Below are positions 1 to 64,000 of a stretch of DNA of 64,000 bases, in pieces. The translations under genes were made by a program, and so were the position numbers. The stretch's first letter is position 1; the number at the start of each line of letters is the position of its first letter. The notes below the pieces were generated by a model. That model made no database searches and had not been told where the DNA came from. It saw only the letters and a program-made list of their open reading frames with translations. This stretch comes from Pelosinus sp. UFO1 (GTDB lineage: Bacteria > Bacillota > Negativicutes > DSM-13327). The stretch lies in NCBI RefSeq assembly GCF_000725345.1, contig NZ_CP008852.1, forward strand, positions 3,526,001-3,590,000. Direction: 5' to 3'.

Positions 1-525
1 AGCAATCAGACAATATTATGGGGTACGTTAATTATACCTTGGTTAACACTATTCTTTATGCCAAGAGAAGATATTAGACGTTTTATGCCTGCTGGATTAT
101 TAGCTATATTCATGACTTTTATCGCAAGCGAATTAGGAGTTGCAAATGGGTGGTGGTACTTCCGGGAAACGATCTATCCACTAGCTATTTTACCTGCCTT
201 CTACTACGGGCTTTACCCAACAGTGCCGATGTGGATTTTAAAATATACATATGGACGTTTTTGGCTGTTTTTATTAGTCGAAACCTTAAATAATGCGCTG
301 TTTGTTTTCATTATTTTGCCATGGGTTGCTAGTAGAGGAATTATGGATTTCCCTTCTAGATTATTGGGATTTATTTTTACGATGATCATGGCTTTCTCAA
401 TTTACGGTTTTCAAATGTGGCAGGAAGGCGTATTTTCCCATTCTGAAAAAACTAACACCTCTATGAGCTTACAACCAGCAGCAGCAAAGCCACTAACAAA
501 AAATCAAGAAAACAAAGAAGATTAA
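1..525 (+). CDS. CBO0543-type membrane protein, copy 1 (start cut by window edge)
   Basis: Integral membrane protein of about 175 residues. Base 1 is the first base of codon 2, judged from the identical second copy at 11053. Four to five hydrophobic segments are visible (around LLAIFMTFIASELGVA, LAILPAFYYGLY, FWLFLLVETLNNALFVFIIL and LLGFIFTMIMAFSIYGF), followed by a polar tail ending KNQENKED. The composition resembles the CBO0543 family of small spore-former membrane proteins; the function is unknown. A GC-rich hairpin with a T-run follows at 550-580. The sequence is base-for-base identical to 11056-11580. Family assignment is from memory of composition, without a search. Confidence 0.75.
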   Translation, partial: SNQTILWGTLIIPWLTLFFMPREDIRRFMPAGLLAIFMTFIASELGVANGWWYFRETIYPLAILPAFYYGLYPTVPMWILKYTYGRFWLFLLVETLNNALFVFIILPWVASRGIMDFPSRLLGFIFTMIMAFSIYGFQMWQEGVFSHSEKTNTSMSLQPAAAKPLTKNQENKED

Positions 526-549
526 TGAATAGATTAAACAATATTTCTA

Positions 550-580
550 ACCCCGGTCATCGTGCCGGTTTTCTTTTTGC
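550..580 (+). terminator. Intrinsic terminator after CBO0543 copy 1
   Basis: ACCCCGGTCATCGTGCCGGTTTTCTTTTT: the CCGG/CCGG stem is followed by a T-rich tract directly downstream of the gene. The same hairpin follows copy 2. Confidence 0.7.
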
Positions 581-650
581 CCATTTACAAGTCTACTGCC
601 AACAATGAATATTAAATTCCTTTAAATAATTACCTTGAATTGATATGGGA

Positions 651-815
651 AACTCACAGGGACGGTTCTTTTGAGTCACTCCTATTTTCTCATCTCACGT
701 CAACAATATATATTCATAAGCTTTTCTTTGAAAAGCAGTATCCCATATTTCTATCCTATTTACCATTAAAATACAAAACTCCTGCAAGGCTAGGCTGCTT
801 TTGCAGGAGTTTATC
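651..815. repeat. Type-A composite palindromic repeat, full length
   Basis: It starts with the palindrome ACTCACAGGGACGGTTCTTTTGAGT. A conserved spacer (CCCATATTTCTATCCTATTT) follows, and it ends with the hairpin AACTCCTGCA/TGCAGGAGTT. At least eight full-length relatives occur in the window. A second degenerate core (AAGCAAAGGGACGGTTTG) follows at about 831. The rest of the 526-1186 gap holds no convincing gene. Confidence 0.85.
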
Positions 816-1186
816 TTTATATTTATCGAGAAGCAAAGGGACGGTTTGGAGTGGACCCCAAGACTCGTACACTGTCCCTACCCAGAACTCCGGCTAACTT
901 TATCCAAAGTTCTATGGGGTCTCACCAGCAAAACGCGCATTTCGTACGTTAAAAGACTGTCCGATAATAAAGACTTATGTAAATAATTCGATTAATTCAA
1001 GAAGCTTGATATAAAATCACTAAAAGAATTATAAGGGGTTACCTTATAATTCTTTATTACTAAGAGCATACTAACTTCGTCAAATGGATTTTTAAACGTT
1101 CTCAATAAAGCCAAAATTCTAGAATATAACTTTCTGGGAATTCCTAGCAATTACTGACCACCTACTTATAAAAGGAAGTGCATATA

Positions 1187-1819
1187 TTGATTACTATTGA
1201 AATGATTAATCAGGCAAATTACACGCTTCATAATCTTATGGTGACGAAATGGAGCACACAAGACTTATTCTCTATTAAATGGTGGGGAGAAATAGGATTC
1301 GTAATTATCTCTTATATTCTTTGTTTTTCGCTATTGGATAAGACGAGACTAACCAAAACAATTTTATACGGGTCCCTCATATCTGTATTTTCCGTTGTAA
1401 TTGAGATAGTCGGTTGTAACTCCAATCTATGGGCATATCCTTTGCCTATTCTCCCCATGGTTCCCAATATTTTCCTTTTAGACATTACCGTAATACCCCT
1501 TTATTATATGCTTATATATCAACGGGCTTACTCATGGAAAAGTTATGCAGTGTGGAATATAGGGGCATCTGCATTTTTAGGATTTGTTTTTTCACCATTA
1601 GTGGTATCACTGGGGCTTGTTCAGCTAATTCAGTGGAATTATGTAAATACCTTTTTGATTATTGCCTTTGTTGGTTTTTTGGCTAAAGCTGTAATATCCC
1701 TCATCATATCATTTGAAGAACAATATCAAGCAAAACAACAAGTTTGGCAAACTTCAGTTCTATTTCAACCAGCCGTTAAACCGCTTGATGAGGAATCCGA
1801 TAAAAAAAATGAAAATTAG
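1187..1819 (+). CDS. CBO0543-type membrane protein, divergent paralogue
   Basis: About 210 residues with five or six hydrophobic segments. The C-terminal tail (QPAVKPLDEESDKKNEN) resembles the tail of the duplicated neighbours (QPAAAKPLTKNQENKED), so this looks like an older paralogue. Start: AAGGAAG at 1172-1178 lies 8 bases before an in-frame TTG at 1187; an upstream GTG at 1178 overlaps that ribosome binding site and is less likely. No enzymatic motif is visible. It could be a sporulation-associated membrane protein, but nothing here proves it. Confidence 0.7.
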   Translation: MITIEMINQANYTLHNLMVTKWSTQDLFSIKWWGEIGFVIISYILCFSLLDKTRLTKTILYGSLISVFSVVIEIVGCNSNLWAYPLPILPMVPNIFLLDITVIPLYYMLIYQRAYSWKSYAVWNIGASAFLGFVFSPLVVSLGLVQLIQWNYVNTFLIIAFVGFLAKAVISLIISFEEQYQAKQQVWQTSVLFQPAVKPLDEESDKKNEN

Positions 1820-1862
1820 TTTACCTCAAAACAAGCAACTACGTCCGATAATTTTCCATTCC

Positions 1863-1945
1863 GGAACTCAAGGGGACGGTTCTTTTGAGTCATGCATTAC
1901 AGGAGTTCGACACGGCGAGGCGTGGCCCTACAAATCCCCCTTTTT
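1863..1945. repeat. Type-A palindrome fused to type-H element
   Basis: ACTCAAGGGGACGGTTCTTTTGAGT is followed directly by ACAGGAGTTCGACACGGCG, the start of a second repeat type (H) seen again at about 16672, 20828, 26816, 46243 and 63049. The remainder of 1946-2218 shows no gene. Confidence 0.75.
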
Positions 1946-2218
1946 GAGTTACTATTGATGCTTATCCGTATCATGTATCATGACTAGTTTGCCTCCGGCA
2001 TGATATAGGTTTCGGATTAGAATGGGGTCTCCATATCAGATCAAAATAGTGCAGAAAAAAATCAAACAATGATTAACGTCCTCATTGCCCTCAAAACTAT
2101 AAATATCCAAATTTGTTGTTCTTACGCACCATACTTAAAGAGAGTAACGCTTCTGTGTATCAAATATAATGGCAAAATATTTATTTCGACAATTATTGCT
2201 GCCTAATATAACTGAAAA

Positions 2219-2248
2219 AGGTGCGGCCACTCAATTGGCCCGCACCTG
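2219..2248 (-). terminator. Intrinsic terminator of the peptidase C11 gene
   Basis: On the minus strand GGTGCGG...CCGCACC forms a 7-bp GC-rich stem followed by TTTTTC, about 80 bases past the stop codon at 2331. Confidence 0.7.
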
Positions 2249-2330
2249 GTACCCCTATTTATCGCTGTATTAAAAAACCCAAAATGGCCTAATCAACCTA
2301 AAGAGCTAAATGATTAGTAGGGCCTAGCTC

Positions 2331-3536
2331 CTATTTCCAAACCCACTTTTTATAATTCACTAAGTTTTGAAAGATGGATGTTTTCTCTTCCACACTGGCC
2401 AATGGATTCATGACTGAAATATACGCACCAACAGCTAGGGGAGATAGTACCAATGGCTTTAATTCGAGGGAATTCTGGAAGACTTGATCTGGAGCCAGGG
2501 TTTCATTACTTAACAGATACGTCCAGTAATTATTTCGGGCAAACCCCAATTTACAGTACAAATCAATACAGTCGCGATCATTGGTTGTTGTATTGGCTAC
2601 ATTCATAAATGCAGCGGGTTGAGCGGAGGATTTTGCGTGAACGATAAGGGAACGGGCTAGGTGAGCTACAGCCAACGAAAGATGATTCCAGGGATCCTCT
2701 GGATTAACGGCTAGTAAGTCACCGGGGCTTTTCTGAACCTGCCTATGCTCTAAATAACAAGCAGCCACCTTGCTAAATCCTTTTTTGATCTGCTCCAATT
2801 TTGGGTGGCAAATTTCAAAAGCCACCAGGTCTAGGTTCAGAACGTTGACCAGGTCAATAATCAGATGCTTTACGTCACCTTCCGGGTGTTTTTGTACTCT
2901 TTGGATCACCTGGTGATAGGGTAATCCGTAAATGGGGCCGCTTAGAATGTAGGTCAAGGCGTAACGAACGGATGGAGATTGATATTGGCCCAGTTCATAA
3001 ATGGCCTCTATGAAATTAAAATAACAGGTGTCCATCACTAGTAAATCGATGAAGTAGCCCCCTTCTTGGCAGGCCAGGTGGATGGCCTGGCTCATTTCTG
3101 GCAGCCCCATCAGATAAGGTACCTCCTGGCTATAATCGGTCATAGAGCCCGCAAACTGACAGCCATGCCCGCCAAGTGCCAGCATGGTTTTCTGGGCAGG
3201 GTAATGTTGCCTGGCCCATTTGATAAAATCATAGAGGTTCAGGGGATCCGCCATATTTTGATTACCCAAATCCGCGAGTAATATCGATTGACCATTCGTT
3301 AAAAAGTAACGTCTTACACCAACCCAATTCTCATCAGTGCCAGGTAATGGAATAAAGGGTCTTATGATTTTGACAAGGCTTCTTTCTGCTCTTCCAATCT
3401 GAATCACAACATTGATATCATCATTGGAGCCGATACTTTGGGCCTCTAAAAAGGTTTGCCACATTTCGGGTTCCAGGTCATTGTTACCATTGGCGTAAAT
3501 TAGAATCGTCCACTTTTTATGTACGTTCCCTTGCAT
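2331..3536 (-). CDS. Clostripain-family (peptidase C11) cysteine protease
   Basis: About 401 residues. The opening WTILIYANGNNDLEPE, the His motif LALGGHGCQF and the Cys motif LLVMDTCYFNFIEAIYEL are the three hallmarks of C11/clostripain-like peptidases, which cut after basic residues; the dyad would be the His of GGHG and the Cys of DTC. No signal peptide is present, so unlike secreted clostripain it should be cytoplasmic. Start: ATG at 3536, preceded by AGGTG; a GTG at 3545 in the same frame is the alternative. It stands alone, 113 bases downstream of the DUF3494 gene on the same strand, with its own terminator. Confidence 0.85.
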   Translation of the reverse strand: MQGNVHKKWTILIYANGNNDLEPEMWQTFLEAQSIGSNDDINVVIQIGRAERSLVKIIRPFIPLPGTDENWVGVRRYFLTNGQSILLADLGNQNMADPLNLYDFIKWARQHYPAQKTMLALGGHGCQFAGSMTDYSQEVPYLMGLPEMSQAIHLACQEGGYFIDLLVMDTCYFNFIEAIYELGQYQSPSVRYALTYILSGPIYGLPYHQVIQRVQKHPEGDVKHLIIDLVNVLNLDLVAFEICHPKLEQIKKGFSKVAACYLEHRQVQKSPGDLLAVNPEDPWNHLSLAVAHLARSLIVHAKSSAQPAAFMNVANTTTNDRDCIDLYCKLGFARNNYWTYLLSNETLAPDQVFQNSLELKPLVLSPLAVGAYISVMNPLASVEEKTSIFQNLVNYKKWVWK

Positions 3537-3648
3537 CTCTTTCACCTGCCACGAACCATTAAATTTGTTACTAGATATTTTTCATACAAAGCGTTGAACT
3601 TCGCAGGAAGCTTTAGTCTAAGTGACTTTCGTCCCTACAACAACTATC

Positions 3649-5544
3649 CTACCATAGGGGGATCCCGCGCTGGGGTATGGGTGGAAACGGTGACACAGGA
3701 ATGGTAAACGTAAATTGATTGGTGCCGCTCAATTCTCCGATACCGGCATCCACATTTGTGATCACATCACCTAGCACTGGAGCGGCCAAGATCGTAAAAG
3801 TCACAGTCAACACTCTTGTTGAAAGAGCGGGTATGGTCAATCCGGTCCAGGTAATCAGTATGTTGGCATTAGAGTATGGTCCCGTAGGCGGGCTGATTGT
3901 TGCCGACGGACTAGTTGTTAAACTGCCGATCTGCACATCCGCAGGTATGTGAATCAGATCCACTACCGTAACGCCGGTGGCATTGGTAGAGTCGCTGTTG
4001 GTAACAATAAGAGTAATGGTTACCGTGTCTCCGACAGTAAAGTGGGTGCTTGGAGGAGGGGGAATGGGGCCTACCGTGGTAAGGCTCAGGAAAACCCCAG
4101 TTGACACTGGAATGGTACACGTAAATAGATTGGTGCCGCTCAATCCTCCGATGCCAGCGTCCACATTTGTGATCACGTCACCTAGCGATGGGGCTGCCAA
4201 GATCGTAAAGGTCACAGTCAACACTTGTGATGAAAGAGCGGGTATGGTCAATCCGGTCCAGGTAATCAGTATGTTGGTATTAGAGTATGGCCCCGTAGGC
4301 GGGCTGATTAGGGTTGCCGATGGACTAGTTGTTAAACTGCTGATCTGCACATCCGCAGGTATGTGAATCTGATCCACTACCGTAACGCCGGTGGCATTGG
4401 TAGTGTCGCTGTTGGTAACCGTAAGAGTAATGGTTACTGTGTCTCCGACAGTAAAGTGGGTATTCGGAGGAACGGGAGTGGGGCATACCTTGGTAAGGCT
4501 CAGGAAAACTGCAGTTGACACAGGAATGGTGCACGTAAATTGATTGGTGCCGCTTAATACTCCGATACCGGCGTCCACATTTGTGATCACGTCACCTAGC
4601 GGTGGGGCGACCAAGATAGTAAAGGTCACAGTTAACACTTGTGATGAAAGAGCGGGTACGGTCAATCCGGTCCAGGTAGTAAGTATGTTGGTATTAGAGT
4701 ATGGTCCCGTAGGCGGACTGATTGAGGTTGCCGACGGAGTAGTTGTTAAACTGCTGATCTGTACATCCGCTGGTATGTGAATCTGATCTACTACCGTAAC
4801 ACCGGTGGCATTGGTAGTGCCGCTGTTGGTAACCGTAAGAGTAATGGTTACCGTGTCTCCGACAGTAAAGTGGGTGCTCGGAGGAGTGGGAGTGGGGCAT
4901 ACTTTGGTAAGGCTCAGGGAAACCGCACATGTCGCTATTGTAATGGTGTTAGTGTCTAATGTAACCGCGCCATTTCTAGCCAGCAATCGGCCATTCACCT
5001 TTGCGCCGGTCTTCGCTGTGATTGATGTCAAAGCCAGGATGTTTCCCGTGAAGGTAGAGTTCGTTCCGAGGGTCGCAGAACTGCCGACTTGCCAAAATAC
5101 GTTGCAAGCCTGAGCCCCATTGATGAGATTTACGTTGCTACCCGATCCCGTAACGAGTGTGGACCCTATCTGGAAGATGAAGACAGCATTGGGGTCGCCC
5201 TGGGCATTGAGGGTGAGAGTGCCTGTTAACCCAAGTGAAGACGTGGATTTGTAGACTCCAGGGACGAGGGTTAGCCCTACAAGGTCCCCAGCCACGGCGG
5301 TAGCAGGTAATCGTCCGGCAGCATCGTTATATGCGGTGATCAAGTCGGTTTTTGCCTGTTGAGTGACAGCATCGCCTCCATGGTTCGTCCCGATCAATGT
5401 GACAGAACCAAAGCCAGTTTCTGATGTAGTTGGAAACGTCCCAACATCCCCGGTAATCGTGGTCGGACCGGTGTTGGTAATCCCGGCGCCGGCCAGAACT
5501 GCGAAACTGTTGGCCGTTCCAAGGTTTACTGATGGTTGAGCCAT
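3649..5544 (-). CDS. DUF3494 (ice-binding-like) domain protein with three DUF11 repeats
   Basis: About 631 residues. Residues 1-205 are a DUF3494 beta-helix domain (motifs NSFAVLAGAGITNTGPT, GDVGTFP, PGVYK, VFIFQIGSTL, NVFWQVGSSATLG). Three DUF11-type repeats of about 137 residues follow, each with THFTVGDTVTITL, NATGVTVVD and PALSSQVLTVTFTI. Such proteins are usually surface adhesins or ice-binding proteins, yet no signal peptide, LPXTG or S-layer domain is visible. Repeats 1 and 2 keep KVCPTP cysteines; repeat 3 has lost them. Start: ATG at 5544 after AAAGGAGGTG; the GTG at 5559 is inside the ribosome binding site. The protein ends abruptly after repeat 3. Confidence 0.85.
   Translation of the reverse strand: MAQPSVNLGTANSFAVLAGAGITNTGPTTITGDVGTFPTTSETGFGSVTLIGTNHGGDAVTQQAKTDLITAYNDAAGRLPATAVAGDLVGLTLVPGVYKSTSSLGLTGTLTLNAQGDPNAVFIFQIGSTLVTGSGSNVNLINGAQACNVFWQVGSSATLGTNSTFTGNILALTSITAKTGAKVNGRLLARNGAVTLDTNTITIATCAVSLSLTKVCPTPTPPSTHFTVGDTVTITLTVTNSGTTNATGVTVVDQIHIPADVQISSLTTTPSATSISPPTGPYSNTNILTTWTGLTVPALSSQVLTVTFTILVAPPLGDVITNVDAGIGVLSGTNQFTCTIPVSTAVFLSLTKVCPTPVPPNTHFTVGDTVTITLTVTNSDTTNATGVTVVDQIHIPADVQISSLTTSPSATLISPPTGPYSNTNILITWTGLTIPALSSQVLTVTFTILAAPSLGDVITNVDAGIGGLSGTNLFTCTIPVSTGVFLSLTTVGPIPPPPSTHFTVGDTVTITLIVTNSDSTNATGVTVVDLIHIPADVQIGSLTTSPSATISPPTGPYSNANILITWTGLTIPALSTRVLTVTFTILAAPVLGDVITNVDAGIGELSGTNQFTFTIPVSPFPPIPQRGIPLW
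3701..4925 (-). repeat. Three tandem DNA repeats of about 411 bp inside the DUF11 region
   Basis: The same block (GGTGCCGCTCAAT.CTCCG) recurs at 3720, 4131 and 4544, about 411-413 bp apart. Near-identity at DNA level, not just protein level, points to recent unequal duplication. Confidence 0.85.
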
Positions 5545-5559
5545 AAGAGAGAAAAACAC

Positions 5560-6753
5560 CTCCTTTCATTTGCTACATTATTATATGCAAGCGGCATATG
5601 ATTGCTACTGAGATATAATGGTAGGAAGAATTGAGGGGTCGTTTCGAAAATGATAACCTTTTACCATTTTGTTGGACGGCTAATTTATAAATTACCCATA
5701 ACGCACTAAAGGGACAGGTTCTCTGTCCCACTAGATCCTATTAATCACACTTTTAGATATTCCTGTTATCCTTGCTAATTGCCTTCACTTGGGATAATTA
5801 TCCTGTCCCCTGTAAGATGTAGTACAGAAGGATTATCCATTATGGGCTAGAAAAACTCCGAACAATTCGCTTTGAAGTGACAGAGGGGACGTTCCTTTTT
5901 GTCAACAAAAAATCAAAGGAACGGTTTTACTAAGCAAATTTTGTGTCCCAAAAACTCAAGGGGACGGCTCTTTCGAGTCACTCCCCTCTTTTTGTCGTAT
6001 GTCATAAATATATGATCAAAACTTTTTTTTGAAAATCAGTATCCCATATTTCTATCCTATTTGCCATTTTTTTGATCAGCTCTTCTTATTTGGAGTCTAC
6101 AACGGCTCTTTATCAAGACAAAGGAACCGTCAGATCCTTTATTATCGAGCTTTATATTAACAATTGCGCTTATCCATTCTCTAAACAAATATTTAGTTCC
6201 ATGACATGCCAATCTCATAAATAGAATCAGATTAAGTTACTTTATTTTTCTAGCAATTATGCTATGCACCGCGTGCTTATGGGGTATACCTGCCGAATTG
6301 CAGTCTACAATTCGCTCTTCACATTGAAGTATCTCCCAGTCATGATAATGCCTAGCCAAGTCCCCTGATAGATAGAAAAACTCATTTTTTTCCCAGTCAG
6401 TAAAACTCAAGGGGACGGTTCTTTTGAGTCACTCCCATCCTCTTGCCTCATGTCATCAAAATATAAACATAAGCTTTTCTTCAAAAACATTCTCCCATAT
6501 TTCTATCCTATTTACCATTAAAATACAAAACTCCTGCAAGACTAAGCTGCTTTGCAGGAGTTTGTCGTATATATTGCTTTTTTAAAGAAGCAAAGGGACG
6601 GTTCTTTTGCTTCTTGCAAAGATGTTATCCTTAGAAATATGAGAGCCACCAGAACCGTCCCACTGCTTTTTCCGACGGATAGTACTGATTTACATCTGAA
6701 GTAACAACATTTGTATTTACAAGGTTAATTTATACATCTGCAGATAATGCTTT
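5560..6753. repeat. Repeat-rich gap without genes
   Basis: It contains GGGACAGG/CCTGTCCC-type hairpins at about 5710, a type-D element at 5876-5930, a type-A element lacking its 3' hairpin at 5953-6063, a full type-A element at 6402-6565, and a GAAGCA-arm palindrome at 6592-6618 with an inverted partner near 6650-6668. No ORF here has a convincing ribosome binding site. Confidence 0.75.
5876..5945. repeat. Type-D palindromic repeat, copy 1
   Basis: GTGACAGAGGGGACGTTCC...TTTTTGTCAAC, then an inverted half ending AAAGGAACGGTTTTAC. The same element occurs at 10566-10621 and 19463-19517; copies 1 and 3 also share the flank ACTAAGCAAATTTTGT. Confidence 0.8.
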
Positions 6754-7401
6754 CTATAAAATCTTCCCTAAAGACCAAATAAGTAATCCAAGGGTAGTGA
6801 TGATGATAAGTACTCCACCAATTACTATTACATAAGGGGACATCCATACGACCCCAGCCCTCCAGATGGAAAGATTAGTTGTTTCTCTAATACCGGCTAT
6901 TGTAACTACTGACCCCCATATAACCCCTACGTTATTCGCAAGAAATACTACCATATTTTCCTTTCCTAATAGTAGTGTAAAGATTGCATCTATTGAGCCA
7001 AAAAAAACACAGGGAATAATAGTAGTCCATGCAAAAACAATTCTCATTTGGGATTTTTCACATTGCCCTCCGAGCCACAAGCTAGTCTTCCAGAAGAAAT
7101 AACTCCCAAAATAAAACATTAATAAATTAATAATGACGAGAGCTGCTGTTCCGAACAACCATTCCTTAAGTTTGAGATTCGGTTCTCCCCATATGGCAGC
7201 TTGTAAGTACCCGATCATCGGAGCTACGACAGCTAACAGAATCGTAAAAGATACCCATAAATTCCAAACACTTTTATCTGTTTCCCTCTCTAATAATTCA
7301 CGTATCGTTAGACGTGGACGAAACAAAAAAGATATCCATGGGTTTGTTTTCTCGGAAGTCTCCTTGGATATTGGGGCTTGATCATTGTTATCTAAAAGAA
7401 T
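6754..7401 (-). CDS. Yip1-like polytopic membrane protein
   Basis: Five hydrophobic segments follow the motif NPWISFLFRPRLTIRELLE; in Firmicute Yip1-domain proteins a similar NPW...RPR..IR motif sits just before the first membrane helix. The first canonical start in frame is TTG at 7326, inside that motif and with no ribosome binding site. The frame stays open to a TAA, and GGAGGG lies 7 bases before an in-frame ATT at 7401, so I extend to that rare start. Function is unknown; membrane trafficking or stress roles are only suggested for the family. The start is uncertain. Confidence 0.6.
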   Translation of the reverse strand: MLLDNNDQAPISKETSEKTNPWISFLFRPRLTIRELLERETDKSVWNLWVSFTILLAVVAPMIGYLQAAIWGEPNLKLKEWLFGTAALVIINLLMFYFGSYFFWKTSLWLGGQCEKSQMRIVFAWTTIIPCVFFGSIDAIFTLLLGKENMVVFLANNVGVIWGSVVTIAGIRETTNLSIWRAGVVWMSPYVIVIGGVLIIITTLGLLIWSLGKIL

Positions 7402-7440
7402 ATCTTAACCCTCCTTCGAATGCAGTTATTATTTCAAAAG

Positions 7441-7610
7441 AATCAAGGGGACGGTTCTTTTGAGTCACTCTCCTCTTTTTGTCTCATGTCATAAATATAT
7501 TATCATAAACTTCTCTTCGACCGTTTTGTGGCGCTCATAGCTCAAAACTACAGTATCTAATTAACTCAAAGCCTGCAGAATCACAGGGACGGTTCTTTTG
7601 AGTCACTTCA
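7441..7610. repeat. Partial type-A repeats
   Basis: AATCAAGGGGACGGTTCTTTTGAGT with part of the type-A spacer, cut off near 7512. A second bare core with TTGAGTCAC sits at 7583-7607, just past the HAD gene. Confidence 0.75.
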
Positions 7611-7656
7611 ATCTATTAAAATATTTATTTGTGATGTTTATTTGAAAAGTATTCTG

Positions 7657-8193
7657 CTACTTTATATGGCGTGAAGATAACCACAACACTGCCTCTAAAA
7701 TATTCTCCGCTATATAATTAGGTTCTACATCTGCCCATTTATCCCTATATATTTCTAACGCTTCTTTTCCTGCACCGGTCATGACTAGTATTTTTTTTGT
7801 TCCAGCATTATTACCTGCTAACATATCACTCCACCTATCTCCAATCACAGCGCATTTTGTGAGGTCAAGGTTGTATTCATTTGAGGCTTTAACTAATAGT
7901 TCATGACTAGGTTTTCTACAGGAACATTTTTCTTCGTGGCTATGTGGACATATGTATGCTTTTTCAAAACCAAATCCTACTAACTCTTTTTCAAACTCAT
8001 AAACGGTACTCTTCCCTTTTGAAATACCAGGTTGATTAGTAAACGCAAAAATCATTATATTTAGGCTTTTCAAAAGTTTTATTGCCTCTTCTGCAAATTC
8101 AAAAAGTTTAAATTCACCTGGGTAAGTTATTGAACAATCTCCTCCAATAGTTCCATCCCTATCAATAAATACCGCATTTATAATGTCTTGCAT
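7657..8193 (-). CDS. HAD-IIIA phosphatase, GmhB-like
   Basis: 178 residues. Motif I FIDRDGTIGG (nucleophile Asp plus general acid Asp), motif II FTNQPGI, a four-ligand zinc loop CPHSHEEKCSCRKP and motif IV GDRWSDMLAG match the histidinol-phosphatase/D-glycero-D-manno-heptose-1,7-bisphosphate phosphatase family. The zinc loop is typical of GmhB. No heptose biosynthesis genes are nearby, so the natural substrate cannot be assigned. Start ATG at 8193 with AAGGAG 7 bases upstream. A GGGACA..TGTCCC palindrome lies immediately upstream at 8216-8246. Confidence 0.85.
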   Translation of the reverse strand: MQDIINAVFIDRDGTIGGDCSITYPGEFKLFEFAEEAIKLLKSLNIMIFAFTNQPGISKGKSTVYEFEKELVGFGFEKAYICPHSHEEKCSCRKPSHELLVKASNEYNLDLTKCAVIGDRWSDMLAGNNAGTKKILVMTGAGKEALEIYRDKWADVEPNYIAENILEAVLWLSSRHIK

Positions 8194-8215
8194 CTTGTTT
8201 CTCCTTCTCTATGTG

Positions 8216-8246
8216 AGGGACAAGGAGACAGGTTCTCTGTCCCACT
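8216..8246. repeat. GGGACA-arm palindrome
   Basis: GGGACAAGGAGACAGGTTCTCTGTCCC: the same GACAGGTTCT core with GGGACA/TGTCCC arms, as at 5710. Confidence 0.65.
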
Positions 8247-8345
8247 ATATGATTGAAAACAACTCCAAACCACGAATAGCAACGACACATTTCCCCTGTC
8301 ATTTCGGCTAACGTGTCCGGAATTCGCATGCACGTTTCCTCCTCA

Positions 8346-8570
8346 TCATAAGATCTTCCGCAACTTCTGTCCGCAATTGTGGCAATACGTATGCATCAGA
8401 CTGCTGGTGATCGAATGACAGTATCTGCAACTCTTGGTTAGCAGCCGATTCCCTACATAGGCCATCCCGCCCATAAATACCGCAATCATAGCGTTGCCAA
8501 AAAACTGAAAAAAGCCGCTGGTCCCGACTATCCATGCCGTAAAACCCAGCTCCAGCCCCCACCAATGCAC
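8346..8570 (-). pseudogene. Zinc-ribbon membrane protein fragment
   Basis: The frame shows a hydrophobic stretch (FFQFFGNAMIAVFMGGMAYV) followed by CRYC...CHNC, a four-cysteine zinc ribbon, and then a stop. The 5' side runs into the palindromic repeat at 8581 with no ribosome binding site, and a second frame reads MGALVGAGAGFYGM just before it. A membrane zinc-ribbon gene truncated, and perhaps frameshifted, at the repeat is the simplest reading. Confidence 0.4.
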
Positions 8571-8580
8571 CCATCCAGAG

Positions 8581-8669
8581 TGTCAAGGGGACAGGTCCTT
8601 TGACACTCGCACCTTTAGACGCGGGGACGATGGTTCTGTCTTGCAACTTCTTTCGAAAGGGACACGGGG
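8581..8669. repeat. Composite B + C repeat
   Basis: TGTCAAGGGGACAGGTCCTTTGACA is followed by GACGCGGGGACGATGG...TCTGTCTTGC. The same composite is longer at 10624-10752 and 47830-47957. Confidence 0.8.
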
Positions 8670-8948
8670 AAACTGCAGATTAACAAGAGACCTAAACAGA
8701 GACTTACTGGTAAATAATAATTATAATGTAAAATTATTTCAGGGTTTAGTGTTTGTGAAAGAGAAGCTACCCATAATTCGAATTTCACAAATAATTTCAT
8801 TAGTAGTCTATTTCCATTTTATAAATTATCAGTTATCGTGGCCTAATCATCACCATCACATTAATTTCATTTGTACTTAATTGATTTAAATCATTTTCAA
8901 TGCCCGCCGGATTTCCAATTCTCCCTTCTGGATCATACACAAAACAGA

Positions 8949-9047
8949 TGTCAAGGGGACAGGTCCTTTGACACTTGCACCTTTCTTACCATTTCACGCT
9001 TTAGTTCCACTGTCTCCGCAATCCCTCTTAAAGACAAGTTGGAAATC
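8949..9047 (-). repeat. Type-B repeat carrying RAYT 3'-end remnant
   Basis: The palindrome TGTCAAGGGGACAGGTCCTTTGACA is followed by sequence whose reverse complement encodes part of a helix-turn-helix (LSLRGIAETLELNREMV-like, here diverged). The stop codon lies inside the palindrome. Confidence 0.7.
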
Positions 9048-9372
9048 ACGGAGACGGTTCTTTTGAGTCACTCCCCTCTTTTTGATTTGGGACAAAGGGA
9101 CGGTGGTCCTGTCTTGCAACTTCTTTCAATAATTCCCTTATTGACAACTGCCACTACTTCCCCTTGCCTTTTTATGTTATCTACTCAAGAGCATCGTAGT
9201 AACTACTTACGGAAACTCAAGGGGACGGTTCTTTTGAGTCACTCCCCTCTTTTGTCTCATGTCATAAGTATATGATCATAAACTTTTCTTTGAAAACGAC
9301 ATCCCATATTTCTATCCTATTTACCATTAAAATACAAAACTCCTGCAAGACTAAGATACTTACAGGAGTTTG
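9047..9372. repeat. Partial A, C-type and full type-A repeats in series
   Basis: GACGGTTCTTTTGAGTC at about 9055, a C-type core AAAGGGACGGTGG...CCTGTCTTGC at 9100-9128, and a full type-A element at 9213-9372 ending in a TCCTGCA...CAGGAGTT hairpin. No gene is supported in 8670-9660. Confidence 0.75.
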
Positions 9373-9515
9373 ATTTGTTATAGAACGTTTAAGCTTATAC
9401 GTACATATTTACCATTTAAAATTTAGCCTATTAACATTTTAATTCCATGTGCAAGATAGGATAAGGTTTCCCTGCCCCATCAAATTCAGAACGATTTACG
9501 ACATGAAATCCCAGA

Positions 9516-9605
9516 TGAGACGCGGGGACGGTGGTTCTGTCCTGCAATTTCTTTCAACAATTCCCCTTATTAGCAGACACTACCTCCGTCCCCTTGTCCT
9601 TTTCT
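9516..9605. repeat. Type-C inverted pair
   Basis: GACGCGGGGACGGTGGTTCTGTC at the left and AGACACTACCTCCGTCCCC at the right face each other about 40 bases apart, the architecture of a BIME. It is near-identical to 12347-12431. Confidence 0.75.
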
Positions 9606-9665
9606 TTGCCCCTCTTTTGTTCGTTCCTCTATGCAACTAATCAGGTAGTAAGTTTAGCCAAACAA

Positions 9666-9697
9666 AGAAAACCGCACTTTTTTAAGTGCGGTTGCGC
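9666..9697 (-). terminator. Intrinsic terminator
   Basis: On the minus strand AACCGCACTT/AAGTGCGGTT is followed by TTCTTTG, directly past the stop at 9701. Confidence 0.7.
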
Positions 9698-9700
9698 TGA

Positions 9701-10249
9701 CTACGCGCCATCTCTTTCGTCATTGTCGGGACGGTACTGACTCTTATCTTCGTCGGTGAGTTTTGCAGCGGGATGAGCTAAGAGTTCTAGGGGGCTACGA
9801 TGCTGCATGATTGCTTGGTCCAGAACTTTGAAGCTATATCCCATGACGACACCGAATATCGATGACGTAATGTAATTCGAAAGCGCCGTGTTAAATGGAG
9901 CTGGCACCGTTCCTGGGGTTTGAAATAGTGCAGTTAGTAAATAGATTACAAAGTAAGGCGTGGTTCCCAGCATCCAACCCTTGAAAAGAATCTTACGGCT
10001 AGTGACCCATACAAGGAAATAAGCGAACACGGAGCCAACAGCACCGCAAAAGCCAATGTGAATGAAGACAGCAAATATGTGTTCTCCTAAGCTGAACGGA
10101 GGCACATGCCCAAAGATAAGGATTGCAGCCCAATCTGATAACCGTAGCGTAGTGATTCCCAAAAAGTATGAAAGATGGCTTAATGCACTTGACACAACCC
10201 CACCAACAACTCCAGCCACAAAGCCTCGATACAACCTGTCCTCCATCAT
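9701..10249 (-). CDS. Conserved-looking membrane protein of unknown function
   Basis: 182 residues with four or five hydrophobic segments (FVAGVVGGVVSSALSHLSYF, AVFIHIGFCGAVGSVFAYFL, YFVIYLLTALF, ITSSIFGVVMGYSFKV) and a charged C-terminal tail. No family motif is recognised. The start has two adjacent ATGs with only GGGGGCGG as a poor ribosome binding site. It has its own terminator and no operon partner; both flanks are repeat-filled. Confidence 0.7.
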   Translation of the reverse strand: MMEDRLYRGFVAGVVGGVVSSALSHLSYFLGITTLRLSDWAAILIFGHVPPFSLGEHIFAVFIHIGFCGAVGSVFAYFLVWVTSRKILFKGWMLGTTPYFVIYLLTALFQTPGTVPAPFNTALSNYITSSIFGVVMGYSFKVLDQAIMQHRSPLELLAHPAAKLTDEDKSQYRPDNDERDGA

Positions 10250-10506
10250 TTGCCGCCCCCGTAATTGTAGTAGTCTTAGTATGTTCGTGGAACGACCGCG
10301 CTATACAGCATATCAATATTGGCGGCGCAAGCTGAGGTGCTGGTGCATAGCAGGAATAGCATATCTATTTTATACATTAGATATTAAGTATTATGCCCTA
10401 CCTTCAATCTCTTTAACACGTGCATAGAAGGTCACTTTCTTTAGTCCTGAAAGTTCCATTGCCTTTACTGCTGTTATCTTGCCATTTCTCCAGTTAGTGA
10501 GTATGT

Positions 10507-10566
10507 CAGGGGGACGTGTCAGGGGGACGGGGTTGTCGACACCCTTTTCATGCTTTTAAAACAATA
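10507..10566 (-). repeat. RAYT 3' terminus with its palindrome
   Basis: GGGGACGGGGTTGTCGACACCC followed by TTTTCATGCTTTTAAAACAA. The last part equals the final codons and stop of the RAYT gene ending at 20060, in the same orientation and spacing to the palindrome. Only the RAYT tail remains here. Confidence 0.7.
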
Positions 10567-10621
10567 AGTGACAGAGGGGACGTTCCTTTTTGTCAACAAA
10601 AAATCAAAGGAACGGTTTTAC
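10566..10621. repeat. Type-D palindromic repeat, copy 2
   Basis: GTGACAGAGGGGACGTTCC and the inverted half AAAGGAACGGTTTTAC, as at 5876 and 19463. Confidence 0.8.
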
Positions 10622-10623
10622 AA

Positions 10624-10752
10624 TGTCAAGGGGACAGGTCCTTTGACACTTGCACCTTTGGTAGACGCGGGGACGATGGTTCTGTCTTGCAACTTCTTTC
10701 GAAAGGGACACGGGACAGGTTCCTTGTCCCAAATAAAAACACTAGCTTTAAA
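10624..10752. repeat. Composite B + C + GGGACA repeat
   Basis: Type-B palindrome, type-C core, then GGGACACGGGACAGGTTCC and TTGTCCC. About 128 bp matched almost throughout by 47830-47957, which shows that several palindromes spread as one unit. Confidence 0.85.
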
Positions 10753-10798
10753 TTGTCTTTATTTTATTGCTATGTCAAATTTGAGAGAAGCTACCCAT

Positions 10799-10855
10799 AT
10801 GAGTCAGGGGACGGTTCTATGACTCACTTAGTTCTTTAACCATATTTTATCTATT
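10799..10855. repeat. GAGTCA-arm palindrome with conserved tail
   Basis: GAGTCAGGGGACGGTTCTATGACTC followed by ACTTAGTTCTTTAACCATAT; the same tail follows the palindrome at 42770. Confidence 0.75.
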
Positions 10856-10860
10856 TTTTA

Positions 10861-10948
10861 GAAGCATCGGGGACGGTTCTCTTGCTTCCAAAATTGAATT
10901 ATACCTTCTTAAAAATAAAAGAAGCAGCGGAACCGTCCCACTGCTTCC
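10861..10948. repeat. Type-E inverted pair, copy 1
   Basis: GAAGCATCGGGGACGGTTCTCTTGCTTC and the inverted partner GAAGCAGCGGAACCGTCCCACTGCTTC. Bases 10867-10948 are identical to 29069-29150 (82 of 82 by eye). Confidence 0.85.
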
Positions 10949-11052
10949 ATTTGCCCATTTCCTGCTCTGGCAAAACGTTTGCCAATGTTAGCGTATTAGC
11001 CAAGCAACGCAAGCACAAACTAACTATAGTCAAACATACAGGAGGGCTTGCA

Positions 11053-11580
11053 ATGAGCAATCAGACAATATTATGGGGTACGTTAATTATACCTTGGTTA
11101 ACACTATTCTTTATGCCAAGAGAAGATATTAGACGTTTTATGCCTGCTGGATTATTAGCTATATTCATGACTTTTATCGCAAGCGAATTAGGAGTTGCAA
11201 ATGGGTGGTGGTACTTCCGGGAAACGATCTATCCACTAGCTATTTTACCTGCCTTCTACTACGGGCTTTACCCAACAGTGCCGATGTGGATTTTAAAATA
11301 TACATATGGACGTTTTTGGCTGTTTTTATTAGTCGAAACCTTAAATAATGCGCTGTTTGTTTTCATTATTTTGCCATGGGTTGCTAGTAGAGGAATTATG
11401 GATTTCCCTTCTAGATTATTGGGATTTATTTTTACGATGATCATGGCTTTCTCAATTTACGGTTTTCAAATGTGGCAGGAAGGCGTATTTTCCCATTCTG
11501 AAAAAACTAACACCTCTATGAGCTTACAACCAGCAGCAGCAAAGCCACTAACAAAAAATCAAGAAAACAAAGAAGATTAA
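11053..11580 (+). CDS. CBO0543-type membrane protein, copy 2 (complete)
   Basis: 175 residues beginning MSNQTILWGTLIIPWLTLFF, with five hydrophobic segments and a polar Ala/Lys-rich tail. AGGAGGG lies 7 bases before ATG 11053; the longer upstream frame runs through repeat sequence and is not real. Bases 11056-11671 are identical to 1-616, including the terminator. The upstream 70 bases (AAACGTTTGCCAATGTTAGC region) probably carry the promoter, but no clear -35/-10 pair was found. Function unknown. Confidence 0.8.
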   Translation: MSNQTILWGTLIIPWLTLFFMPREDIRRFMPAGLLAIFMTFIASELGVANGWWYFRETIYPLAILPAFYYGLYPTVPMWILKYTYGRFWLFLLVETLNNALFVFIILPWVASRGIMDFPSRLLGFIFTMIMAFSIYGFQMWQEGVFSHSEKTNTSMSLQPAAAKPLTKNQENKED

Positions 11581-11604
11581 TGAATAGATTAAACAATATT
11601 TCTA

Positions 11605-11636
11605 ACCCCGGTCATCGTGCCGGTTTTCTTTTTGCC
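11605..11636 (+). terminator. Intrinsic terminator after CBO0543 copy 2
   Basis: The same CCCCGGTC...GCCGGTTTTCTTTTT hairpin as at 550-580. Confidence 0.7.
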
Positions 11637-11673
11637 CATTTACAAGTCTACTGCCAACAATGAATATTAAAAT

Positions 11674-11784
11674 CGCGGGGACGGTTCTTTTGAGTCACTC
11701 CCCTCTTTTTGTCTCATGTCATAAATTTACGATCATAAAATTTTCTTTTAACGGTATCCCATATTTCTATCCTATTTATAATTT
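11674..11784. repeat. Type-A repeat, 3' truncated
   Basis: CGCGGGGACGGTTCTTTTGAGT plus the spacer up to CTATCCTATTT; the 3' hairpin is replaced by the type-G element that follows. Confidence 0.75.
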
Positions 11785-11843
11785 CATGGGGACGGGGTTA
11801 TTGACACCAACCTTGGGTGAATTGTCGACAACCCCGTCCCTGC
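11785..11843. repeat. Type-G inverted pair (RAYT-linked palindrome family)
   Basis: GGGGACGGGGTTATTGACACC faces GTCGACAACCCCGTCCC. This is the palindrome family found right after the RAYT gene at 20060; a second pair is at 22321-22384. It abuts the truncated IS256 fragment. Confidence 0.8.
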
Positions 11844-11852
11844 GCCCCCCCC

Positions 11853-12047
11853 CTAACCATTGCGGCTATTACCAGTGTTATTACCATGTGGACTGTGCTT
11901 GTCATCGCCTAGCTGATCTGACATTTCTGCTTCGAGAATTTGTTGCATGGAATCTTTAAAAAAATCTTTTAACTTATTGTGGATGTCCTCAACTGTTCGG
12001 CACTCTTTTGCCAATTTCTTTGCAAGTTGCATTTGTATGCTTTGCAT
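11853..12047 (-). pseudogene. IS256-family transposase, N-terminal fragment
   Basis: The 64-residue frame (LAKKLAKECRTVEDIHNKL, FFKDSMQQILEAEMSDQLG, NNTGNSRNG) matches the start of IS256-type transposases, which normally run to about 400 residues. ATG 12047 has AAAGGAGAT upstream. The gene stops 10 bases from the type-G palindrome and the catalytic DDE domain is missing. No IS ends are visible. Confidence 0.75.
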
Positions 12048-12124
12048 AAATGGCCATCTCCTTTATGGATATAATTACCATTTACACAAAACTTGAGACA
12101 CTCTCGTATAGCATGAACTAAAAG

Positions 12125-12345
12125 TTATTTTAACGAAGGTAATCTATCAAATATTTCATCGTATAATTCTTTATCCTCTTTATAATCTTCCATTATAGCG
12201 TCTCTCAATTCATTTGAATAAAAAGAAATTTTTGATTTATTATTAGTACTTTCAACTACTTCAAATAATTTAAGTGAGTCTAACAACATAACAACAGATG
12301 CAAAATAGCCTTGATATAGTGATTTAGCGTCCTTATTTTTAGGAC
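12125..12345 (-). pseudogene. 5'-truncated remnant of an unidentified gene
   Basis: An open frame of about 73 codons without a start runs from the type-C palindrome (12347) to TAA at 12125. It reads SLYQGYFASVVMLLDSLKLF and ends YDEIFDRLPSLK. The composition is protein-like, but the family is not recognised. The gene was evidently cut where the repeat begins. Confidence 0.45.
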
Positions 12346-12346
12346 A

Positions 12347-12431
12347 AGACGCGGGGACGGTGGTTCTGTCTTAAAGATTCTTTCAACAATTCCCCTTTTC
12401 GCCAGACACTACCTCCGTCCCCTTGTCCTTT
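12347..12431. repeat. Type-C inverted pair
   Basis: AAGACGCGGGGACGGTGG...CTGTCTT and AGACACTACCTCCGTCCCC, parallel to 9516-9605. Confidence 0.75.
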
Positions 12432-12482
12432 ATGAGTTTGCAGGCCCAGAATCAATTGCAGCTATTATCTCGACTGGTCAGA

Positions 12483-13367
12483 TCATTGTATTCCAAATAT
12501 ATCTTGCAGATAGTTATCAAGAATACGAAGGGTATCGTGTAAAGCCTGGTTGGGAAACTTGTGAGTTACCTTATAGCATATCCTTGGAGGCACCGATGCC
12601 GATAATTTCTGAAGAACAAAATCTCCAATCCGCATCATATGCGCGCCAATAGAGGCGGGAACTATAGTCCATTGTCTTGCGTCCTTCAAAAAAGTAGCGA
12701 TGAGTCCCGCCGTGTCCAGATGAACACGGGAAGGGCAAAGAGGATCCCACCACTGGTCATGCCTGAATTGAAACTCTCTGTTCCAATTTATGAAGACTTC
12801 GTGCTCTGCCGCCAATTCTCCCATTTCAACAGTATCTCCAGCTTGCCGCCCCGGCACAGCCAGACGCAACAGCACCATTTCTTCAGCAAAAAACGGTTTA
12901 ACCGTGACACTAGGCGACACTATCTCTCGCACCACAAACGCCACATCCATCTCGCGCCTTTCTATACTATCAAATGCTTCCTGAGTATGTTGAGTACGAA
13001 TTTGCAGTCGGATCGGCGGGGTATGCTGATTTAGCATGCCATATACAGGAGGCAAAACAAATTGACTTATACTTTCGGCAGCACTAATTGCCAGACTCAG
13101 CTGCGAACCGCTGGCTTGTAAGATTTGTGTTTCCCTCCAGAGAGCATCCCATCTTTCTGCAATGCTAAAAAAGTTCTCCCCTTTTGGTGTCAGACGGATT
13201 TTGGATGCCCCTTTTCTTCTCTCAACCAAAAGGCCACCCATTTCCTGCTCTAAGGTCTTTAACCGATAGCTTACAGTAGCTTGTGACAAGTGCAACGATT
13301 CGGCCGCCTTACTTATACTCTCGGTCCGTACGATAGCTAAAAACGCCTCAATCCCAGGAAAATACAT
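12483..13367 (-). CDS. LysR-family transcriptional regulator
   Basis: 294 residues. The N-terminal winged helix-turn-helix (FLAIVRTESISKAAESLHLS, QATVSYRLKTLEQEMG) is classic LysR, followed by a periplasmic-binding-like effector domain from about residue 90. GAGAGGTG precedes ATG 13367. It is transcribed away from pta, with a 185-bp shared intergenic region, the usual arrangement for a LysR activator of the adjacent operon. The effector is unknown; an acyl-phosphate, hydroxyacid or substrate of the EamA exporter is a guess. Confidence 0.88.
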   Translation of the reverse strand: MYFPGIEAFLAIVRTESISKAAESLHLSQATVSYRLKTLEQEMGGLLVERRKGASKIRLTPKGENFFSIAERWDALWRETQILQASGSQLSLAISAAESISQFVLPPVYGMLNQHTPPIRLQIRTQHTQEAFDSIERREMDVAFVVREIVSPSVTVKPFFAEEMVLLRLAVPGRQAGDTVEMGELAAEHEVFINWNREFQFRHDQWWDPLCPSRVHLDTAGLIATFLKDARQWTIVPASIGAHMMRIGDFVLQKLSASVPPRICYKVTHKFPNQALHDTLRILDNYLQDIFGIQ

Positions 13368-13552
13368 AGAACACCTCTCGATATATAGAAATATTTAATA
13401 TAGTTAACAAAATATTTGAGTTTTACAACATTATTCTTTATGTTTAAAATTATCATTATTAGAGATGATGGTCAAACGTTTTTTCACTGGATGGATCATC
13501 TGATCGGATTGTCTAAATAAAATCCAATACGTAAAATATGGAGGTACATAAC

Positions 13553-14527
13553 ATGTTTGAAAGTATGATCGAAAACTTAAAAACCAAACAGCAAAAGTTA
13601 GTATTTACCGAAGGCTCCGATCCAAGAATTCTGGAGGCGGCAAGCCGTTTAAAAAAAGAGAAGATCCTTGAACCGATACTGCTAGGTAATCCAGAAGAAA
13701 TACATAGGGTATCGCAAAAGTATGGTTTTCTTACAAATGAAATTGAAATTATAGATCCTAGAACATATCCAGCTATCGAATCCATGGCTCAGCTGATGGT
13801 TGAACTTAGAAAAGGAAAAATGGATGAGGCCACCTGCCGCGAGTCTTTGCTGAAAACGAATTATTTCGGTACGATGCTTGTAAAAATGGGATATGCAGAC
13901 GGCCTTTTAGGTGGCGCAACTTATTCTACTGCCGATACCGTTCGTCCGGCACTTCAACTTATTAAAACATCACCTGGAAATAGAATTGTTTCAAGCAGCT
14001 TTATTCTCTATCGCAAAATAGAGAATGTTGAGGAAAAATACGCGATGGCTGATTGTGCTATCAACTTGAATCCCAGTGAGGATGAACTTGTCGAGATTGC
14101 TATTGAAACGGCAAGAACAGCAAAAGTCTTTTCCATTGATCCAAAAGTTGCATTATTATCTTATAGTACGTTAGGCTCAGGCACAGGAGAATCAGTTGAT
14201 AAAATGCGAAATACAGCCACAAAATTAAAGAGTATGAATCTTGATTTTCCAATTGACGGTGAACTACAGTTTGATGCCGCATTTTCCAAAGATGTTGCAA
14301 AAATAAAAGCGTCACACTCTCCAGTCGCCGGGGACGCAAACACATTCATATTCCCAGATATTAATGCCGGTAATATTGGTTATAAGATAGCTCAGCGTTT
14401 GGGAAACTTTGAGGCATATGGTCCGATCCTCCAGGGGCTAAATGCACCGATCAATGACCTTTCAAGAGGTTGTAATGCCGATGAAGTTTATCATATGGCA
14501 ATTATTACTGCTTCTTTAAAAAGATAA
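13553..14527 (+). CDS. pta: Phosphate acetyltransferase (Pta/Ptb family)
   Basis: 324 residues, single-domain Pta without the N-terminal DRTGG part. LVFTEGSDPRILEAA, GTMLVKMGYADGLLGGATYS, RPALQLIKT, ALLSYSTLGSG, DGELQFDAAF and NTFIFPDINAGNIGYK are conserved Pta motifs. It would interconvert acetyl-CoA and acetyl phosphate. Start ATG 13553 with GGAGGT 6 bases upstream; an in-frame ATG at 13538 contains that ribosome binding site. No ackA is adjacent; instead it begins an operon with a hydroxyacid dehydrogenase and an exporter, so a specialised substrate is possible. Confidence 0.9.
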   Translation: MFESMIENLKTKQQKLVFTEGSDPRILEAASRLKKEKILEPILLGNPEEIHRVSQKYGFLTNEIEIIDPRTYPAIESMAQLMVELRKGKMDEATCRESLLKTNYFGTMLVKMGYADGLLGGATYSTADTVRPALQLIKTSPGNRIVSSSFILYRKIENVEEKYAMADCAINLNPSEDELVEIAIETARTAKVFSIDPKVALLSYSTLGSGTGESVDKMRNTATKLKSMNLDFPIDGELQFDAAFSKDVAKIKASHSPVAGDANTFIFPDINAGNIGYKIAQRLGNFEAYGPILQGLNAPINDLSRGCNADEVYHMAIITASLKR

Positions 14528-14590
14528 AAGGGCAAACATCAACCAGGTTTTCTTCGAAGCATAGTATAAAGCACGAAAGGTGGTTTAACA

Positions 14591-15538
14591 ATGAAAATTC
14601 TCATCGTTGGCTATTTTAACGAGACCGCAAAATCAAATATTACAAGGCATTTTCCAGAAGAGTGGGACATTGTAATTGTCCCGCCCGGAAAAGAAATGCT
14701 GCATCATATGGAAGATTGCCAGGTAATCATACCTGAACATATTAAAGTGGACCGCAGACTGCTTGCTACCGCCCAAAAATTAAAATTGGTCCAGACGGGT
14801 GCAGGATTTGATAATGTAGATATCGATGCTTGTACGCAACGCGGCATTTGGGTGGCCAATGCGGCAGGCGTCAATGCACAGGCAGTGGCCGAGCACGTAA
14901 TGGCACTGATATTGTCTTATTATAAAAACATACCGTTTCTTGATGCTTTCATGAAAAACAAGCTTGATGAAAATCAATTGGACTATACAGGGAGTGAATT
15001 AACGGGCAAAACGATTGGGATTATTGGCCTAGGCGCCATCGGTAAAAAAGTAGCTGCTTTTTGCAGGGTTTTTGATATGAATGTGCTGGCTTATGCCAGG
15101 AATGCCGTCGTACAATCTGACGGTTTTGTGAAAATAACGGATTTTGATACTCTTGTAAGCACCTCGGACATCGTAAGTATACATTTACCGCTGAATCAGC
15201 AAACCAAACAGCTGATCAACAAAGCGGTATTCAAGAAAATGAAGAAGACCACCCTTTTTATCAATACAGCCCGCGGCGGGATTGTCAATCAAAGCGATTT
15301 GATCGATGCCTTAAAAAATAGGGACATATTAGGCGCATGCCTGGATGTATTTGAATCTGAACCGCTGCCAATTGACAGTGAGCTCCGGGATCTGGATAAT
15401 GTGATCCTTACTCCCCATACAGCAGGCATGCCGGACGGTCGCAAATTCCATAAAAAAAGATATGATTTCTTTGTGAATAATATAAAACGTGTAGCGAATG
15501 GCGAAGAGCCTGAGAGCAAGCTCAATCAGTTATTATAG
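14591..15538 (+). CDS. D-isomer-specific 2-hydroxyacid dehydrogenase
   Basis: 315 residues. NAD-binding GKTIGIIGLGAIGKKVA at about residue 140, catalytic Arg in NTARGGIVNQSDL, Glu in DVFESEPLP and His in LTPHTAGMPDG give the complete Arg-Glu-His triad of this family (phosphoglycerate, hydroxypyruvate and lactate dehydrogenases). AAAGGTGG precedes the ATG. It lies 63 bases after pta and 42 bases before the EamA gene, so they are likely co-transcribed. The substrate cannot be read from sequence. Confidence 0.88.
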   Translation: MKILIVGYFNETAKSNITRHFPEEWDIVIVPPGKEMLHHMEDCQVIIPEHIKVDRRLLATAQKLKLVQTGAGFDNVDIDACTQRGIWVANAAGVNAQAVAEHVMALILSYYKNIPFLDAFMKNKLDENQLDYTGSELTGKTIGIIGLGAIGKKVAAFCRVFDMNVLAYARNAVVQSDGFVKITDFDTLVSTSDIVSIHLPLNQQTKQLINKAVFKKMKKTTLFINTARGGIVNQSDLIDALKNRDILGACLDVFESEPLPIDSELRDLDNVILTPHTAGMPDGRKFHKKRYDFFVNNIKRVANGEEPESKLNQLL

Positions 15539-15580
15539 TTTTGCTACAAGTCAAATGACGATTAGCTTTGGAGGGATTAT

Positions 15581-16441
15581 ATGACAGAATCGGCTATTGT
15601 TCTTATCTTGATTGCCGCCTTCGGTCATGCTACCTGGAATTATTTAGCCAAAAAAGCATGCGGTGGTACAGCCTTTATTTGGCTATTCGCCACGCTTTCT
15701 ACATTGCTTTATTTCCCGTTAGCGTTATGGATCATCGTCGTCCAAAAGCCGCTGATTGGCTGGCATCAATTAGGGTTTATGCTAGGCAGCGCCATATTGC
15801 ACTCTTTATATTATATCCTGTTGGACAAAGGCTATCGGATTGGTGATCTTTCGGTCATCTATCCTCTGGCGCGCGGTACGGGTCCTATGCTTTCGACGAT
15901 TGCAGCCATTGTCGTTTTAGGCGAACATCCTTCCGCAGTAGCGCTTGTCGGAACAGTATTGATTGGCTTAGGGATTGTTATAATCACAGGGAATCCCTTT
16001 AAGTTGGCGGAACCTACCGCCCGTAAACCAATGATATTTGCGATTCTCTGCGGCACGATGATTGCTGGATATACGCTCTCAGACAAATTGGCTGTCAGCA
16101 CTTTCCTGATACCGCCTTTACTTCTTGATTGGTCGGCAAACTTAGGACGAGTATTTCTCTTAACTCCATATGCGTTTAAAAATTGGGACAAAGTAAAAGA
16201 CCAATGGACCAGTCACAAAATCGAAGCTATTAGTGTGGCTGTTTTATGCCCATTGGCGTACATTTTGGTTTTAACGGCTATGGTATTCAATCCTGTAAGT
16301 TATATCGCACCAGCGAGAGAAATCAGCATTCTAATCGGCACTGCAATGGGAGCCCGACTGCTATCAGAAGGAAATATAAAGATTCGTGTCATCGGCGCAA
16401 GCGCGATGGTCATTGGATTGGGAGCGTTGTCCATCGGATAG
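15581..16441 (+). CDS. EamA/DMT-family transporter
   Basis: 286 residues, ten predicted membrane segments in two EamA repeats (GHATWNYLAKKA and VIYPLARGTGPML in the first half; VAVLCPLAYILVLTAMVF and REISILIGTAMGARLL in the second). Probably an exporter of a metabolite linked to the pta and dehydrogenase genes upstream. TTTGGAGGGATTAT precedes the ATG. Last gene of the 13553-16441 operon; a full type-A repeat with its terminator-like hairpin follows within 30 bases. Confidence 0.85.
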   Translation: MTESAIVLILIAAFGHATWNYLAKKACGGTAFIWLFATLSTLLYFPLALWIIVVQKPLIGWHQLGFMLGSAILHSLYYILLDKGYRIGDLSVIYPLARGTGPMLSTIAAIVVLGEHPSAVALVGTVLIGLGIVIITGNPFKLAEPTARKPMIFAILCGTMIAGYTLSDKLAVSTFLIPPLLLDWSANLGRVFLLTPYAFKNWDKVKDQWTSHKIEAISVAVLCPLAYILVLTAMVFNPVSYIAPAREISILIGTAMGARLLSEGNIKIRVIGASAMVIGLGALSIG

Positions 16442-16465
16442 CTATGCAATAATAACAACTTCAGA

Positions 16466-16725
16466 AAACTCAAGGGGACGGTTCTTTTGAGTCACTCCCT
16501 TCTTTTTGTCTCATGTCATAAATATATGATCATAAACGTCTCTCGAAAAACGGTATTCCATATTTCTATCCTATTTACCATTAAAATACAAAATTCCTGC
16601 AAGGCTAAGCTGCTTTGCAGGAGTTTGTCGTTATATATTGATTGTTGGTCATTCTTCTATTCTATCGCATAGACAGGAGTTCGACACGGCGAGGCGTGAC
16701 CTTGCAAGTCCACCCTTTTCCGTTG
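16466..16725. repeat. Full type-A repeat followed by type-H element
   Basis: ACTCAAGGGGACGGTTCTTTTGAGT, the conserved spacer, and the hairpin TTCCTGCA...TGCAGGAGTT end at about 16630. Type H (ACAGGAGTTCGACACGGCGA) starts at 16673. The hairpin may serve as terminator for the pta operon. Confidence 0.8.
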
Positions 16726-16768
16726 ATATTTATGAGTCGACGAACCGTCACCTGACTCATCACTAAAA

Positions 16769-17995
16769 TCATCTAAATAAAGGTAACCATAAATATCCGA
16801 TAAAGGTAACAAGCAGCGTAAGAGGAAAACCTATGCGAAAATAATCCCGTGCAGTAACATAGACATGATTTCGTTTGGCAATCTCTACTACAATCAAGTT
16901 AGCAATAGATCCAGCAATTGTCAGATTTCCGGCAAGAGTTGAAAATAAAGCTAAAGCCTTCCACCATATTTCTATCTCGGTATCTGGAATAAGAAAACGA
17001 ATTAACAACACTGCAGGGACATTGCTTACCAAATTAGACAAACCAACGGTTATTATAGCAAAAACCTCTAAGTCGTTCACTTTTGAAAAAGAGAATTGGT
17101 CAAAAATATAAGAAACTAATCCACTTTCTTCGACTCCAGCAACAATAATAAAAAGGCCAATAAAGATAACCAGCAGGTTGAAATCCACACTTGCATACAC
17201 TTTATTCGGTTCTACTCGTCGAGTCATTAAGGATACTGCCGCACCCAAGCTGGCTACCAATGCCAAATCATAACCAGATAAATACATAATTAAGATAACT
17301 GCCAATATCAATAAACTTTTGATAATCAAATACATATGGGCATTTTCGGGAATTTGCTGACTCTTTTCCCAACCACCATGAAGATCCTTACGATAATAAA
17401 ATGAAATCACGATAAAAGTACAAAACAGCCCTAAGATTGCTACAGGAGCTGCAGTCATAAAATAAGACAAAAATGACATCCCTGACAAACTGCCCACCAG
17501 TATATTTTGTGGATTCCCTAGTAAAGTCGCAGCACTGCCTATATTGGAGGCCATGGCAACCCCCAAGAGATGTGGTACTGGATTGCAATCAATTTTCTGG
17601 CAAAGAAGTAGTACAATGGGCGTAAACAACAGGCAGACAATATCATTAATCACAAAAGCAGAGAGAACTCCACTTACCAAAATAATAGCAAACAACAAGC
17701 TGTTCTTACTGGATACCATCCGTAGCAGATTGTTTCCCACAAACTCAAAAAATCCAGCTAATTTCAAATTCGCTACTAGAATCATCATTGAAAATAAAAT
17801 GATGATTGTCTTATAATCTACCGCTGCAGTGGCTTTATCGGATGATAAAACACCCGTTCCTACCATCGCTACCGCTCCAATGATAGCAGCTCCCGCACGA
17901 TCCACTCTAAAAAATGGGCTTTTTCCCAATGTAAAAACCACTAATACAACTCCTAGAATTAGCCCCGCCAATATCATATGTAAGGAATGTTCCAT
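16769..17995 (-). CDS. ArsB/SLC13-type anion permease
   Basis: 408 residues, about eleven membrane segments. VINDIVCLLFTPIVL and GVAMASNIGSAATLLGNPQN match the two conserved loops of the ArsB/NhaD/CitM ion-transporter superfamily, with the inverted-repeat counterpart LSNLVSNVPAVLLIRFL and LAGNLTIAGSIANLIVVE. It would move an inorganic anion, dicarboxylate or sodium/proton; no ars genes are nearby. ATG 17995 has GAGGT upstream and is preferred to the longer frame starting at 18046. Confidence 0.85.
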   Translation of the reverse strand: MEHSLHMILAGLILGVVLVVFTLGKSPFFRVDRAGAAIIGAVAMVGTGVLSSDKATAAVDYKTIIILFSMMILVANLKLAGFFEFVGNNLLRMVSSKNSLLFAIILVSGVLSAFVINDIVCLLFTPIVLLLCQKIDCNPVPHLLGVAMASNIGSAATLLGNPQNILVGSLSGMSFLSYFMTAAPVAILGLFCTFIVISFYYRKDLHGGWEKSQQIPENAHMYLIIKSLLILAVILIMYLSGYDLALVASLGAAVSLMTRRVEPNKVYASVDFNLLVIFIGLFIIVAGVEESGLVSYIFDQFSFSKVNDLEVFAIITVGLSNLVSNVPAVLLIRFLIPDTEIEIWWKALALFSTLAGNLTIAGSIANLIVVEIAKRNHVYVTARDYFRIGFPLTLLVTFIGYLWLPLFR

Positions 17996-18080
17996 AACTA
18001 CCTCGCTTTGTACTATATAAGTTCTTATCCCACATTTTCTTGCCAAATCAATTACCTGACAAAGGTAACATTGTATATTC

Positions 18081-18206
18081 TTACTTACATTGTTCTGCCA
18101 AGTAGCCTCTAAAATAATTATTATTTTGCGCTTCGGTTGCGCATTTTTCTACATCTTTATAATTGTAATCATAACTGTCTACTTTAGACGCTGCTACTTT
18201 TTGCAT
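18081..18206 (-). CDS. Possible small protein (41 residues)
   Basis: MQKVAASKVDSYDYNYKDVE... ending YLAEQCK, two cysteines, no membrane segment. ATG 18206 has GAGGGG upstream at good spacing. It lies ahead of the permease on the same strand. No family recognised; could be a chance ORF. Confidence 0.35.
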   Translation of the reverse strand: MQKVAASKVDSYDYNYKDVEKCATEAQNNNYFRGYLAEQCK

Positions 18207-18317
18207 ATAAGCCCCTCGAATAAATTATAGCAACTAGATACACACGTAATATTTAACACACTCCCAATATTATATCATAGAAACGAACCACACACTGTCC
18301 CCAAGTCTACCATAAAG

Positions 18318-18350
18318 AAGATGACAGAAGGGACGTTCCTTTCTGTCATC
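18318..18350. repeat. Perfect type-D palindrome abutting a stop codon
   Basis: GATGACAGAAGGGACG/TTCC/TTTCTGTCATC: arms of 9 bases pair perfectly. It ends at the base before the EamA stop at 18351. Confidence 0.8.
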
Positions 18351-19244
18351 TTACAAGATACTCTTTGGCGCAAATGGGCATCTTTTAATAGCAATTGCTA
18401 TAAAGAGTCCTATTAATACAAGAAATCCCCCAATTATATGGTGCATGGCAAATGATTCATTTAAAATTATCACGGCAAATATTGCTGTAAGTATTGGTTG
18501 AACCAGTGTGAATATCGAAACTTTTGACGAGTCGATATAGCCAAGAGAAAAATTAATTAAAAAGTATCCTCCAACTTGGGTAATTAAACCTAGACATAAT
18601 AGGTAAACCCAGGATATAGACGAAAATCCATACAATTCACTTTCTGTAATAATACAGCAAATGAATAATGTTACGACAGAACCTAAAAAAGTAAAAAATA
18701 CAACCTGCAGAGTACTATTTTTAAGTCGTACTTGTTTCACTGATAAAACATATAAAGCTAAAAATATACTTGCAATAATGGAAAATATAAAACCTCTGTC
18801 GACTTTCATTTCAACAATATTACTAATTCCAATTAACACGGCTATTCCAAACATAGCTATACCATTGCCGATCCAGTGGAAATGATTTAGTTTTTCCTTG
18901 AATAAGATCATAGCCCCTATACTTACCCATATAGAGGAAAGATTTACAATCAATGTAGGAAATGTAGCATTAGAAATTATAACTGCTATGTTCCAAAAGA
19001 CCAGTTCAAAAGCAAAAAACATTCCGCCTAATAAACAAATACAAATTCCTTTATAACTCATATTCTTATTCTTTGATCTAATATAAAAAGGCAGTATAAA
19101 TAGTATGGCAAAAAATATTCTATAAAAAGCTGAAGAGATTCCATTGATATGAGCTTCTTTTACGAAAATTGCAGATACTGATATACATACTATTCCCAAG
19201 AATAATATTATCCAAGGGGCTTTCCTAACCGGTTCAACGTTCAT
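18351..19244 (-). CDS. EamA/DMT-family transporter
   Basis: 297 residues, ten membrane segments, two EamA repeats (APWIILFLGIVCISVSAIFV; SSAFYRIFFAILFILPFY; second half FISIIASIFLALYVLSVKQV; HHIIGGFLVLIGLFIAIAI). A metabolite exporter of unknown substrate. Start ATG 19244, with a GTG two codons earlier; the ribosome binding site is weak in both cases. Its stop codon touches the palindrome at 18318-18350, which may stabilise the mRNA end. Confidence 0.85.
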   Translation of the reverse strand: MNVEPVRKAPWIILFLGIVCISVSAIFVKEAHINGISSAFYRIFFAILFILPFYIRSKNKNMSYKGICICLLGGMFFAFELVFWNIAVIISNATFPTLIVNLSSIWVSIGAMILFKEKLNHFHWIGNGIAMFGIAVLIGISNIVEMKVDRGFIFSIIASIFLALYVLSVKQVRLKNSTLQVVFFTFLGSVVTLFICCIITESELYGFSSISWVYLLCLGLITQVGGYFLINFSLGYIDSSKVSIFTLVQPILTAIFAVIILNESFAMHHIIGGFLVLIGLFIAIAIKRCPFAPKSIL

Positions 19245-19285
19245 ATTCACCCAACCATTTTCTATAAATTTCCTGTACAGAATAA

Positions 19286-19560
19286 TAGCGAGTCAGGGGA
19301 CGGTTCTTCGACTCATTAAAGACGATATCCCATATTTCTATCCTATTTACCATTAAAATCCAAAACTCCAGCAAGGCTAGGCTGCTTTTCAGGAGTTTAT
19401 CGTATATATTGTTTTTTGATCAGCTCTAACTATTGTCTATTCCTCTATTTTCATTGCATGGCAGTGACAGAGGGGACGTTCCTTTTTGTCAACAAAAAAT
19501 CAAAGGAACGGTTTTACTAAGCAAATTTTGTTTCCCATATAATTAAAAGCTTCTCTTCGA
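19286..19560. repeat. Type-A variant and type-D copy 3
   Basis: GAGTCAGGGGACGGTTCTTCGACTC with the type-A spacer and 3' hairpin up to about 19400; then GTGACAGAGGGGACGTTCC at 19463-19517. A stray piece of type-A spacer (CAGTATCCCATATTAG) ends at 19580. Confidence 0.75.
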
Positions 19561-19610
19561 AAAACAGTATCCCATATTAGATAAATGTTCATTAAAGTTT
19601 AAAGCATCTT

Positions 19611-19961
19611 TCATCCTTTGTCTTTATGAATTCGTTTCCCTCCAAAAGCATGAATTGTTCTCGTTCCCGCAATACACTTTCCCCCTTGTACTGTTCCTTT
19701 CGGAATAAAGAGTTCATCACCTGCATTTAGAACAAATTCTTGTCCGTTCATAGTAACAGTATATTGTCCACAAACACAAACCATATACTCATCAAATTCA
19801 TGTTTATGTTCTTTAGAGATTTTATCAGAATAGCATGTCCAGAAAGCCATTTGACTACCATCTTCACCTTCAAAAAAATACCCGTCAATATCCTTTGTAT
19901 TTTGTTGATTACTACTAATATGATTTTTCTCATTTTTCATAAACTCTGGGAAATCTTTCAT
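19611..19961 (-). CDS. Single-domain cupin protein
   Basis: 116 residues. The metal-binding cupin motif is HKHEFDEYMVCVCGQYTV (His, His, Glu), with the second motif GDELFIPKGTVQG. Small cupins can be sugar-binding, isomerase or regulatory proteins. AGGAGGTAGTAGCA precedes ATG 19961. No operon partner. A typical bacterial small cupin by length. Confidence 0.8.
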   Translation of the reverse strand: MKDFPEFMKNEKNHISSNQQNTKDIDGYFFEGEDGSQMAFWTCYSDKISKEHKHEFDEYMVCVCGQYTVTMNGQEFVLNAGDELFIPKGTVQGGKCIAGTRTIHAFGGKRIHKDKG

Positions 19962-20028
19962 TGCTACTACCTCCTATCTCTTTCTATGAAAATTTATCTA
20001 CGGATCTCTCCGTTAATCACAGGAGCGG

Positions 20029-20057
20029 TGTCAAGGGGACAGGGTTGTTGACACCCT
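20029..20057. repeat. RAYT-linked palindrome
   Basis: GTGTCAAGGGGACAGGGTTGTTGACAC begins 4 bases after the RAYT stop codon: arms GTGTCAA/TTGACAC around the GGGGACAGG core. Confidence 0.85.
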
Positions 20058-20059
20058 TT

Positions 20060-20644
20060 TTATGCTTTTAAAACAACACCTCTATTAATGCCGGTGAGTC
20101 TTTCGATTTGCCGAATTGATAAGTTATGTTTCTGCTTAAGCATTCTTAAGTACGTATTTCTTGTTTGACAATCAAGTTGCTGTAAATCTATCGCATTTTT
20201 TAAGTTACATACCTTCTTGATTATAACTCTTGCTTCTTCGTCTCTAGTGCGCTGCTTGGCTTGATCATCAATATCTAAGCATTCATGCTCACTCATATCA
20301 TTGGTATATTTGATAAACTTTTGTATTGCCTTTTCTGTTTCGTCGCTCATCATTTCAAGTAGAAAATCTACATCTATTAAATCTGCTTGGTTTATATATT
20401 CTTGAAAACTGCTCCATTTATATTCTTCAACGCATTTTACAAGTCCCGCTTTGACTGGATTCTGATGAATATATCTTTGCACTATTTGAAAATATTGATC
20501 GTCTTCTACTGGTTCACTTTTAAATCGGTCTTGAAACAGATTACCTACTCTCTGATATTTAGTATTATACCAGTACACATAGCTTCCACATAGCCGGCGC
20601 ATTACTTGTTCTAAGGTCTCTATACCTATCTTCATCAACAGGTG
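20060..20644 (-). pseudogene. RAYT (REP-associated tyrosine transposase), N-terminally truncated
   Basis: The remaining 194 codons read HLLMKIGIETLEQVMRRL, YNTKYQRVGNLFQDRFKSE (with the strand-transfer Tyr region normally further on), RYIHQNPVKAGLV and YKWSSFQEYI, the second half of a Y1/IS200-like RAYT, followed by a C-terminal helix-turn-helix LSIRQIERLTGINRGVV. The first His of the HUH motif and about 90 upstream residues are missing. A GAGTCAA-arm palindrome replaces them from 20645. The apparent start TTG at 20638 is only the Leu codon after the last His. Probably inactive. Confidence 0.85.
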
Positions 20645-20645
20645 C

Positions 20646-20880
20646 GTGAGTCAAGTGACGGTTCTTTGGCTCACCTTTACAAATTTTTATTATTACTTAT
20701 TTCCCATAAACATACAAAACTCCTGCCAAATTCATACAGAAGTTGGCAGGAGTTTTCCGCCGTTTGACCTGATACGATTCTGCATATCAGGTCAAACGGT
20801 AAATATTTTAAGAATATACTACACTGAACAGGGGTTTGGCACGGCGATCCGTGACCTTGCAAATCCACCCTATTTTTCGT
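20646..20880. repeat. Type-A variant and type-H element
   Basis: GAGTCAAGTGACGGTTCTTTGGCTC, then the hairpin AACTCCTGCCAA.../TTGGCAGGAGTT, and type H GGCACGGCGATCCGTGACC, in which CACGG/CCGTG pair perfectly. The rest of 20881-20997 holds nothing recognisable. Confidence 0.75.
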
Positions 20881-20997
20881 GGGATATTTATTCAAATATT
20901 GGGTTTGACATGATATTTCTCAACTTACTGACCGCTTCTTTCAACCTTTGCTATACACTTAAAATTATTACCAATTAAGACTGTTGACTTCTTCTTT

Positions 20998-21939
20998 TTA
21001 AAAGTCCTGACAACAGTCACAATTCAAAACTAAACTTGCTGATACACCAGCGTGATCGGAAGGCCACAGTCCTGTACTAGTCCGACTATCCTGCTTATCT
21101 CCTACCAAATCTGCCTCTATCGGCTCCCAACCATTTTTAAACAAAATAAAGTCTATTCTGCTGTTTAAACCTGACATTGCATTTAACAGATCAGGAGCCT
21201 GACAACAGGTAAATCCCGGTCCTATTCCGACCTCTTTCCATACATCATGAAAACCTGCATTGATAAATATCCCGTATGTTGGTGTTCCGCTACCGTCGGC
21301 GTTTGAGTTTAAATCACCCGTAATAATAACGGGCAGCTCTGTATTGGCAGGTCCCGCCAATAGTTCCTCCGCTTGTTCAACCTGAATGTTGGGAGCGTTG
21401 GGTTCCAGATGAGTGTTTATCATCCTGAAAATATTTTCGTCCAACTCAACGTCAACGGAGGACCATCCTCGAAGTATTACAAATGGCTGTCCCGCGATCT
21501 GGACCGTCAGATTGGCTTTGTAATTGGCTTCTTGCTTATCGACAATCTTATGCTCATATCTCTTGCGGACCAATATTGCGTCCCGGTCCAAGAACCGAAC
21601 CAAATTTCCGTTGCTGTCTGGAAGCTCCGCCGAAAAGTTCCGGTTTTCGACAGCGATCATGTACTCTAAACCTATTTCTTCCAGCTCAGTCAGCAATAAC
21701 TGTACAAAGTCATAGGTAACTATTCGAAAATTCGGGATTACCAGTTGCCACAACTCCGCTTCTTGCAGTCCAATAAAATCAGGTTTCTTCGCAGCGATTT
21801 CACAAGCAATTTTCTTCACTCGGACAGGAAAATTGGTCGCAAGAAATTGCCGAAACACTTCGGTTACTCTTTCGGGGAGTTGAGCTGGCGTAGCGGTTAC
21901 TATCGGCGTAAAATCCGCACCATCATACAGATTCCACGT
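20998..21939 (-). CDS. Endonuclease/exonuclease/phosphatase family protein, start unclear
   Basis: Conserved EEP blocks: TWNLYDGADFTPI (catalytic Asn), DFIGLQEAELW (Glu), INTHLEP, VIITGDLNS (Asp, Asn) and WPSDHAGVSASL (Asp, His). The first block lies upstream of the only standard start in frame (GTG 21858). The frame remains open to a TAG without ATG, GTG or TTG. An ATG at 21962 in another frame gives MTFVVRF directly before it, so a one-base frameshift or sequencing error near 21940-21945 is likely. Substrate could be DNA, a phosphoinositide or another phosphodiester. Confidence 0.75.
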   Translation of the reverse strand, partial: TWNLYDGADFTPIVTATPAQLPERVTEVFRQFLATNFPVRVKKIACEIAAKKPDFIGLQEAELWQLVIPNFRIVTYDFVQLLLTELEEIGLEYMIAVENRNFSAELPDSNGNLVRFLDRDAILVRKRYEHKIVDKQEANYKANLTVQIAGQPFVILRGWSSVDVELDENIFRMINTHLEPNAPNIQVEQAEELLAGPANTELPVIITGDLNSNADGSGTPTYGIFINAGFHDVWKEVGIGPGFTCCQAPDLLNAMSGLNSRIDFILFKNGWEPIEADLVGDKQDSRTSTGLWPSDHAGVSASLVLNCDCCQDF

Positions 21940-22047
21940 GAGAAACGAACGACAAAAGTCATCTTTATGTCTTATCTATCTGTCAGCTCCTATTATGTCA
22001 ATCTACTAATATTCTATGAAGTATGAAAATGAATTGTGACATCGTTG

Positions 22048-22254
22048 TTAATCCTCCTTGGTGCTCATGCCACCCGCCGCCCCGCCAGCTTCCTCCGGGA
22101 CGCCGTCACGGTCAGGCGCACCCGGTGGCGGAGACGGTGGTTGTGTCTTATTAACTTTAAACATTCTTTTACTTACCCCAGCCGACATGGATTCTATAGA
22201 TAAGTATTGATCTTTTAGAATTATAGATTTATCTTGCTCTACTCCAATATCCAT
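22048..22254 (-). CDS. Doubtful small ORF with Pro/Gly-rich tail
   Basis: 68 codons ending in PPSPPPGAPDRDGVPEEAGG. The 3' part is strikingly GC-rich compared with its surroundings and contains half of a type-F palindrome (GAGACGGTGGTTGTGTCTTA). AAGGAGGAT follows the frame, as if another gene once began there. No good ribosome binding site at the start. It may be a decayed gene end. Confidence 0.25.
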   Translation of the reverse strand: MDIGVEQDKSIILKDQYLSIESMSAGVSKRMFKVNKTQPPSPPPGAPDRDGVPEEAGGAAGGMSTKED

Positions 22255-22320
22255 TTTTATAGCAAAACGTTTTTGGAGTCATTACGCCTAGCAAAAGGTA
22301 TAGATTTCAAAATAGGTATG

Positions 22321-22427
22321 TCATGGCGACGGGGTTATTGACACCAACCTTGGTTGAATTTGTCGACAATCCCGTCCCTGCGACACCCTCCGCATAAAAT
22401 AACATCGGGCCAAGTTGGCCCGATGTG
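22321..22427. repeat. Type-G inverted pair and adjacent terminator-like palindrome
   Basis: GCGACGGGGTTATTGACACC faces GTCGACAATCCCGTCCC (22321-22384). At 22402-22426 ACATCGGGCCAA-G-TTGGCCCGATGT is a perfect 12-bp inverted repeat. The gap up to 22671 holds nothing else. Confidence 0.75.
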
Positions 22428-22671
22428 TTTGGTATATAAAACGGTTTGCCAGAGTAGATTTATTAATCAAATTTTATTATAATACAATTGAATAATTTTT
22501 ACAGATAGTCAATTCTGATTATTTATAATCTGTGCAGTAATTAAAGGCATTCGTAAACTCCTGCTGCAGTCAAATTACGGAGGCTATCGGCAAGCACCTT
22601 ATCTCATATGTGCAACTCAAATCAAGTAATTTACTGTAGCGACTGATATACTGGAGAAAGGAGTGAAGCAA

Positions 22672-23019
22672 ATGTCTGTACAAACAATAGAAGCAATGGC
22701 AAAGTGGGTAGAAAATAACATAACGGAAAACCCAAGCCTGCAAGATATGTCATCATATGTTGGTTATTCACCGTATTACTGCTCTACAAAGTTTCGAGAG
22801 CACATGGGTATGACATATAAACAATTTCTTGCCCAATGTAAATTAAAAGCTGCCGCTTATGATCTTTGCATAACCAATGACAGAATAACCGATATTGCTT
22901 TTCGATATGGGTACTCGTCATCTGAAGCGTTTGCAAGAGCCTTTTCACAAGCGTTTCAATGTTCGCCAAGGCAATATCGGAAAGCTTGCGGTATTTCTCT
23001 TGGCTCAATTAGTCAATAG
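22672..23019 (+). CDS. AraC-family DNA-binding protein, HTH domain only
   Basis: 115 residues comprising the two helix-turn-helix motifs of AraC/XylS (SLQDMSSYVGYSPYYCSTKF and RITDIAFRYGYSSSEAFARA) and nothing else, so it lacks a sensor domain. Comparable short AraC proteins exist (SoxS/MarA type). AAAGGAG lies 8 bases before ATG 22672; the GTG at 22663 is inside that region. It is 42 bases upstream of the methionine aminopeptidase gene and probably co-transcribed. Confidence 0.85.
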   Translation: MSVQTIEAMAKWVENNITENPSLQDMSSYVGYSPYYCSTKFREHMGMTYKQFLAQCKLKAAAYDLCITNDRITDIAFRYGYSSSEAFARAFSQAFQCSPRQYRKACGISLGSISQ

Positions 23020-23061
23020 GGCATATTGCTCCCTCCGAATTTGTAAATGCGAGGAGATAAA

Positions 23062-23937
23062 ATGTCTGACCAGTTTGGAAGAAATGATCTCTGCTGGTGT
23101 GGCAGCGGTCGAAAATATAAGAAATGTCATGCCCCTATTAAGGAACGAATTGAAAACTACCGCTTAAAGGGATATGAAGTACCTCATCGAAAATTGCTTA
23201 AAACAAAACAACAGATTGAAGGTATTCGGGAAAGCAGCAAACGAAATATTGCCTTACTGGATTTCATCGAGGATTACGTAGTTGAGGGAGTAACCACGGA
23301 AGAACTTGACCGACTCATCTTTGAAAAAACAAAAGAACTCGGAGGCACTCCGGCAACGCTTAATTACAACGGATACCCTAAAAGTGTGTGTATCTCAATC
23401 AATGATGTTGCATGTCATGGTATCCCCTCTGATCGTGTATTCCTGCGAAACGGCGATATTGCAAATATTGATGTGTCTACAATTTACAACGGCTTTTTTT
23501 CAGATTCTTCACGCATGTTTTGCGTCGGTGCTGTTTCCACTGAGAAACAAAAACTGGTTGATGTTGCGAAAGAGTGTATGGAGCTGGGCATTGAACAAGT
23601 AAAGCCGTGGGGATTTCTTGGAGATGTTGGGCAAGCTGTTCATGACCATGCAAGGAAAAATGGATATTCTGTTGTTCGAGAAATCGGTGGCCACGGTATT
23701 GGTCTGCAATTTCACGAAGATCCCTGGGTCAGTTATGTGTCAAACCAAGGGACGGGAATGCTCTTAGTTCCAGGACTTGTTTTTACTGTAGAGCCTATGA
23801 TAAATATGGGAAAATCCAAAATAGTAACAGATAAATGCGATAATTGGACTGTTCGCACTGCTGATGGGAAGCCTTCTGCACAATGGGAAAAAACAGTGTT
23901 CGTAACCGAAACGGGTTATGAGGTATTGACATATTAA
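23062..23937 (+). CDS. map: Methionine aminopeptidase with N-terminal SEC-C zinc motif
   Basis: 291 residues. Residues 4-24 form a SEC-C zinc motif (NDLCWCGSGRKYKKCH), followed by type I methionine aminopeptidase. The metal ligands are visible in DVSTIYNGFFSDSSRMF (two Asp), GGHGIGLQFHEDP (His), VFTVEPMIN (Glu) and QWEKTVFVTETG (Glu). It removes initiator Met from nascent proteins; the zinc motif is proposed to help ribosome docking. GAGGAG precedes ATG 23062. The isolated position outside the ribosomal operon suggests an accessory copy. Confidence 0.9.
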   Translation: MSDQFGRNDLCWCGSGRKYKKCHAPIKERIENYRLKGYEVPHRKLLKTKQQIEGIRESSKRNIALLDFIEDYVVEGVTTEELDRLIFEKTKELGGTPATLNYNGYPKSVCISINDVACHGIPSDRVFLRNGDIANIDVSTIYNGFFSDSSRMFCVGAVSTEKQKLVDVAKECMELGIEQVKPWGFLGDVGQAVHDHARKNGYSVVREIGGHGIGLQFHEDPWVSYVSNQGTGMLLVPGLVFTVEPMINMGKSKIVTDKCDNWTVRTADGKPSAQWEKTVFVTETGYEVLTY

Positions 23938-24097
23938 TGAACAGTTAGAAATTACGGGGAGCGGCGGCATTGTGCCAACTCTCCCCGCTCTCCTTATAGC
24001 TAGGGGTTGCATTAATCTGATAAAGTCAGCCTATTCATGCATAGGCATTTTGTTAAATCTCCGCCAAAAACAATTTATGTTATCCACAAATTCCATC

Positions 24098-24210
24098 TGT
24101 CAAGGGAACAGGTCCTTTGACACTTGCACCTTACTTACCATTTCACGGTTTAGTTCCAATGTCTTACCATCTTATTATTTTAGTGCCAATGTACCTGTCC
24201 CCTTGACATT
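24098..24210. repeat. Type-B inverted pair with RAYT tail remnant
   Basis: TGTCAAGGGAACAGGTCCTTTGACA at the left and ACCTGTCCCCTTGACA at the right. Between them is the conserved TTACCATTTCACGGTTTAGT block that, read in reverse, belongs to the RAYT-B helix-turn-helix. Confidence 0.75.
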
Positions 24211-24225
24211 ACTGCGGTTTTAACA

Positions 24226-24256
24226 AAAAAATGTCATATAGCCTCCCTATATGACA
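24226..24256 (-). terminator. Intrinsic terminator of the DUF1904 gene
   Basis: TGTCATATAG/CTATATGACA stem (10 bp) followed on the minus strand by TTTTTTTG. Confidence 0.75.
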
Positions 24257-24276
24257 AAATACCATATTATATATTT

Positions 24277-24603
24277 TTAATAATGCTTACCATTCTCGTA
24301 ATACTTACTTTCCTCTAGAACTAGAAAAAACACATCAATTTGTGGATATCCTACCCGGCGAATGCATTCATCAATAGCCATTGCCGCCTTATCCTGCACC
24401 TCCTGCCCCCTGTCAAACCAATTCACCTGCACAAAAGGCGTACCCGCTACTTCTTCCCCATCCAAAATAAAAGCGGACTCAACAGCCTCAATGGTAAAAT
24501 AATCCCGCGGACAGCCAATAATTTGCTGCAACTCATCAACCAAACCTTTACTTATCGTTTTAATATCTTGCTTCTTCATCCCTTTAATTATAATCTGCGG
24601 CAT
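24277..24603 (-). CDS. DUF1904 family (tautomerase-like) protein
   Basis: 108 residues beginning MPQIIIKGM, with a short Pro-1-like start, KGLVDELQQIIGCPRDYFTIE, VQVNWFDRGQEVQDKAA and QIDVFFLVLEESKYYENG. This matches DUF1904 proteins, small relatives of 4-oxalocrotonate tautomerase; the reaction is not established. GGAGGG precedes ATG 24603. Monocistronic, with its own terminator. Confidence 0.8.
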   Translation of the reverse strand: MPQIIIKGMKKQDIKTISKGLVDELQQIIGCPRDYFTIEAVESAFILDGEEVAGTPFVQVNWFDRGQEVQDKAAMAIDECIRRVGYPQIDVFFLVLEESKYYENGKHY

Positions 24604-24666
24604 AATAACCCTCCATCATATTCAATATTTCCCTCTGAAAATCTTCACAACTCAACCACCAATCAA

Positions 24667-24842
24667 GAAACTCAAGGGGACGGTTCTTTTGAGTCACTCC
24701 CGTCCTCTTGCCTCATGTCATCAAAATATAAACATAAGCTTTTCTTCAAAAACAGTCTCCCATATTTCTATCCTATTTACCATTAAAATACAAAACTCCT
24801 GCAAGGATTGGCTGCTTTGCAGGAGTTTGTCGTATATATTGT
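24667..24842. repeat. Type-A repeat, full length
   Basis: ACTCAAGGGGACGGTTCTTTTGAGT, conserved spacer, CTCCTGCA...TGCAGGAG hairpin. Located just upstream of the DUF1904 gene. Confidence 0.85.
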
Positions 24843-24859
24843 TTTTTGATCAGCTCGAT

Positions 24860-24984
24860 GAGACGCGGGGACGGTGGTTGTGTCTTATTAACTAAATCCC
24901 TTTATTTGCTCCAGTTACCCTAATTATCGTATAGACTAACCTTCTTATCATACGGCAAGACACTACCACCGTCCCCATGTCTTA
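24860..24984. repeat. Type-F inverted pair, copy 1
   Basis: GAGACGCGGGGACGGTGGTTG.GTCTTA at the left and AAGACACTACCACCGTCCCC.TGTCTTA at the right, about 80 bases of conserved spacer between. The same 125-bp unit recurs at 63845-63969 with a few differences. Confidence 0.85.
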
Positions 24985-25071
24985 CCCCAAGATTGGAACC
25001 CAATATTCAATATCACTATTCTTTTCACTTATTTATCGCTCTTTTTGTATAGACAGTAGCGTTTGGCTCAA

Positions 25072-25201
25072 TTATTTTTTTCGCAGGGCGAAAGCGATAA
25101 AGTTCAGATATTTCCCGCCGCCTGCGCCCATTGTTTTGCGGTCATTGACTGCAACCTCGTTTTTTTGTTTCAGCCAATCCGTCCAAACTTGGCGATTAAG
25201 G
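25072..25201 (-). pseudogene. 3' remnant of a second methyltransferase-like gene
   Basis: An open frame without a start begins at the stop of the neighbouring methyltransferase and reads RQVWTDWLKQKNEVAVNDRK then GAGGGKYLNFIAFALRKK before a stop. The ending (GKYLNFIAFALRK) resembles the last beta strand of SAM-dependent methyltransferases. Probably the tail of a tandem relative, lost upstream. Confidence 0.45.
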
Positions 25202-25945
25202 TTAGATTACTTTAGCAATCAACTGAATGAGATTATAATACTTTCCGTTTTCAGCTTCCATCATCTTTGTACTTTCCGCGACAACGGTTGCAAACGGTAA
25301 GCCGGGATGATACCCGGTAAGCCATTCATCCCACGCCTGTTTACAGCAGAGCATTTCACGAATGTCAATCATTTCAATGCCCTTTTCCCTGCTCCATAGC
25401 TCCTTCCACCAGTCAAGAGAGTGTATAGTCCTTGCCACCTCATCATTCCAAAACGGCTTCATTTCATCAGGGACATTTTCCCCAAATTCATATTTTATGC
25501 CGGGAACAGCCACGGCGATATAGCCGCCCTTTTTCACAAAAGGAATAAGCGACGGGAGCATTTCCGCCGTATCACCGAAATAATGGTAAGCGTCCACGGT
25601 AAACAACAAGTCAAAATATCCATTTGCGAAAGGCAGCCCTTTGGTCGCGTCTACGGAAATCGGAACAGCTTTATCATCAATCCCGATAGATTGAAAACGC
25701 TCATAGTTTTCAGTTGGCGAAATCCAAAGGTCGGCGGCGAATACGGACACACCATATTTTTGCGTTAATAAAATCGTGGAAAGACCGCAACCGCAACCGA
25801 GATCAAGTACCCTCATATTCTCTTTGATGTTAAGGTGTGAAGCCAATTCCTCTGCTACCCGCATGGCGTTTGGCCCCATCATAGTGGCTTCCGCGAACTC
25901 AAGATTTTTATCGTTAGAAATAAACTGGTTCGTAAATGTATACAT
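25202..25945 (-). CDS. Class I SAM-dependent methyltransferase
   Basis: 247 residues. SAM-binding motif I VLDLGCGCGLSTILL at about residue 46, acidic loop VFAADLWISP, motif VDATKGLPFANGYFDLLFTVDAYHYF and GGYIAVAVPGIKYEF. Matches UbiE/Methyltransf_11-type small-molecule methylases; the substrate is unknown. GAGGAG 7 bases before ATG 25945. The remnant just downstream suggests a former tandem pair. Confidence 0.88.
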   Translation of the reverse strand: MYTFTNQFISNDKNLEFAEATMMGPNAMRVAEELASHLNIKENMRVLDLGCGCGLSTILLTQKYGVSVFAADLWISPTENYERFQSIGIDDKAVPISVDATKGLPFANGYFDLLFTVDAYHYFGDTAEMLPSLIPFVKKGGYIAVAVPGIKYEFGENVPDEMKPFWNDEVARTIHSLDWWKELWSREKGIEMIDIREMLCCKQAWDEWLTGYHPGLPFATVVAESTKMMEAENGKYYNLIQLIAKVI

Positions 25946-26130
25946 GATATTGCTCCTCTCTGATTTTCGTCTTAGTCCCCATCATTTTTGCCTGTAATTC
26001 GGGGGTATTGTACTTTTGGCTTATTGGATACTCCATTGTAATTGCTCATTATCGTATCTTTTATTTGCTTTATTGCTTTTGCGTAGTTAAATTATACCCC
26101 GTTTCTTTTATAAAAGCTCCCTACTAAACG

Positions 26131-26183
26131 ATACAGAAGCAAAAAGGCGACATGACAAATCTGCCATGCCGCCTTTAAGGTAT
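26131..26183 (-). terminator. Intrinsic terminator
   Basis: On the minus strand AAAGGCGGCATG...CATGTCGCCTTTTTGC forms a strong stem with a T-run, just past the CD3324-like gene. Confidence 0.7.
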
Positions 26184-26188
26184 ATTTA

Positions 26189-26458
26189 TCATTTCTTCAT
26201 TTCGGATAATATCTTATATACAGTCTTGGGCGACAAATAGAACTTATTTGCCAGTTGCGGGACAGGTGTACCACGTTGGTATTCTGCAAAAATGGTTGCA
26301 TTGCGTTCATCGAGCAAACGTCTGCTATTACTTAATTCGCCCCAGCCTTTTTTATTTTCTTCTTTACGAGGAATATAAAGATATTCACCGTCTATATGTT
26401 GTTGTATTGCCATAATCAAATCGTCTGGCAATATACAAATTACATTTTTATAGCCCAT
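26189..26458 (-). CDS. CD3324-family / Mor-like small DNA-binding protein
   Basis: 89 residues: MGYKNVICILPDDLIMAIQQ, HIDGEYLYIPRKEENKKGWGE, LLDERNATIFAEYQRG and a C-terminal helix-turn-helix VPQLANKFYLSPKTVYKILS. This architecture is that of small clostridial proteins related to the phage Mor activator. Probably a transcription regulator. AGGAGG lies 7 bases before ATG 26458; the longer frame to 26497 starts upstream of that site. Confidence 0.8.
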   Translation of the reverse strand: MGYKNVICILPDDLIMAIQQHIDGEYLYIPRKEENKKGWGELSNSRRLLDERNATIFAEYQRGTPVPQLANKFYLSPKTVYKILSEMKK

Positions 26459-26593
26459 TGTGCGCCTCCTAAATAATCGAAAGATAGGATTACGCAAGGA
26501 CTATCCTCATATTTGAATTATGCGACAGCCCTTGCTACGCACAATACCGACTCCAATGCACCTGTAGTGATAAGACAATCCTCCTTTCTAATA

Positions 26594-26875
26594 TGAATCA
26601 AGGGACGGTTCTTTTGATTCACTCCCCTCTTTTTGTCTCATGTCATAAATAAATGATCATAAACTTCTCTTCGAAAAATGGTGTCCCATATTTCTATCCT
26701 ATTTTACCATTAAAATACAAAACTCCTGCAAGGCTAGGCTGCTTTGCAGGAGTTTGTCGTATATATTGCTTTTTTGATCAGCTCTAACTATTGCTTATTC
26801 TCTATGCTCATTACATGGACAGGAGTTCGGCACGGTGAACCGCGACCTTGCAAATCCACCCTATTCTATTGCCAA
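26594..26875. repeat. Full type-A repeat with compensatory arms, and type-H element
   Basis: Arms here are GAATCAA/TTGATTC instead of GACTCAA/TTGAGTC, so both sides changed together. The 3' hairpin CTCCTGCA/TGCAGGAG ends at about 26757. Type H follows at 26816 (CGGTGAACCG palindrome). 26876-27168 holds a short CCCCTT/AAGGGG hairpin near 27013 and nothing else. Confidence 0.85.
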
Positions 26876-27168
26876 TCATATCATGTAGGATTAAATGGTG
26901 ATCTACGCATCAAGTATAACGGTGATTTTCTTATTATGTTCCCACAGACATACTGTGCTGTGATAGACAAACGATACTGATACACGAAAGAGGAATTTCA
27001 TGTAAAGGTTCGACCCCTTAAAAGCAAGGGGTTGTCGTATTTATTATGGGATTAAACCTTTACGCAATAATCATTATGCACTCGATGTGCACCAGAAAGA
27101 TGTATTATATAGAAAGAAAACATAGCATCAGGAACTTCTAGCGTGTTTCTAGAATTTCTGGCGGAAAG

Positions 27169-28971
27169 TTACTCATTAACGTCAGCTCCTATTGTATATG
27201 TACTGAAACGGTTAATTTCATCAGGAGGCAATGATATCAAAACATAAATGCCTTCATCCCGATATTCAGTAGAATGTACAGTAGATACATCATATAATTG
27301 GGCGATAATACTACTATCACTGTAAGGTATTAATAAAGAGATCTCTATTGTCTGTTCTTTCAGGAAGGTGGAAATTAATCCCAGCAATTTCTCAGTACCT
27401 ACCCCTGACAATGCCGATATTGCAATACTGTTATCCTGCTGTAATAATTGATCTAACAAACCTTGGTTGCCTATTCTATCAACTTTATTAAATACAGTAA
27501 TTAGATTTCTTGTATCTACATTCAGTTCACCAAGTACCTGATACACTGTTTTACTTTGTTCTTGGTATTGTGGATGGCTCACATCAATGATGTGTAGGAG
27601 CAAATCTGCTTGTATGACTTCTTCCAGGGTGGCGCGAAAAGCTGCAATTAGATGATGAGGAAGCTTTTGGATGAAACCTACTGTGTCAGTTAAGAGTGTG
27701 GTTTGTCCATCTGGTAAAGTCATGTGCCGTGTTGTAGGGTCAAGTGTAGCAAATAATTTGTCTTCTGCGAATACATCTGAGTCAGTGAGAGTATTTAGCA
27801 GAGTTGATTTCCCCGCATTTGTATAGCCCACTAAAGCAACTGTTGGAATTCGTGTACTTTGGCGGCGTTTACGATGTAAATTCCGTTGTTTTTCTATGTT
27901 TTCAATTTGCCTTGCGATATCGCCAATACGGTCTCGTATTCGTCGTCTATCGACTTCGATTTTGCTTTCGCCAGGACCTCTTGTGCCAATACCTCCGCCG
28001 AGTCTTGACAAAACCAGCCCTTGCCCCCCCAGTCTTGGCAAAGTATAACGTAATTGGGCTAATTCGACTTGCAATTTTGCTTCATGAGAATGAGCACGTT
28101 GGGCACAAATATCTAAAATAAGGGCTGCACGGTCGAGCACCTTAGTATTGAGTTGCTTTTCGAGATTACGTTGTTGTGCTGGAGACAACTCATCATCAAA
28201 AATAATAAGGTTAGCACCTTTTTCTTGCTTTAATAAATTAAGTTCTTGTACCTTACCCTTACCAATAAATAATGCAGGGTCAGGTCGTTCTCTTTTCTGC
28301 CAGGTCATACCCAGCACTTCAGCACCAGCTGTTTCCGCTAGTTGTTCTAATTCCTTTAAAGAGTCCTGTATCTCCCACTTGCCTTGTCGTTCAAGGCCCA
28401 CTAATATCGATTTTTCTGGTTCGGAGATAGCACTGGTTCTAGTATTCAGTTCCAATTGACGTTCAATTTGTGATGCTAAGTACGTCAAATCTAATTCAAT
28501 AAATTCCTCTAGAGATAATGGTCCAATTGTTTGTGTATGAAAAGTATCATTCTTGACATCTGTAATAATACCAAAACTAACTTGAATCATACCATCAAGT
28601 TGTCCAATCGCAGCCATTAAATCAAAACGCACTTGTTTCAAGGACGCAATATCCACACCGCTAAGCTCAGTATCCCCGCTCGGATGAGTATGAATACACC
28701 GTGTACCGCTTAAACGATTTGCAGAGCGGCGACCGTCGATTTCAGGCAAGACGACTGCAATGCTATTCCCTACTGCAACAGCTGTAATCTGCCCCCGTCT
28801 ATTTATATATACAGCGATTTCACGTTTAAGGTCTTCTGTAATTTCAATCATTTTTTTTGCCAGTTCAGAGGTTATAACTTGTCCAAAAGGCACTGTAAAC
28901 TCATAGAGTTGTTCTAGTCTTGTCAGAAAACTTTTACGTATACCATCAAATTCCCCATGTATTGTTGACAT
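27169..28971 (-). CDS. hflX: GTPase HflX with N-terminal JAMM-like domain
   Basis: 600 residues against about 420 for ordinary HflX. Residues 1-190 form an extra domain containing [14 protein letters not shown], which fits the JAMM/MPN zinc motif HxHP-x6-SxxD. The HflX part follows: [41 protein letters not shown]-like (here [16 protein letters not shown]), G1 [10 protein letters not shown]3 DTVGF and G4 NKVD. HflX splits stalled or hibernating 70S ribosomes after stress. AAGGAG precedes ATG 28971. Monocistronic. Confidence 0.92.
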
Positions 28972-29068
28972 TAGATCACGCTCCTTTATGTTATTTTCTG
29001 AAAAAATAGAACAGTTTTCATGCAGAATAATAACTGGAATAACCCTTTTACTTTAGTATATTCCAGTT

Positions 29069-29150
29069 TCGGGGACGGTTCTCTTGCTTCCAAAATTGAA
29101 TTATACCTTCTTAAAAATAAAAGAAGCAGCGGAACCGTCCCACTGCTTCC
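29069..29150. repeat. Type-E inverted pair, copy 2
   Basis: Identical over 82 bases to 10867-10948. It ends 10 bases before the TetR gene stop codon, so it may act as its transcript end. Confidence 0.85.
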
Positions 29151-29159
29151 AAAAGGGCA

Positions 29160-29750
29160 TTATAGAACGCCCTTCAGACATCTCCGAAGTAATCCATCCA
29201 TAAATTCTGACATATCATAACTACCTTCATTAGCACTCCAATCGAAAAAAACACCTTTTGTAATTACACATAAATCCATTGATACTTCATATGGAGTTCT
29301 TCCATTAGAAATGACAAGGCCATTTTTAATAGCATTTTCTAAATATAAATTGGTGGTTTCTATTACCTTATTATGAAATGTAGCGTTCACTTCTTTGTTT
29401 TTTGGATTGAAAAAATTCCTACAAAAATCTAACCCTAAATCAGTAGTAAATTTACATAGACTTATATAAAAAGTAATCAACTGTTCTTCGATATCCATAC
29501 CTTCTAAATTTTCTTTTACGATATCGCCAATTGATTCTTGAGTTTTTACATAATAAAAATCTAATAAATCTTCTTTTGATTTAAAATGACTATAAAACTT
29601 ACCTGTTGAAATGTCAGCAACTTCACAAATTTTACGAATAGTTAAATTTTCATACCCAATCTCTTTCATTATGGTCAGTGCAACTTCAAATATATGATTT
29701 TTGATTTTTAAGTCTCTAGAATGCTTTGTTTCATATTGTGGATGATTCAT
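29160..29750 (-). CDS. TetR/AcrR-family regulator
   Basis: 196 residues. The N-terminal helix-turn-helix (IMKEIGYENLTIRKICEVAD, ISTGKFYSHFKSKEDLLDFY) is canonical TetR; the C-terminal ligand domain is not assignable. AAGGAGG precedes ATG 29750. A perfect 20-bp inverted repeat 45 bases upstream is its likely operator. It is the first of a minus-strand group reading, from upstream, 2-enoate-reductase-like, radical SAM, TetR. Confidence 0.88.
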   Translation of the reverse strand: MNHPQYETKHSRDLKIKNHIFEVALTIMKEIGYENLTIRKICEVADISTGKFYSHFKSKEDLLDFYYVKTQESIGDIVKENLEGMDIEEQLITFYISLCKFTTDLGLDFCRNFFNPKNKEVNATFHNKVIETTNLYLENAIKNGLVISNGRTPYEVSMDLCVITKGVFFDWSANEGSYDMSEFMDGLLRRCLKGVL

Positions 29751-29794
29751 TAGAAAAACCTCCTTGGCAATGAAAATGCTTTACCTTATAAGCT

Positions 29795-29837
29795 TATACA
29801 TCTATGGAATATAAGTATTATATTCCATAGATGTATA
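29795..29837. promoter_or_regulatory. Perfect 20-bp inverted repeat, probable TetR operator
   Basis: TATACATCTATGGAATATAA - GTA - TTATATTCCATAGATGTATA. No T-run follows, so an operator is more likely than a terminator. Confidence 0.65.
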
Positions 29838-29961
29838 TAAATAAACAAGCAAATCAGTTTTCTAAATAGATTACAGTTTGTTGAAGGTGTTTTACTTGGT
29901 GATAGCCCTTTTTATAGGAATTGGAATTTACAAAAAATTTGGAACACATCCATTAATTATT

Positions 29962-30837
29962 CTATAATGTTTTTGTCCTATTCCTATGGTGTTCATGCTT
30001 GGTTTCATCAAAATTATCAATTGCATACTGTAGTTTATCTAACATTTTTTGTTTATTTTCTGGAAACTTTCCTTCAATATACACTGTAGATGTATGATGA
30101 GAAAGTATAAATGTATCTGTATTTAAATGCTCTATGAAGGTCTTTAATTCAATTAATCTTTCTAATTCAGTTGAGTCATTAAATTCACCTCTTTGAGCTG
30201 CTTTATATAAATCAGTATCAGGAAATAGTGTTAATCCACCACTACCTGTAAATGTAGGCTTAAGCTGATTATATGTTTTTGCACTTTCTATTGCATGCTC
30301 TTTACTACGTTTAGAACCAGCAAGTCCATTAAGAAATGAAACAACATATTTAATTCCTGCTGCTTCTAATTTCTTACATTGTTCTACTATATCTGCGGAT
30401 GTCTGATTTTTATTTACCATTAATAATGTTTCATCATCACCACTTTCTGGTCCAGTATATAAGTCAGTAACACCTAAACTACGTAATTCTCTTAATTGAT
30501 CAATTGTTTTATTCTTTATGTTAGAAATACGGGCAAACATTGAAATTGATTCACATTTAGGCAAATATTCTTTTATTTTCAAAATGATAGGTTTTAATTT
30601 TTCAAAATTCAATACAAATGGATCTGCATTTAACAAATAAATTCTTTCTATATTTGGATTGGCTTCTCTTAGTTCAGCTAAATCTTCTTCAATTTCTTCC
30701 ATAGGTGATACTTTGAATTGAACTTCTTTATACATACTACAAAATTTGCATTTATTATGTGAACATCCAACCGTTACTTGTAATAATGGCGTATTTGCCT
30801 CGAAGGGTGGTCTGAATATTGGTCCTGTATAATGCAT
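29962..30837 (-). CDS. Radical SAM protein
   Basis: 291 residues. The cluster motif CSHNKCKFC near residue 25 is a C-x4-C-x2-C variant rather than CxxxCxxC. IYLLNADPFVLN, DLYTGPESGDDETLLMVNK and FLNGLAGS follow in the TIM-barrel. The family resembles the coproporphyrinogen/Elp3-like radical SAM group. The product is unknown. AGGAGAG precedes ATG 30837. It lies between TetR and a flavin/Fe-S reductase on the same strand. Confidence 0.85.
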   Translation of the reverse strand: MHYTGPIFRPPFEANTPLLQVTVGCSHNKCKFCSMYKEVQFKVSPMEEIEEDLAELREANPNIERIYLLNADPFVLNFEKLKPIILKIKEYLPKCESISMFARISNIKNKTIDQLRELRSLGVTDLYTGPESGDDETLLMVNKNQTSADIVEQCKKLEAAGIKYVVSFLNGLAGSKRSKEHAIESAKTYNQLKPTFTGSGGLTLFPDTDLYKAAQRGEFNDSTELERLIELKTFIEHLNTDTFILSHHTSTVYIEGKFPENKQKMLDKLQYAIDNFDETKHEHHRNRTKTL

Positions 30838-30964
30838 GATTTTCTCTCCTAACTATATTTTATATCTGCTTTATAATGATGATAAAAATTTAAATCTTAA
30901 TATTAGACATTCCTAATCCAGCATTAAGCTTTAATATTACGTTTATACTAATTGTTAATATCTA

Positions 30965-32980
30965 CTAAATACTCTTTCCGATAGCATATCCATCACGAAC
31001 TGCATACTGAATATTAGTTGGAATTTTTGAATCACCAATATTCCAAATTTTTACTGGCAATTCTTCATTTATAGCGTTATACAAAGTATCATTAGAACTA
31101 AATCCTGCTGAAATAATAACTGTATCAGCTTCAATGGTCTCAATTCCATCCGCAGTTATAAGTTTCACAGCTTTATCTTCAATGCTTTCAACTCTTGAAT
31201 TTAGCTTAACCTGAACATTATTATATGCTACCATATCTATCATCATCAGCCTATTTGGAATTGGTATTTGTTCAACTCCACCAGCCATAAGTTCACCTAA
31301 CATTTCAACCACTGTAACATTTTTATCTTTTTCTTTTAGCCAAACAGCAACTTCACAACCAACTTGTCCGCCACCTATAATAACACAATTTTTACCTACT
31401 TCTTTTTTGCCAAGAAGTACGTCGATTGCAGTTACTGCCTTTTCTCTATCTAATCCTTTAATTGGTGGTATTCTTGGAGTAGCACCTGCTGCAACCACTA
31501 TTTCGTCAGCTTGTAATAAATTAATCTTTTCAAGATCCATATTACTATTTAGATGAACATTAACACCTAATTTTTCAAGACTTCTTTTATACCATTCTAA
31601 TAAACGTCTATCTGCATCTTTAAAATCAGGAACCGCAGCTGCAACAATTGCTCCGCCTAATTTATCAGTTTTCTCATATAAAGCTACATTATGGCCTCTC
31701 ATTTTTGCCACTCTAGCTGCTTCCATTCCTGCTACCCCACCACCAATAATAGCCACAGATTTTTTTATTAAAGCAGGTGTAATAGGCTCTGATTTTTCAT
31801 GAAATAGGCCAGGATTTACTGCACAGGTAAGCGGTTGCCCTACAAATATACGGCCGATACATCCTGTTTCACATCCGATACATGGACGAATTTCATCATC
31901 ATTTCCTTCTTTTGCTTTATTAGCCCATTCTGCATCAGAAAGCATTGCTCTTCCTAGGGCAACTGCATCAATCATACCGGATTTAATTGCATTGTTTGCC
32001 AAATCTGGAGTTACTATTTTTCCTGGACAAATAACTGGAATATCGACAGCATCATGAATTTTCTTTGCATCTTCAAGCCATAATCCATCCTTTTGATACA
32101 TTGGTGGATATAGCCAATAGAATGAATCATAAGATCCATTTCCTATTAATATTGCATCTGCTCCAGACTCTGCAATTCGCTTGGTTAATTCAATGGTTTC
32201 GTTAATATCACGTCCCACTTCCTCAAAATCTTCACCAGGTAATGCACCTTGACCAATTGCCTTCATATAGTGTTTTGGTGTAACACGAACAGAAATCGGA
32301 AAGTTTTCTCCACAAACAGCTTTTATACCTTTTATTGTATCTATTAGCATTTTAATTTGCCCATTTTGCTCAAAGCCATATTCGTCTTTTCTTAAGTTAA
32401 ATACTTTTGTTGCATACTGATCTGTAAAATATCCACCATAAATTCCCGCAAGATCAATACCATCTGCACCTGATTGTTTAATTAATGCTGCTGCTTTAAT
32501 TAATGCTTCAACTGCACGTTGATGTTCCTCTACTGTAGTTTCACGACACACTAAGGAAGGATTCCATCGGTTTGGAATGGCAGAAGGCGCAACTGGAGTA
32601 TTATTCATGCTTTTATCCATAGCCTCAGGGAACATGACACGTCCAGATCCCATACCAATTTGAACAAATAGCTTAGTATCATAAGCATGTACTTTATCAG
32701 CTAATTTTTTTGTTTGACTTAAAAATGCGTCTGGATGTTTAAATGCAGTATGGATAAGTGGACTTAACTCTATGTCACAATCAGGTACATTTCCACCTGT
32801 AATAATAAGTCCAGCTCCACCTTTTGCTCTCTCTTCGTAATAGTCAATAGCCTCATCACTTAATGTGCCATTGTCATTCATTCTTCCTGCAAGATGCATA
32901 GGAGACATAACAATACGATTTTTAATTTTACATTTACCAATATTAAATGGTTTAAATAATTCAGGATACTTTAATGACAT
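30965..32980 (-). CDS. 2-enoate/2,4-dienoyl-CoA reductase-like flavoenzyme
   Basis: 671 residues. Old-yellow-enzyme TIM barrel first (MSPMHLAGRMNDNGTLS, LFVQIGMGSGR, GADGIDLAGIYGGY), then the 4Fe-4S motif CIGCETGCIGR...QPLTC (C-x2-C-x3-C-x11-C), then an FAD/NAD domain with GGGVAGMEAARVAKMRG and GGGQVGCEVAVWL. This is the FadH/2-enoate reductase/BaiCD architecture, anaerobic reduction of activated C=C bonds. GGAGGG precedes ATG 32980; the longer frame is not needed. Likely controlled by the TetR downstream. Confidence 0.9.
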   Translation of the reverse strand: MSLKYPELFKPFNIGKCKIKNRIVMSPMHLAGRMNDNGTLSDEAIDYYEERAKGGAGLIITGGNVPDCDIELSPLIHTAFKHPDAFLSQTKKLADKVHAYDTKLFVQIGMGSGRVMFPEAMDKSMNNTPVAPSAIPNRWNPSLVCRETTVEEHQRAVEALIKAAALIKQSGADGIDLAGIYGGYFTDQYATKVFNLRKDEYGFEQNGQIKMLIDTIKGIKAVCGENFPISVRVTPKHYMKAIGQGALPGEDFEEVGRDINETIELTKRIAESGADAILIGNGSYDSFYWLYPPMYQKDGLWLEDAKKIHDAVDIPVICPGKIVTPDLANNAIKSGMIDAVALGRAMLSDAEWANKAKEGNDDEIRPCIGCETGCIGRIFVGQPLTCAVNPGLFHEKSEPITPALIKKSVAIIGGGVAGMEAARVAKMRGHNVALYEKTDKLGGAIVAAAVPDFKDADRRLLEWYKRSLEKLGVNVHLNSNMDLEKINLLQADEIVVAAGATPRIPPIKGLDREKAVTAIDVLLGKKEVGKNCVIIGGGQVGCEVAVWLKEKDKNVTVVEMLGELMAGGVEQIPIPNRLMMIDMVAYNNVQVKLNSRVESIEDKAVKLITADGIETIEADTVIISAGFSSNDTLYNAINEELPVKIWNIGDSKIPTNIQYAVRDGYAIGKSI

Positions 32981-33000
32981 GATAAACCCTCCAATTTTTA

Positions 33001-33058
33001 AATATGCATAATTAGAACACGTTCTGAACTTGTTTTGATTATACATATTTGTTATTAC
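33001..33058 (-). promoter_or_regulatory. Promoter/operator region of the flavoenzyme gene
   Basis: AGAAC-AC-GTTCT sits at the centre of a larger imperfect dyad (AATATGCATAAT ... ATTATACATATT). Consistent with a dimeric repressor site, but different from the TetR-proximal palindrome. Confidence 0.4.
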
Positions 33059-33161
33059 AGTGTCAATATTTATTATTATTTTTGTGTGTCTCTAACCACT
33101 AGGCAAGTATTAATCATTCAATCGGGCTTATTGTTAAAATAAAACCATTTTTATAGGAAAA

Positions 33162-33200
33162 AACCGGTCAAGGTGATTTATCTCACCCCAACCGGCTTAT
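33162..33200 (-). terminator. Intrinsic terminator
   Basis: GCCGGTTGGGGTGA/TCACCTTGACCGGTTTTTT on the minus strand, at the end of the recombinase remnant. Confidence 0.7.
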
Positions 33201-33209
33201 TTTCTACCT

Positions 33210-33311
33210 CTATTTCATTTCACACTCAATCTCGGTGCCATCAAGCAAACTTACAATCAATCTACCGCCATCAAAGACCGTCATCTTCTCAACCAGTACA
33301 AAATATAACTC
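33210..33311 (-). pseudogene. Serine recombinase, C-terminal remnant
   Basis: The last 34 codons read ELYFVLVEKMTVFDGGRLIV and end DGTEIECEMK, the typical C-terminus of large serine recombinases (LVEKIxVxDGGRL). Upstream it is replaced by the type-B palindrome at 33314. A real terminator follows. In the intact reading frame it is fused through the repeat to an unrelated start at 33464. Confidence 0.7.
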
Positions 33312-33313
33312 GA

Positions 33314-33400
33314 CTGTCAAGGGGACAGGTCCTTTGACACGTGAGATAAGATGAAGGGAGCGACTCAAAAGAAACGTTCCCTTGATTTCTTGGGAAACAA
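33314..33400. repeat. Type-B palindrome plus a degenerate ACTCAA-arm palindrome
   Basis: TGTCAAGGGGACAGGTCCTTTGACA followed by ACTCAAAAGAAACGTTCCCTTGA. Both lie inside the chimeric frame 33210-33464. Confidence 0.8.
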
Positions 33401-33464
33401 AGCTCCACACTTGTGGGCTTGAGTTATTTGTGGATGTTTGGGATGATTTAATATCCACTCCCAT
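33401..33464 (-). pseudogene. 5' fragment of an unidentified gene
   Basis: TAGGAGATAATA then ATG 33464 begins MGVDIKSSQTSTNNSSPQVW, after which the frame enters repeat sequence. A good ribosome binding site argues for a real former gene start. Confidence 0.4.
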
Positions 33465-33527
33465 TATTATCTCCTATTATCGTGATAAATGGTAACTCCA
33501 AAGAATTGGTAGTCTCGTTCATATTCT

Positions 33528-36017
33528 TTAGAAGGGACACTGAAAGCCGGAGCATGAATTGATCGGCTGCAATTCCTGGCTGACCGTGAAAGAAACAAAA
33601 CCGTTTGCAATATCGTTTGGACTTAAATCATATGGGCGCAAACCGACGATCCAGAGATTTTCATGTTTCCACAGTTTTTCGATTACTTTACCGGCGATAG
33701 TAATGAAGGTACTTGTTGGGTCTACGGTTGCGTTAAGCTGAACTACAGTGCAGGAGCCGTCAATATTTTCAATTTCATCGATAAATTGCGATTGGTTCAG
33801 CGGGCCTGCTGTACAATCCGGGAAGGGAACAAAAACATTAAACGGGAAATCGACCGTAATAGTTGTAACAAAGGGAATTGTAAGGCCGGGAGTGGTTGTT
33901 TGGGCGATAATTAACAAACCGATCTGGACGGTAATATGGGTACAATTATTGGTGAGTGTTTCATCAGCGCAAATAATGAATACGTCCGGATGCGTGTTTG
34001 CTGCAAGTGTCGGTAAAGTTACGCCACTCAACCGGCATGGGGAGATAGGCGGAAAAGCAATGCAGGCTGTTGGTGGAGTGAGCGGAACGCCAATCAAACG
34101 CACTTCTTTAACGCGAATATCATGACAGACGCTATCAGGGATGGGATTGTTAGGACCGTTAGGCACGTCAAGCCCGAAACTCAGCCGGCTGGCCGGATTG
34201 CTAACTATCAAGTCGCATGTTGCTTCAGGGGGCGGACAGGATACAATCTGAAGCGGTCTCATCATTTCGTTGTCTTCATGTTCTATAATATGACAATGCC
34301 ATACATATCCCGGACCAAAGGAAGGGTCATACGGAAATAAGTTAATTCCTGGCTTAGCCAATTGGGGGTCCGCGTTCTGTGGGGCAAATCGAAGTAAAAA
34401 TCTCGTAATTTGACCAGGGGGTACTAATACAGTATCTTTCCATCCACGCTCATTTAAAGCAGGAGGAATGGGATTACCTTTCAGGTAAGGTTCTGTAGGC
34501 AGTGGTATCGTTGGATGCTGAAGGGGAAGAGTACCGTTAAGGTTAAGCCAGTCTTGATTATAGGTTACATTGTCAAAAGCCTGGCGATTGGCAATTTGAA
34601 ACTGTATTGAGTGTACATGGATGGGATGTGCGCCGTTTGTAAGGTTGACAATTTCCCATTCTACCGTTGAGCCGACGATCGGCAATTCCGAAGTTGGCGC
34701 TTCCCACATCTGCCCATCCAACAGTAATTCAGTAGGCATAGTAGCGTCACCTACTACATTAAGGGTTAAGATTTTTTTTGGCACATTTGGAGTTAGTACA
34801 GGTATTTTATTCAATTCTGCCGGAAGCTGAGCTGATGGTACTACGGGTGTATCAAGTACAGTAAACTGCATAATTTGCCCAACCGTCTTGGGGTCTGGTG
34901 CGGGGCCATTTGGGAAAGGAGATTTAGCATCATTGGTGACAATAACTTTTATCCCAGGGCTTAACTTGGAAAAATCAATCAATATCTCGGCCCGCTCTGC
35001 CGGTGAAAGCAGCAATTGCGTTAACGTTACCGGGAAAGGAAGAAAGCCTCCGTCAGAACCAATCTGAATAAATTCCTGGCCATTTGAAAGTTTCAGGTTA
35101 TAGGTTCGGGTATTTGACCCGTTAAGAATTCTAAAGCGGTACTGTCTTCGTTCAACATCCAAATTGGGCCATACCCTTCCATTGACCATAATCGTATTGC
35201 CGGAAAACATCGACGTCCAATAAGGATGAACATTAGGAACGACGCCATTGCTAGGATAAAATAATGAACCATCGTCATTGAATGATCGGTCTTGAATAGC
35301 TAGTGGAATATCAAAGGGACCGCTTGGCAGAAGGGGAGCTATTTTATTATTGGGGTCTTCTATTAAATAGAATCCGGCAAGACCTGCATAAACATCAAGA
35401 CGTGTGGTCCCTAAGGCGTGATCGTGATACCAAAGGGTGGTTGCTTCCTGTCCATTGGGGTAGGTATAAAGAGACGTTATAAAAGCAGGCCCCTTTTTCA
35501 CCTCTCCAGCTGTAAACCAAGCATCCGGATTGCCATCGGAATCAGATCGAACCTCGCCGCCATGCAAGTGGACAACAAGAGGAACCGGGCTTTGGGCTAA
35601 AGAATATCCTGGCGGAAAAGGATTAAACGGCGGTGTTGGCGCCGGTATATTGTTAGGATTCGCCCAATGCAAGGTAGGGTCTACTGCAAACAGATTTGGT
35701 CCAGTAATATTGTTTACATACTGAACAATACTTGGGATTCCGCGAACAGCTTTAAAGGTAGCACCTGGAGTGCTGCGGAAATTAGGAATTTCACCTGTAC
35801 TTGGGTCTTCAACAGTACTTTCAAATCCCCAGACAGATGTCATAGGAAAGGGAGGAGGAAGAATCTGTTGCATAAATTGGGTCATGCTGACAGTATAATT
35901 ATGACTTATCTCTTCGCCTGTAACCGGATCTTTTTCAATGATAGGTTTATATACAGGTGGAATAAACAATTGATTTACATATTTAGGGATGATATTGGGA
36001 TTTAATGGGTTTGCCAT
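33528..36017 (-). CDS. CotA-like multicopper oxidase with C-terminal extension
   Basis: 829 residues. All four copper sites are present: HLHGGEV (150), WYHDHALGTTRLDVYAGLAG (197-216), HPIHVHSIQF (464-473) and WHCHIIEHEDNEM (573-585, with the T1 Cys, His and Met). The first resembles Bacillus spore-coat laccase CotA, which also lacks a signal peptide, as here. Residues 600-829 are an extra Cys-containing region ending near ITIAGKVIEKLWKHENLWIV, perhaps an assembly or coat-anchoring domain. AAAGGGGAC precedes ATG 36017. Confidence 0.9.
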   Translation of the reverse strand: MANPLNPNIIPKYVNQLFIPPVYKPIIEKDPVTGEEISHNYTVSMTQFMQQILPPPFPMTSVWGFESTVEDPSTGEIPNFRSTPGATFKAVRGIPSIVQYVNNITGPNLFAVDPTLHWANPNNIPAPTPPFNPFPPGYSLAQSPVPLVVHLHGGEVRSDSDGNPDAWFTAGEVKKGPAFITSLYTYPNGQEATTLWYHDHALGTTRLDVYAGLAGFYLIEDPNNKIAPLLPSGPFDIPLAIQDRSFNDDGSLFYPSNGVVPNVHPYWTSMFSGNTIMVNGRVWPNLDVERRQYRFRILNGSNTRTYNLKLSNGQEFIQIGSDGGFLPFPVTLTQLLLSPAERAEILIDFSKLSPGIKVIVTNDAKSPFPNGPAPDPKTVGQIMQFTVLDTPVVPSAQLPAELNKIPVLTPNVPKKILTLNVVGDATMPTELLLDGQMWEAPTSELPIVGSTVEWEIVNLTNGAHPIHVHSIQFQIANRQAFDNVTYNQDWLNLNGTLPLQHPTIPLPTEPYLKGNPIPPALNERGWKDTVLVPPGQITRFLLRFAPQNADPQLAKPGINLFPYDPSFGPGYVWHCHIIEHEDNEMMRPLQIVSCPPPEATCDLIVSNPASRLSFGLDVPNGPNNPIPDSVCHDIRVKEVRLIGVPLTPPTACIAFPPISPCRLSGVTLPTLAANTHPDVFIICADETLTNNCTHITVQIGLLIIAQTTTPGLTIPFVTTITVDFPFNVFVPFPDCTAGPLNQSQFIDEIENIDGSCTVVQLNATVDPTSTFITIAGKVIEKLWKHENLWIVGLRPYDLSPNDIANGFVSFTVSQELQPINSCSGFQCPF

Positions 36018-36097
36018 CTCTAAAGTCCCCTTTTTGATTGCAGAATATCTTTACAATATTCTATTTACTTTCCTTATGAAAGGTTACGTAAGAACAT

Positions 36098-36155
36098 AAG
36101 GAAAGAAACCGGCAACTCATCTTTAAAAGTAGCTGCTGGCTTCTTTCCTTACTGT
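36098..36155. other. Long imperfect hairpin upstream of the oxidase gene
   Basis: AAGGAAAGAAACCGGCA pairs with TGCTGGCTTCTTTCCTT across a 20-base loop. It may be a terminator or leader structure; no adjacent T-run is obvious. Confidence 0.4.
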
Positions 36156-36208
36156 AACAACACATTGGAACTGAGGGGACAGATATTGTTTCTATTGCAG
36201 CGCGGAAG

Positions 36209-36580
36209 ACTCAAGGGGACGGTTCTACTGAGTCACTCCCCTCTTTTTCTCTCATGTCATAAATATATGATCATAATCTTCTCTTCGAAAAGCAGTATCC
36301 CATATTTCTATCCTATTTACCATTAAAATACAAAACTCCTGCAAGGCTAGGCTGCTTTGCAGGAGTTTGCCGTTGTATATTGATTGTTTACTACCTACCC
36401 GAAATGTCAAGGGGACAGGTCCTTTGACACTTGCAACTTTCTTACCATTTCACGGTTTAGTTCCAATGTCTCCGCAATCCCTCTTAGGGACAAGTTGGAT
36501 TTTTCCATCACAGGGACAAGGGGACAGGTTCTTTTCATATTTCAGAACGGGACAATCAACCTGTCCCCTCGTCCTTGTAG
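36209..36580. repeat. Full type-A, type-B with RAYT tail, and a GGGACAA inverted pair
   Basis: Type A at 36209-36377 (3' hairpin CTCCTGCA/TGCAGGAG). Type B at 36404-36510, whose reverse strand reads MEKSNLSLRGIAETLELNRE, that is, RAYT HTH. Then ACAAGGGGACAGGTTC faces ACCTGTCCCCTCGTCC at 36517-36580. No gene in 36018-36675. Confidence 0.85.
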
Positions 36581-36605
36581 GGGTGGAACAAGCCTCCCGC
36601 TAAGG

Positions 36606-36640
36606 GGGCGGTCTTGACTACTGAAAAAGGACCGCCACAC
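36606..36640. terminator. Hairpin downstream of the Opp operon
   Basis: GGCGGTC...GACCGCC stem about 40 bases past the oppF stop; likely transcription end for the minus-strand operon. Confidence 0.45.
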
Positions 36641-36675
36641 TAATTTCTTAGTGCAACAGCCCCTTTTTATTAGCC

Positions 36676-37641
36676 CTATGAAACTAAATGACAAGCCACA
36701 TGACGAGAGCCTATCTGACGAAACTCAGGCTCTTCTCTTTTGCATCGGTCAATACATTCTGGACAACGGGTATGAAACCGACAGCCAGAGGGAGGATTTG
36801 CTGGGCTGGGCACATCCCCTTGTAAAATAATACGATTTTTCTTAACTCCAGGATGGGGTTGAGGAATAGCCGAGATAAGTGTCTTCGTATAAGGGTGAAG
36901 AGGATTAAGAATAAGTTCATCCCCTTCGGCAAGCTCTACCATTTTCCCTAAATACATAACCCCTATCCGATCAGAAATATGTTTAACCGCGTTCAAACCA
37001 TGAGCGATAAACAAATAGGTCAATCCCATTTCCTGCTGTAATTCAACTAATAAATTCAATATCTGAGATTGAATCGATACATCCAGGGCCGACACAGGCT
37101 CATCGCATACTATTAATTTAGGTTGAACCGCCAACGCTCTGGCAATACCAATTCTCTGCCGTTGTCCACCAGAAAACTCATGAGGATATCGTCTCGCATG
37201 ATGAGGACCAAGCCCTACTACTTTCAGCAATTCTTCTACTCTCTTAGTACGTTCTACCCCACTTGCGATGCCATGTAACATCATGGGTTCAGCAATGGTA
37301 TCCCCTACCGACATGCGTGGATTCAATGAAGCATATGGGTCTTGGAAAATAATTTGAGCATGACGACGAAAATCTCTTAGTTCCTGTTTATTCATCTTAC
37401 CTACATCCTGCCCTTCGAACAATACCTGTCCAGCAGTCGTTTCCAGTAGGCGTAATACTAACATACCTGTCGTTGATTTACCACAACCCGATTCCCCTAC
37501 AAGTCCCAGTGTTTCTCCCCGTTTAATATCAAAAGAAATCCCATCTACTGCCTGGACGGCACCAAATGGCCGCCCAAATAGCCCACCGCGGATAGGAAAA
37601 TGTTTTTTAAGTTCACGCACTGTAAGCAAAGATTCTTCCAT
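36676..37641 (-). CDS. oppF: Oligopeptide ABC transporter ATPase OppF/DppF
   Basis: 321 residues. Walker [11 protein letters not shown]-loop [12 protein letters not shown], signature [15 protein letters not shown], Walker [17 protein letters not shown] and the C-terminal oligopeptide ABC domain with [14 protein letters not shown]. Energises import together with OppD. ATG 37641 has GGGGAG upstream; the GTG at 37647 overlaps the oppD stop. Last gene of a five-gene operon on the minus strand. Confidence 0.93.
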
Positions 37642-37643
37642 AC

Positions 37644-38624
37644 TCACACTCCCCCTCCCAATGGATAATGGCAGGCCACCTGGCGCCCATCAGCTAGTGT
37701 CTGTACTGCTGGGGACTCTAAATGACACTTTTCTTGATCATGTTCACAACGATCTGCAAAAGCGCATCCCAAGGGGAGCGCCGACAAATCAGGAACAACT
37801 CCTTCAATGGTATGCAAGCGTTGCTTCTTACTACCATCAAGCCGTGGAATCGAGTCCATCAAACCCACCGTATACGGATGATGAGGGTTAGCAAATACAT
37901 CAGCTACCAATCCCTGCTCCACAACACGACCCGCGTACATAACTGCCATGTTTTGAGCGATCTCAGCCACAACACCTAAATCGTGAGTTATCATAATTAA
38001 AGCCGTATTAAATTCTTTGGCTAGTTTACTAATTAAATCCAAAATTTGAGCTTGAATCGTTACATCCAAAGCAGTCGTTGGTTCATCGGCTAAGAGTAGA
38101 CGAGGATTACATACCAAAGAAATAGCAATCATTACCCTTTGCCGCATGCCACCACTCATCTGATGAGGATATTCCTTAGCCCGCTGGGCAGCTGCTGGAA
38201 TCCCTACAAGTTCTAACATTTCCACAGCCCTTGCCCAAGCGGTTTTTTTATCCACATTTCCATGGACCATTACTGCCTCAGAAATTTGCTCCCCTATGGT
38301 ATAAGCAGGATTTAAAGACGTCATCGGTTCCTGAAAAATCATAGAAATTTGTTTGCCGCGAATATCTCTAATCTCTTCCATTGACATTTTTAACATATCG
38401 CGGCCTTCAAACAAGATTTCCCCCTGCATTTTGGTAATATTATCAGGCAATAAGCGCATAATAGACATCGCTGTAACACTCTTGCCACATCCTGATTCAC
38501 CAACCAATGCCATGGTTTCTCCTGGTTGAACGCTGATCGTTACCCCATTCACTGCCTTAACGACACGTTTACCCATATGAAAATGTGTTTGTAAATTATT
38601 AATTTGTAATAAAGGTTTCTGCAT
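37644..38624 (-). CDS. oppD: Oligopeptide ABC transporter ATPase OppD/DppD
   Basis: 326 residues. Walker [11 protein letters not shown]-loop [12 protein letters not shown], signature [13 protein letters not shown], Walker [18 protein letters not shown]-loop [11 protein letters not shown] and the tail [22 protein letters not shown] precedes ATG 38624. Only 16 bases separate it from oppC, and it overlaps the oppF start region, indicating tight coupling. Confidence 0.93.
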
Positions 38625-38640
38625 AGTAATACTGTTCCTC

Positions 38641-39537
38641 CTATTTCAGCCGTGGGTCCAGCACATCACGTAATCCGTCCCCCAACAAATTGAAGGCCAT
38701 AACGGTAAGAGTAATGGCAAGTCCCGGAAAAGTTACGATATGAGGGGCATTGAAAATAGTTTGTCGCCCTGCTCCTAGCATAGTACCCCACTCAGCAGTA
38801 GGAGGCATAACCCCTAGCCCTAGGAATCCCAGCGCAGCAGCCTCTAATATAGCTTCCGAAATACCAATTGTTGACCGAACAATAATCGGTGCTAATACAT
38901 TAGGCAATATGTGTACAAAAATAAGTCGTCTATCATTATTGCCAATCGCCCGTGCGGCGGTAACATAAACGTTTTCTCGTACAGATAATACACTCCCCCG
39001 CACAATACGTGCATACTGAGGAATGGATACAATACCGATAGCAATAATAGCCTTATCAATTCCCCGCCCCAGTACAGTCATAAAGGCAATCGCCAGCAAA
39101 ATACTAGGGAAAGACAGCATAACATCCATAACTCCCATGATGGCAGTGTCCACTTTGCCACCGTAAAATCCAGCCGATGCCCCTAGAACAATGCCAAATA
39201 ACAAAGCCAAGGTTACAGCTTCAACACCCACAACTAAAGAAACGCGCGCTCCGTATATAATTCGAGAAAAAATATCCCGTCCCAGTTCATCCACACCCAA
39301 AATATGTTCTCCACTAGGCGCTTGCAAGGCAATCGGCATATTACTTTCATAAGGATTATAAGGCGCCAATGCAGGAGCGAAAACAGCACAGAAAATCAAT
39401 ACAATTAATATACCCAATCCAATCATTGCCGATCTAGACTGCATGAAGCGAGCTACAAATTCAGCTAATGGTCCTTTTACCTTATTTACATTTCCATCTG
39501 TTTCTAGATTGTTTTTTACTTCTACTTGTACTTCCAT
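38641..39537 (-). CDS. oppC: Oligopeptide ABC transporter permease OppC/DppC
   Basis: 298 residues. An N-terminal cytoplasmic stretch of about 30 residues, one membrane helix (MIGLGILIVLIFCAVFAPAL), HILGVDELGRDIFSRIIYGA typical of OppC, then five helices with the EAA loop EAALGFLGLGVMPPTAEWG. Inner-membrane channel with OppB. AGGTGG precedes ATG 39537. Confidence 0.93.
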   Translation of the reverse strand: MEVQVEVKNNLETDGNVNKVKGPLAEFVARFMQSRSAMIGLGILIVLIFCAVFAPALAPYNPYESNMPIALQAPSGEHILGVDELGRDIFSRIIYGARVSLVVGVEAVTLALLFGIVLGASAGFYGGKVDTAIMGVMDVMLSFPSILLAIAFMTVLGRGIDKAIIAIGIVSIPQYARIVRGSVLSVRENVYVTAARAIGNNDRRLIFVHILPNVLAPIIVRSTIGISEAILEAAALGFLGLGVMPPTAEWGTMLGAGRQTIFNAPHIVTFPGLAITLTVMAFNLLGDGLRDVLDPRLK

Positions 39538-39553
39538 CGCTTTAAATCACCAC

Positions 39554-40558
39554 CTACATATGTTGAATCCGCGGATCAAGATAACTATACAAAACATCTA
39601 CAATTAAATTGACTAATACAAAAATAGTGCCTACCAACAATACGGCTCCCTGTACCCGAGGATAATCAGAAACCATAATACCTTCCACTAAGTATGAGCC
39701 AATCCCCGGCCAAGAAAACACCGTCTCTGTCAATACCGCTCCACCCAGTAAAGCTCCCATTTGCAAACCAATAACCGTTACTACAGGAATAAGCGCATTA
39801 CGTAGAGCATGCTTAATAATAACTACTCTTTCTGATAAACCTTTGGCTCTAGCAGTTCTAATATAATCCTGACGAATGGTTTCCAGCATAGTAGCCCTAG
39901 TCATTCTAGCGATAATCGCTGTCGAATACGACCCTAAAGCTATCGCTGGCATAATTAAATGCTGAAAAGCATCCATGAAAGATCCCATCTCACCTGTTAG
40001 CAATGCATCCAAAAGATATAAACCGGTAATATTATCCGGCTGCATACCAATTGCGATACGCCCAGAAGCTGGTAACCATCCTAAAATAACGGAAAATAGA
40101 ATAATCATCATTAGCCCCAACCAAAATATGGGCATACTAACTCCCATTAACGCCGCTACCATCGTACCGTAATCATAGATAGAGTTTTGTTTAACAGCTG
40201 AAACAACACCAAATAAGACTCCCATGACAGTGGCAACGAAAATAGCCGATAGTGCCAGTTCCACCGTTGCCGGGAATCGCTTCATCAGCTCTTCCGTAAT
40301 CGAAGTTTTCGTAATCACAGACCTTCCTAAATCACCATGCAACGTGCTAGTCAGATAATCTCCAAATTGTACATAAATCGGCTTATTGAGTCCCAACTCC
40401 TGCCTCAATGCCTCTACCCTTTGGGTTGTAGCATGCTGCCCTAGAATTATTTCCGTCGGATCGGTAGTAAACAAATGCATAACCACAAAAGTCGCCAGAG
40501 ATACTCCAAACAATACAGGAACTAATAATAACAATCTACGAAATATATATTTAATCAT
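39554..40558 (-). CDS. oppB: Oligopeptide ABC transporter permease OppB/DppB
   Basis: 334 residues, six membrane helices. LLLLVPVLFGVSLATFVVMH at the start, RQELGLNKPIYVQFGDYL, GDLGRSVITK, and the EAA region RTARAKGLSERVVIIKHALR. AGGAGGTGTAAGTA precedes ATG 40558. It is separated from the binding-protein gene by a strong hairpin, which should reduce read-through into the permease genes. Confidence 0.93.
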   Translation of the reverse strand: MIKYIFRRLLLLVPVLFGVSLATFVVMHLFTTDPTEIILGQHATTQRVEALRQELGLNKPIYVQFGDYLTSTLHGDLGRSVITKTSITEELMKRFPATVELALSAIFVATVMGVLFGVVSAVKQNSIYDYGTMVAALMGVSMPIFWLGLMMIILFSVILGWLPASGRIAIGMQPDNITGLYLLDALLTGEMGSFMDAFQHLIMPAIALGSYSTAIIARMTRATMLETIRQDYIRTARAKGLSERVVIIKHALRNALIPVVTVIGLQMGALLGGAVLTETVFSWPGIGSYLVEGIMVSDYPRVQGAVLLVGTIFVLVNLIVDVLYSYLDPRIQHM

Positions 40559-40599
40559 TACTTACACCTCCTGGGGGTAAAAAAACTATAACTTCTAAT

Positions 40600-40641
40600 T
40601 CCGCAAAAAAGGTGATTTCACCGGGAAACCACCTTTTTGCC
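40600..40641 (-). terminator. Intercistronic hairpin (attenuating terminator) after the binding-protein gene
   Basis: On the minus strand GCAAAAAGGTGGTTTCCCGG TGAAATCACCTTTTTTGC forms a 12-bp stem with a T-rich right arm. Such hairpins allow higher binding-protein than permease expression. Confidence 0.65.
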
Positions 40642-40647
40642 TGTTTC

Positions 40648-42207
40648 TTATTTGCTTACAATATTCAACCAGTGAACACCTGTAGGATGCATAGCGAAAC
40701 CTTTCACATTAGGACGCTGTGCCGCCATATCTATACTGTGACTGATTAATACCCAAGGAGCATCTTCAGCAGCAATTTTCTGTGCTTCTACATAAATAGC
40801 AGTACGTTTTGCCGGATCAAGAGTAGCACGCCCCTGAGCTAGCAACTCATCCATCTTAGGATTGGAGTATTTTGATGCATTTAGACTTCCCTTGATATTC
40901 GCTGTTTCTAGTAGCATCAAGAAGTTGTCAGGGTCACCATTATCACCAATCCAACCATAGAAGTAAGCATCTCCTTCACCATCTTTAAGAACTTGCTTAT
41001 ATTCCTTCCATGGATAAGACTTAATGTTCATTTTTACACCAATCTTAGCTAAATCCGCTTGTATAGCCGCAGCTAGCTTCTCGCCATTTACTGGATTGTA
41101 GGGACGAGGATTAGAATAAGTAATCGCAGTGAATTCAAAACCATTTGGATAGCCAGCCTCTGCTAAGACTTTTTTAGCTTCCTCAATATTATAGTCATAT
41201 GGTTTTACATCCTTAGAATAGCCAGGAACAAAATCTGGCAACATAGTATTTGGCAATTGGGCATTTCCTTGATATAAATAATCGACTAGGTTCTGACGAT
41301 TAATCGCCATACTGATAGCTTTTCTGAGTTTTAGATTATCAAACGGTTTTTTAAATGTATAGAAACCCATGTAGTTAATATTCATGCCTGGAGTCTTAAT
41401 TACTGTCATACCTTTGGCTTCCAACGCTTTAATATCATTGATATCCACGCCGTCCATAATATCAGTGGAACCTGTCATCAAATCAGCAGCACGAACGGAG
41501 TTTTCCTTCGTAAATTTGTAAACGGCTTTTGCTACTTTAGGTTTTTCACCCCAGTAGCCATCAAACTGTGTTAGTTCAATTTGTTGACCTTTATCCCATT
41601 TCACAAATTTATAAGGACCAGTACCAACTGGGTTCTCAATAAATTTATCCCCGAACTTTTTCACAGCATCTGGACTGACAATCTGTGATGCTATTGGCAT
41701 AGCCAAATTAGCTAAGAAAGTAGCTGATGGTTTTTCCAATGTGATTTTAACTGTATAATCATCCACTACTTCCACTTTTTGTACACCATCAAATGTAAAT
41801 TCCGCATAAGGCATATCTTCTGTACGGTTAGGAGGCAATTGACGCTCAAAACTGAACTTTACAGCTTGCGCATTAAAGGGCGTACCATCATGGAATTTTA
41901 CATCCTTACGCAATTTAAACGTCCACTCTTTGCCATCAGCACTTGTTGACCATTCTGTAGCCAACAATGGCTGAATTTCCGTATTACCTGGTTTGTAACG
42001 CACTAAACCTTCAAAAATCTGAGTCATAATTTTCGCAGATTCACCATCATCTACGAAAGCAGGATCAAGTCCCCGAGGATCTGACCCCTGAGCAAACACT
42101 AACACATTGTTAGGACCACTTGTACTTTTAGTACCACCACAACCAGCAAGAACCATGCTAGCCGTAAATACTAATATCATGAATAATGCCAAAGTCTTTT
42201 TACTCAA
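40648..42207 (-). CDS. Peptide ABC transporter substrate-binding lipoprotein (SBP family 5)
   Basis: 519 residues. The signal peptide ends in lipobox VLAGC, so it is membrane-anchored outside. GLDPAFVDDGESAKIMTQIF, LLATEWSTSADGKEWTFKLR, VKFHDGTPFNA, VGTGPYKFVKWDKG and YFYGWIGDNGDPDNFL are Dpp/Opp binding-protein motifs. It captures di- or oligopeptides (nickel or glutathione relatives exist). Start is TTG 42207 with GGAGGAG 7 bases upstream. First gene of the five-gene operon. Confidence 0.92.
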   Translation of the reverse strand: MSKKTLALFMILVFTASMVLAGCGGTKSTSGPNNVLVFAQGSDPRGLDPAFVDDGESAKIMTQIFEGLVRYKPGNTEIQPLLATEWSTSADGKEWTFKLRKDVKFHDGTPFNAQAVKFSFERQLPPNRTEDMPYAEFTFDGVQKVEVVDDYTVKITLEKPSATFLANLAMPIASQIVSPDAVKKFGDKFIENPVGTGPYKFVKWDKGQQIELTQFDGYWGEKPKVAKAVYKFTKENSVRAADLMTGSTDIMDGVDINDIKALEAKGMTVIKTPGMNINYMGFYTFKKPFDNLKLRKAISMAINRQNLVDYLYQGNAQLPNTMLPDFVPGYSKDVKPYDYNIEEAKKVLAEAGYPNGFEFTAITYSNPRPYNPVNGEKLAAAIQADLAKIGVKMNIKSYPWKEYKQVLKDGEGDAYFYGWIGDNGDPDNFLMLLETANIKGSLNASKYSNPKMDELLAQGRATLDPAKRTAIYVEAQKIAAEDAPWVLISHSIDMAAQRPNVKGFAMHPTGVHWLNIVSK

Positions 42208-42445
42208 AATAAGTCTCCTCCCAAAATACCATATTTTACTTTACTCTATATTATCCATAAAGAACAATATTCCTGCCACAGTACTCATGTATACATTAGC
42301 AAAGCACAATTTTTATTATCGTGTGCATCTCAAGCGTACTTTGTTGTGAAATTCAATGAATGATTACATTTTTATAGTACACATAGATATATTCATACTA
42401 TATTTTTACCATCCAATTATAGCAAGTTACCTCCTTTTAAATAAT

Positions 42446-42480
42446 AGAAAACGCCCTCGCAACATTTGCGAAGGCGTCAT
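42446..42480 (-). terminator. Intrinsic terminator upstream of the peptide transporter operon
   Basis: GACGCCTTCGC-AAATGTT-GCGAGGGCGTTTTCTATT on the minus strand. It would stop transcripts from the ECF gene before the transporter promoter. Confidence 0.75.
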
Positions 42481-42550
42481 TGCCTCTTCGATATAAATTT
42501 ATATTCAGCATTATAGCAATAACTCACAACACTGTCAATAGGAACTCTTA

Positions 42551-42578
42551 AAACTCACAGGGACGGTTCTTTTGAGTA
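42551..42578. repeat. Type-A core
   Basis: ACTCACAGGGACGGTTCTTTTGAGT without the rest of the composite. Confidence 0.7.
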
Positions 42579-42615
42579 CCTATCTTCTGTCTCATATATG
42601 GAAAAACTCAATGTA

Positions 42616-42766
42616 GGAAAAGGGGACAGGTCCTTTGACACTTGCACCTTTCTTACCATTTCACGGTTTAGTTCCAATGTCTCCGCAATCCCCCTTAGGG
42701 ACAAGTTGGATTTTTCCATCAGAAGCTTTATCAGTTCCTCTCTTAGCGATTTATTGCCTATGAAGA
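42616..42766 (-). repeat. Type-B repeat with the longest RAYT-B C-terminal remnant
   Basis: Read on the minus strand it encodes FIGNKSLREELIKLLMEKSN, LSLRGIAETLELNREMVRKV and QVSKDLSP, the C-terminal helix-turn-helix of a RAYT, running into the GGGGACAGGTCCTTTGACA core. Confidence 0.8.
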
Positions 42767-42769
42767 AGC

Positions 42770-42876
42770 GAGGGGACGGTTCCATGACTCACTTAGTTCT
42801 TTAACCATATTTTATCTATTTTTTATAAAGTAGCAATTTACGGATGTAGAGTCAAAGAACCGTCCCCTGACTCTTA
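42770..42876. repeat. GAGTCA-arm inverted pair
   Basis: GAGGGGACGGTTCCATGACTC at the left, the tail ACTTAGTTCTTTAACCATAT shared with 10825, and GAGTCAAAGAACCGTCCCCTGACTC at 42849-42873, which overlaps the end of the ECF gene. Confidence 0.8.
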
Positions 42877-43436
42877 CACTGTCTGGAATTCAGCGCAGAA
42901 TATCGGAAATAATGGGTATTAACGCCACTTTGCTGCAAACGTTTAATTAATATATTTACCATGATCGCCATACAGGGAATCAGAACAGCTTGGGCTACGA
43001 CTCTACCAGGCATAGTCACTATCACAGGGATACCAAAATGTAACTGTAATAAGAATGGGGTTAGTATTAAACTGGTAATTATATTGTTAATCCCAATCAC
43101 TATGACTAATTTTTTCAAAGATATCATCCCATTGCAAAACCATCCTATCATAAAGGGAGCGATCATTCCGTTCAAACCCGCTACTAGGGTAAATGTAGGG
43201 AGGTAAAATCCACTTGGATTAAGTTGAAATCCAATAAGATCTCCTATAACCCCTGTAATAAATCCTTGCTTACCCCCAAGTAACACTCCAGCCAAAATTA
43301 CAGGAAGAGTACCAAAGCCAATTCTGATTCCTTCAATTCCCTCAAAAGAGATTCTTATACTAAATATCCTAGTTAAAATAATGTTAAGAGCAACTAACAT
43401 GGCAATACAACATATATTCTGTACAGTTAATTTCAT
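42852..43436 (-). CDS. ECF transporter S component, folate/vitamin type, with repeat-derived C-terminus
   Basis: 194 residues, about six membrane segments: IAMLVALNIILTRIFSIRIS, IRIGFGTLPVILAGVLLGGK, GFITGVIGDLIGFQLNPSG. The RIGFG..P.ilaG...G...G.. pattern is typical of FolT/PanT-type S components, which bind a vitamin and dock on a shared EcfAA'T. The last residues (SQGTVL and stop) are encoded by a palindromic repeat, so the native end may be altered. GGGAGG lies upstream but 14 bases away; a closer AGGA is present. Confidence 0.82.
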   Translation of the reverse strand: MKLTVQNICCIAMLVALNIILTRIFSIRISFEGIEGIRIGFGTLPVILAGVLLGGKQGFITGVIGDLIGFQLNPSGFYLPTFTLVAGLNGMIAPFMIGWFCNGMISLKKLVIVIGINNIITSLILTPFLLQLHFGIPVIVTMPGRVVAQAVLIPCMAIMVNILIKRLQQSGVNTHYFRYSALNSRQCKSQGTVL

Positions 43437-43513
43437 TATCCTATAATCCGCCTCCCTTCATTGACGTAATTCAGCCTTCCATCTAACAATTACACTATTG
43501 TTACTATATATTA

Positions 43514-43557
43514 TAATATATCTGAAGAGATGAACTTAAATATAATGTAGGTCCATC
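43514..43557. other. Perfect 11-bp stem hairpin upstream of the ECF gene
   Basis: CTGAAGAGATG and CATCTCTTCAG are separated by about 22 bases, in the leader of the ECF gene on the minus strand. A T-rich run lies on the plus-strand side (CAATTTTTTC). Could be a leader structure; no known riboswitch consensus was recognised. Confidence 0.4.
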
Positions 43558-43596
43558 TCTTCAGATTGTCAATTTTTTCAATTACAGCCTCTTTTG

Positions 43597-43668
43597 AGTG
43601 TCAAGGGGACAGGTCCCTTGACACTTGCACCTTTCTTACCATTTCACGGTTTAGTTCCAATATCTCCG
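43597..43668 (-). repeat. Type-B repeat with short RAYT tail
   Basis: TGTCAAGGGGACAGGTCCCTTGACA plus TTACCATTTCACGGTTTAGT. The core has a perfect GGGAC/GTCCC pairing here. Confidence 0.75.
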
Positions 43669-43798
43669 CTTATCTCCTGTGGGCAACCTAAGGTATTACC
43701 AATACCAATAAAGCTGGAATCACATTTAGAACGGTTCCTTGCAGTGGCGCCACACATTCTTTTGAAAGCTACTTACTGATACGGAATGTAAAAGAACT

Positions 43799-43975
43799 TC
43801 AAGTTACTGAAAGTTCCTTTTTTACAGCATCCAACATATTGGATTTGATCAAAACTTTATCATTGGGCTTAATGAATTGAGATATTCCTCCTAATTCATC
43901 AAGTAATTCTTGCATAGCTAATTTTACCACCTGCTCATCATAGGTATCTGCTTTGGTAACTACTACTTTAACCAT
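43799..43975 (-). pseudogene. DUF362 protein, N-terminal remnant
   Basis: 58 codons from ATG 43975 (GAGGGG upstream): MVKVVVTKADTYDEQVVKLA then LGGISQFIKPNDKVLIKSNM, the start of DUF362 iron-sulphur-linked proteins normally about 370 residues long. It stops at TGA right after KKELSVT. The remaining 3' part is missing and type-B repeat sequence lies further downstream. Confidence 0.65.
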
Positions 43976-44041
43976 CTGAATGTCCCCTCACTTAATTATA
44001 ATGAACCCCTAAATATACACTCTTATCTATGAGGTTATAAT

Positions 44042-45628
44042 TTATTTTTTATTTTTTAGTCTAATTATTTTTTCCCCAATTCTAGGAATTCTAAGAATAT
44101 CTTTTTCATGTAATCCTCTAAATAAAATCAAACATAAAAAATATATGATACAACCAGATAAAATTGAAATTATAGTAGATAATGTATTACTTAAAGATTC
44201 AATCATTACAAGTCTGTACGCTATTGTGACTATGACTCCCATCACTATAGTAGAAATAACAGTTTTCATAATGTCTTTATAAGAGATATCTAACCCAACA
44301 AAACGATATACAAAATAGATATTTAAAGAAACAGCTACTCCAAGGTCAACATTAGTTGCCCAAGCTGCTCCGTTGACACCAAATTCAGGCATAGCAGTAA
44401 GTACCCAACTTAGACCGATCTTAATTAGAGCTGCTATCAGCATATTTAACATGGGTATACTAGTACGACCTAAACCATGTAAGATTGCTGTCGTCACTTG
44501 ATGAAGTCCAAGTAAAAGAATCGCGATCGATAAAATAGCAATTACATTCCCTGCATTGGGCGTATTATATAATAATTGCGAAATTGGAGTAGCTAATAAA
44601 AGTAATCCTGCAAAACTAGGTAATAAAATAATGACAGAAAGACGTATTACTTCGCTAATACGATAGTGAATGCTATTTAGATTACCTAAAGCCAGTGCAT
44701 TTGAGATTGCTGGAACTAGACTCACTGCTAATGAAGCGGTTAAAACAGTAGGAAAATTAATCAGTGCACTTGACATTCCAGTCAAATATCCAAATAATTC
44801 AGTCGCTTCCTGTACAGAATATCCAGCAACTTCTAGCCGTGCTGGGACAATCAATATATCGATATTAGCTATAATTGGTGCCATAACATTTGCTAATAAT
44901 ACTGGTAGAGAGAGTCGCATTATACGGGAATTAATAGAAATCCATGGTTCTTTGGTTTCTATTAAACAATTCGCTTTTGCCACATAAAAATAAGACCTAT
45001 ATTTCCAATAATAATAAATTAGCACGCTCAGTGCAGCCACTGCTCCAGCAAAGGCTCCAAAACTTGCGCCTGCCGCTGCATATTGTAAGCCATATGGAAG
45101 CAGTATATATGCCAAACATAACATAGTTATAACTCTAAACAATTGTTCTACAATCTGAGAAACTGCCGTAGGCTTCATGATTTGAAATCCTTGAAAATAG
45201 CCACGAAAACTAGCAATAATGGTAACAAAAATAACCGATGGTGTTAAGGCAATAATAGAATAATAGGCCCGAGAATCACGAATTATATTATTTTCGATCA
45301 ACCAACCTGCTCCATAGTATAAAATAACTGTCGCCAATACCCCAATTATAATCATTTGAGACAATGCAACTTTAAAGATTCTCTTTGCACCATAAAAATC
45401 TGAAATCGCTGCTTTTTCAGCAACTAATATAGAAAGAGCCACAGGAATACCAGCAGATGAAACACTAATTGCTAATAAGTACATAGGAAAAGCGATATTA
45501 TATAGTCCTAACCCTTCGCCTCCTAATAATCTTGATAAAAAAATAAGCTGCGCTGCTCCAATAAATTTAACAACAAAATTAGCGAGAGTTAGCATTAAAG
45601 TTCCTTTTATAAAAGAATTACTCGGCAA
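44042..45628 (-). CDS. spoVB: SpoVB/MurJ-type polysaccharide flippase
   Basis: 528 residues with 13-14 membrane segments: FIKGTLMLTLANFVVKFIGA, FLSRLLGGEGLGLYNIAFPM, ASFRGYFQGFQIMKPTAVSQ, HGLGRTSIPMLNMLIAALIK. These match stage V sporulation protein B and related MATE-like flippases for lipid-linked cell-wall precursors during cortex synthesis. Start is TTG 45628 with AGGGGG 8 bases upstream. Monocistronic. Confidence 0.85.
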   Translation of the reverse strand: MPSNSFIKGTLMLTLANFVVKFIGAAQLIFLSRLLGGEGLGLYNIAFPMYLLAISVSSAGIPVALSILVAEKAAISDFYGAKRIFKVALSQMIIIGVLATVILYYGAGWLIENNIIRDSRAYYSIIALTPSVIFVTIIASFRGYFQGFQIMKPTAVSQIVEQLFRVITMLCLAYILLPYGLQYAAAGASFGAFAGAVAALSVLIYYYWKYRSYFYVAKANCLIETKEPWISINSRIMRLSLPVLLANVMAPIIANIDILIVPARLEVAGYSVQEATELFGYLTGMSSALINFPTVLTASLAVSLVPAISNALALGNLNSIHYRISEVIRLSVIILLPSFAGLLLLATPISQLLYNTPNAGNVIAILSIAILLLGLHQVTTAILHGLGRTSIPMLNMLIAALIKIGLSWVLTAMPEFGVNGAAWATNVDLGVAVSLNIYFVYRFVGLDISYKDIMKTVISTIVMGVIVTIAYRLVMIESLSNTLSTIISILSGCIIYFLCLILFRGLHEKDILRIPRIGEKIIRLKNKK

Positions 45629-45732
45629 AAGTTCATCCCCCTATTTAAAAATAATCAGTAACGTTATTTTCAAAAAGGTATAATATGGTATATTGTACCT
45701 TTTTATGCTACATTTTACTATTGCAAACAATA

Positions 45733-45775
45733 TCTTTCAACATAATATAAATAATGAGGAGCGAAATCACTCCTC
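45733..45775 (-). terminator. Intrinsic terminator
   Basis: ATGAGGAGT-GATTTCG-CTCCTCAT followed by a TTATTTAT tract on the minus strand, past the 60-residue ORF. Confidence 0.6.
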
Positions 45776-45803
45776 ATAGTAGTTTTAGTATTTAATATCT
45801 TTT

Positions 45804-45986
45804 CTAATCTCGATAAAGATTATCAGAAGCCCTCATTCTAATAAGAGCATCATCACTTAACATACCATCAAAAGCTTCCACAACAAGACTTTCATCATTT
45901 AAAAGATCTGAGACTACTTCCCCGCCATTACCAATTGATCGTAAATCTCCACCTTTTAACTTTTCAAGAATCTCATTCCTATTCAT
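45804..45986 (-). CDS. Small HEAT-repeat-like protein, probably truncated
   Basis: 60 residues: LEKLKGGDLRSIGNGGEVVS, LSDDALIRMRASDNLYRD. The end looks like the first HEAT/DNA-alkylation-repair helix pair of longer proteins (LSDDPxIRMRAADALEK), cut short by a stop. AGGAGGAATTT precedes ATG 45986, so translation is likely. A terminator follows. Either a shortened allele or a pseudogene start. Confidence 0.55.
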   Translation of the reverse strand: MNRNEILEKLKGGDLRSIGNGGEVVSDLLNDESLVVEAFDGMLSDDALIRMRASDNLYRD

Positions 45987-46018
45987 AAATTCCTCCTAAA
46001 TTGGAGCTACCCCCCATT

Positions 46019-46320
46019 AAGAAATCATAGGGACGGTTCTTCTGAGTCACTCCCATCTTTTTGTCTCATGCCATAAATATATGATCATAAGATTTTCTTT
46101 GAAAAACAATATCCCATATTTCTATCCTAGCTTACCATTAAAATACAAAACTCCTGCAAGACTAGGCTGTTTTGCAGGAGTTTGTCGTATATATTGCTTT
46201 TTTGATCAGCTCTAACTATTGTCTATTGTCTCTGCTCATTGCATGGACAGGGGTTTGGCATGGTGACTTGCATTCACCTACTTCTATCACTAGTAAATGA
46301 CAGAGAGGACGTCAGGCTTT
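46019..46320. repeat. Full type-A, type-H and type-D fragments
   Basis: ATCATAGGGACGGTTCTTCTGAGTC with spacer and CTCCTGCA/TGCAGGAG hairpin to about 46184; ACAGGGGTTTGGCATGGTGA at 46246; ATGACAGAGAGGACGTC at 46297, adjoining the SDR stop. Confidence 0.75.
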
Positions 46321-46334
46321 GGCGGAACAGCTTC

Positions 46335-47108
46335 TTAGTTTGTTGTAAGACCTCCGTCAACAGGAAAAATCCCTCCCGTAACCCATTTTGCCTGATCTGA
46401 TGCTAGAAAAACAGCCATATTGGCTATATCTTTCGGTTCCCCGATTGTTTGCAACGGATAAATTGATTTAATCATTGAGTTGAAACGGTCTTTTTCTTTC
46501 CTATCAAGGCGCTCCATGTTGCTCTCAACTTGAGGTGTAGCGACAGTACCGGGTGCAATAGCATTAACCCGAACGCCATGTGGCCCTAATTCAAATGCAA
46601 GGGCTTTGGTGAAAGATTCTATAGCCCCTTTTGTCATAGAATATGCTGTCGAGGGTCTATCCGGCAGCATTCTTCTGGAAAAATAAGACGAAATATTAAT
46701 CACATTTCCCCGGGATTGAATTAGATCATCCAGGAAAGCTTGCGTCAACAAATAAGGAGCTTTCACATTTAAATTCAGATGATAATCCAATGTCGGGATA
46801 TCCGTATTCAAAAAAGGTATAAAGCGTGCGATGCCTGCATTATTTACTATAATGTCGATTTTTATGTTTTTTGTACGAACCTGTTCGACTATTTCAGAGA
46901 GTGAATCTTTGTTACTAATATCGGCTGGAATAGAGAGAACAGTTATATCATATTGTTTTAATAATTTTTCCCTATAACCCAATTTTTCCCTGTCTCTTCC
47001 AATAAGAATTAGATTTGCTCCTTGCTCGGCAAAAGCTGTGGCAATTGCAAAACCAATTCCATCACTTCCTCCTGTAATAAGAGCTGTTTTATTAATTAAC
47101 AAATTCAT
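46335..47108 (-). CDS. Short-chain dehydrogenase/reductase (SDR)
   Basis: 257 residues. Cofactor motif TGGSDGIGFAIA, NNAGIARF, catalytic Ser in NVINISSYFSRR and YSMTK (Tyr, Lys), then GPHGVRVNAIAPGTVATP and a C-terminal GGIFPVDGGL: a classical SDR of the 3-oxoacyl-ACP reductase/glucose dehydrogenase type. AGGAGG precedes ATG 47108. It lies 77 bases downstream of a Crp-family gene on the same strand and is probably its target or partner. Confidence 0.88.
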   Translation of the reverse strand: MNLLINKTALITGGSDGIGFAIATAFAEQGANLILIGRDREKLGYREKLLKQYDITVLSIPADISNKDSLSEIVEQVRTKNIKIDIIVNNAGIARFIPFLNTDIPTLDYHLNLNVKAPYLLTQAFLDDLIQSRGNVINISSYFSRRMLPDRPSTAYSMTKGAIESFTKALAFELGPHGVRVNAIAPGTVATPQVESNMERLDRKEKDRFNSMIKSIYPLQTIGEPKDIANMAVFLASDQAKWVTGGIFPVDGGLTTN

Positions 47109-47185
47109 TTACTATCTACCTCCTAAAATCATCAAAAAAATTTCTTCTTTAGTAGGTAGTATAATATACGGATGAAAAACGCTCA

Positions 47186-47797
47186 TTAACATAGGTTAAA
47201 ATTAATAGATTTTTTTATTCTTGATAGGGTAACATTGGTAATACCAAGATACGAAGCCAGATGGTAATCAGGTATTCTTCTGACAAGATCAGGATATTCA
47301 GTGCAGAAATGTCTAAACCTCTCTGTTGCCGAATTTATAAGAAATTCATATTCTCTACGGAACTTATCCTCTACAAATAATTCAGCATAGGACAAAGCAA
47401 ACTTTTCCCAATAACCATGACGAGTTAACCAGGAATGAAAAGATGAAAAATCGCAAACGGAGACTGTAACATTTTCTAAAGCAGATATGTTGAAGAGACT
47501 GTCATTTTTACGGGCCGAAGGAGCAATCGGCCATAGTAATTGGTTTTCCCAAAAAAATCCCTTATTATACTCCTGCCCTTCTAAATTCATATAAAAAAGT
47601 CGAATAATGCCTTTATGGATAAAGAAAACCTTATCCCATTTTTCTCCGGCTTTGACAAGCATTTCGTTGTGAATATATTTCCTTGTAATAAATAAATCCG
47701 AAAGTTCAATTAAATCTTTTTCATCTATATTGATAATATTATAAAAAATGTTTTCTTTTAATAATTCTCCCAAAGTTTTTTTCCCATGCTCTATCAA
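47186..47797 (-). CDS. Crp/Fnr-family regulator
   Basis: 203 residues from TTG 47797. Cyclic-nucleotide-like sensor fold (FITRKYIHNEMLVKAGEKWD, KVFFIHKGIIRLFYMNLEGQ) and C-terminal winged helix YHLASYLGITNVTLSRIKKS. No Cys cluster of FNR type. GGAG lies 8 bases before the TTG; an ATG 33 bases earlier (47830) is formed at the edge of a type-B repeat and has no ribosome binding site. The longer frame through the repeats is spurious. Confidence 0.82.
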   Translation of the reverse strand: MIEHGKKTLGELLKENIFYNIINIDEKDLIELSDLFITRKYIHNEMLVKAGEKWDKVFFIHKGIIRLFYMNLEGQEYNKGFFWENQLLWPIAPSARKNDSLFNISALENVTVSVCDFSSFHSWLTRHGYWEKFALSYAELFVEDKFRREYEFLINSATERFRHFCTEYPDLVRRIPDYHLASYLGITNVTLSRIKKSINFNLC

Positions 47798-47829
47798 AAT
47801 ATTTTCTCCATTCTTAAAAAATAATAACA

Positions 47830-48125
47830 TGTCAAGGGGACAGGTCCTTTGACACTTCACCTTTGGGAGACGCGGGGACGATGGTTCTGTCTTGCAACTT
47901 CTTTCGAAAGGGACACGGGACAGGTTCCTTGTCCCAAATAAAAACACTAGCTTTAAAGATTCGAGGGGACGGTTCTCTTGAGTCACTCCTATCTTCTTGC
48001 CTCATGTCATCAATGTATAAACATAAGCTTTTCTTCGAAAACAGTCTCCCATATTTCTATCCTATTTACCATTAAAATACAAAACTCCTGCAAGGCTAGC
48101 TACTTTGCAGGAGTTTATCGCTATA
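47830..48125. repeat. B + C composite followed by full type-A repeat
   Basis: 47830-47957 repeats 10624-10752 almost base for base. Type A follows at 47959 with ATTCGAGGGGACGGTTCTCT and the hairpin CTCCTGCAAG...TTTGCAGGAG at about 48085-48115. Confidence 0.85.
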
Positions 48126-48291
48126 TATTGTTTTTTGATCATCTCTTCTTATGCGGAGTCTACAATGGTTCTTTTTAAAAGACAAGACTTATGATACTGG
48201 AGAATTTATTATGTAATTAAAGATATACCGTTCTGTCACATTATTGTCATATATTTAGATGTATAATTTAGATAAAAGGAAGGTGTAAATT

Positions 48292-48360
48292 ATGATATCT
48301 ACCATTGCAACTATAGCTATTTTTGTATTTGTTCTAGGATTGTTGGACTTTAGATATTAA
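48292..48360 (+). CDS. Possible 22-residue membrane peptide
   Basis: MISTIATIAIFVFVLGLL plus DFRY: a single hydrophobic helix with a short polar end. AAGGAAGGTG lies 7 bases before the ATG and a TATAAT-like box is at about 48261. Similar in kind to KdpF-sized or type I toxin peptides, but no kdp genes or antisense RNA are recognised. Confidence 0.4.
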   Translation: MISTIATIAIFVFVLGLLDFRY

Positions 48361-48409
48361 ACCGACAGTCAAGGTACCTCACAATCATCATTATAGTAAC
48401 ACTTATATA

Positions 48410-48440
48410 GATTCAAGAGGACGGGTCTTTTGAGTCACTC
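48410..48440. repeat. Type-A core, degenerate
   Basis: ATTCAAGAGGACGGGTCTTTTGAGTC, no downstream composite. Confidence 0.6.
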
Positions 48441-48590
48441 TAGCATTTGCTTGTCTGCTTGTCGCATGGCTACCCGTCCGCCACAAAGTTTTTTTATATT
48501 CTTAGATTTATGATAGCCAATTCGTTTCTTGTTACTGGAATGAACAATCATACAGGAGTGGTATCCTGCAAATTGTTCATATCCTATGTG

Positions 48591-49262
48591 CTACATCCCG
48601 ATGTATTTCACATAATCAAGTATCGGCATGAGCTGCATTTCAAGTTCTGATTTTGTTTCTTCCGATACGTAATTTTGCGTTGCCATTTCATATCCTGCCT
48701 GCTCGACAACTTGCAAATAATCATTTACGGTTGCTTTGATTTTCTCGTCCTTGCTTTTTAAGAGTTTACCGCAGTTGCGATAAATCTCAAGGACAGGATT
48801 GCAGGAAGCAAACACCACTTTCATGGTTTCAAAATTGTTATTGCCCGGAAAGCCGCAGTTGGAAATCACCACAAATTGCTGCGTTTTAGGTTTGGAATCC
48901 GTAAGGTCAAAATTTTCGTCCGAATTTACAATCAGAGGACTTTTCAGCGGCGCGAGCCTGTCGACAAAGTTCTTGAGAGCTGCTGTCATGTTCCATGTAT
49001 AAACAGGCGAAGCGAAGCAAACCACATCAGCAGCATTATATTTGTCCAAAAGCTCTGTCATATCATCCTGCATCACGCATTTTCCTGGTGTTTTAAACCA
49101 GCAGGTAAAGCATCCTTTGCAGTGTCCAATGTTCTTATCAATTAAAAACACATTTTCGGTGTCGGCATCGGCTCTTTTTGCACCGCTCAAAAACGCTTCT
49201 GCAATCACATTTGTGCTGCTGTTTGCCCCGGCAGGGCTGCCGTTAAATACTATAAATTTCAT
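48591..49262 (-). CDS. Flavodoxin-fold NAD(P)H:FMN reductase-like / iron-sulphur flavoprotein-like
   Basis: 223 residues. FMN loop FNGSPAGANSSTNVIAEAF, a Cys cluster HCKGCFTCWFKTPGKC, then FASPVYTWNMTAALKNFVDR. The spaced cysteines after the FMN loop resemble archaeal-type iron-sulphur flavoproteins, though the spacing is not the standard CxxCxxC-x4-7-C. GAGGAG precedes ATG 49262. Possibly an electron carrier or nitro/quinone reductase. Confidence 0.82.
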   Translation of the reverse strand: MKFIVFNGSPAGANSSTNVIAEAFLSGAKRADADTENVFLIDKNIGHCKGCFTCWFKTPGKCVMQDDMTELLDKYNAADVVCFASPVYTWNMTAALKNFVDRLAPLKSPLIVNSDENFDLTDSKPKTQQFVVISNCGFPGNNNFETMKVVFASCNPVLEIYRNCGKLLKSKDEKIKATVNDYLQVVEQAGYEMATQNYVSEETKSELEMQLMPILDYVKYIGM

Positions 49263-49307
49263 TTTGTTTTATTCTCCTCTTTTCATCGCAAGTGTCGCTT
49301 ACCTCTT

Positions 49308-49670
49308 TTAAATAACAGAGCGTCGCAACTCTGAATTTTCGCCATTTCGTTTTTCAATCCAAAGTTCTAACAAAGTATTTACATCATCTGAAAACTCACG
49401 TGTTGTTTGCGTTTCTTTCTTTTCTATTTTTTCCAGTATTTCAAAAGAAAATGTGGTTGCTCCGAACTGTTTCCATGACTCACTCATACACATTTCAGGG
49501 CAAGAATTAGTCGATACTGAAAATGCAAAACGATTTTTCGAACCTTGTATATCTGTTGTTGCTCGAAGCCAAAGATTATCAGCGCCACTGCATCTCACGC
49601 AGTATACCCCGCCAATTATCACTCTATTTTTATACTGCTCTTTCAAATCTTTTTTTGATGGTTTGTCCAT
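49308..49670 (-). CDS. GIY-YIG-like small protein
   Basis: 120 residues: DLKEQYKNRVIIGGVYCVRC, SGADNLWLRATTDIQGSKNR, ESWKQFGATTFSFEILEKIE. The pattern follows small Firmicute GIY-YIG family proteins (KxxGVYxI...G..F.FEILE), but the signature is degenerate (GVYCV, no clear second YIG), so nuclease activity is doubtful. AAGGATGG precedes ATG 49670. It lies 45 bases upstream of the flavoprotein gene. Confidence 0.6.
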   Translation of the reverse strand: MDKPSKKDLKEQYKNRVIIGGVYCVRCSGADNLWLRATTDIQGSKNRFAFSVSTNSCPEMCMSESWKQFGATTFSFEILEKIEKKETQTTREFSDDVNTLLELWIEKRNGENSELRRSVI

Positions 49671-49900
49671 TGATTGATCACCATCCTTTTTAGAATTTAT
49701 TTGTCGTTTTTCATAACCCGCTAACAGCTCTTGACATCAAGGCCAAGAACGCTTGAAAGTTCTAAAATTAAAGAAACGTCAGGACCCTGATGATAATATT
49801 TCCAACTCTGTTATTCTGCATCATTTACCCCCATAGAATAACTATAGCGAACCTTCAGCTATGGTTCAATAAACGCTCCGTAGAGTTACAAATCTAGACG

Positions 49901-50170
49901 AAGCGAGGGGACGGCTCGTTATTGCCTCCCCTAAAGGCATAGACTTCGACATCTTTCACTTAAAACAAAAATGACTACGCTTTTATCAGTCGGACAAAAG
50001 CGTAGTCATTTACAAGAAGCAAGCGGACATTTCCCCCTAAATTGTGCTATGCCTTAAAAATTGATTGATACCAGTAACCCTTGCTATTTACCGTTGTGTT
50101 GCCTCTTTTTATGATAATTCTATATAAAAAAAAGAGAAGCATAGGAACCGTCCCCTCGCTTCCCTTATAT
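49901..50170. repeat. GAAGCG-arm palindromes and a perfect 16-bp inverted repeat
   Basis: GAAGCGAGGGGACGGCTCG at 49901 and, inverted, GAAGCATAGGAACCGTCCCC at 50136. Between them (49969-49984/49996-50011) AAATGACTACGCTTTT and AAAAGCGTAGTCATTT form a perfect hairpin. No gene found in 49671-50427; a GGGACA..TGTCCC hairpin lies at about 50277-50304. Confidence 0.7.
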
Positions 50171-50427
50171 GAAGATAAACATGTTATTTGTGCGATGGAT
50201 TCTGATAATGTCACGGATATATTGCAAATAGTTTGGCGACTAGAATAATACCGAGGGTGTCTATTTTTTTTTTATTGGGACATAGTTCCTGTCCCTTGTC
50301 CCATTATATTTTGGGATGCGAAGCAAGAAAAGAACGTATATTTTTAGATGATTAAGAAGGCTTTGACCTCTTCGATGTCAACGCTATTATCAGACCAACT
50401 GAGTTATATCTACGTATTCTCTAAACC

Positions 50428-50997
50428 CTAGGCGTCCATCTTTTTCAACAATAAGGCCATATTCTCCCCTAAAGTTCGCATACTCTGCAGGCCTTCGATA
50501 TCTTTCTCAACATCGCCGATTTTGTTGGCGATAACGTTGTTAGATCCTCCGACAATAAACATTTGCATATTCAAGAAAAAATGAAACATGGTGTCTAGTG
50601 CATGTACCGCGCCATTGCGTCGCACAGCCACAACAGCTGCTCCGACCTTGTGTTTGTACATGCGATCATTTGCTCGGGCCACATATCCGGCCCTGTCAAT
50701 CAATGATTTCATTTCGCTCGTCACATCGTTAAAATAAACTGGTGAGCCAAAAATAATGCCATCGGCAGCCATAATTTTTTCTATCCAATCGTTAAGTGGA
50801 TCTCCAGTAACCGCACAAGTCTTTGTTTTGTTTTTGTAGCATAAATTACATGCGGTGCATCCCTGCTTTAAAACACCGCCAACTTGAACCAGTTTAGTCT
50901 CAATACCATTCTTTTCCAACTCAGCAAACACAACTTTGATAATGGCGGCAGTATTCCCACTCCTCCTTGGACTCCCGTTAAACGCTACTACTTTCAT
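50428..50997 (-). CDS. NADPH-dependent FMN reductase family protein
   Basis: 189 residues. FMN loop AFNGSPRRSGNTAAIIKVVF, cysteines GCTACNLCYKNKTKTC, and FGSPVYFNDVTSEMKSLIDR. Second flavodoxin-like reductase within 2 kb. AGGAGGAATTATA precedes ATG 50997. It follows the citD-like remnant by 12 bases. Roles in quinone, nitro or metal reduction are known for the family. Confidence 0.85.
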   Translation of the reverse strand: MKVVAFNGSPRRSGNTAAIIKVVFAELEKNGIETKLVQVGGVLKQGCTACNLCYKNKTKTCAVTGDPLNDWIEKIMAADGIIFGSPVYFNDVTSEMKSLIDRAGYVARANDRMYKHKVGAAVVAVRRNGAVHALDTMFHFFLNMQMFIVGGSNNVIANKIGDVEKDIEGLQSMRTLGENMALLLKKMDA

Positions 50998-51009
50998 TAT
51001 AATTCCTCC

Positions 51010-51282
51010 TCAGCCATTATACCTTTTCATTACTCTAGTGTCACAGTAGCTCATGTGCTGTAAATCCTTAAGTTTTAATAAGTTTATAAGTTCTGCAATC
51101 TGAAAGACATTCGTGACCCCATAACTCGCGCATGCATTATATAATCCCCCAGCTCCTTTATCCAGCACTTTCACGTGCGCATCCGTGCAGTCTGCTTTTT
51201 TTACTATATCTAGAATCAAAGCCTCTAAATAATCGCCATATTGTCGTTGTACGGTTGAAATCAGTTCTACAGTAATACCCAT
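51010..51282 (-). pseudogene. CitD-like (citrate lyase acyl carrier) frame, frameshifted
   Basis: The first half reads ELISTVQRQYGDYLEALILD and DAHVKVLDKGA, strongly resembling citrate lyase gamma subunit (SIVxKQFG...VxVxDKGALD). After a GGGGG run the frame is unrelated (GGLYNACASYG). Removing one G restores DYIMHARVMGSRMSF, like the CitD end RARVxxA. No good ribosome binding site, and no citE, citF or citC nearby. Probably a decayed citD. Confidence 0.5.
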
Positions 51283-51503
51283 CCAGCCTGGGGACTGACA
51301 GTAACTAAGGCGTCATTTGTTTCTTCAAATTCGACTATTTTATTGATATCCAAATTATACTATAGGGAAAAGTATAAAACTAATATTATAATAAGTATAA
51401 TAGTTATACTTATTTACATATAATCCAAGGAGGAATTCTCTATGAATTGCGCCAGTAAGAGGTGCTTACATATTGCCGATCATACTACCACCTTTGAATA
51501 AAA

Positions 51504-51532
51504 CTCGCGGGGACGGTTCTTTTGAGTCATTC
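51504..51532. repeat. Type-A core
   Basis: ACTCGCGGGGACGGTTCTTTTGAGT. The surrounding 51283-51674 has no supported gene. Confidence 0.7.
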
Positions 51533-51674
51533 TTTTCGATTGTTTCCCATACACAATGTAAAAATCCTTTGCCATCTGAAGTCAAGCGCGAAAATGGTCA
51601 GTCAGGAAATATTGACAAGAATATCAAAATAAATTATAATCATTTTGACGATTATCGAAGTATAATATTTTGAA

Positions 51675-51718
51675 ATAGAGACTATCTGCAACGTAAATAA
51701 TCTGCAGATAGTCTCTAT
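51675..51718. other. Perfect 16-bp inverted repeat
   Basis: ATAGAGACTATCTGCA and TGCAGATAGTCTCTAT with a 12-base loop, 90 bases before the OYE gene. Terminator-like or an operator; only a weak T-tract follows. Confidence 0.55.
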
Positions 51719-51807
51719 TCGCCAAAACAATTCGATGATTATAAAAATGTAGAATTATCGAAACAGCTATTTTGCCCACAAAATTAACATATAGGAGTGA
51801 AGATTAG

Positions 51808-52854
51808 ATGAAAACATTATTTGACAAGACCAGTATTGGAAACATACCCTTAAAGAACAGGTTAATCCGGTCGGCGACGGGGGAAACCCTGGCCAAGGAA
51901 GGGCACCTGTCAGCAGACCTATTGAAGGTTTATGAGGATTTGGCCAAGGGCGGCGTAGGAACAATTATTACCAGTTTTGCCTATGTTGTTGAAGCGGAGC
52001 AACCTTTTCCAGGAATGTTAGGGATTTATGACGATTCTTTCATTGAAGAGTACAAACAACTGACTGAGCTGGTCCATAGTTATGACGCCAATATTATTCT
52101 TCAGCTGGTATATTGCGGGTCGTACCGAATGGCAGAGCTGGGCGGACAGGAAATCTGGGGGCCAAGCGCCGTAGAGAATCTGCAGACTCATATTCAGCCT
52201 AAGGAGATGACAGCAGAGGATATAGTTAACTTGCAGAAGGCGTTTGCCAATGCGACAGCCAGGGCAAAGCAGGCAGGCTTTGACGGCGTTCAGCTTCATG
52301 CTGCTCATGGATTTCTGTTGAGCCAATTTCTGTCACCTTATTATAACCGCAGAGCGGATGAATATGGTGGCCCGATTGAAAATAGGGCCAGAATGGTGCT
52401 GGAAACATATTCAGCTGTTCGCGAGAAAGTAGGCACTGAGTACCCTGTTCTTATTAAGATCAACAACTCGGATGGCATGGAGCAAGGGATGACCTTTGAG
52501 GATTGTAAGTATGTATGCAAGAAACTGACCGAAGTAGGAATTGACTCCATTGAAATCAGCGGCGCGTGGCATCATTTTACCGGTCGCCAGAATTCCTATT
52601 TTAAAGATGACGCCGCAGAAATCGCCGCGGAAAATAACGTTCCGGTTATCTTAGTAGGAGGCAATCGCGATTATCATTCGCTGACAGAAATCCTTAATCA
52701 GACAGCTATTAAATATTTATCGTTTTCCCGTCCTTTTATCGCTGAACCAGATCTGGCAAATCGCTGGAAAAACGGCGACGTCAGCAAAGCAAAATGTACC
52801 TCCTGCAATGGTTGCGCCACTTTGCATGGCCTAAAATGCGTCCTCCACCGGTAA
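51808..52854 (+). CDS. Old yellow enzyme family NADH:flavin oxidoreductase with C-terminal Cys motif
   Basis: 348 residues. IPLKNRLIRSATGETLAKEG, ILQLVYCGSYR, GFDGVQLHAAHGFLLSQFLS, NRRADEYGGPIENRAR and YLSFSRPFIAEPDLANRW define the FMN barrel. The tail KCTSCNGCATLHGLKC carries four Cys (C-x2-C-x2-C-x7-C), echoing the Fe-S site of 2-enoate reductases although the FAD domain is absent. ATAGGAG precedes the ATG. Co-directional with the epimerase gene 41 bases downstream. Confidence 0.88.
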   Translation: MKTLFDKTSIGNIPLKNRLIRSATGETLAKEGHLSADLLKVYEDLAKGGVGTIITSFAYVVEAEQPFPGMLGIYDDSFIEEYKQLTELVHSYDANIILQLVYCGSYRMAELGGQEIWGPSAVENLQTHIQPKEMTAEDIVNLQKAFANATARAKQAGFDGVQLHAAHGFLLSQFLSPYYNRRADEYGGPIENRARMVLETYSAVREKVGTEYPVLIKINNSDGMEQGMTFEDCKYVCKKLTEVGIDSIEISGAWHHFTGRQNSYFKDDAAEIAAENNVPVILVGGNRDYHSLTEILNQTAIKYLSFSRPFIAEPDLANRWKNGDVSKAKCTSCNGCATLHGLKCVLHR

Positions 52855-52895
52855 GGTGATCAGGCTATGAAAAGAAGAGTTTAGGGGGTTATGCC

Positions 52896-53552
52896 ATGAA
52901 AGCAATTATTTTCGGTGCTACAGGAATGATCGGCAGAGGCGTCTTGCGGGAGTGTCTGCTCGATTCTGAAATTGAAGCGGTTCTTACGGTCGGGCGCAGT
53001 GCCACCGGGCTTCAGCATAAAAAGTTGAATGAGATTATCCACAAAAATTTACTTGACTTGTCTGCCATCGAAAGTGCACTTTCGGGCTATGACGTGTGCT
53101 TTTTCTGTCTCGGGGTAAGTTCAGCAGGCATGAAAGAAGAGGAGTATCGGCGAGTAACCTATGACATTACGCTGGCGGTGGCGCAGACCCTTGTCAAACT
53201 TAACCCCAAGATGACATTCATCTATGTATCGGGCTCAGGCACCGACAGCAGCGAGCAAGGACGTGTCATGTGGGCCAGAGTCAAGGGCAAAACGGAAAAC
53301 GCGCTGCTGCGCCTGCCGTTCAAAGCTACGTATATGTTCCGCCCGGCCTACATTCAACCCCGTCATGGAATCGTGTCAAAGACCAAGCTATACCGGGCAG
53401 TGTATGCAGGGCTGAGCCTTCTCGAACCTGTTTTGAAGATACTGTTTACGAAGTATTTTACAACGACGGAAATATTGGGACGCGCCATGATCAGAGTTGC
53501 TAAACAAGGTGCTCCTACATCTATTCTTGAGAGCGGCAGCTTCCAGGTATAA
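52896..53552 (+). CDS. NAD(P)-binding epimerase-like (atypical SDR) protein
   Basis: 218 residues. Rossmann motif IIFGATGMIGRGVLRECL, FFCLGVSSAGMKEEEYRRVT, FIYVSGSGTDSSEQGR and RPAYIQPRHG: NmrA/HTATIP2-like NAD(P)-binding family. Short for an epimerase, and it lacks the canonical YxxxK. May be regulatory. AGGGGG precedes ATG 52896. Likely co-transcribed with the OYE gene. Confidence 0.82.
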   Translation: MKAIIFGATGMIGRGVLRECLLDSEIEAVLTVGRSATGLQHKKLNEIIHKNLLDLSAIESALSGYDVCFFCLGVSSAGMKEEEYRRVTYDITLAVAQTLVKLNPKMTFIYVSGSGTDSSEQGRVMWARVKGKTENALLRLPFKATYMFRPAYIQPRHGIVSKTKLYRAVYAGLSLLEPVLKILFTKYFTTTEILGRAMIRVAKQGAPTSILESGSFQV

Positions 53553-53599
53553 GGTTCGCATTTTACAGGCATTCAATAGTTATCAAGATAAATCCATCA

Positions 53600-53662
53600 T
53601 AAAAAGCAGCGGGACAGGTTTGCCGTTTTAAAAATGGCGAACCTGTCCCCTGCTTTTTATAG
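53600..53662. terminator. Bidirectional terminator built from a GACAGGT-type palindrome
   Basis: AAAAAGCAGCGGGACAGGTT ... AACCTGTCCCCTGCTTTTTA: long stem with A/T tails between convergent genes 52896-53552 and 53681-54775. The same GGGACAGG core as the repeats, here in terminator position. Confidence 0.75.
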
Positions 53663-53680
53663 GCTAGAGTAAACTAGTAT

Positions 53681-54775
53681 TTATCTCCACCAAGTAGAAT
53701 TAGGATACACTTCAGAACCTATTACAACAGACTCTCCAATCTTAGGCGTCGAAATAAGGATTTGCCGTTCCTGGCCCGCGCTTATTACCCGCTCAATCGG
53801 TTCTGTCCAATCATGCAAGGCTAACGTAAATGCAGCCCAATGTATAGGTACCATGATCCTGCCATTAACATCAATATGAGCTTGTACGGTTTCTTCCGGC
53901 ATCATATGAATAGCAGACCAACGTTCATCATACTGACCGCATTCCATTAGTGTCAAATCAAAGGGGCCATACGTTTTACCTATTTGCGCAAAGTGAGGTC
54001 CATAGCCGCTATCGCCGCTAAAATAGATTCTTGCGCTCTTGCCGATGATCACCCATGAGCTCCACAGCGTTGCATCACGATCAAACAGGCTTCTTCCTGA
54101 AAAATGCCTGGCTGGCGTCGAAACTAGTTGTAATCCTTCAAACTCTGCTTCAGTCCACCAGTCTTGTTCTTTTATCCTGGTTTTCTCAATGCCCCATCTT
54201 TCTAAGTGACTCCCTATGCCTAACGGCACATAGAACTGACGTACTTTATCTTTAAGTTTCATAATAGATTCATAATCCAAGTGATCATAATGATCGTGAG
54301 ACAAAATAACAACATCTATGCTCGGCAATTCCTCAATCTCGATAGGTAAGGTTTCACTATAGCGCTTAGGTCCAAGGAATGGAAAAGGAGAGGGGCTTTG
54401 CGAAAATACAGGATCTAACAATATTCTTTTCCCGTCTATTTGCAGTAATATGGTAGAATGACCAAGCCAGGTGACTTTCGTTTCTTTTGTATCTTGCAAG
54501 CTGGCAGGATCTACAGCAACGATAGGAAGAGATTTATCTGGATTTCGCTGCGGACTGTCTTTCAAGTAATCCCGCAGCGTGGTATATAAGCTGTTTGCAT
54601 CTGTATTGATTGACGTAGGAATTTGATTGACAAACTTATTTTCTTTAAAATTGGGAGATTGGTTAAAGGAACGTATTTTATCTTCCGAAATCTTACCTCC
54701 CAAATTTGGGTAAAAAGATAAAAGGAAAAAGCCCATTAGGCTAATTCCTACCAGGCCAATAATAACAAAATTCAT
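53681..54775 (-). CDS. MBL-fold metallohydrolase, NAPE-PLD-like, membrane-anchored
   Basis: 364 residues. An N-terminal membrane segment (FVIIGLVGISLMGFFLLSFY), then the beta-lactamase fold: WLGHSTILLQIDGKRILLDP, ILSHDHYDHLDYESI (HxHxDH), YFSGDSGYG and MVPIHWAAFTLALHDWTEP. Architecture as in N-acyl-phosphatidylethanolamine phospholipase-D/UlaG relatives. GAGGTAATAGC precedes ATG 54775. 15 bases from the hydrolase gene upstream, so the same operon. Confidence 0.87.
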   Translation of the reverse strand: MNFVIIGLVGISLMGFFLLSFYPNLGGKISEDKIRSFNQSPNFKENKFVNQIPTSINTDANSLYTTLRDYLKDSPQRNPDKSLPIVAVDPASLQDTKETKVTWLGHSTILLQIDGKRILLDPVFSQSPSPFPFLGPKRYSETLPIEIEELPSIDVVILSHDHYDHLDYESIMKLKDKVRQFYVPLGIGSHLERWGIEKTRIKEQDWWTEAEFEGLQLVSTPARHFSGRSLFDRDATLWSSWVIIGKSARIYFSGDSGYGPHFAQIGKTYGPFDLTLMECGQYDERWSAIHMMPEETVQAHIDVNGRIMVPIHWAAFTLALHDWTEPIERVISAGQERQILISTPKIGESVVIGSEVYPNSTWWR

Positions 54776-54790
54776 ATGCTATTACCTCAA

Positions 54791-55675
54791 TTACAGATGG
54801 ACTTTAAAGAATTTTGTGAATTTTTCTATTGCCTGGCTAAAATGACGTTCTTGATCGTACAAGCTAAAATGGGTTCCACCATCGATAATCACTAATTCTT
54901 TAGGCTCTTTTGCGTGTTCATAAGCTAGTTTGGACTGTTCAAGAGTTGCTGCCTGTGAGCCTGCAATAATCAGCATCGGAGTTGGCGAAACCATATGGAT
55001 GACATCCAATGCAGAGTACTGTACCATTTTATCGTAAGACCATAAGAGAGTTTTGTTCTGCCAGTTTGGGTGTTCTCCACGAGAGGTACAGTAGTAATCT
55101 AAACCTTCTCGCGCCCCTGGAAAGGTTGGATCTTCAGGAAGCATAGGAATATATTGTGGTTCTCCACCAGAGGCATACGCTATTCTTGCCTTTCCTGCTT
55201 CTTTTAGTAAAGAAACCCAATCTCCAGCGAAACCACTCGTTACCATCCCGCGTAGATCAAAGTAAGCACTGACCGTGCCGACAGCTTTTATTCTTTTATC
55301 TGTTGCTGCCGTATATGCAACATAGCCACCACCTGCGCAGATACCGATCGCCCCAATTCTTTGTGGATCAACTTCATCCAGTCCTGACAAGAAAGTTACC
55401 GCACTCTTAATGTCTTCTGATTTGGCAAACGGATTTTCATCAAACCGAGGTTGGCCTTCACTTTCACCATATGAGGTATTGTCAAAAGCCAGGGCAACAT
55501 ACCCCTTCTCACTCATCTTTTGGGCATAAAGTCCGGAAGTCTGTTCTTTAATACCGCTCACGGGTGTCACCGTCACAATAGCAGGATATTTTTCTCCTTT
55601 CTTCATATCCTCGGGTAAGTAAAGATGACCTGCAATATTTAGTCCATTGCTTTTAAAACTTACATTTTTTCTCAT
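54791..55675 (-). CDS. Alpha/beta hydrolase (dienelactone hydrolase-like)
   Basis: 294 residues. Nucleophile elbow GAIGICAGGGYVAY is Cys-centred (GxCxGG), typical of dienelactone hydrolases and related YcjY/DLH-like enzymes. VALAFDNTSYGESEGQPRFD and LVIIDGGTHFSLYDQ (His) complete the site. AAAAAGGAGAAATAGT precedes ATG 55675. The operator 55727-55746 in its promoter is shared with the TetR gene. Confidence 0.85.
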   Translation of the reverse strand: MRKNVSFKSNGLNIAGHLYLPEDMKKGEKYPAIVTVTPVSGIKEQTSGLYAQKMSEKGYVALAFDNTSYGESEGQPRFDENPFAKSEDIKSAVTFLSGLDEVDPQRIGAIGICAGGGYVAYTAATDKRIKAVGTVSAYFDLRGMVTSGFAGDWVSLLKEAGKARIAYASGGEPQYIPMLPEDPTFPGAREGLDYYCTSRGEHPNWQNKTLLWSYDKMVQYSALDVIHMVSPTPMLIIAGSQAATLEQSKLAYEHAKEPKELVIIDGGTHFSLYDQERHFSQAIEKFTKFFKVHL

Positions 55676-55726
55676 ACTATTTCTCCTTTTTATATGATTA
55701 AGTTTTGATTAAAACTTAAATAAAAA

Positions 55727-55746
55727 TAATCGAATGATCGTTTATT
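55727..55746. promoter_or_regulatory. TetR-type operator, hydrolase promoter
   Basis: TAATCGAATGATCGTTTATT, 51 bases before the hydrolase ATG. Its exact reverse complement is at 56343-56362 in front of the TetR gene. Confidence 0.75.
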
Positions 55747-55761
55747 TTTATTTAAAAATTT

Positions 55762-56334
55762 TTATATCTTTATAGCATCCCAACTCATTTCAATAATCCT
55801 TTCTACAGCAGCTTCATTTAGTTCGGTATTACCATTGAGATGTTCCTTACCATATTGCATCATAGGGCTATAAGAATGGATAGCTAACAAATTGGTATCT
55901 ACTTGTTTTAAAATCTTTTGTTGTTTTCCTCGTTCAAACAAATTAAACATCGGTTTAAACAAACCAAATCCTTCATCTCGGGATATTTTATGAATCAAAG
56001 GTGAGTTTTCAAATTGTTCGATAAATAGAAAATAATCCCTATTCTCTTGCGTAAAAGTCACAAGATTTCTTAATATTGATTCAAGGCCGCTTTTTACAGG
56101 AGTGGACTCATCAATATTACGCAATATTCTCTCACTCATCTCCTTTTTAACTGTCACGTACAGTTTATTAAGCATATCCTCCTTATTCTCAAAATACACA
56201 TAAATCGTTGATGGCGATATATTCGCTCTTTTGGCAATCTTTGACATAGAGGTTTGGGCAAAGCCGCTTTCATTTATAAGCTGTATCGCTGCATGAAAGA
56301 TATTTTCACTTTTATTATCATCTTTATATCTCAT
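55762..56334 (-). CDS. TetR/AcrR-family regulator
   Basis: 190 residues. Helix-turn-helix GFAQTSMSKIAKRANISPST then IYVYFENKEDMLNKLYVTVK; variable effector domain. ATG 56334 follows the operator by 8 bases and no Shine-Dalgarno is visible, so the mRNA may be leaderless. Most likely an autorepressor that also controls the hydrolase-MBL operon downstream. Confidence 0.87.
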   Translation of the reverse strand: MRYKDDNKSENIFHAAIQLINESGFAQTSMSKIAKRANISPSTIYVYFENKEDMLNKLYVTVKKEMSERILRNIDESTPVKSGLESILRNLVTFTQENRDYFLFIEQFENSPLIHKISRDEGFGLFKPMFNLFERGKQQKILKQVDTNLLAIHSYSPMMQYGKEHLNGNTELNEAAVERIIEMSWDAIKI

Positions 56335-56342
56335 ATTTTAAT

Positions 56343-56362
56343 AATAAACGATCATTCGATTA
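56343..56362. promoter_or_regulatory. TetR-type operator, tetR promoter
   Basis: AATAAACGATCATTCGATTA, a 20/20 match in reverse to 55727-55746; half-sites AATCGA and TCGTTT around ATGA. Confidence 0.75.
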
Positions 56363-56444
56363 ATGTCAAGTTTGCATTTTACAAACACCTTCAACTTTTA
56401 CTTAAAAACCTTCAAAGCCTTTGATATTTTCCTATTCACTGGAA

Positions 56445-57428
56445 TTATTTCTTTTTATACTCACTTATTGTCATACCAGTCCATATATGAAATGCTCTTA
56501 CAAAAGAATTTAAATCTTGATACCCTAAGAGGTAAGCTATATCATCACTTGTCATATCCGAATTTTTTAAATAATGCCTTGCAAGTAATTCTCTAGTATG
56601 GTTTAGCTGCTTTTGGAATGTAGTATCTTCTTCCTTTAATTTTCTTTGAAGAGTTCTTTTACTACATCCTAACTTTGATGACACATCATCTATACTTCCT
56701 TCTCCTGCTGGTAAAAGTTCTATAAGTGCGCTTCTAACTCTAGCTGCATAAGTGTCTTCTATATCTAATTCACTGAGTCGTCTTTTTAGTTCTGGTTCAA
56801 AATACTCCCACATAGCATCATTTTGACTTATAAAAGGACGTAGTGCATCTTCCTTTGATATAGTCAATATGTTTCTTGGCCCTATTTTAGGTCTTACTCC
56901 AAAAAACTTTTCATAATTATTATTATCTATCCTATGCTTTGTCATCACTTCTTTAGGTACAATATGAGTTTTAGTAGCATTTCTCATAAGTTGTACTAAA
57001 AATACCATTTCTGCTGCAACTAAAAATTCTGGTAATTCATTTTCTTCATTTTCAAAAGTCATCTCTAATGTTATGTTGTCTTTATTTTCATTAACTAGGA
57101 ATACTAGTGGTCCTATAAGTTTTTTATATGTTGATATTCTTTTCATACAAGTTAATACATTCCTACTGCAATAAGCTGCAAATACAGGTGGATAAAATGT
57201 TTCTAAACTTTCTATTGTACCAATCTTTATTGGAGTGCACTCATCAATTGATAATTCTTTTAGTGTTTCCATAAATCTAATACATTGAATAGTTGTCAAA
57301 GAAGGACTTTTATGGCTAAATAAGTCTTCAGGTAAATCAGATTTTTTTAGTGCTTCTGTAGTTGATATTCCAAGACTTCCGATTAAATCAGCAAATTTTC
57401 TCTCTAGTATAAACCTCTTATTAGACAT
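56445..57428 (-). CDS. AraC-family regulator with arabinose-binding-like (OruR/ArgR-type) N-domain
   Basis: 327 residues. N-terminal domain FADLIGSLGISTTEALKKSD and IGTIESLETFYPPVFAAYCS resembles the Arabinose_bd domain of OruR/VirS-type AraC proteins. The C-terminal DNA-binding domain is SIDDVSSKLGCSKRTLQRKL and TSDDIAYLLGYQDLNSFVRA with WTGMTISEYK. AAGGAAGGAGC precedes ATG 57428. It follows the SDR gene by 30 bases on the same strand. Confidence 0.87.
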   Translation of the reverse strand: MSNKRFILERKFADLIGSLGISTTEALKKSDLPEDLFSHKSPSLTTIQCIRFMETLKELSIDECTPIKIGTIESLETFYPPVFAAYCSRNVLTCMKRISTYKKLIGPLVFLVNENKDNITLEMTFENEENELPEFLVAAEMVFLVQLMRNATKTHIVPKEVMTKHRIDNNNYEKFFGVRPKIGPRNILTISKEDALRPFISQNDAMWEYFEPELKRRLSELDIEDTYAARVRSALIELLPAGEGSIDDVSSKLGCSKRTLQRKLKEEDTTFQKQLNHTRELLARHYLKNSDMTSDDIAYLLGYQDLNSFVRAFHIWTGMTISEYKKK

Positions 57429-57458
57429 TTAAGCTCCTTCCTTTTGTATTTATCATTT

Positions 57459-58241
57459 TTATTTTTCTTGCTGCATTTGATATATTTGTTTTAGCATTAC
57501 TTTTTTAGGTATAAAGCTTAACATAGAAAGCATAACACTTTGGGAAGCTGTAACCCCTGCGATAACATCCAATTTACCTTTTAACATGGCATCATATCCT
57601 TCTCTTGCTACAACATATGGACTTACTGTCTTAGCAAACAAAGGTGTATTACTCAAATCAGCTGTTTTGGCAAATTCTGTTTCTGTTCCACCAGGTAATA
57701 GTGCTGTAACTGTTATGTTTGTATCATGTAATTCTTGTGCTATTGCATTGCTAAAAGATGTAACATAAGCTTTTGATGCATAGTAAACAGCTTGCAATGG
57801 ACCGGCCATAAGTGATGCTGTTGACGATACATTTAGTATTTTCCCACTATTTCTTTTTACAAAGTCAGGCAAAAACAATCTTGTTAAAGCAGTTAGCGTT
57901 ACTATATTAACTTGAATCATTTGTAAATCTAATTCCATTGGACGCTCATGGAAATAACCACGTCCTCCAAATCCAGCATTGTTTATAAGGTAATCTACTT
58001 GGATTCCTGCTTCTTTTACTTCATTATAAATCTCAATAGGTGCCTTTGGTAGTGTTAAGTCCTTTGCAATAACTTTTACCTTAATATTATGTTTCTTTTC
58101 TAATTCTTGTTTTAGTTCATTTAATTTATCTTTTCTTCTTGCAATTATAACAAGGTCTCCACCTTTTGCTGCGTGAATACGAGCAAATTCTCTTCCTATT
58201 CCACTAGATGCTCCTGTAACTAGTGCTACTTTTTTACTCAT
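57459..58241 (-). CDS. Short-chain dehydrogenase (SDR, DltE-like)
   Basis: 260 residues. VALVTGASSGIGREFARIHA, LINNAGFGGRGYF, Ser in KILNVSSTASL and YYASKAYV, with a C-terminal half typical of the DltE/YqjQ group. GGAGGGATATAC lies before ATG 58241, five codons inside the longer frame. Operon with the AraC regulator. A half of the 29795 palindrome occurs in its leader (58252-58270). Confidence 0.88.
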   Translation of the reverse strand: MSKKVALVTGASSGIGREFARIHAAKGGDLVIIARRKDKLNELKQELEKKHNIKVKVIAKDLTLPKAPIEIYNEVKEAGIQVDYLINNAGFGGRGYFHERPMELDLQMIQVNIVTLTALTRLFLPDFVKRNSGKILNVSSTASLMAGPLQAVYYASKAYVTSFSNAIAQELHDTNITVTALLPGGTETEFAKTADLSNTPLFAKTVSPYVVAREGYDAMLKGKLDVIAGVTASQSVMLSMLSFIPKKVMLKQIYQMQQEK

Positions 58242-58393
58242 GTATATCCCTCCCATATTTCATAGATGTAATAGCCATCTGTTGCATCAACAAATTTAAC
58301 TTCATTTTATGTTAAGATTATATCCTTTATCTCATCACATTTTAATATCATTACACGCCATCATTTTATCAATTCACGCCACAGGATTTCTTA

Positions 58394-58498
58394 TTAATAT
58401 TTCATCTGTAAAATTCCACCCCTTCTCTCCATCTCAAACTGTATTGCTTCCCACATTTCTTTATCTGTAATTGCTGGATGGCTTTCTTCAACATAGTA
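58394..58498 (-). pseudogene. Serine recombinase internal remnant
   Basis: About 34 codons reading YYVEESHPAITDKEMWEAIQ then FEMERRGGI, the Recombinase-domain motif YxVxNSHPAIID. Stop codons flank both sides. Second recombinase fragment in the window (see 33210). Confidence 0.65.
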
Positions 58499-58599
58499 TT
58501 AAAGCATACAGAATCTAAAAGAAAAATAAAAAAATACAAATTCTCAAAATAGAATTTGCCTTTTGTAAAACTTTATTTTAATTTTATCAAAACTCGCTT

Positions 58600-58801
58600 T
58601 CATACTTTTGAAAAATTCATAACATGTTGTCGCCGCTGGGCTGCTAAAGCAGGCGTGTACATTCCTATAAAGAACAGAATATGGATTGATTCGGAACCCA
58701 GTCCATATCCCAATATTCTTTTAGGCTTCGGTGAAATAGCACTTGAGGATATACCTCCGGCTATTCGGCTTTTGCGGAAAGTATGGCTTGATCATGTATA
58801 G
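58600..58801 (+). pseudogene. MocR/PdxR-type aminotransferase, C-terminal remnant
   Basis: The end of the frame reads AAKAGVYIPIKN...YPNILLGFGEIALEDIPPAI and RLLRKVW, typical of the C-terminus of GntR/MocR regulators with an aminotransferase domain (LLLGFxxLxxxxIxxGIRxL). The upstream two thirds of the gene and the start are missing. Confidence 0.6.
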
Positions 58802-58818
58802 TAATTACCTTCTATAAC

Positions 58819-58870
58819 ACAAAAAGCAGCTACACATTTACAATTATTATGTGTAGCTGCTTTTATATTA
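58819..58870. terminator. Bidirectional intrinsic terminator
   Basis: AAAAGCAGCTACACAT / ATGTGTAGCTGCTTTT, 16-bp perfect stem with A and T flanks, at the end of ahbB. Confidence 0.8.
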
Positions 58871-59347
58871 TTTATTATTTTCTCTAAAATACTGCATACT
58901 AATTTTTTTCCATTCCCGGGTACTAAATAACATCGTATATTCTTCTAATCCAGACTTCTCAGCCAAAGTCTGAGCAATCACCCTACATTGTTCACGAGTA
59001 TGGGCATGTAACATTGTATAAAAATTATAAGGCCAGTCAGGGTGGGAGCTTCTTGAATAGCAATGGCTTACAAGAGCATCCTTGGACAATAGTTGACCAA
59101 CCTCTTGAATACGTCCTTCTGGTACAATCCAGGCACATAAGGCATTAGCGGCATAACCAACTTTTCGGTGCCTAAGAACAGCTCCCATTTTACGTATTTT
59201 CCCAAGTTGCCGATATTGCTGCAGCTTATCAAGAAGTTCGTCCTCACTAATCCCAAGCTTATCGGCGAATTCGCGGTAAGGTTCAGCTACCAACGGAAAC
59301 TCATCCTGCATAATAGCAATAATTTTCTGGTCTAAATCATCCAGCAT
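58868..59347 (-). CDS. ahbB: Siroheme decarboxylase subunit AhbB
   Basis: 159 residues. Lrp/AsnC-like helix-turn-helix at the N-terminus (FADKLGISEDELLDKLQQYR), KIRKMGAVLRHRKVGYAANA, VSHCYSR and DWPYNFYTMLHAHT, as in AhbB/NirG-type proteins. With AhbA it decarboxylates siroheme to 12,18-didecarboxysiroheme in the alternative haem route of sulphate reducers and archaea. AGGAGG precedes ATG 59347. Confidence 0.9.
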   Translation of the reverse strand: MLDDLDQKIIAIMQDEFPLVAEPYREFADKLGISEDELLDKLQQYRQLGKIRKMGAVLRHRKVGYAANALCAWIVPEGRIQEVGQLLSKDALVSHCYSRSSHPDWPYNFYTMLHAHTREQCRVIAQTLAEKSGLEEYTMLFSTREWKKISMQYFRENNK

Positions 59348-59426
59348 AGGTTACCTCCTATCATCTTATTTAAACAGCCTCTTACTTAATAAGAGCTACA
59401 TATACAGAGCACGTTCAACCAGCTTC

Positions 59427-59879
59427 TTAAGATAATGAAAATTGCACATTGACTTTAAATTTTTGAGCAGACGGCAAATTGATGAACCGCACTACACCAT
59501 CAAGTTTTCGGATGATATCTAGGATCTCATCCTGAGCAGCCAAATTGGGACTTAACAACGTGAACCATAGATTCAATTCTCCTTCACGCTCGTAATTATG
59601 AGTTACACCGTAATAAGAATTAATCTTTTTAGCTACTTGAGAAACCTGTTTTTCCGTTACTTCCAGTGCAACTAATGTACCAACATAGCCTAACTTAGCC
59701 GAATCAAAGAAAGGACCCATACGACGAATAAAACCTTGCTCTTTCAAAAATCTGAGCCTTTCGATTACAATCGCCTCTTCTGCATCCAGCTTTTCCGCTA
59801 GTATGGCAAAAGGACGCTTGACTAAAGGCAAATCTATCTGAACAATGTTTAACAATCTCTTATCAAAGGCTGTAATCAT
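59427..59879 (-). CDS. ahbA: Siroheme decarboxylase subunit AhbA
   Basis: 150 residues. RRMGPFFDSAKLGYVGTLVA, GVTHNYEREGELNLWFTLLS, and an N-terminal Lrp-like winged helix. The partner of AhbB 79 bases downstream. AAAGGGG precedes ATG 59879. No ahbC, ahbD or siroheme genes are in this window. Confidence 0.9.
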   Translation of the reverse strand: MITAFDKRLLNIVQIDLPLVKRPFAILAEKLDAEEAIVIERLRFLKEQGFIRRMGPFFDSAKLGYVGTLVALEVTEKQVSQVAKKINSYYGVTHNYEREGELNLWFTLLSPNLAAQDEILDIIRKLDGVVRFINLPSAQKFKVNVQFSLS

Positions 59880-59956
59880 GTAAAACCCCTTTATTATATG
59901 ACTTTATCCAAAAGCCAGAATGCGATACAAACTTTAAGAGCATTCTATTATTTACA

Positions 59957-59992
59957 AAAAAGGTATAGACACCTATTCCTGCCTATACCTTC
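59957..59992 (-). terminator. Intrinsic terminator of the DJ-1/ferredoxin gene
   Basis: AAGGTATAG...CTATACCTTTTTTG on the minus strand. It separates this gene from ahbA. Confidence 0.75.
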
Positions 59993-59998
59993 CGTCCA

Positions 59999-60802
59999 TT
60001 AGAACGCTGATTCAATTGCTCCTACCGGGCAAAGACCGGCACAGGGACCTATGCCTACACAGGTTTCAGAATTAATCTTATATTGAGTTTCGTCTTCCAA
60101 AACTGCATTGTAAGGACAAACTTTAGCGCATTTACCGCATTTAATACATTTATTATTAATTTTACGGGCAACAGGCAGCCCAGCCAATCTTCTTTGTACG
60201 CTTTTCCAGCCATCTCCATATTCCATGATTTCGCAAGCCTTAAAAAAGGCATCTTTTCCTGATATCTTATAGACAATGTATAGCGCAGCATCAATCCCAG
60301 CTGATACTCCCGCAGCTGTAATTATACTACCGTTGTCAATAAACCGTTCAGTCTTATTCAGAATGATAGTAGGATCGATTTCAAGCAATTTGTCAAAACA
60401 CATATGATGAGTAGTCGCAGACATTCCTGCCAGTAACCCAGCTTTCGCAGCGAGTAAGGCGCCACTACATACGGAAAAAGTTATTTCTGCGTTCTTATTC
60501 TGTGTCTGTATCCAGCTGATTATCGTAGAGTTGCCCAAAAGTTCCGGTGTCAGATTGCCGCCGGGGATGACTATAATATCTGCCTGAGGACAATCTGTGA
60601 AATCATAATCTGCTTTGACAATTAAGCCCGAAGAAGATTTCACATCACCTTTATTTTCACTAACTGTAAACACATCATACCTAGCATACGATTCACCAAA
60701 ATTCACAGCAGAAAATACCTCATATGGTCCGACGAAATCCAATGGTTCCACAGCATGATATAACAAGATTCCTACTTTTTTGGGTAATTCCGTTTTATTC
60801 AT
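59999..60802 (-). CDS. DJ-1/PfpI-family domain fused to a ferredoxin-like Fe-S domain
   Basis: 267 residues. Residues 1-200 are a GATase1-like DJ-1/PfpI domain (GILLYHAVEPLDFVGPYEVF, IIVIPGGN, nucleophile SVCSGALLAAKAGLLAG), closest to the isonitrile hydratase/ThiJ group. Residues 215-267 hold two Cys clusters: CIKCGKCAKVCPYNAV, and CVGIGPCAGLCPVGAI with wider spacing (C-x5-C-x3-CP). The second cluster lacks one normal Cys position. GGAGG precedes ATG 60802. Monocistronic. Confidence 0.88.
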   Translation of the reverse strand: MNKTELPKKVGILLYHAVEPLDFVGPYEVFSAVNFGESYARYDVFTVSENKGDVKSSSGLIVKADYDFTDCPQADIIVIPGGNLTPELLGNSTIISWIQTQNKNAEITFSVCSGALLAAKAGLLAGMSATTHHMCFDKLLEIDPTIILNKTERFIDNGSIITAAGVSAGIDAALYIVYKISGKDAFFKACEIMEYGDGWKSVQRRLAGLPVARKINNKCIKCGKCAKVCPYNAVLEDETQYKINSETCVGIGPCAGLCPVGAIESAF

Positions 60803-61003
60803 TTATCAAAGCCTCCATCACTACTATTCATCCGTGCACGTGATGGTTATATTACACCACACAAACTGCTATAAAAAAAGTGCCAGATTCCATTGAATGA
60901 AAGAGGCCAGTTTCGGAAAGAATCACAATAACCGTCCCACTGCTTTTATCTAATTGCCCACCACTACTGCCAATGTAATAAATTCCCTTTACTCCAGAAC
61001 GCA

Positions 61004-61579
61004 TCAGCACCAAAATTCTACATAGCCATCATATATGTCATAAATGGCTCCGATGATTTTAAGACAATCAGTTAACATGGCTGTCCGGATAAGACGGGAT
61101 GCTTTGAGCCTACATATATTCAAATCAACGTTCTCTTTGATGGCATTATCCAGTAAATCGCCTTGTTGCGTTTTCGCTTTTTCCACGGCAGGTTTTATTG
61201 CCTCGATAATCAATGCGATGTGACCGGGCTCATCGGAATCTTCCACTGCTGCTTTAACCGCTCCGCAGTCCTCATGTCCCAACACCACGATCAAATTTAC
61301 GCCAAGATGTTCAATAGCATACTCTACACTCCCGAGAGCAATATCGTCAACCACTTCGCCTGCCGTCCTCACAACAAACAAATCACCAAGTCCTTGGTCA
61401 AACACAATCTCTGGAGGTACGCGTGAGTCAGAGCAGCAAACGACCACGGCAAAGGGGTACTGCCCTTCTTCCGCCAGTTCCTCTCTTCTCTCTACTCCCA
61501 CATCAATTACCGCGAAATTCTCTGTTACATACCGTTCGTTCCCGCCAATCAGTCTTCTCAGGGCGTATTCTGCATTCAT
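61004..61579 (-). CDS. Beta-class carbonic anhydrase
   Basis: 191 residues. Zinc ligands Cys in VVCCSDSRVPPEIVFDQGLG (with the Asp-Arg dyad) and His/Cys in VLGHEDCGAV. RTAGEVVDDIALGSVEYAIE is conserved. It hydrates CO2 to bicarbonate. Weak ribosome binding site; GTG 61582 immediately before ATG 61579 is the other possible start. The gap 60803-61003 contains only a degenerate AACCGTCCCACTGCTTTT repeat half at about 60930. Confidence 0.9.
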   Translation of the reverse strand: MNAEYALRRLIGGNERYVTENFAVIDVGVERREELAEEGQYPFAVVVCCSDSRVPPEIVFDQGLGDLFVVRTAGEVVDDIALGSVEYAIEHLGVNLIVVLGHEDCGAVKAAVEDSDEPGHIALIIEAIKPAVEKAKTQQGDLLDNAIKENVDLNICRLKASRLIRTAMLTDCLKIIGAIYDIYDGYVEFWC

Positions 61580-61966
61580 CACTCACATACCCATGGAGCT
61601 GCAAAGCAGCTGTCTTAGCAAAAAAGACACACCGGACATTACATGACTCCTCCTCTCCACATTAGACGACGAATACCAGCACCCGACAGTGTTTACATAT
61701 ATCGTTTACTACATAATATGACACTGTTTTAAGACGGGTTACCTCGAAGTCTAAAAAAATCCCTACTATTAAGCTGAATAGTAAGGCATTCTCATTTCAA
61801 TGGAATCGAAATTAAGTAGATAAAGGAAGAAACAAGCATTCCGCGAAGAAATTAGTAAAATTTCAAAAAACTTTAATCATTAATTGATAATGAGGACTAA
61901 TATGAGAGTTACGTGACAACAAATAAAGAGCTTCTCATGCCATACGGCTATGAGAAGCTCCTTAAA

Positions 61967-62090
61967 ATGTCAAGGGGACAGGTCCTTTGACACTTGCACC
62001 TTTCTTACCATTTCACGGTTTAGTTCCAATGTCTCCGCAATCCCTCTTAGGGACAAGTTGGATTTTTCCATCAGAAGCTTTATCAGTATG
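61967..62090 (-). repeat. Type-B repeat with RAYT-B C-terminal remnant
   Basis: On the minus strand: LIKLLMEKSNLSLRGIAETL, ELNREMVRKVQVSKDLSP and a TGA inside the palindrome. The 61583-61966 part of the gap shows no gene. Confidence 0.8.
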
Positions 62091-62107
62091 GTAATTTTTA
62101 TAGTATA

Positions 62108-62791
62108 TCATAAAATATTATTTGAAATTTCCTCAAATCTTTCATCAGTTATACCAAGTTTTTTCTTAAATCTTTCATCTTCCATTCTTGCCATAATTAT
62201 CTTGCTGGGAGATATTTCCTTGATAATATTTTTTATCTTCTGAATTGATTCGTCATCATCGTTATAGCCCTTAATGATAGTAACTTCAAATATAAACTTC
62301 CCTTTATATTGTTTATTAAAGGAAACCATATTTGAAATGTATTCTACTAACGTATACCCTTTAATCGGTCTTTGGAATTTTTGAAAATCTTCTTCTGTTA
62401 TTACTTTTATCTCTCCAACAACCTCATCACATTTATTAGCAATTTTTATATATTCATCTCTTCCTAGTAAATATCCATTAGAAAGCAGCCTTACAGGTAA
62501 GCCTTTGCCTTTGATAAAGTCAACAATATCACCAATTTTATCATTTATTAAGGCTTCTCCTTTTGAGTTAATAAAGATTAATTCTGCTTTTGTATTTTCT
62601 ATCATGCGTTCTAGTTCAATCAATGAACTATCCATTTTACCAAATGACTTTTGGGTATCTACCTTATTTTGCGACCTTCCAATAGGACAAAATATGCAGT
62701 CAAAGTTACAATACTTTTCTAGAAGTATATTAACTTCCAGTACCCTTCTTCCATCTTCAATATAAATATCTTTATAACTGAAACCACCCAT
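62108..62791 (-). CDS. Radical SAM protein under a ykkC-type riboswitch
   Basis: 227 residues. CNFDCIFCPIGRSQ near residue 33 is CxxxCxxC. ELIFINSKGEALINDKIGDI and VRLLSNGYLLGRDEYI follow, as in small radical SAM enzymes without extra Fe-S domains. AGGAGG lies 8 bases before ATG 62791 (GTG one codon earlier). The riboswitch and terminator sit in its 5' leader, so expression depends on the ligand. The chemistry is unknown. Confidence 0.85.
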   Translation of the reverse strand: MGGFSYKDIYIEDGRRVLEVNILLEKYCNFDCIFCPIGRSQNKVDTQKSFGKMDSSLIELERMIENTKAELIFINSKGEALINDKIGDIVDFIKGKGLPVRLLSNGYLLGRDEYIKIANKCDEVVGEIKVITEEDFQKFQRPIKGYTLVEYISNMVSFNKQYKGKFIFEVTIIKGYNDDDESIQKIKNIIKEISPSKIIMARMEDERFKKKLGITDERFEEISNNIL

Positions 62792-62814
62792 CACCTTATC
62801 CTCCTCAAGAATAA

Positions 62815-62858
62815 AATAAAAAAAAGCCCAAAAGATATTATTAAATATCTCCCAGGCT
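62815..62858 (-). terminator. Riboswitch expression-platform terminator
   Basis: AGCCTGGGAGATATT/AATATCTTTTGGGCTTTTTTT on the minus strand. The left arm overlaps the conserved 3' end of the aptamer, so ligand binding should prevent the terminator: an ON switch. Confidence 0.8.
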
Positions 62859-62933
62859 TTTATCCTTCCGTGTACACAGTTAACTGTGTGTTTTCTCTCG
62901 GACCTGCCAGTTACAAACTGCGGAACCCTAGAA
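62843..62933 (-). promoter_or_regulatory. ykkC-family riboswitch (guanidine-I-like)
   Basis: On the minus strand: CTAGGGTTCCG, then CTGGCAGGTCCGAGAGAAAA, ACACGGAAGGATAAAAGCC and GGGAGA, the conserved blocks of the ykkC class in the right order. Subtype 1 binds guanidine; subtype 2 variants bind ppGpp, PRPP or nucleotides. The extra bases in CTGGCAGGTCC leave the subtype open. Confidence 0.85.
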
Positions 62934-63014
62934 AACTTAAATATATAATTAAATTACGATTTACAAATCTAAAATCGCAACTCAATTCTAGCATAACGTT
63001 AAGATTAAATCAAC

Positions 63015-63085
63015 CAGAATCAAGGGGGCGGTTCCTTTGAGTCATGCATGACAGGAGTTCGACAATCATGAGCAAGGCGGTATTT
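63015..63085. repeat. Type-A core joined to type-H element
   Basis: AATCAAGGGGGCGGTTCCTTTGAGTC then ATGCATGACAGGAGTTCGAC, as at 1863. Confidence 0.7.
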
Positions 63086-63089
63086 TTTT

Positions 63090-63131
63090 TGTGGATAAAA
63101 TTGTGAATAACTTGTGGATTGGTGTGGATAA
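63090..63131. promoter_or_regulatory. DnaA-box cluster
   Basis: TGTGGATAA at 63090 and 63123 (perfect complements of TTATCCACA), TGTGAATAA at 63102 and TGTGGATTG at 63113: four boxes 10-12 bases apart in one orientation. TATAAT at 63140 follows. Confidence 0.7.
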
Positions 63132-63161
63132 GTCCATTTTATAATAGTTGAGAAGCATATA

Positions 63162-63203
63162 AAACGAAAAAACTCCCTAAGCAATTAAGCTAGGGAGTTT
63201 TTA
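63162..63203. terminator. Bidirectional hairpin
   Basis: AAAAACTCCCTAAGC...GCTAGGGAGTTTTT between the DnaA boxes and the spo0E-like gene; terminator or attenuator. Confidence 0.65.
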
Positions 63204-63274
63204 TTTACCAGCATTTACACGCCATAACTTTCTTCCTTCGCGGCAAGCTAGAATAAACGCGAAGGAGAATAAAA

Positions 63275-63445
63275 ATGTCTGATTTAACTAGCTTGCAGGA
63301 AATGATTGAGAAGCTACGCACTGAACTATACAAGATATCGCAAGAGAAACTATTAACCGATCCGGAGGTTGTCAGGGCAAGTCAGATGCTTGATGTGTTG
63401 TTAGTGGAATATCAGAAGTTGTTGAGAGATAAAAGTGATAAATAA
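63275..63445 (+). CDS. Spo0E-like aspartyl-phosphate phosphatase
   Basis: 56 residues: LQEMIEKLRTELYKISQEKL then the family signature VRASQMLDVLLVEYQKLL (SQxLDxLLxxY). Such proteins dephosphorylate Spo0A~P and restrain sporulation. AAGGAG lies before ATG 63275. AAAGTCCT...AGGACTTT at 63446-63474 is its terminator. Too short for most gene finders. Confidence 0.85.
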   Translation: MSDLTSLQEMIEKLRTELYKISQEKLLTDPEVVRASQMLDVLLVEYQKLLRDKSDK

Positions 63446-63475
63446 AAAGTCCTCCCCTTTCAGTAAAGGACTTTA
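63446..63475 (+). terminator. Terminator hairpin of the spo0E-like gene
   Basis: AAAGTCCT-CCCCTTTCAGTA-AAGGACTTT. Confidence 0.6.
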
Positions 63476-63476
63476 A

Positions 63477-63575
63477 CTATTCCTTTAATAATTCGTTTAT
63501 TTTGTATAAATATAATAGTAACCCTATAGCCAGTATTATATGAAACATGTTAGATAGCCAATGTCCAAAAAACAT
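63477..63575 (-). CDS. Small membrane peptide (32 residues)
   Basis: MFFGHWLSNMFHIILAIGLL followed by LYLYKINELLKE: one membrane helix and a charged end. AAGGAG lies 8 bases before ATG 63575. It is convergent with the spo0E-like gene, sharing the hairpin between them. Function unknown. Confidence 0.5.
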   Translation of the reverse strand: MFFGHWLSNMFHIILAIGLLLYLYKINELLKE

Positions 63576-63724
63576 AGTATCATCTCCTTGCTAAATACGA
63601 TAACGTACGGGAATCTATATAAAATATCGACATAGTCGTGAAGCTGTGTATAGGCGGAATTATTAACCGCTATATCGATCTGTTATTTCATATTATAGAC
63701 AAAACATATGACAAGGATATGACA

Positions 63725-63765
63725 AAATAAAAAACCGCCTCACCCGAAGGCAAGACGGCTAAACA
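63725..63765 (-). terminator. Intrinsic terminator-like hairpin
   Basis: AGCCGTCTTGCCTTCGGGTG AGGCGGTTTTTT on the minus strand. It marks the end of a gene lying beyond, or a transcript from, the repeat region at 63800 onwards. 63576-63724 shows nothing else. Confidence 0.55.
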
Positions 63766-63810
63766 TAAATTTATTGTGGCAACCGATTAAACATGCTTAC
63801 CAAAAAAATC

Positions 63811-63969
63811 ATGTCAAGGGGACAGGTCCTTTGACACTTGGACGGAGACGCAGGGACGGTGGTTGTGTCTTATTAACTAAATCCTTTTATTTGCTCCAGT
63901 TACCCTAATTATCGTATAAACTAACCTTCTTAGCATACGGCAAGACACTACCACCGTCCCCGTGTCTTA
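63811..63969. repeat. Type-B palindrome and type-F inverted pair, copy 2
   Basis: TGTCAAGGGGACAGGTCCTTTGACA then, at 63845-63969, GAGACGCAGGGACGGTGG ... AAGACACTACCACCGTCCCC, a 125-bp copy of 24860-24984. Confidence 0.85.
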
Positions 63970-64000
63970 TCATTTGGGTAGTTACACAAAAGCGCTTCGT

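Follow-up and report, generated by a model that had tools for sequence, protein, structure and literature searches.

How a transposase gene comes to begin in the middle of its own catalytic motif, in direct contact with a palindromic repeat, is the question raised by a short locus in the 64,000-nucleotide stretch of DNA analysed here (the window), which spans positions 3526001-3590000 of the single 5,115,410-base contig of Pelosinus sp. UFO1 (genome G000). An initial annotation, made from the window alone, had proposed that one repeat family inactivated the transposase of another. Our comparison with related genomes favours a different history: the gene is probably a dead piece lying where a rearrangement joined DNA at the edge of a palindrome, and an unstable zone of ~160 kb contains many such junctions.

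A truncated transposase gene

The minus strand of the window carries, at 20060..20645, what is left of a REP/TIR-associated Y1 transposase gene: its 3' portion, which runs from the second His of the HxH motif to the stop codon and lacks residues 1-61. The open reading frame itself (20060-20638, minus strand) encodes 192 amino acids; the in-frame upstream reading is T-H-L-L-M-K-I-G, with the second-His codon at 20642-20644. Alignment with five full-length relatives (252-266 aa) confirmed the truncation and its starting point, the first conserved residue being the second His of N-H-[VI]-H, at residue 62 of about 253. HxH is present in all five relatives, and an HUH motif is missing from the remnant, which begins at the second His. 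The Y---N motif is kept as RYIHQNP, with Y59 and N63 invariant in the same alignment, and on the strength of this motif its Tyr is presumably the catalytic one.

Named relatives of the gene are found in Lucifera butyrica, Sporomusa sp. KB1 and S. malonica, the Lucifera protein sharing about 74% pairwise identity with the remnant. Against the NF047646 model (cut-off 80 bits), the full-length Lucifera protein, the closest named one, scores 83.6 bits, the intact transposase of G000 74.7, and the remnant 44, with a match over residues 26-76 only. Judged from its sequence, the remnant is a descendant of the RAYT/TIRYT family and not a working member of it: having lost the first catalytic His, it is very probably inactive, and without HxH it should not cut DNA. 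It also lacks a start region.

The reading frame has stayed open over its 192 codons, and a leftover DNA-binding role is possible from the sequence. Of the C-terminal helix-turn-helix that characterizes TIRYT subclass 2.1, the intact G000 gene shows a match to HTH_23 (E 0.0033, below the Pfam cut-off) and the Lucifera protein none. A promoter search for the remnant gave matches at chance level only. Pairwise dN/dS against relatives ranges from 0.06 to 0.26, values that mostly mirror the functional past of the gene, and the remnant-specific changes (two non-synonymous and two synonymous in 102 codons) do not decide whether the truncated frame is under selection as a regulator.

The palindromes on either side

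Beyond the 3' end, which is intact as first described, the gene's own terminal palindrome of type H (20027..20055, plus strand; GTGTCAA..TTGACAC, loop GGGGACAGGGT) starts four bases past the stop. At the break, a single base (20645) separates the His codon from a type-F palindrome (20646..20674, plus strand), whose core GACGGTTC is directed away from the gene and whose outer (left) edge is the one in contact with it. This palindrome is imperfect, 29 nt long (GTGAGTCAAGTGACGGTTCTTTGGCTCAC), with 9-nt arms that include one G-T wobble; its hairpin folds at -4.5 kcal/mol as DNA versus a shuffle mean of -2.0, a modest excess, 7 of 200 shuffles folding equally well. Further right (20675..20756, plus strand), 20698-20726 resembles the end of an A/F element body and is followed by a hairpin with 18-bp arms at 20716-20756. 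The left flank (19326..20025) consists of a cupin gene and a repeat body, matching the sister species G006 at 92.6%.

Full-length genes of the genus and of the named relatives have clade-specific arms around a common GGGAC core, with clades H, A, D, E and F distinguished: GTGTCAA marks the clade of the remnant, and ACTCAAA, GGGACGA, AAGCGAG and GAGTCAG mark others. The palindrome at the break carries type-F arms, GAGTCA..TGACTC, rather than the commoner ACTCAAG arms; such arms flank the clade comprising loci L035, L036, L079 and L080, and the palindrome is therefore that of another transposase clade. The initial annotation had thus correctly seen that the arms differ from those of the gene, while its assignment to a type-A-like family has to be replaced by type F.

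Palindromes are dense in the window: our detector found 50, compared with 14 when the sequence was reversed and 3-6 per shuffle over ten shuffles, so the mere nearness of one to a gene is unremarkable. Abutment is unusual: only 4.7% of the noncoding positions of the surrounding zone lie that near a same-strand core. The palindrome at the break is single, not one of the close inverted pair that defines a REPIN. Elsewhere in the window, REPIN-like inverted pairs of families E, C and H were observed at 10855-10947, 24857-24983, 63845-63968 and 11789-11840, and a hybrid palindrome at 42765-42794 combines an AAGCGAG-family left arm with a type-F right arm and tail.

The missing N-terminal part

If the type-F palindrome had simply inserted into the gene, as first proposed, the other part should lie beyond it. 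The far side of the break holds neither the N-terminal half nor the 5' palindrome of the remnant gene. With the N-terminal 67 residues as query, matches were obtained in all eight genus genomes; the sole match in G000 is its only intact transposase gene (398012-398770), which belongs to a different clade from the remnant. Since the genome has no N-terminal remainder of the gene, simple insertion is insufficient. Insertion followed by a later, unrelated deletion of the N-terminal part would still account for the outer edge lying flush with the gene and for the foreign arms; it requires two events, and we regard it as unlikely. Of the view that one repeat family inactivated the transposase of another, the truncation and the foreign arms at the break stand, and the insertion leaves the absent N-terminus and 5' palindrome unexplained.

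The initial annotation placed the break exactly inside the HUH motif; this position is incidental and marks no target preference, as other breaks occur at residues 72 (KB1), 100 (L079) and 227 (L048) of the respective genes. In KB1 (L008:2900-3080), an independent 5' truncation has left an open frame of 189 codons and a break without any palindrome. A similar truncation without a repeat, which the initial annotation had named as evidence that would refute its reading, thus exists in a relative, but at a different locus and eight to ten codons further in; it indicates that a palindrome is unnecessary for such a truncation and, being at another locus, does not show that the remnant itself arose without one. 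The truncated gene L079, in genome G003, is of the type-F clade; it has type-F palindromes on either side and begins two bases past one that matches its own type.

Two further degraded copies in G000 were observed. L047 (G000:C1:3369046-3369289), an internally deleted copy of the same transposase element, has kept its two terminal palindromes and, in the space between, about 13 codons from the N-terminal and 33 from the C-terminal end, resembling a miniature element. At L048:1660-1760 (G000:C1:3511659-3511759), exactly where another remnant of this gene breaks off, a 40-bp terminator-like hairpin apparently interrupts the loop of a palindrome.

A palindrome-rich zone with recurrent flush junctions

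The window belongs to a zone of ~160 kb within G000:C1:3506001-3694000 that contains almost every copy of several palindrome families with a GGGAC loop, with very few exceptions on one strand, together with accessory genes whose order is shuffled with respect to G006. Over the whole genome, exact copies of two arm families (20/20 and 13/13) all lie at 3.511-3.670 Mb on the plus strand. A looser arm pattern gave 40 matches, 31 of them at 3.511-3.694 Mb (29 on the plus strand) and nine elsewhere, mostly as inverted pairs. Taken over every family that the detector found there, the palindromes of the zone lie mainly but not entirely on the plus strand, GGGAC-type cores numbering 103 on the plus and 46 on the minus strand; genes lie on both strands. 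Ten 20-kb control stretches outside the zone yielded six weak detector matches, none with a GGGAC core.

Within this zone, the remnant is one case among many. Its family is represented in the zone of G000 by four fragments of the 3' end (45, 50, 124 and 618 bp), all of which reach the left arm of a palindrome from another family with a gap of 0 to about 5 bp; this count is restricted to G000 and leaves out a G006 copy (g6 13313) that ends 14 bp before the next palindrome. For a second transposase family, 10 of the 17 zone copies are flush with another palindrome, or 7/13 when repeated junctions are counted once; the seven of 17 ends that are not flush count against a rearrangement. Flush ends were scored by eye from the junction sequences, and neither cross-family matches (arr 60393, 129854, g6 51112) nor continuation pieces (arr 110972, 127468) entered the copy count. 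Such an event is not peculiar to this gene: across the zone, transposase fragments often end flush with palindromes of several families.

The same junctions bear on the possibility that an old pseudogene simply decayed at random in a palindrome-rich region. The density of palindromes and the KB1 copy, similarly truncated without one, speak for such a coincidence; when the two families are pooled, 11 of 17 independent junctions are flush, against the 4.7% expected from noncoding zone positions (binomial tail 2e-11, with positions treated as independent and some ends judged by eye), and we consider coincidence very improbable. The second family also bears on the insertion of a palindrome, since simple insertion should often leave right-hand remainders: among its 28 copies in G000 and G006, no separate right-hand piece was found, the palindrome (left) edge being fixed in 28/28 and the right ends ranging between reference positions 25 and 330. 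Among 13 fragment loci of the genus outside the zone, only 2 have a flush palindrome, and this counts against a rearrangement at the palindrome edge.

Comparison with the sister species

G006 contains pieces of the zone that are 92-98% identical and differently ordered, yet orientation is kept in 391 of 393 matches (most matches being repeats). We probed 98 palindromes between G000 and G006 and retained the 11 sites whose unique left flank could be aligned in the other species, leaving out a G006 row in a conserved coding stretch (94128) and a reciprocal duplicate (g6b 16864). At six of these 11 sites the sister has no palindrome, and homology ends at the outer edge (within about 3 bp) in five, one of which depends on a 44-bp flank, and 11 bp before it in the sixth; the sequence directly past the palindrome differs at all six. 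At site arr 101975, G000 has the continuation seen in the sister 12.8 kb further to the right, as might be expected from simple insertion or deletion of a block, and the site is counted against a rearrangement at the edge.

At the other five sites, a palindrome is present in both species and divergence lies beside it. The remnant locus is among these: the cupin gene is followed in G000 by the type-H palindrome and the remnant, and in G006 by a different palindrome (GGGACAAG..GGCCC) and another gene, with no transposase. The cupin gene is matched in six of ten family genomes, closely in G006 only, and the neighbouring exonuclease/phosphatase-like gene (20998-21858) in two of ten, G000 being one of them. 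An uninterrupted gene at the remnant locus, which the initial annotation had suggested seeking in relatives, was looked for and found in no species, a further point against the rearrangement.

How the junctions may have formed

In the history that we favour, a rearrangement with a breakpoint at the outer edge of a same-strand palindrome from another TIRtron clade would have deprived a TIRtron-type gene of codons 1-61 and of the 5' palindrome. The palindromes of the zone would mark junctions between shuffled pieces, the outer edges of their hairpins being preferred breakpoints, and we infer that the palindrome edge caused the break.

Our favoured cause, put forward tentatively, is cleavage of single-stranded DNA by a RAYT/TIRYT-type HUH enzyme on the outer flank of the hairpin, followed by joining elsewhere. 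Weighing against this route, the sole intact transposase gene of G000 is of another clade. In E. coli, TnpAREP is described as cutting single-stranded DNA at a dinucleotide that flanks the REP hairpin on its 5' or 3' side and as able to join the cut DNA to another strand (available text of PMC8266576). By analogy, a TIRYT might cut at the type-F hairpin and join it to a site within the remnant gene, or rearrange an earlier insertion, the rest being lost.

The main rival, which we find doubtful, is replication slippage or template switching: polymerase would stall at the hairpin base and the new strand realign, giving a one-sided deletion without any transposase and a polarity set by the direction of replication. 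One-strand polarity in itself fits both HUH cutting and slippage. Every junction indeed has the same polarity and lies at the hairpin base, and in the closed 5.38-Mb relative G001, among the matches listed, repeats and transposases are on the minus strand at 8/9 places below 2.5 Mb and on the plus strand at 17/17 above 3.4 Mb, a pattern suggestive of a link with the direction of replication. Weighing against slippage, the window junction has no obvious microhomology, and slippage alone leaves unexplained both the different palindromes at the same place in two species and the rarity of flush fragments outside the zone.

A broader proposal is that the zone works as an integrase-less, cassette-like array, in which TIRYT hairpins lying on one strand would offer their outer edges as joining sites and edge-to-edge units would be exchanged and moved with orientation kept, the enclosed genes, transposases included, being cut flush at the next hairpin. 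We consider this rather improbable. In integron cassette arrays, too, shuffled gene units at a fixed place in the chromosome are separated by hairpin sites on one strand, whereas the genes of the present zone lie on both strands. No IntI scored above the TIGR02249 cut-off in any of eight genomes, and the zone is therefore not classed as an integron.

Relation to known elements and significance

The elements agree with the TIRtron concept of Di Nocera et al. (2013, PMC3733652, in its available text), in which a Y1 transposase with HUH and Tyr lies between inverted repeats; terminal repeats are present at both ends in the relatives, and the remnant retains the 3' one only. The published TIR motif, GGGGWSAS, accommodates GGGGACAG in the 3' palindrome of the window and is not strictly matched by GGGGACGG of other copies. 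TIRtrons probably correspond to subclass 2.1 of Quentin et al. 2018 (PMC6006769), whose genes are described there, in the text available, as having no REP-like sequences nearby. The present elements differ from TIRtrons, as far as the available account goes, in having self-complementary, multi-copy terminal repeats with clade-specific arms, massed on one strand in one zone.

As in the RAYT/REPIN system (Bertels and Rainey 2011, PMC3116915, available text), short palindromes would depend on a single-copy HUH transposase, and inverted pairs are found here too (families C, D, E and H); REPs are GTAG-tagged in that system, no such tag was noticed here, and single one-strand copies dominate the zone. 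Members of IS200/IS605 share the Y1 fold (PF01797 matches the full-length relatives) and a single-strand, strand-biased behaviour (available text of PMC6006769), but the NCBIfam IS200 model gives 18.7 bits, far below its cut-off of 55. Helitrons, by the accessible part of PMC4778049, also have a hairpin near the element end that marks the end of transfer, and capture gene fragments; being eukaryotic and of another HUH class, they offer an analogy only.

A literature search returned no paper on repetitive extragenic palindromic sequences in Sporomusa, nor on RAYT/REPIN in Firmicutes. The available text of the TIRtron/TIRYT accounts (PMC3733652, PMC6006769) makes no mention of truncations at foreign repeats, and that of the TIRtron and REP sources cited here gives no account of self-complementary clade-specific ends, one-strand crowding or flush junctions. 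In the portions available of PMC8266576 and PMC3733652, the spread of REP/TIR hairpins and any reshaping of the chromosome by them are described as unresolved.

By itself, a truncated gene is ordinary decay; the point of interest is the recurrence of flush junctions, which suggests that the hairpins mark sites of DNA breakage and rejoining. Such junctions would be a sequence-level signature of hairpins of domesticated or mobile HUH transposases setting the breakpoints of rearrangements. With its several families of clade-specific arms crowded on one strand, and sister species for comparison, the zone would allow tests of how such hairpins spread and of whether they reshape the chromosome.

Follow-up and report, generated by a model that had tools for sequence, protein, structure and literature searches.

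Repeats and the question they raise

The 64,000-nt stretch of the Pelosinus sp. UFO1 chromosome analysed here (NZ_CP008852.1, positions 3,526,001 to 3,590,000; the window) carries dispersed palindromic repeats, one class of which (type B) continues into a piece of reading frame on the reverse strand. The copy at 42616 raises two questions: from what gene do these pieces derive, and how did copies of such different length come about? The first-pass annotation had read them as 3′ ends of a lost RAYT-like gene and named six positions (8949, 24098, 36404, 42616, 43597 and 61967); copies were found at all of these places, and five further short copies were located in the window (8581, 10623, 33315, 47829 and 63811). 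The features concerned are given below, with element positions referring to a complete 883-nt element of Pelosinus fermentans JBW45, against which the remnants were mapped.

8581..8616, minus strand: short remnant, element 847-882; joined to an upstream right end in a composite that occurs three times
8948..9043, minus strand: type-B remnant, element 788-883, with stop; 5′ side adjoins a type-A right end
9271..9425, minus strand: type-A repeat, empty-site counterpart of a miniature insertion in the related genome G006, 85% identical through the join
10623..10659, minus strand: short remnant, element 847-883; second copy of the composite at 8581
20060..20656, minus strand: what is left of a second, different transposase of this class (37% identity), without its N-terminal part; a GGGGACAGGG palindrome of its own comes after it
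24098..24207, minus strand: miniature derivative, left end 16-59 fused to 816-882
33315..33343, minus strand: near-solitary right-end palindrome, element 854-882; beside an inverted type-A end (chimera)
36404..36510, minus strand: type-B remnant, element 777-883, with stop; adjoins another right end (GGGACAAGGGGACAGG type)
42620..42760, minus strand: focal type-B remnant, element 738-878, the last 47 transposase codons without the stop
43599..43669, minus strand: type-B remnant, element 812-882, with stop; no palindrome at its 5′ junction
47829..47864, minus strand: short remnant, element 847-883; third copy of the composite at 8581
61967..62087, minus strand: type-B remnant, element 763-883, with stop; borders on its 5′ side a gene block common to JBW45
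63811..63840, minus strand: near-solitary right-end palindrome, element 854-883; adjoins another right end

All six longer copies had been thought to end in a stop codon inside the palindrome. This holds for five of them (8949, 24098, 36404, 43597 and 61967), which read S(K/R)DL(S/F)P-TGA. In the focal copy the frame runs ...SKDLSPFPTLSFSIYET, the palindrome ends at GTCCCCTT and passes into other sequence, and the last ~5 nt and the stop are gone. The segment SLREELIKLLMEKSN is whole in the focal copy only; its last ten residues remain in 61967 and its last four in 36404.

Two other features of the window may be recorded here. Positions 1-300 and 11056-11355, 11 kb apart, are identical over at least 300 nt and represent a recently duplicated block, and a 636-aa frame at 3649-5559 (minus strand) contains internal repeats at a spacing of 411-414 nt.

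An intact parent element in Pelosinus fermentans JBW45

The intact parent of the type-B repeats, 883 nt in length, is present twice in P. fermentans JBW45, at 4,536,139 and 4,539,411. The two copies lie 3.3 kb apart and, because they are near-identical (99.4% over 868 nt) and have different flanks, they indicate that the whole element has moved in this genome. Both ends are imperfect palindromes in inverted orientation, TGTCAAGGGGACAGGTACATTGACA on the left and (G)TGTCAAAGGACCTGTCCCCTTGACA on the right (CCAG replaces CCTG in one copy), with the termini TGTCAAGGGGACAGG (left) and CCTGTCCCCTTGACA (right) and a single gene between them. This gene starts with an ATG at element position 86 and encodes a 264-aa Y1 (HUH) tyrosine transposase with the motifs DNHIHL and RYVHQNP and a match of 57.5 bits to Pfam Y1_Tnp (cut-off 23). 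The score against the NCBIfam model for REP-associated tyrosine transposases (REP_Tyr_transpos) is 73.7 bits (cut-off 80), and the match to the NCBIfam IS200 model is weak (20.8 bits, cut-off 55). A C-terminal extension of ~140 residues gives matches to HTH_11 and similar HTH models, all under the Pfam cut-offs. The presence of two intact elements in JBW45 contrasts with the report that RAYT genes show no IS-like multiple copies (PMC2817692).

A RAYT-like parent with the type-B C-terminus had been predicted to exist in relatives. A search of 100 related genomes with the 45-residue tail met exactly this C-terminus, with its palindromic stop, in congeners, at 93-98% identity in three of them; the UFO1 tail is 96% identical to the intact JBW45 parent. 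Within UFO1, tail matches occur at ten places (E 2e-22 to 7e-4), all on one strand and all in 3.51-3.62 Mb. The predicted loss of the gene from this strain was borne out as well: the full-length type-B gene is absent from the UFO1 genome (genome-wide search; 5,115,410 bp), and the tail of its sole full Y1 gene (398 kb) is a different one. The origin of the type-B repeats from the JBW45-type element is close to certain.

The stop codon lies inside the right-end palindrome

The TGA stop of the JBW45 transposase sits within the TTGACA of the right palindrome. This design is kept in five lineages outside Pelosinus, where the reading frame closes with ...SP-stop at the corresponding point of the palindrome:

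Sporomusa silvacetica, 79% identical
Candidatus Formimonas warabiya, 66% identical
Anaerobacterium chartisolvens, 52% identical
Clostridiaceae MAG, 59% identical
Peptococcaceae SCADC1_2_3, in which a second locus (contig 73) has a broken frame

Other families of the same transposase class in Pelosinus have their stop before the palindrome, and for this reason a stop within it can be taken as a mark of the type-B family.

Remnants retain the right end

The longer UFO1 copies begin at element 438, 514, 729, 738, 763, 777, 788, 790, 812, 816 or 847 and all extend to 878-883, while several copies are bare or almost bare palindromes (854-883). Alignment to the JBW45 element thus agrees with the proposal that remnants of different length share their 3′ end. 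The right end is retained in every UFO1 remnant, the focal copy being without only its final bases and stop. Pieces consisting of the left part only were not found; most searches were keyed on the right end, and those that used the complete element or protein also gave no 5′-only piece. N-terminal 'fragments' in Sporomusa silvacetica were considered as a counterexample to this polarity and dismissed, as the two examined finish at contig ends. These parts of related transposases (loci L185 and L187) run up to the ends of their contigs, which suggests that intact elements are multicopy in this species and were collapsed during assembly.

An origin by 5′ truncation, as first proposed, accounts for the fixed 3′ end, but some copies keep the left end or carry internal deletions. 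The left end is retained in 24098 and in G006 288429-288598, the G006 copy having 143 nt of the left part fused to the right end, and further internal deletions occur at UFO1 3596937, 3615618 and 3613224. Nor is the reading frame maintained across the copies: substitutions private to single copies are distributed 9:9:14 over codon positions 1:2:3. The tails are therefore not maintained as protein, a conserved coding function is rejected, and the type-B copies are decayed pieces. The predicted stability of the palindromes is modest, and a plasmid collection searched with the repeat gave no match.

A miniature derivative has moved

The same joint between element positions 59 and 816 is found at three sites: 24098 in the window, UFO1 3,512,553 and G006 292,846. 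The miniature is 110 nt long (left end 16-59 plus 816-882) and its flanks differ among the three sites, from which it follows that it moved without a gene of its own; it has done so as an internally deleted unit in both UFO1 and G006. When joined, the flanks of the G006 miniature match, at 85% through the joint, the type-A repeat located at 9271-9425 of the window, and no target duplication is visible in this filled/empty pair.

Truncation points often lie next to other right ends

There are 12 independent left junctions without a left end in UFO1. Seven of them start 7-12 nt past another, identically oriented right-end palindrome core, a position shared by 3.9% of intergenic positions in the zone described below (binomial P about 1e-7); the remaining five touch no other right end. 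Three of the five G006 junctions likewise begin just after another right end. Anchoring at the copy's own palindrome, as first suggested, is consequently half the picture, since in many cases truncation falls at an upstream element's right tip. Same-strand palindromes occur within 150 nt of each other in 25 cases (8 expected), and the outcome is chains, in which right end X is followed by a short tail with right end B, and onward. One chain, consisting of an upstream end and a B tail, is present three times (8581, 10623 and 47829). Because some chains are present more than once, composites that finish with a B right end must themselves have multiplied. Inspection of the truncation points by eye revealed no common cleavage tetranucleotide.

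Four composite copies in G006 (contig C2, 315561, 321252, 322628 and 330157) end in a bare B palindrome and have the same left neighbour, which in UFO1 precedes the left end of the 24098 miniature. This shared neighbour suggests that the G006 bare-palindrome composites arose by collapse between two TGTCAA motifs.

Such a collapse, like the internal deletions at 3596937, 3615618 and 3613224, resembles ordinary slippage, and the spread of private substitutions across all codon positions is also what would be seen if full-length insertions had decayed by random deletion (replication slippage or short-repeat recombination) with no part for the transposase in truncation. The right end would then remain as a stable or useful hairpin, or because the searches use it. 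Random deletion should, however, leave 5′-only pieces too, and none were found with the full element or the full protein; the coincidence of junctions with the tips of other right ends, far above background, also argues against it. We consider this explanation possible but rather unlikely.

The chains could also be built by one-ended (5′-truncated) insertion, in which a single-stranded piece whose 5′ end is arbitrary, but whose right end is proper, enters preferably 3′ of an existing right-end tip. The same succession of right ends and tails would result, with the same fixed 3′ end, and composites with a B right end present in several copies would fit. As no genome pair shows the same remnant before and after truncation, deletion and one-ended insertion are indistinguishable on this point. 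We find one-ended insertion doubtful, however: the only empty site found is that of the miniature and none was found for a truncated copy, and we know of no IS200/IS605 enzyme that inserts one-ended as a routine. When whole repeat islands were screened systematically for empty sites in G006 and JBW45, all matches but one (3,685,937) had unchanged spacing. Almost no island in the zone core has both flanks adjacent in either genome.

A strand-biased zone of shuffled blocks

A 17-base core of the palindrome (at most one mismatch) occurs 57 times in the UFO1 genome, with 54 copies on one strand and 51 within 3.505-3.711 Mb. For the 10-base core GGGGACRGKT, 62 of the 93 matches are in this zone (54 to 8 by strand), and the 31 outside correspond to background (32 with a reversed-pattern control). 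The palindrome zone spans 206 kb (3,505,000-3,711,000) and includes the whole window; in the corresponding region of G006 the palindromes are likewise clustered and biased to one strand. The plus strand of the zone has negative GC skew and the sense of the element gene is the G-rich strand, which places the gene in leading-strand sense (lagging-strand template), all strand statements here being derived solely from GC skew. A lagging-strand template sense is expected of IS200/IS605-like insertion.

On either side of the zone, UFO1 and G006 match collinearly at about 95%. Inside it the blocks that they share (0.4-8 kb, 92-99% identity) are shuffled in order, and all but one keep their orientation. 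Their cargo is ordinary genes (carbonic anhydrase, radical SAM, EamA transporter, ECF riboflavin transporter). Relative to JBW45, too, the blocks are rearranged. Some blocks are common to JBW45 at 90-98%, against about 80-82% for genes just outside, and so have probably moved between species. A UFO1 palindrome core is found no more than 40 bp from 27 of the 70 non-collinear block ends, compared with 12.9 for random intergenic points (2000 draws, maximum 26).

This mosaic, its preserved orientation and the excess of block ends at palindromes (27 of 70, 13 expected) would also follow if homologous recombination or natural transformation shuffled blocks in a plasticity zone, with elements riding passively and breaking at the joints. 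Passive transport leaves unexplained the identical miniature joint at three unrelated sites, the empty site, and truncation ends placed right at right-end tips, and is in our view an improbable account of the repeats. The transposases may drive the block shuffling, or the zone may simply accommodate both. In a more far-reaching scheme, which we regard as very unlikely, the palindromes would be joints of an integrase-free cassette array: Y1 transposases acting on distant pairs of ends on the lagging strand would move host genes with orientation kept, continually reshuffling the genes of the 200-kb zone and exchanging them between Pelosinus species. An integron cassette array was rejected for the zone, which has no integron integrase (best TIGR02249 score 96.9 bits, cut-off 265).

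Relationship to known systems

The type-B element appears to fit the TIRYT/TIRtron elements and TnpA-REP subclass 2.1 and not to be a new kind. Like them it combines a Y1 HUH tyrosine transposase bearing a C-terminal extension with genome-dispersed repeats, its terminal repeats forming a dispersed family (62 core motifs in one UFO1 zone). TIRYT inverted repeats contain GGGGWSAS, and the repeat sometimes overlaps the 3′ end of the gene, marked 3′ov in the figures (Di Nocera et al. 2013, PMC3733652); the matching transposase class is TnpA-REP subclass 2.1 (PMC6006769). In type B, GGGGWSAS is represented by GGGGACAG, with TGTCAAGGGGACAGG at the left JBW45 end and CCTGTCCCCTTGACA at the right. What sets type B apart from TIRYT/TIRtron is a stop-in-palindrome design shared with five non-Pelosinus lineages, a complete unit present more than once in a single genome, and remnants whose lengths form a gradation and which are linked to neighbouring right ends.

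RAYT and BIME/REPIN systems also have a transposase gene between palindromes (PMC2817692; PMC3116915). Nunvar et al. (2010, PMC2817692) described four cases in which the 3′ end of a rayt gene, with its stop and a REP, was built into a BIME, and an enrichment of REPs near the rayt gene in Thauera. Unlike these systems, type B is without the classical GTAG tag (its palindromes end in TGTCAA/TTGACA), its tails are graded and its parent element occurs twice in JBW45. Given the TIRYT description (PMC3733652) and these BIME cases, neither the kind of element nor the gene tails in repeats are new.

IS200/IS605 elements (IS608, ISDra2) share with type B the Y1 enzyme, the palindromic ends, a strand bias that fits a lagging-strand template and the lack of target duplication in the filled/empty pair, but type B has a C-terminal extension, inverted ends and a weak NCBIfam IS200 match. 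Its 110-nt miniature, with left and right ends at several sites and no gene, recalls MITE-type derivatives, except that derivatives with just the right end, and composite ones, are no less common. As far as the literature shows, what is new is the graded series with an intact parent, truncation tied to neighbouring right ends, whole-element copies and strict confinement to a shuffled zone.

A model for the origin of the repeats

The type-B repeats are probably the remains of a TIR-associated Y1 tyrosine transposase element (TIRYT/TIRtron), shortened as follows; the truncation step taken by itself we consider evenly balanced. The transposase would act on the single-stranded lagging-strand template, which would explain why the copies lie on one strand. 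It would cut at the tips of right ends and join a cut tip to a point inside the next element downstream, so that this next element loses its 5′ part and keeps its right end. Such tip-to-interior joining could build up chains in which short-tailed right ends follow one another, and repeated trimming, together with slippage between two TGTCAA motifs, could produce solitary palindromes. The gene would have been lost afterwards and the palindromes would persist. Any role of the enzyme in block shuffling would be a further step.

How REP-like repeats arise from their own transposases is an old question. The stages of the type-B family form a complete series: the intact element, which a sister species still has, the miniature, the gene tail and finally the palindrome alone. 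The origin of REP-like repeats from transposases is therefore testable within one genus. With about 160 palindrome cores in one shuffled zone, mostly on one strand, a role of the enzyme in genome rearrangement is testable as well. The type-B series hints at how such elements decay, and elements of this kind may help to rearrange genomes.
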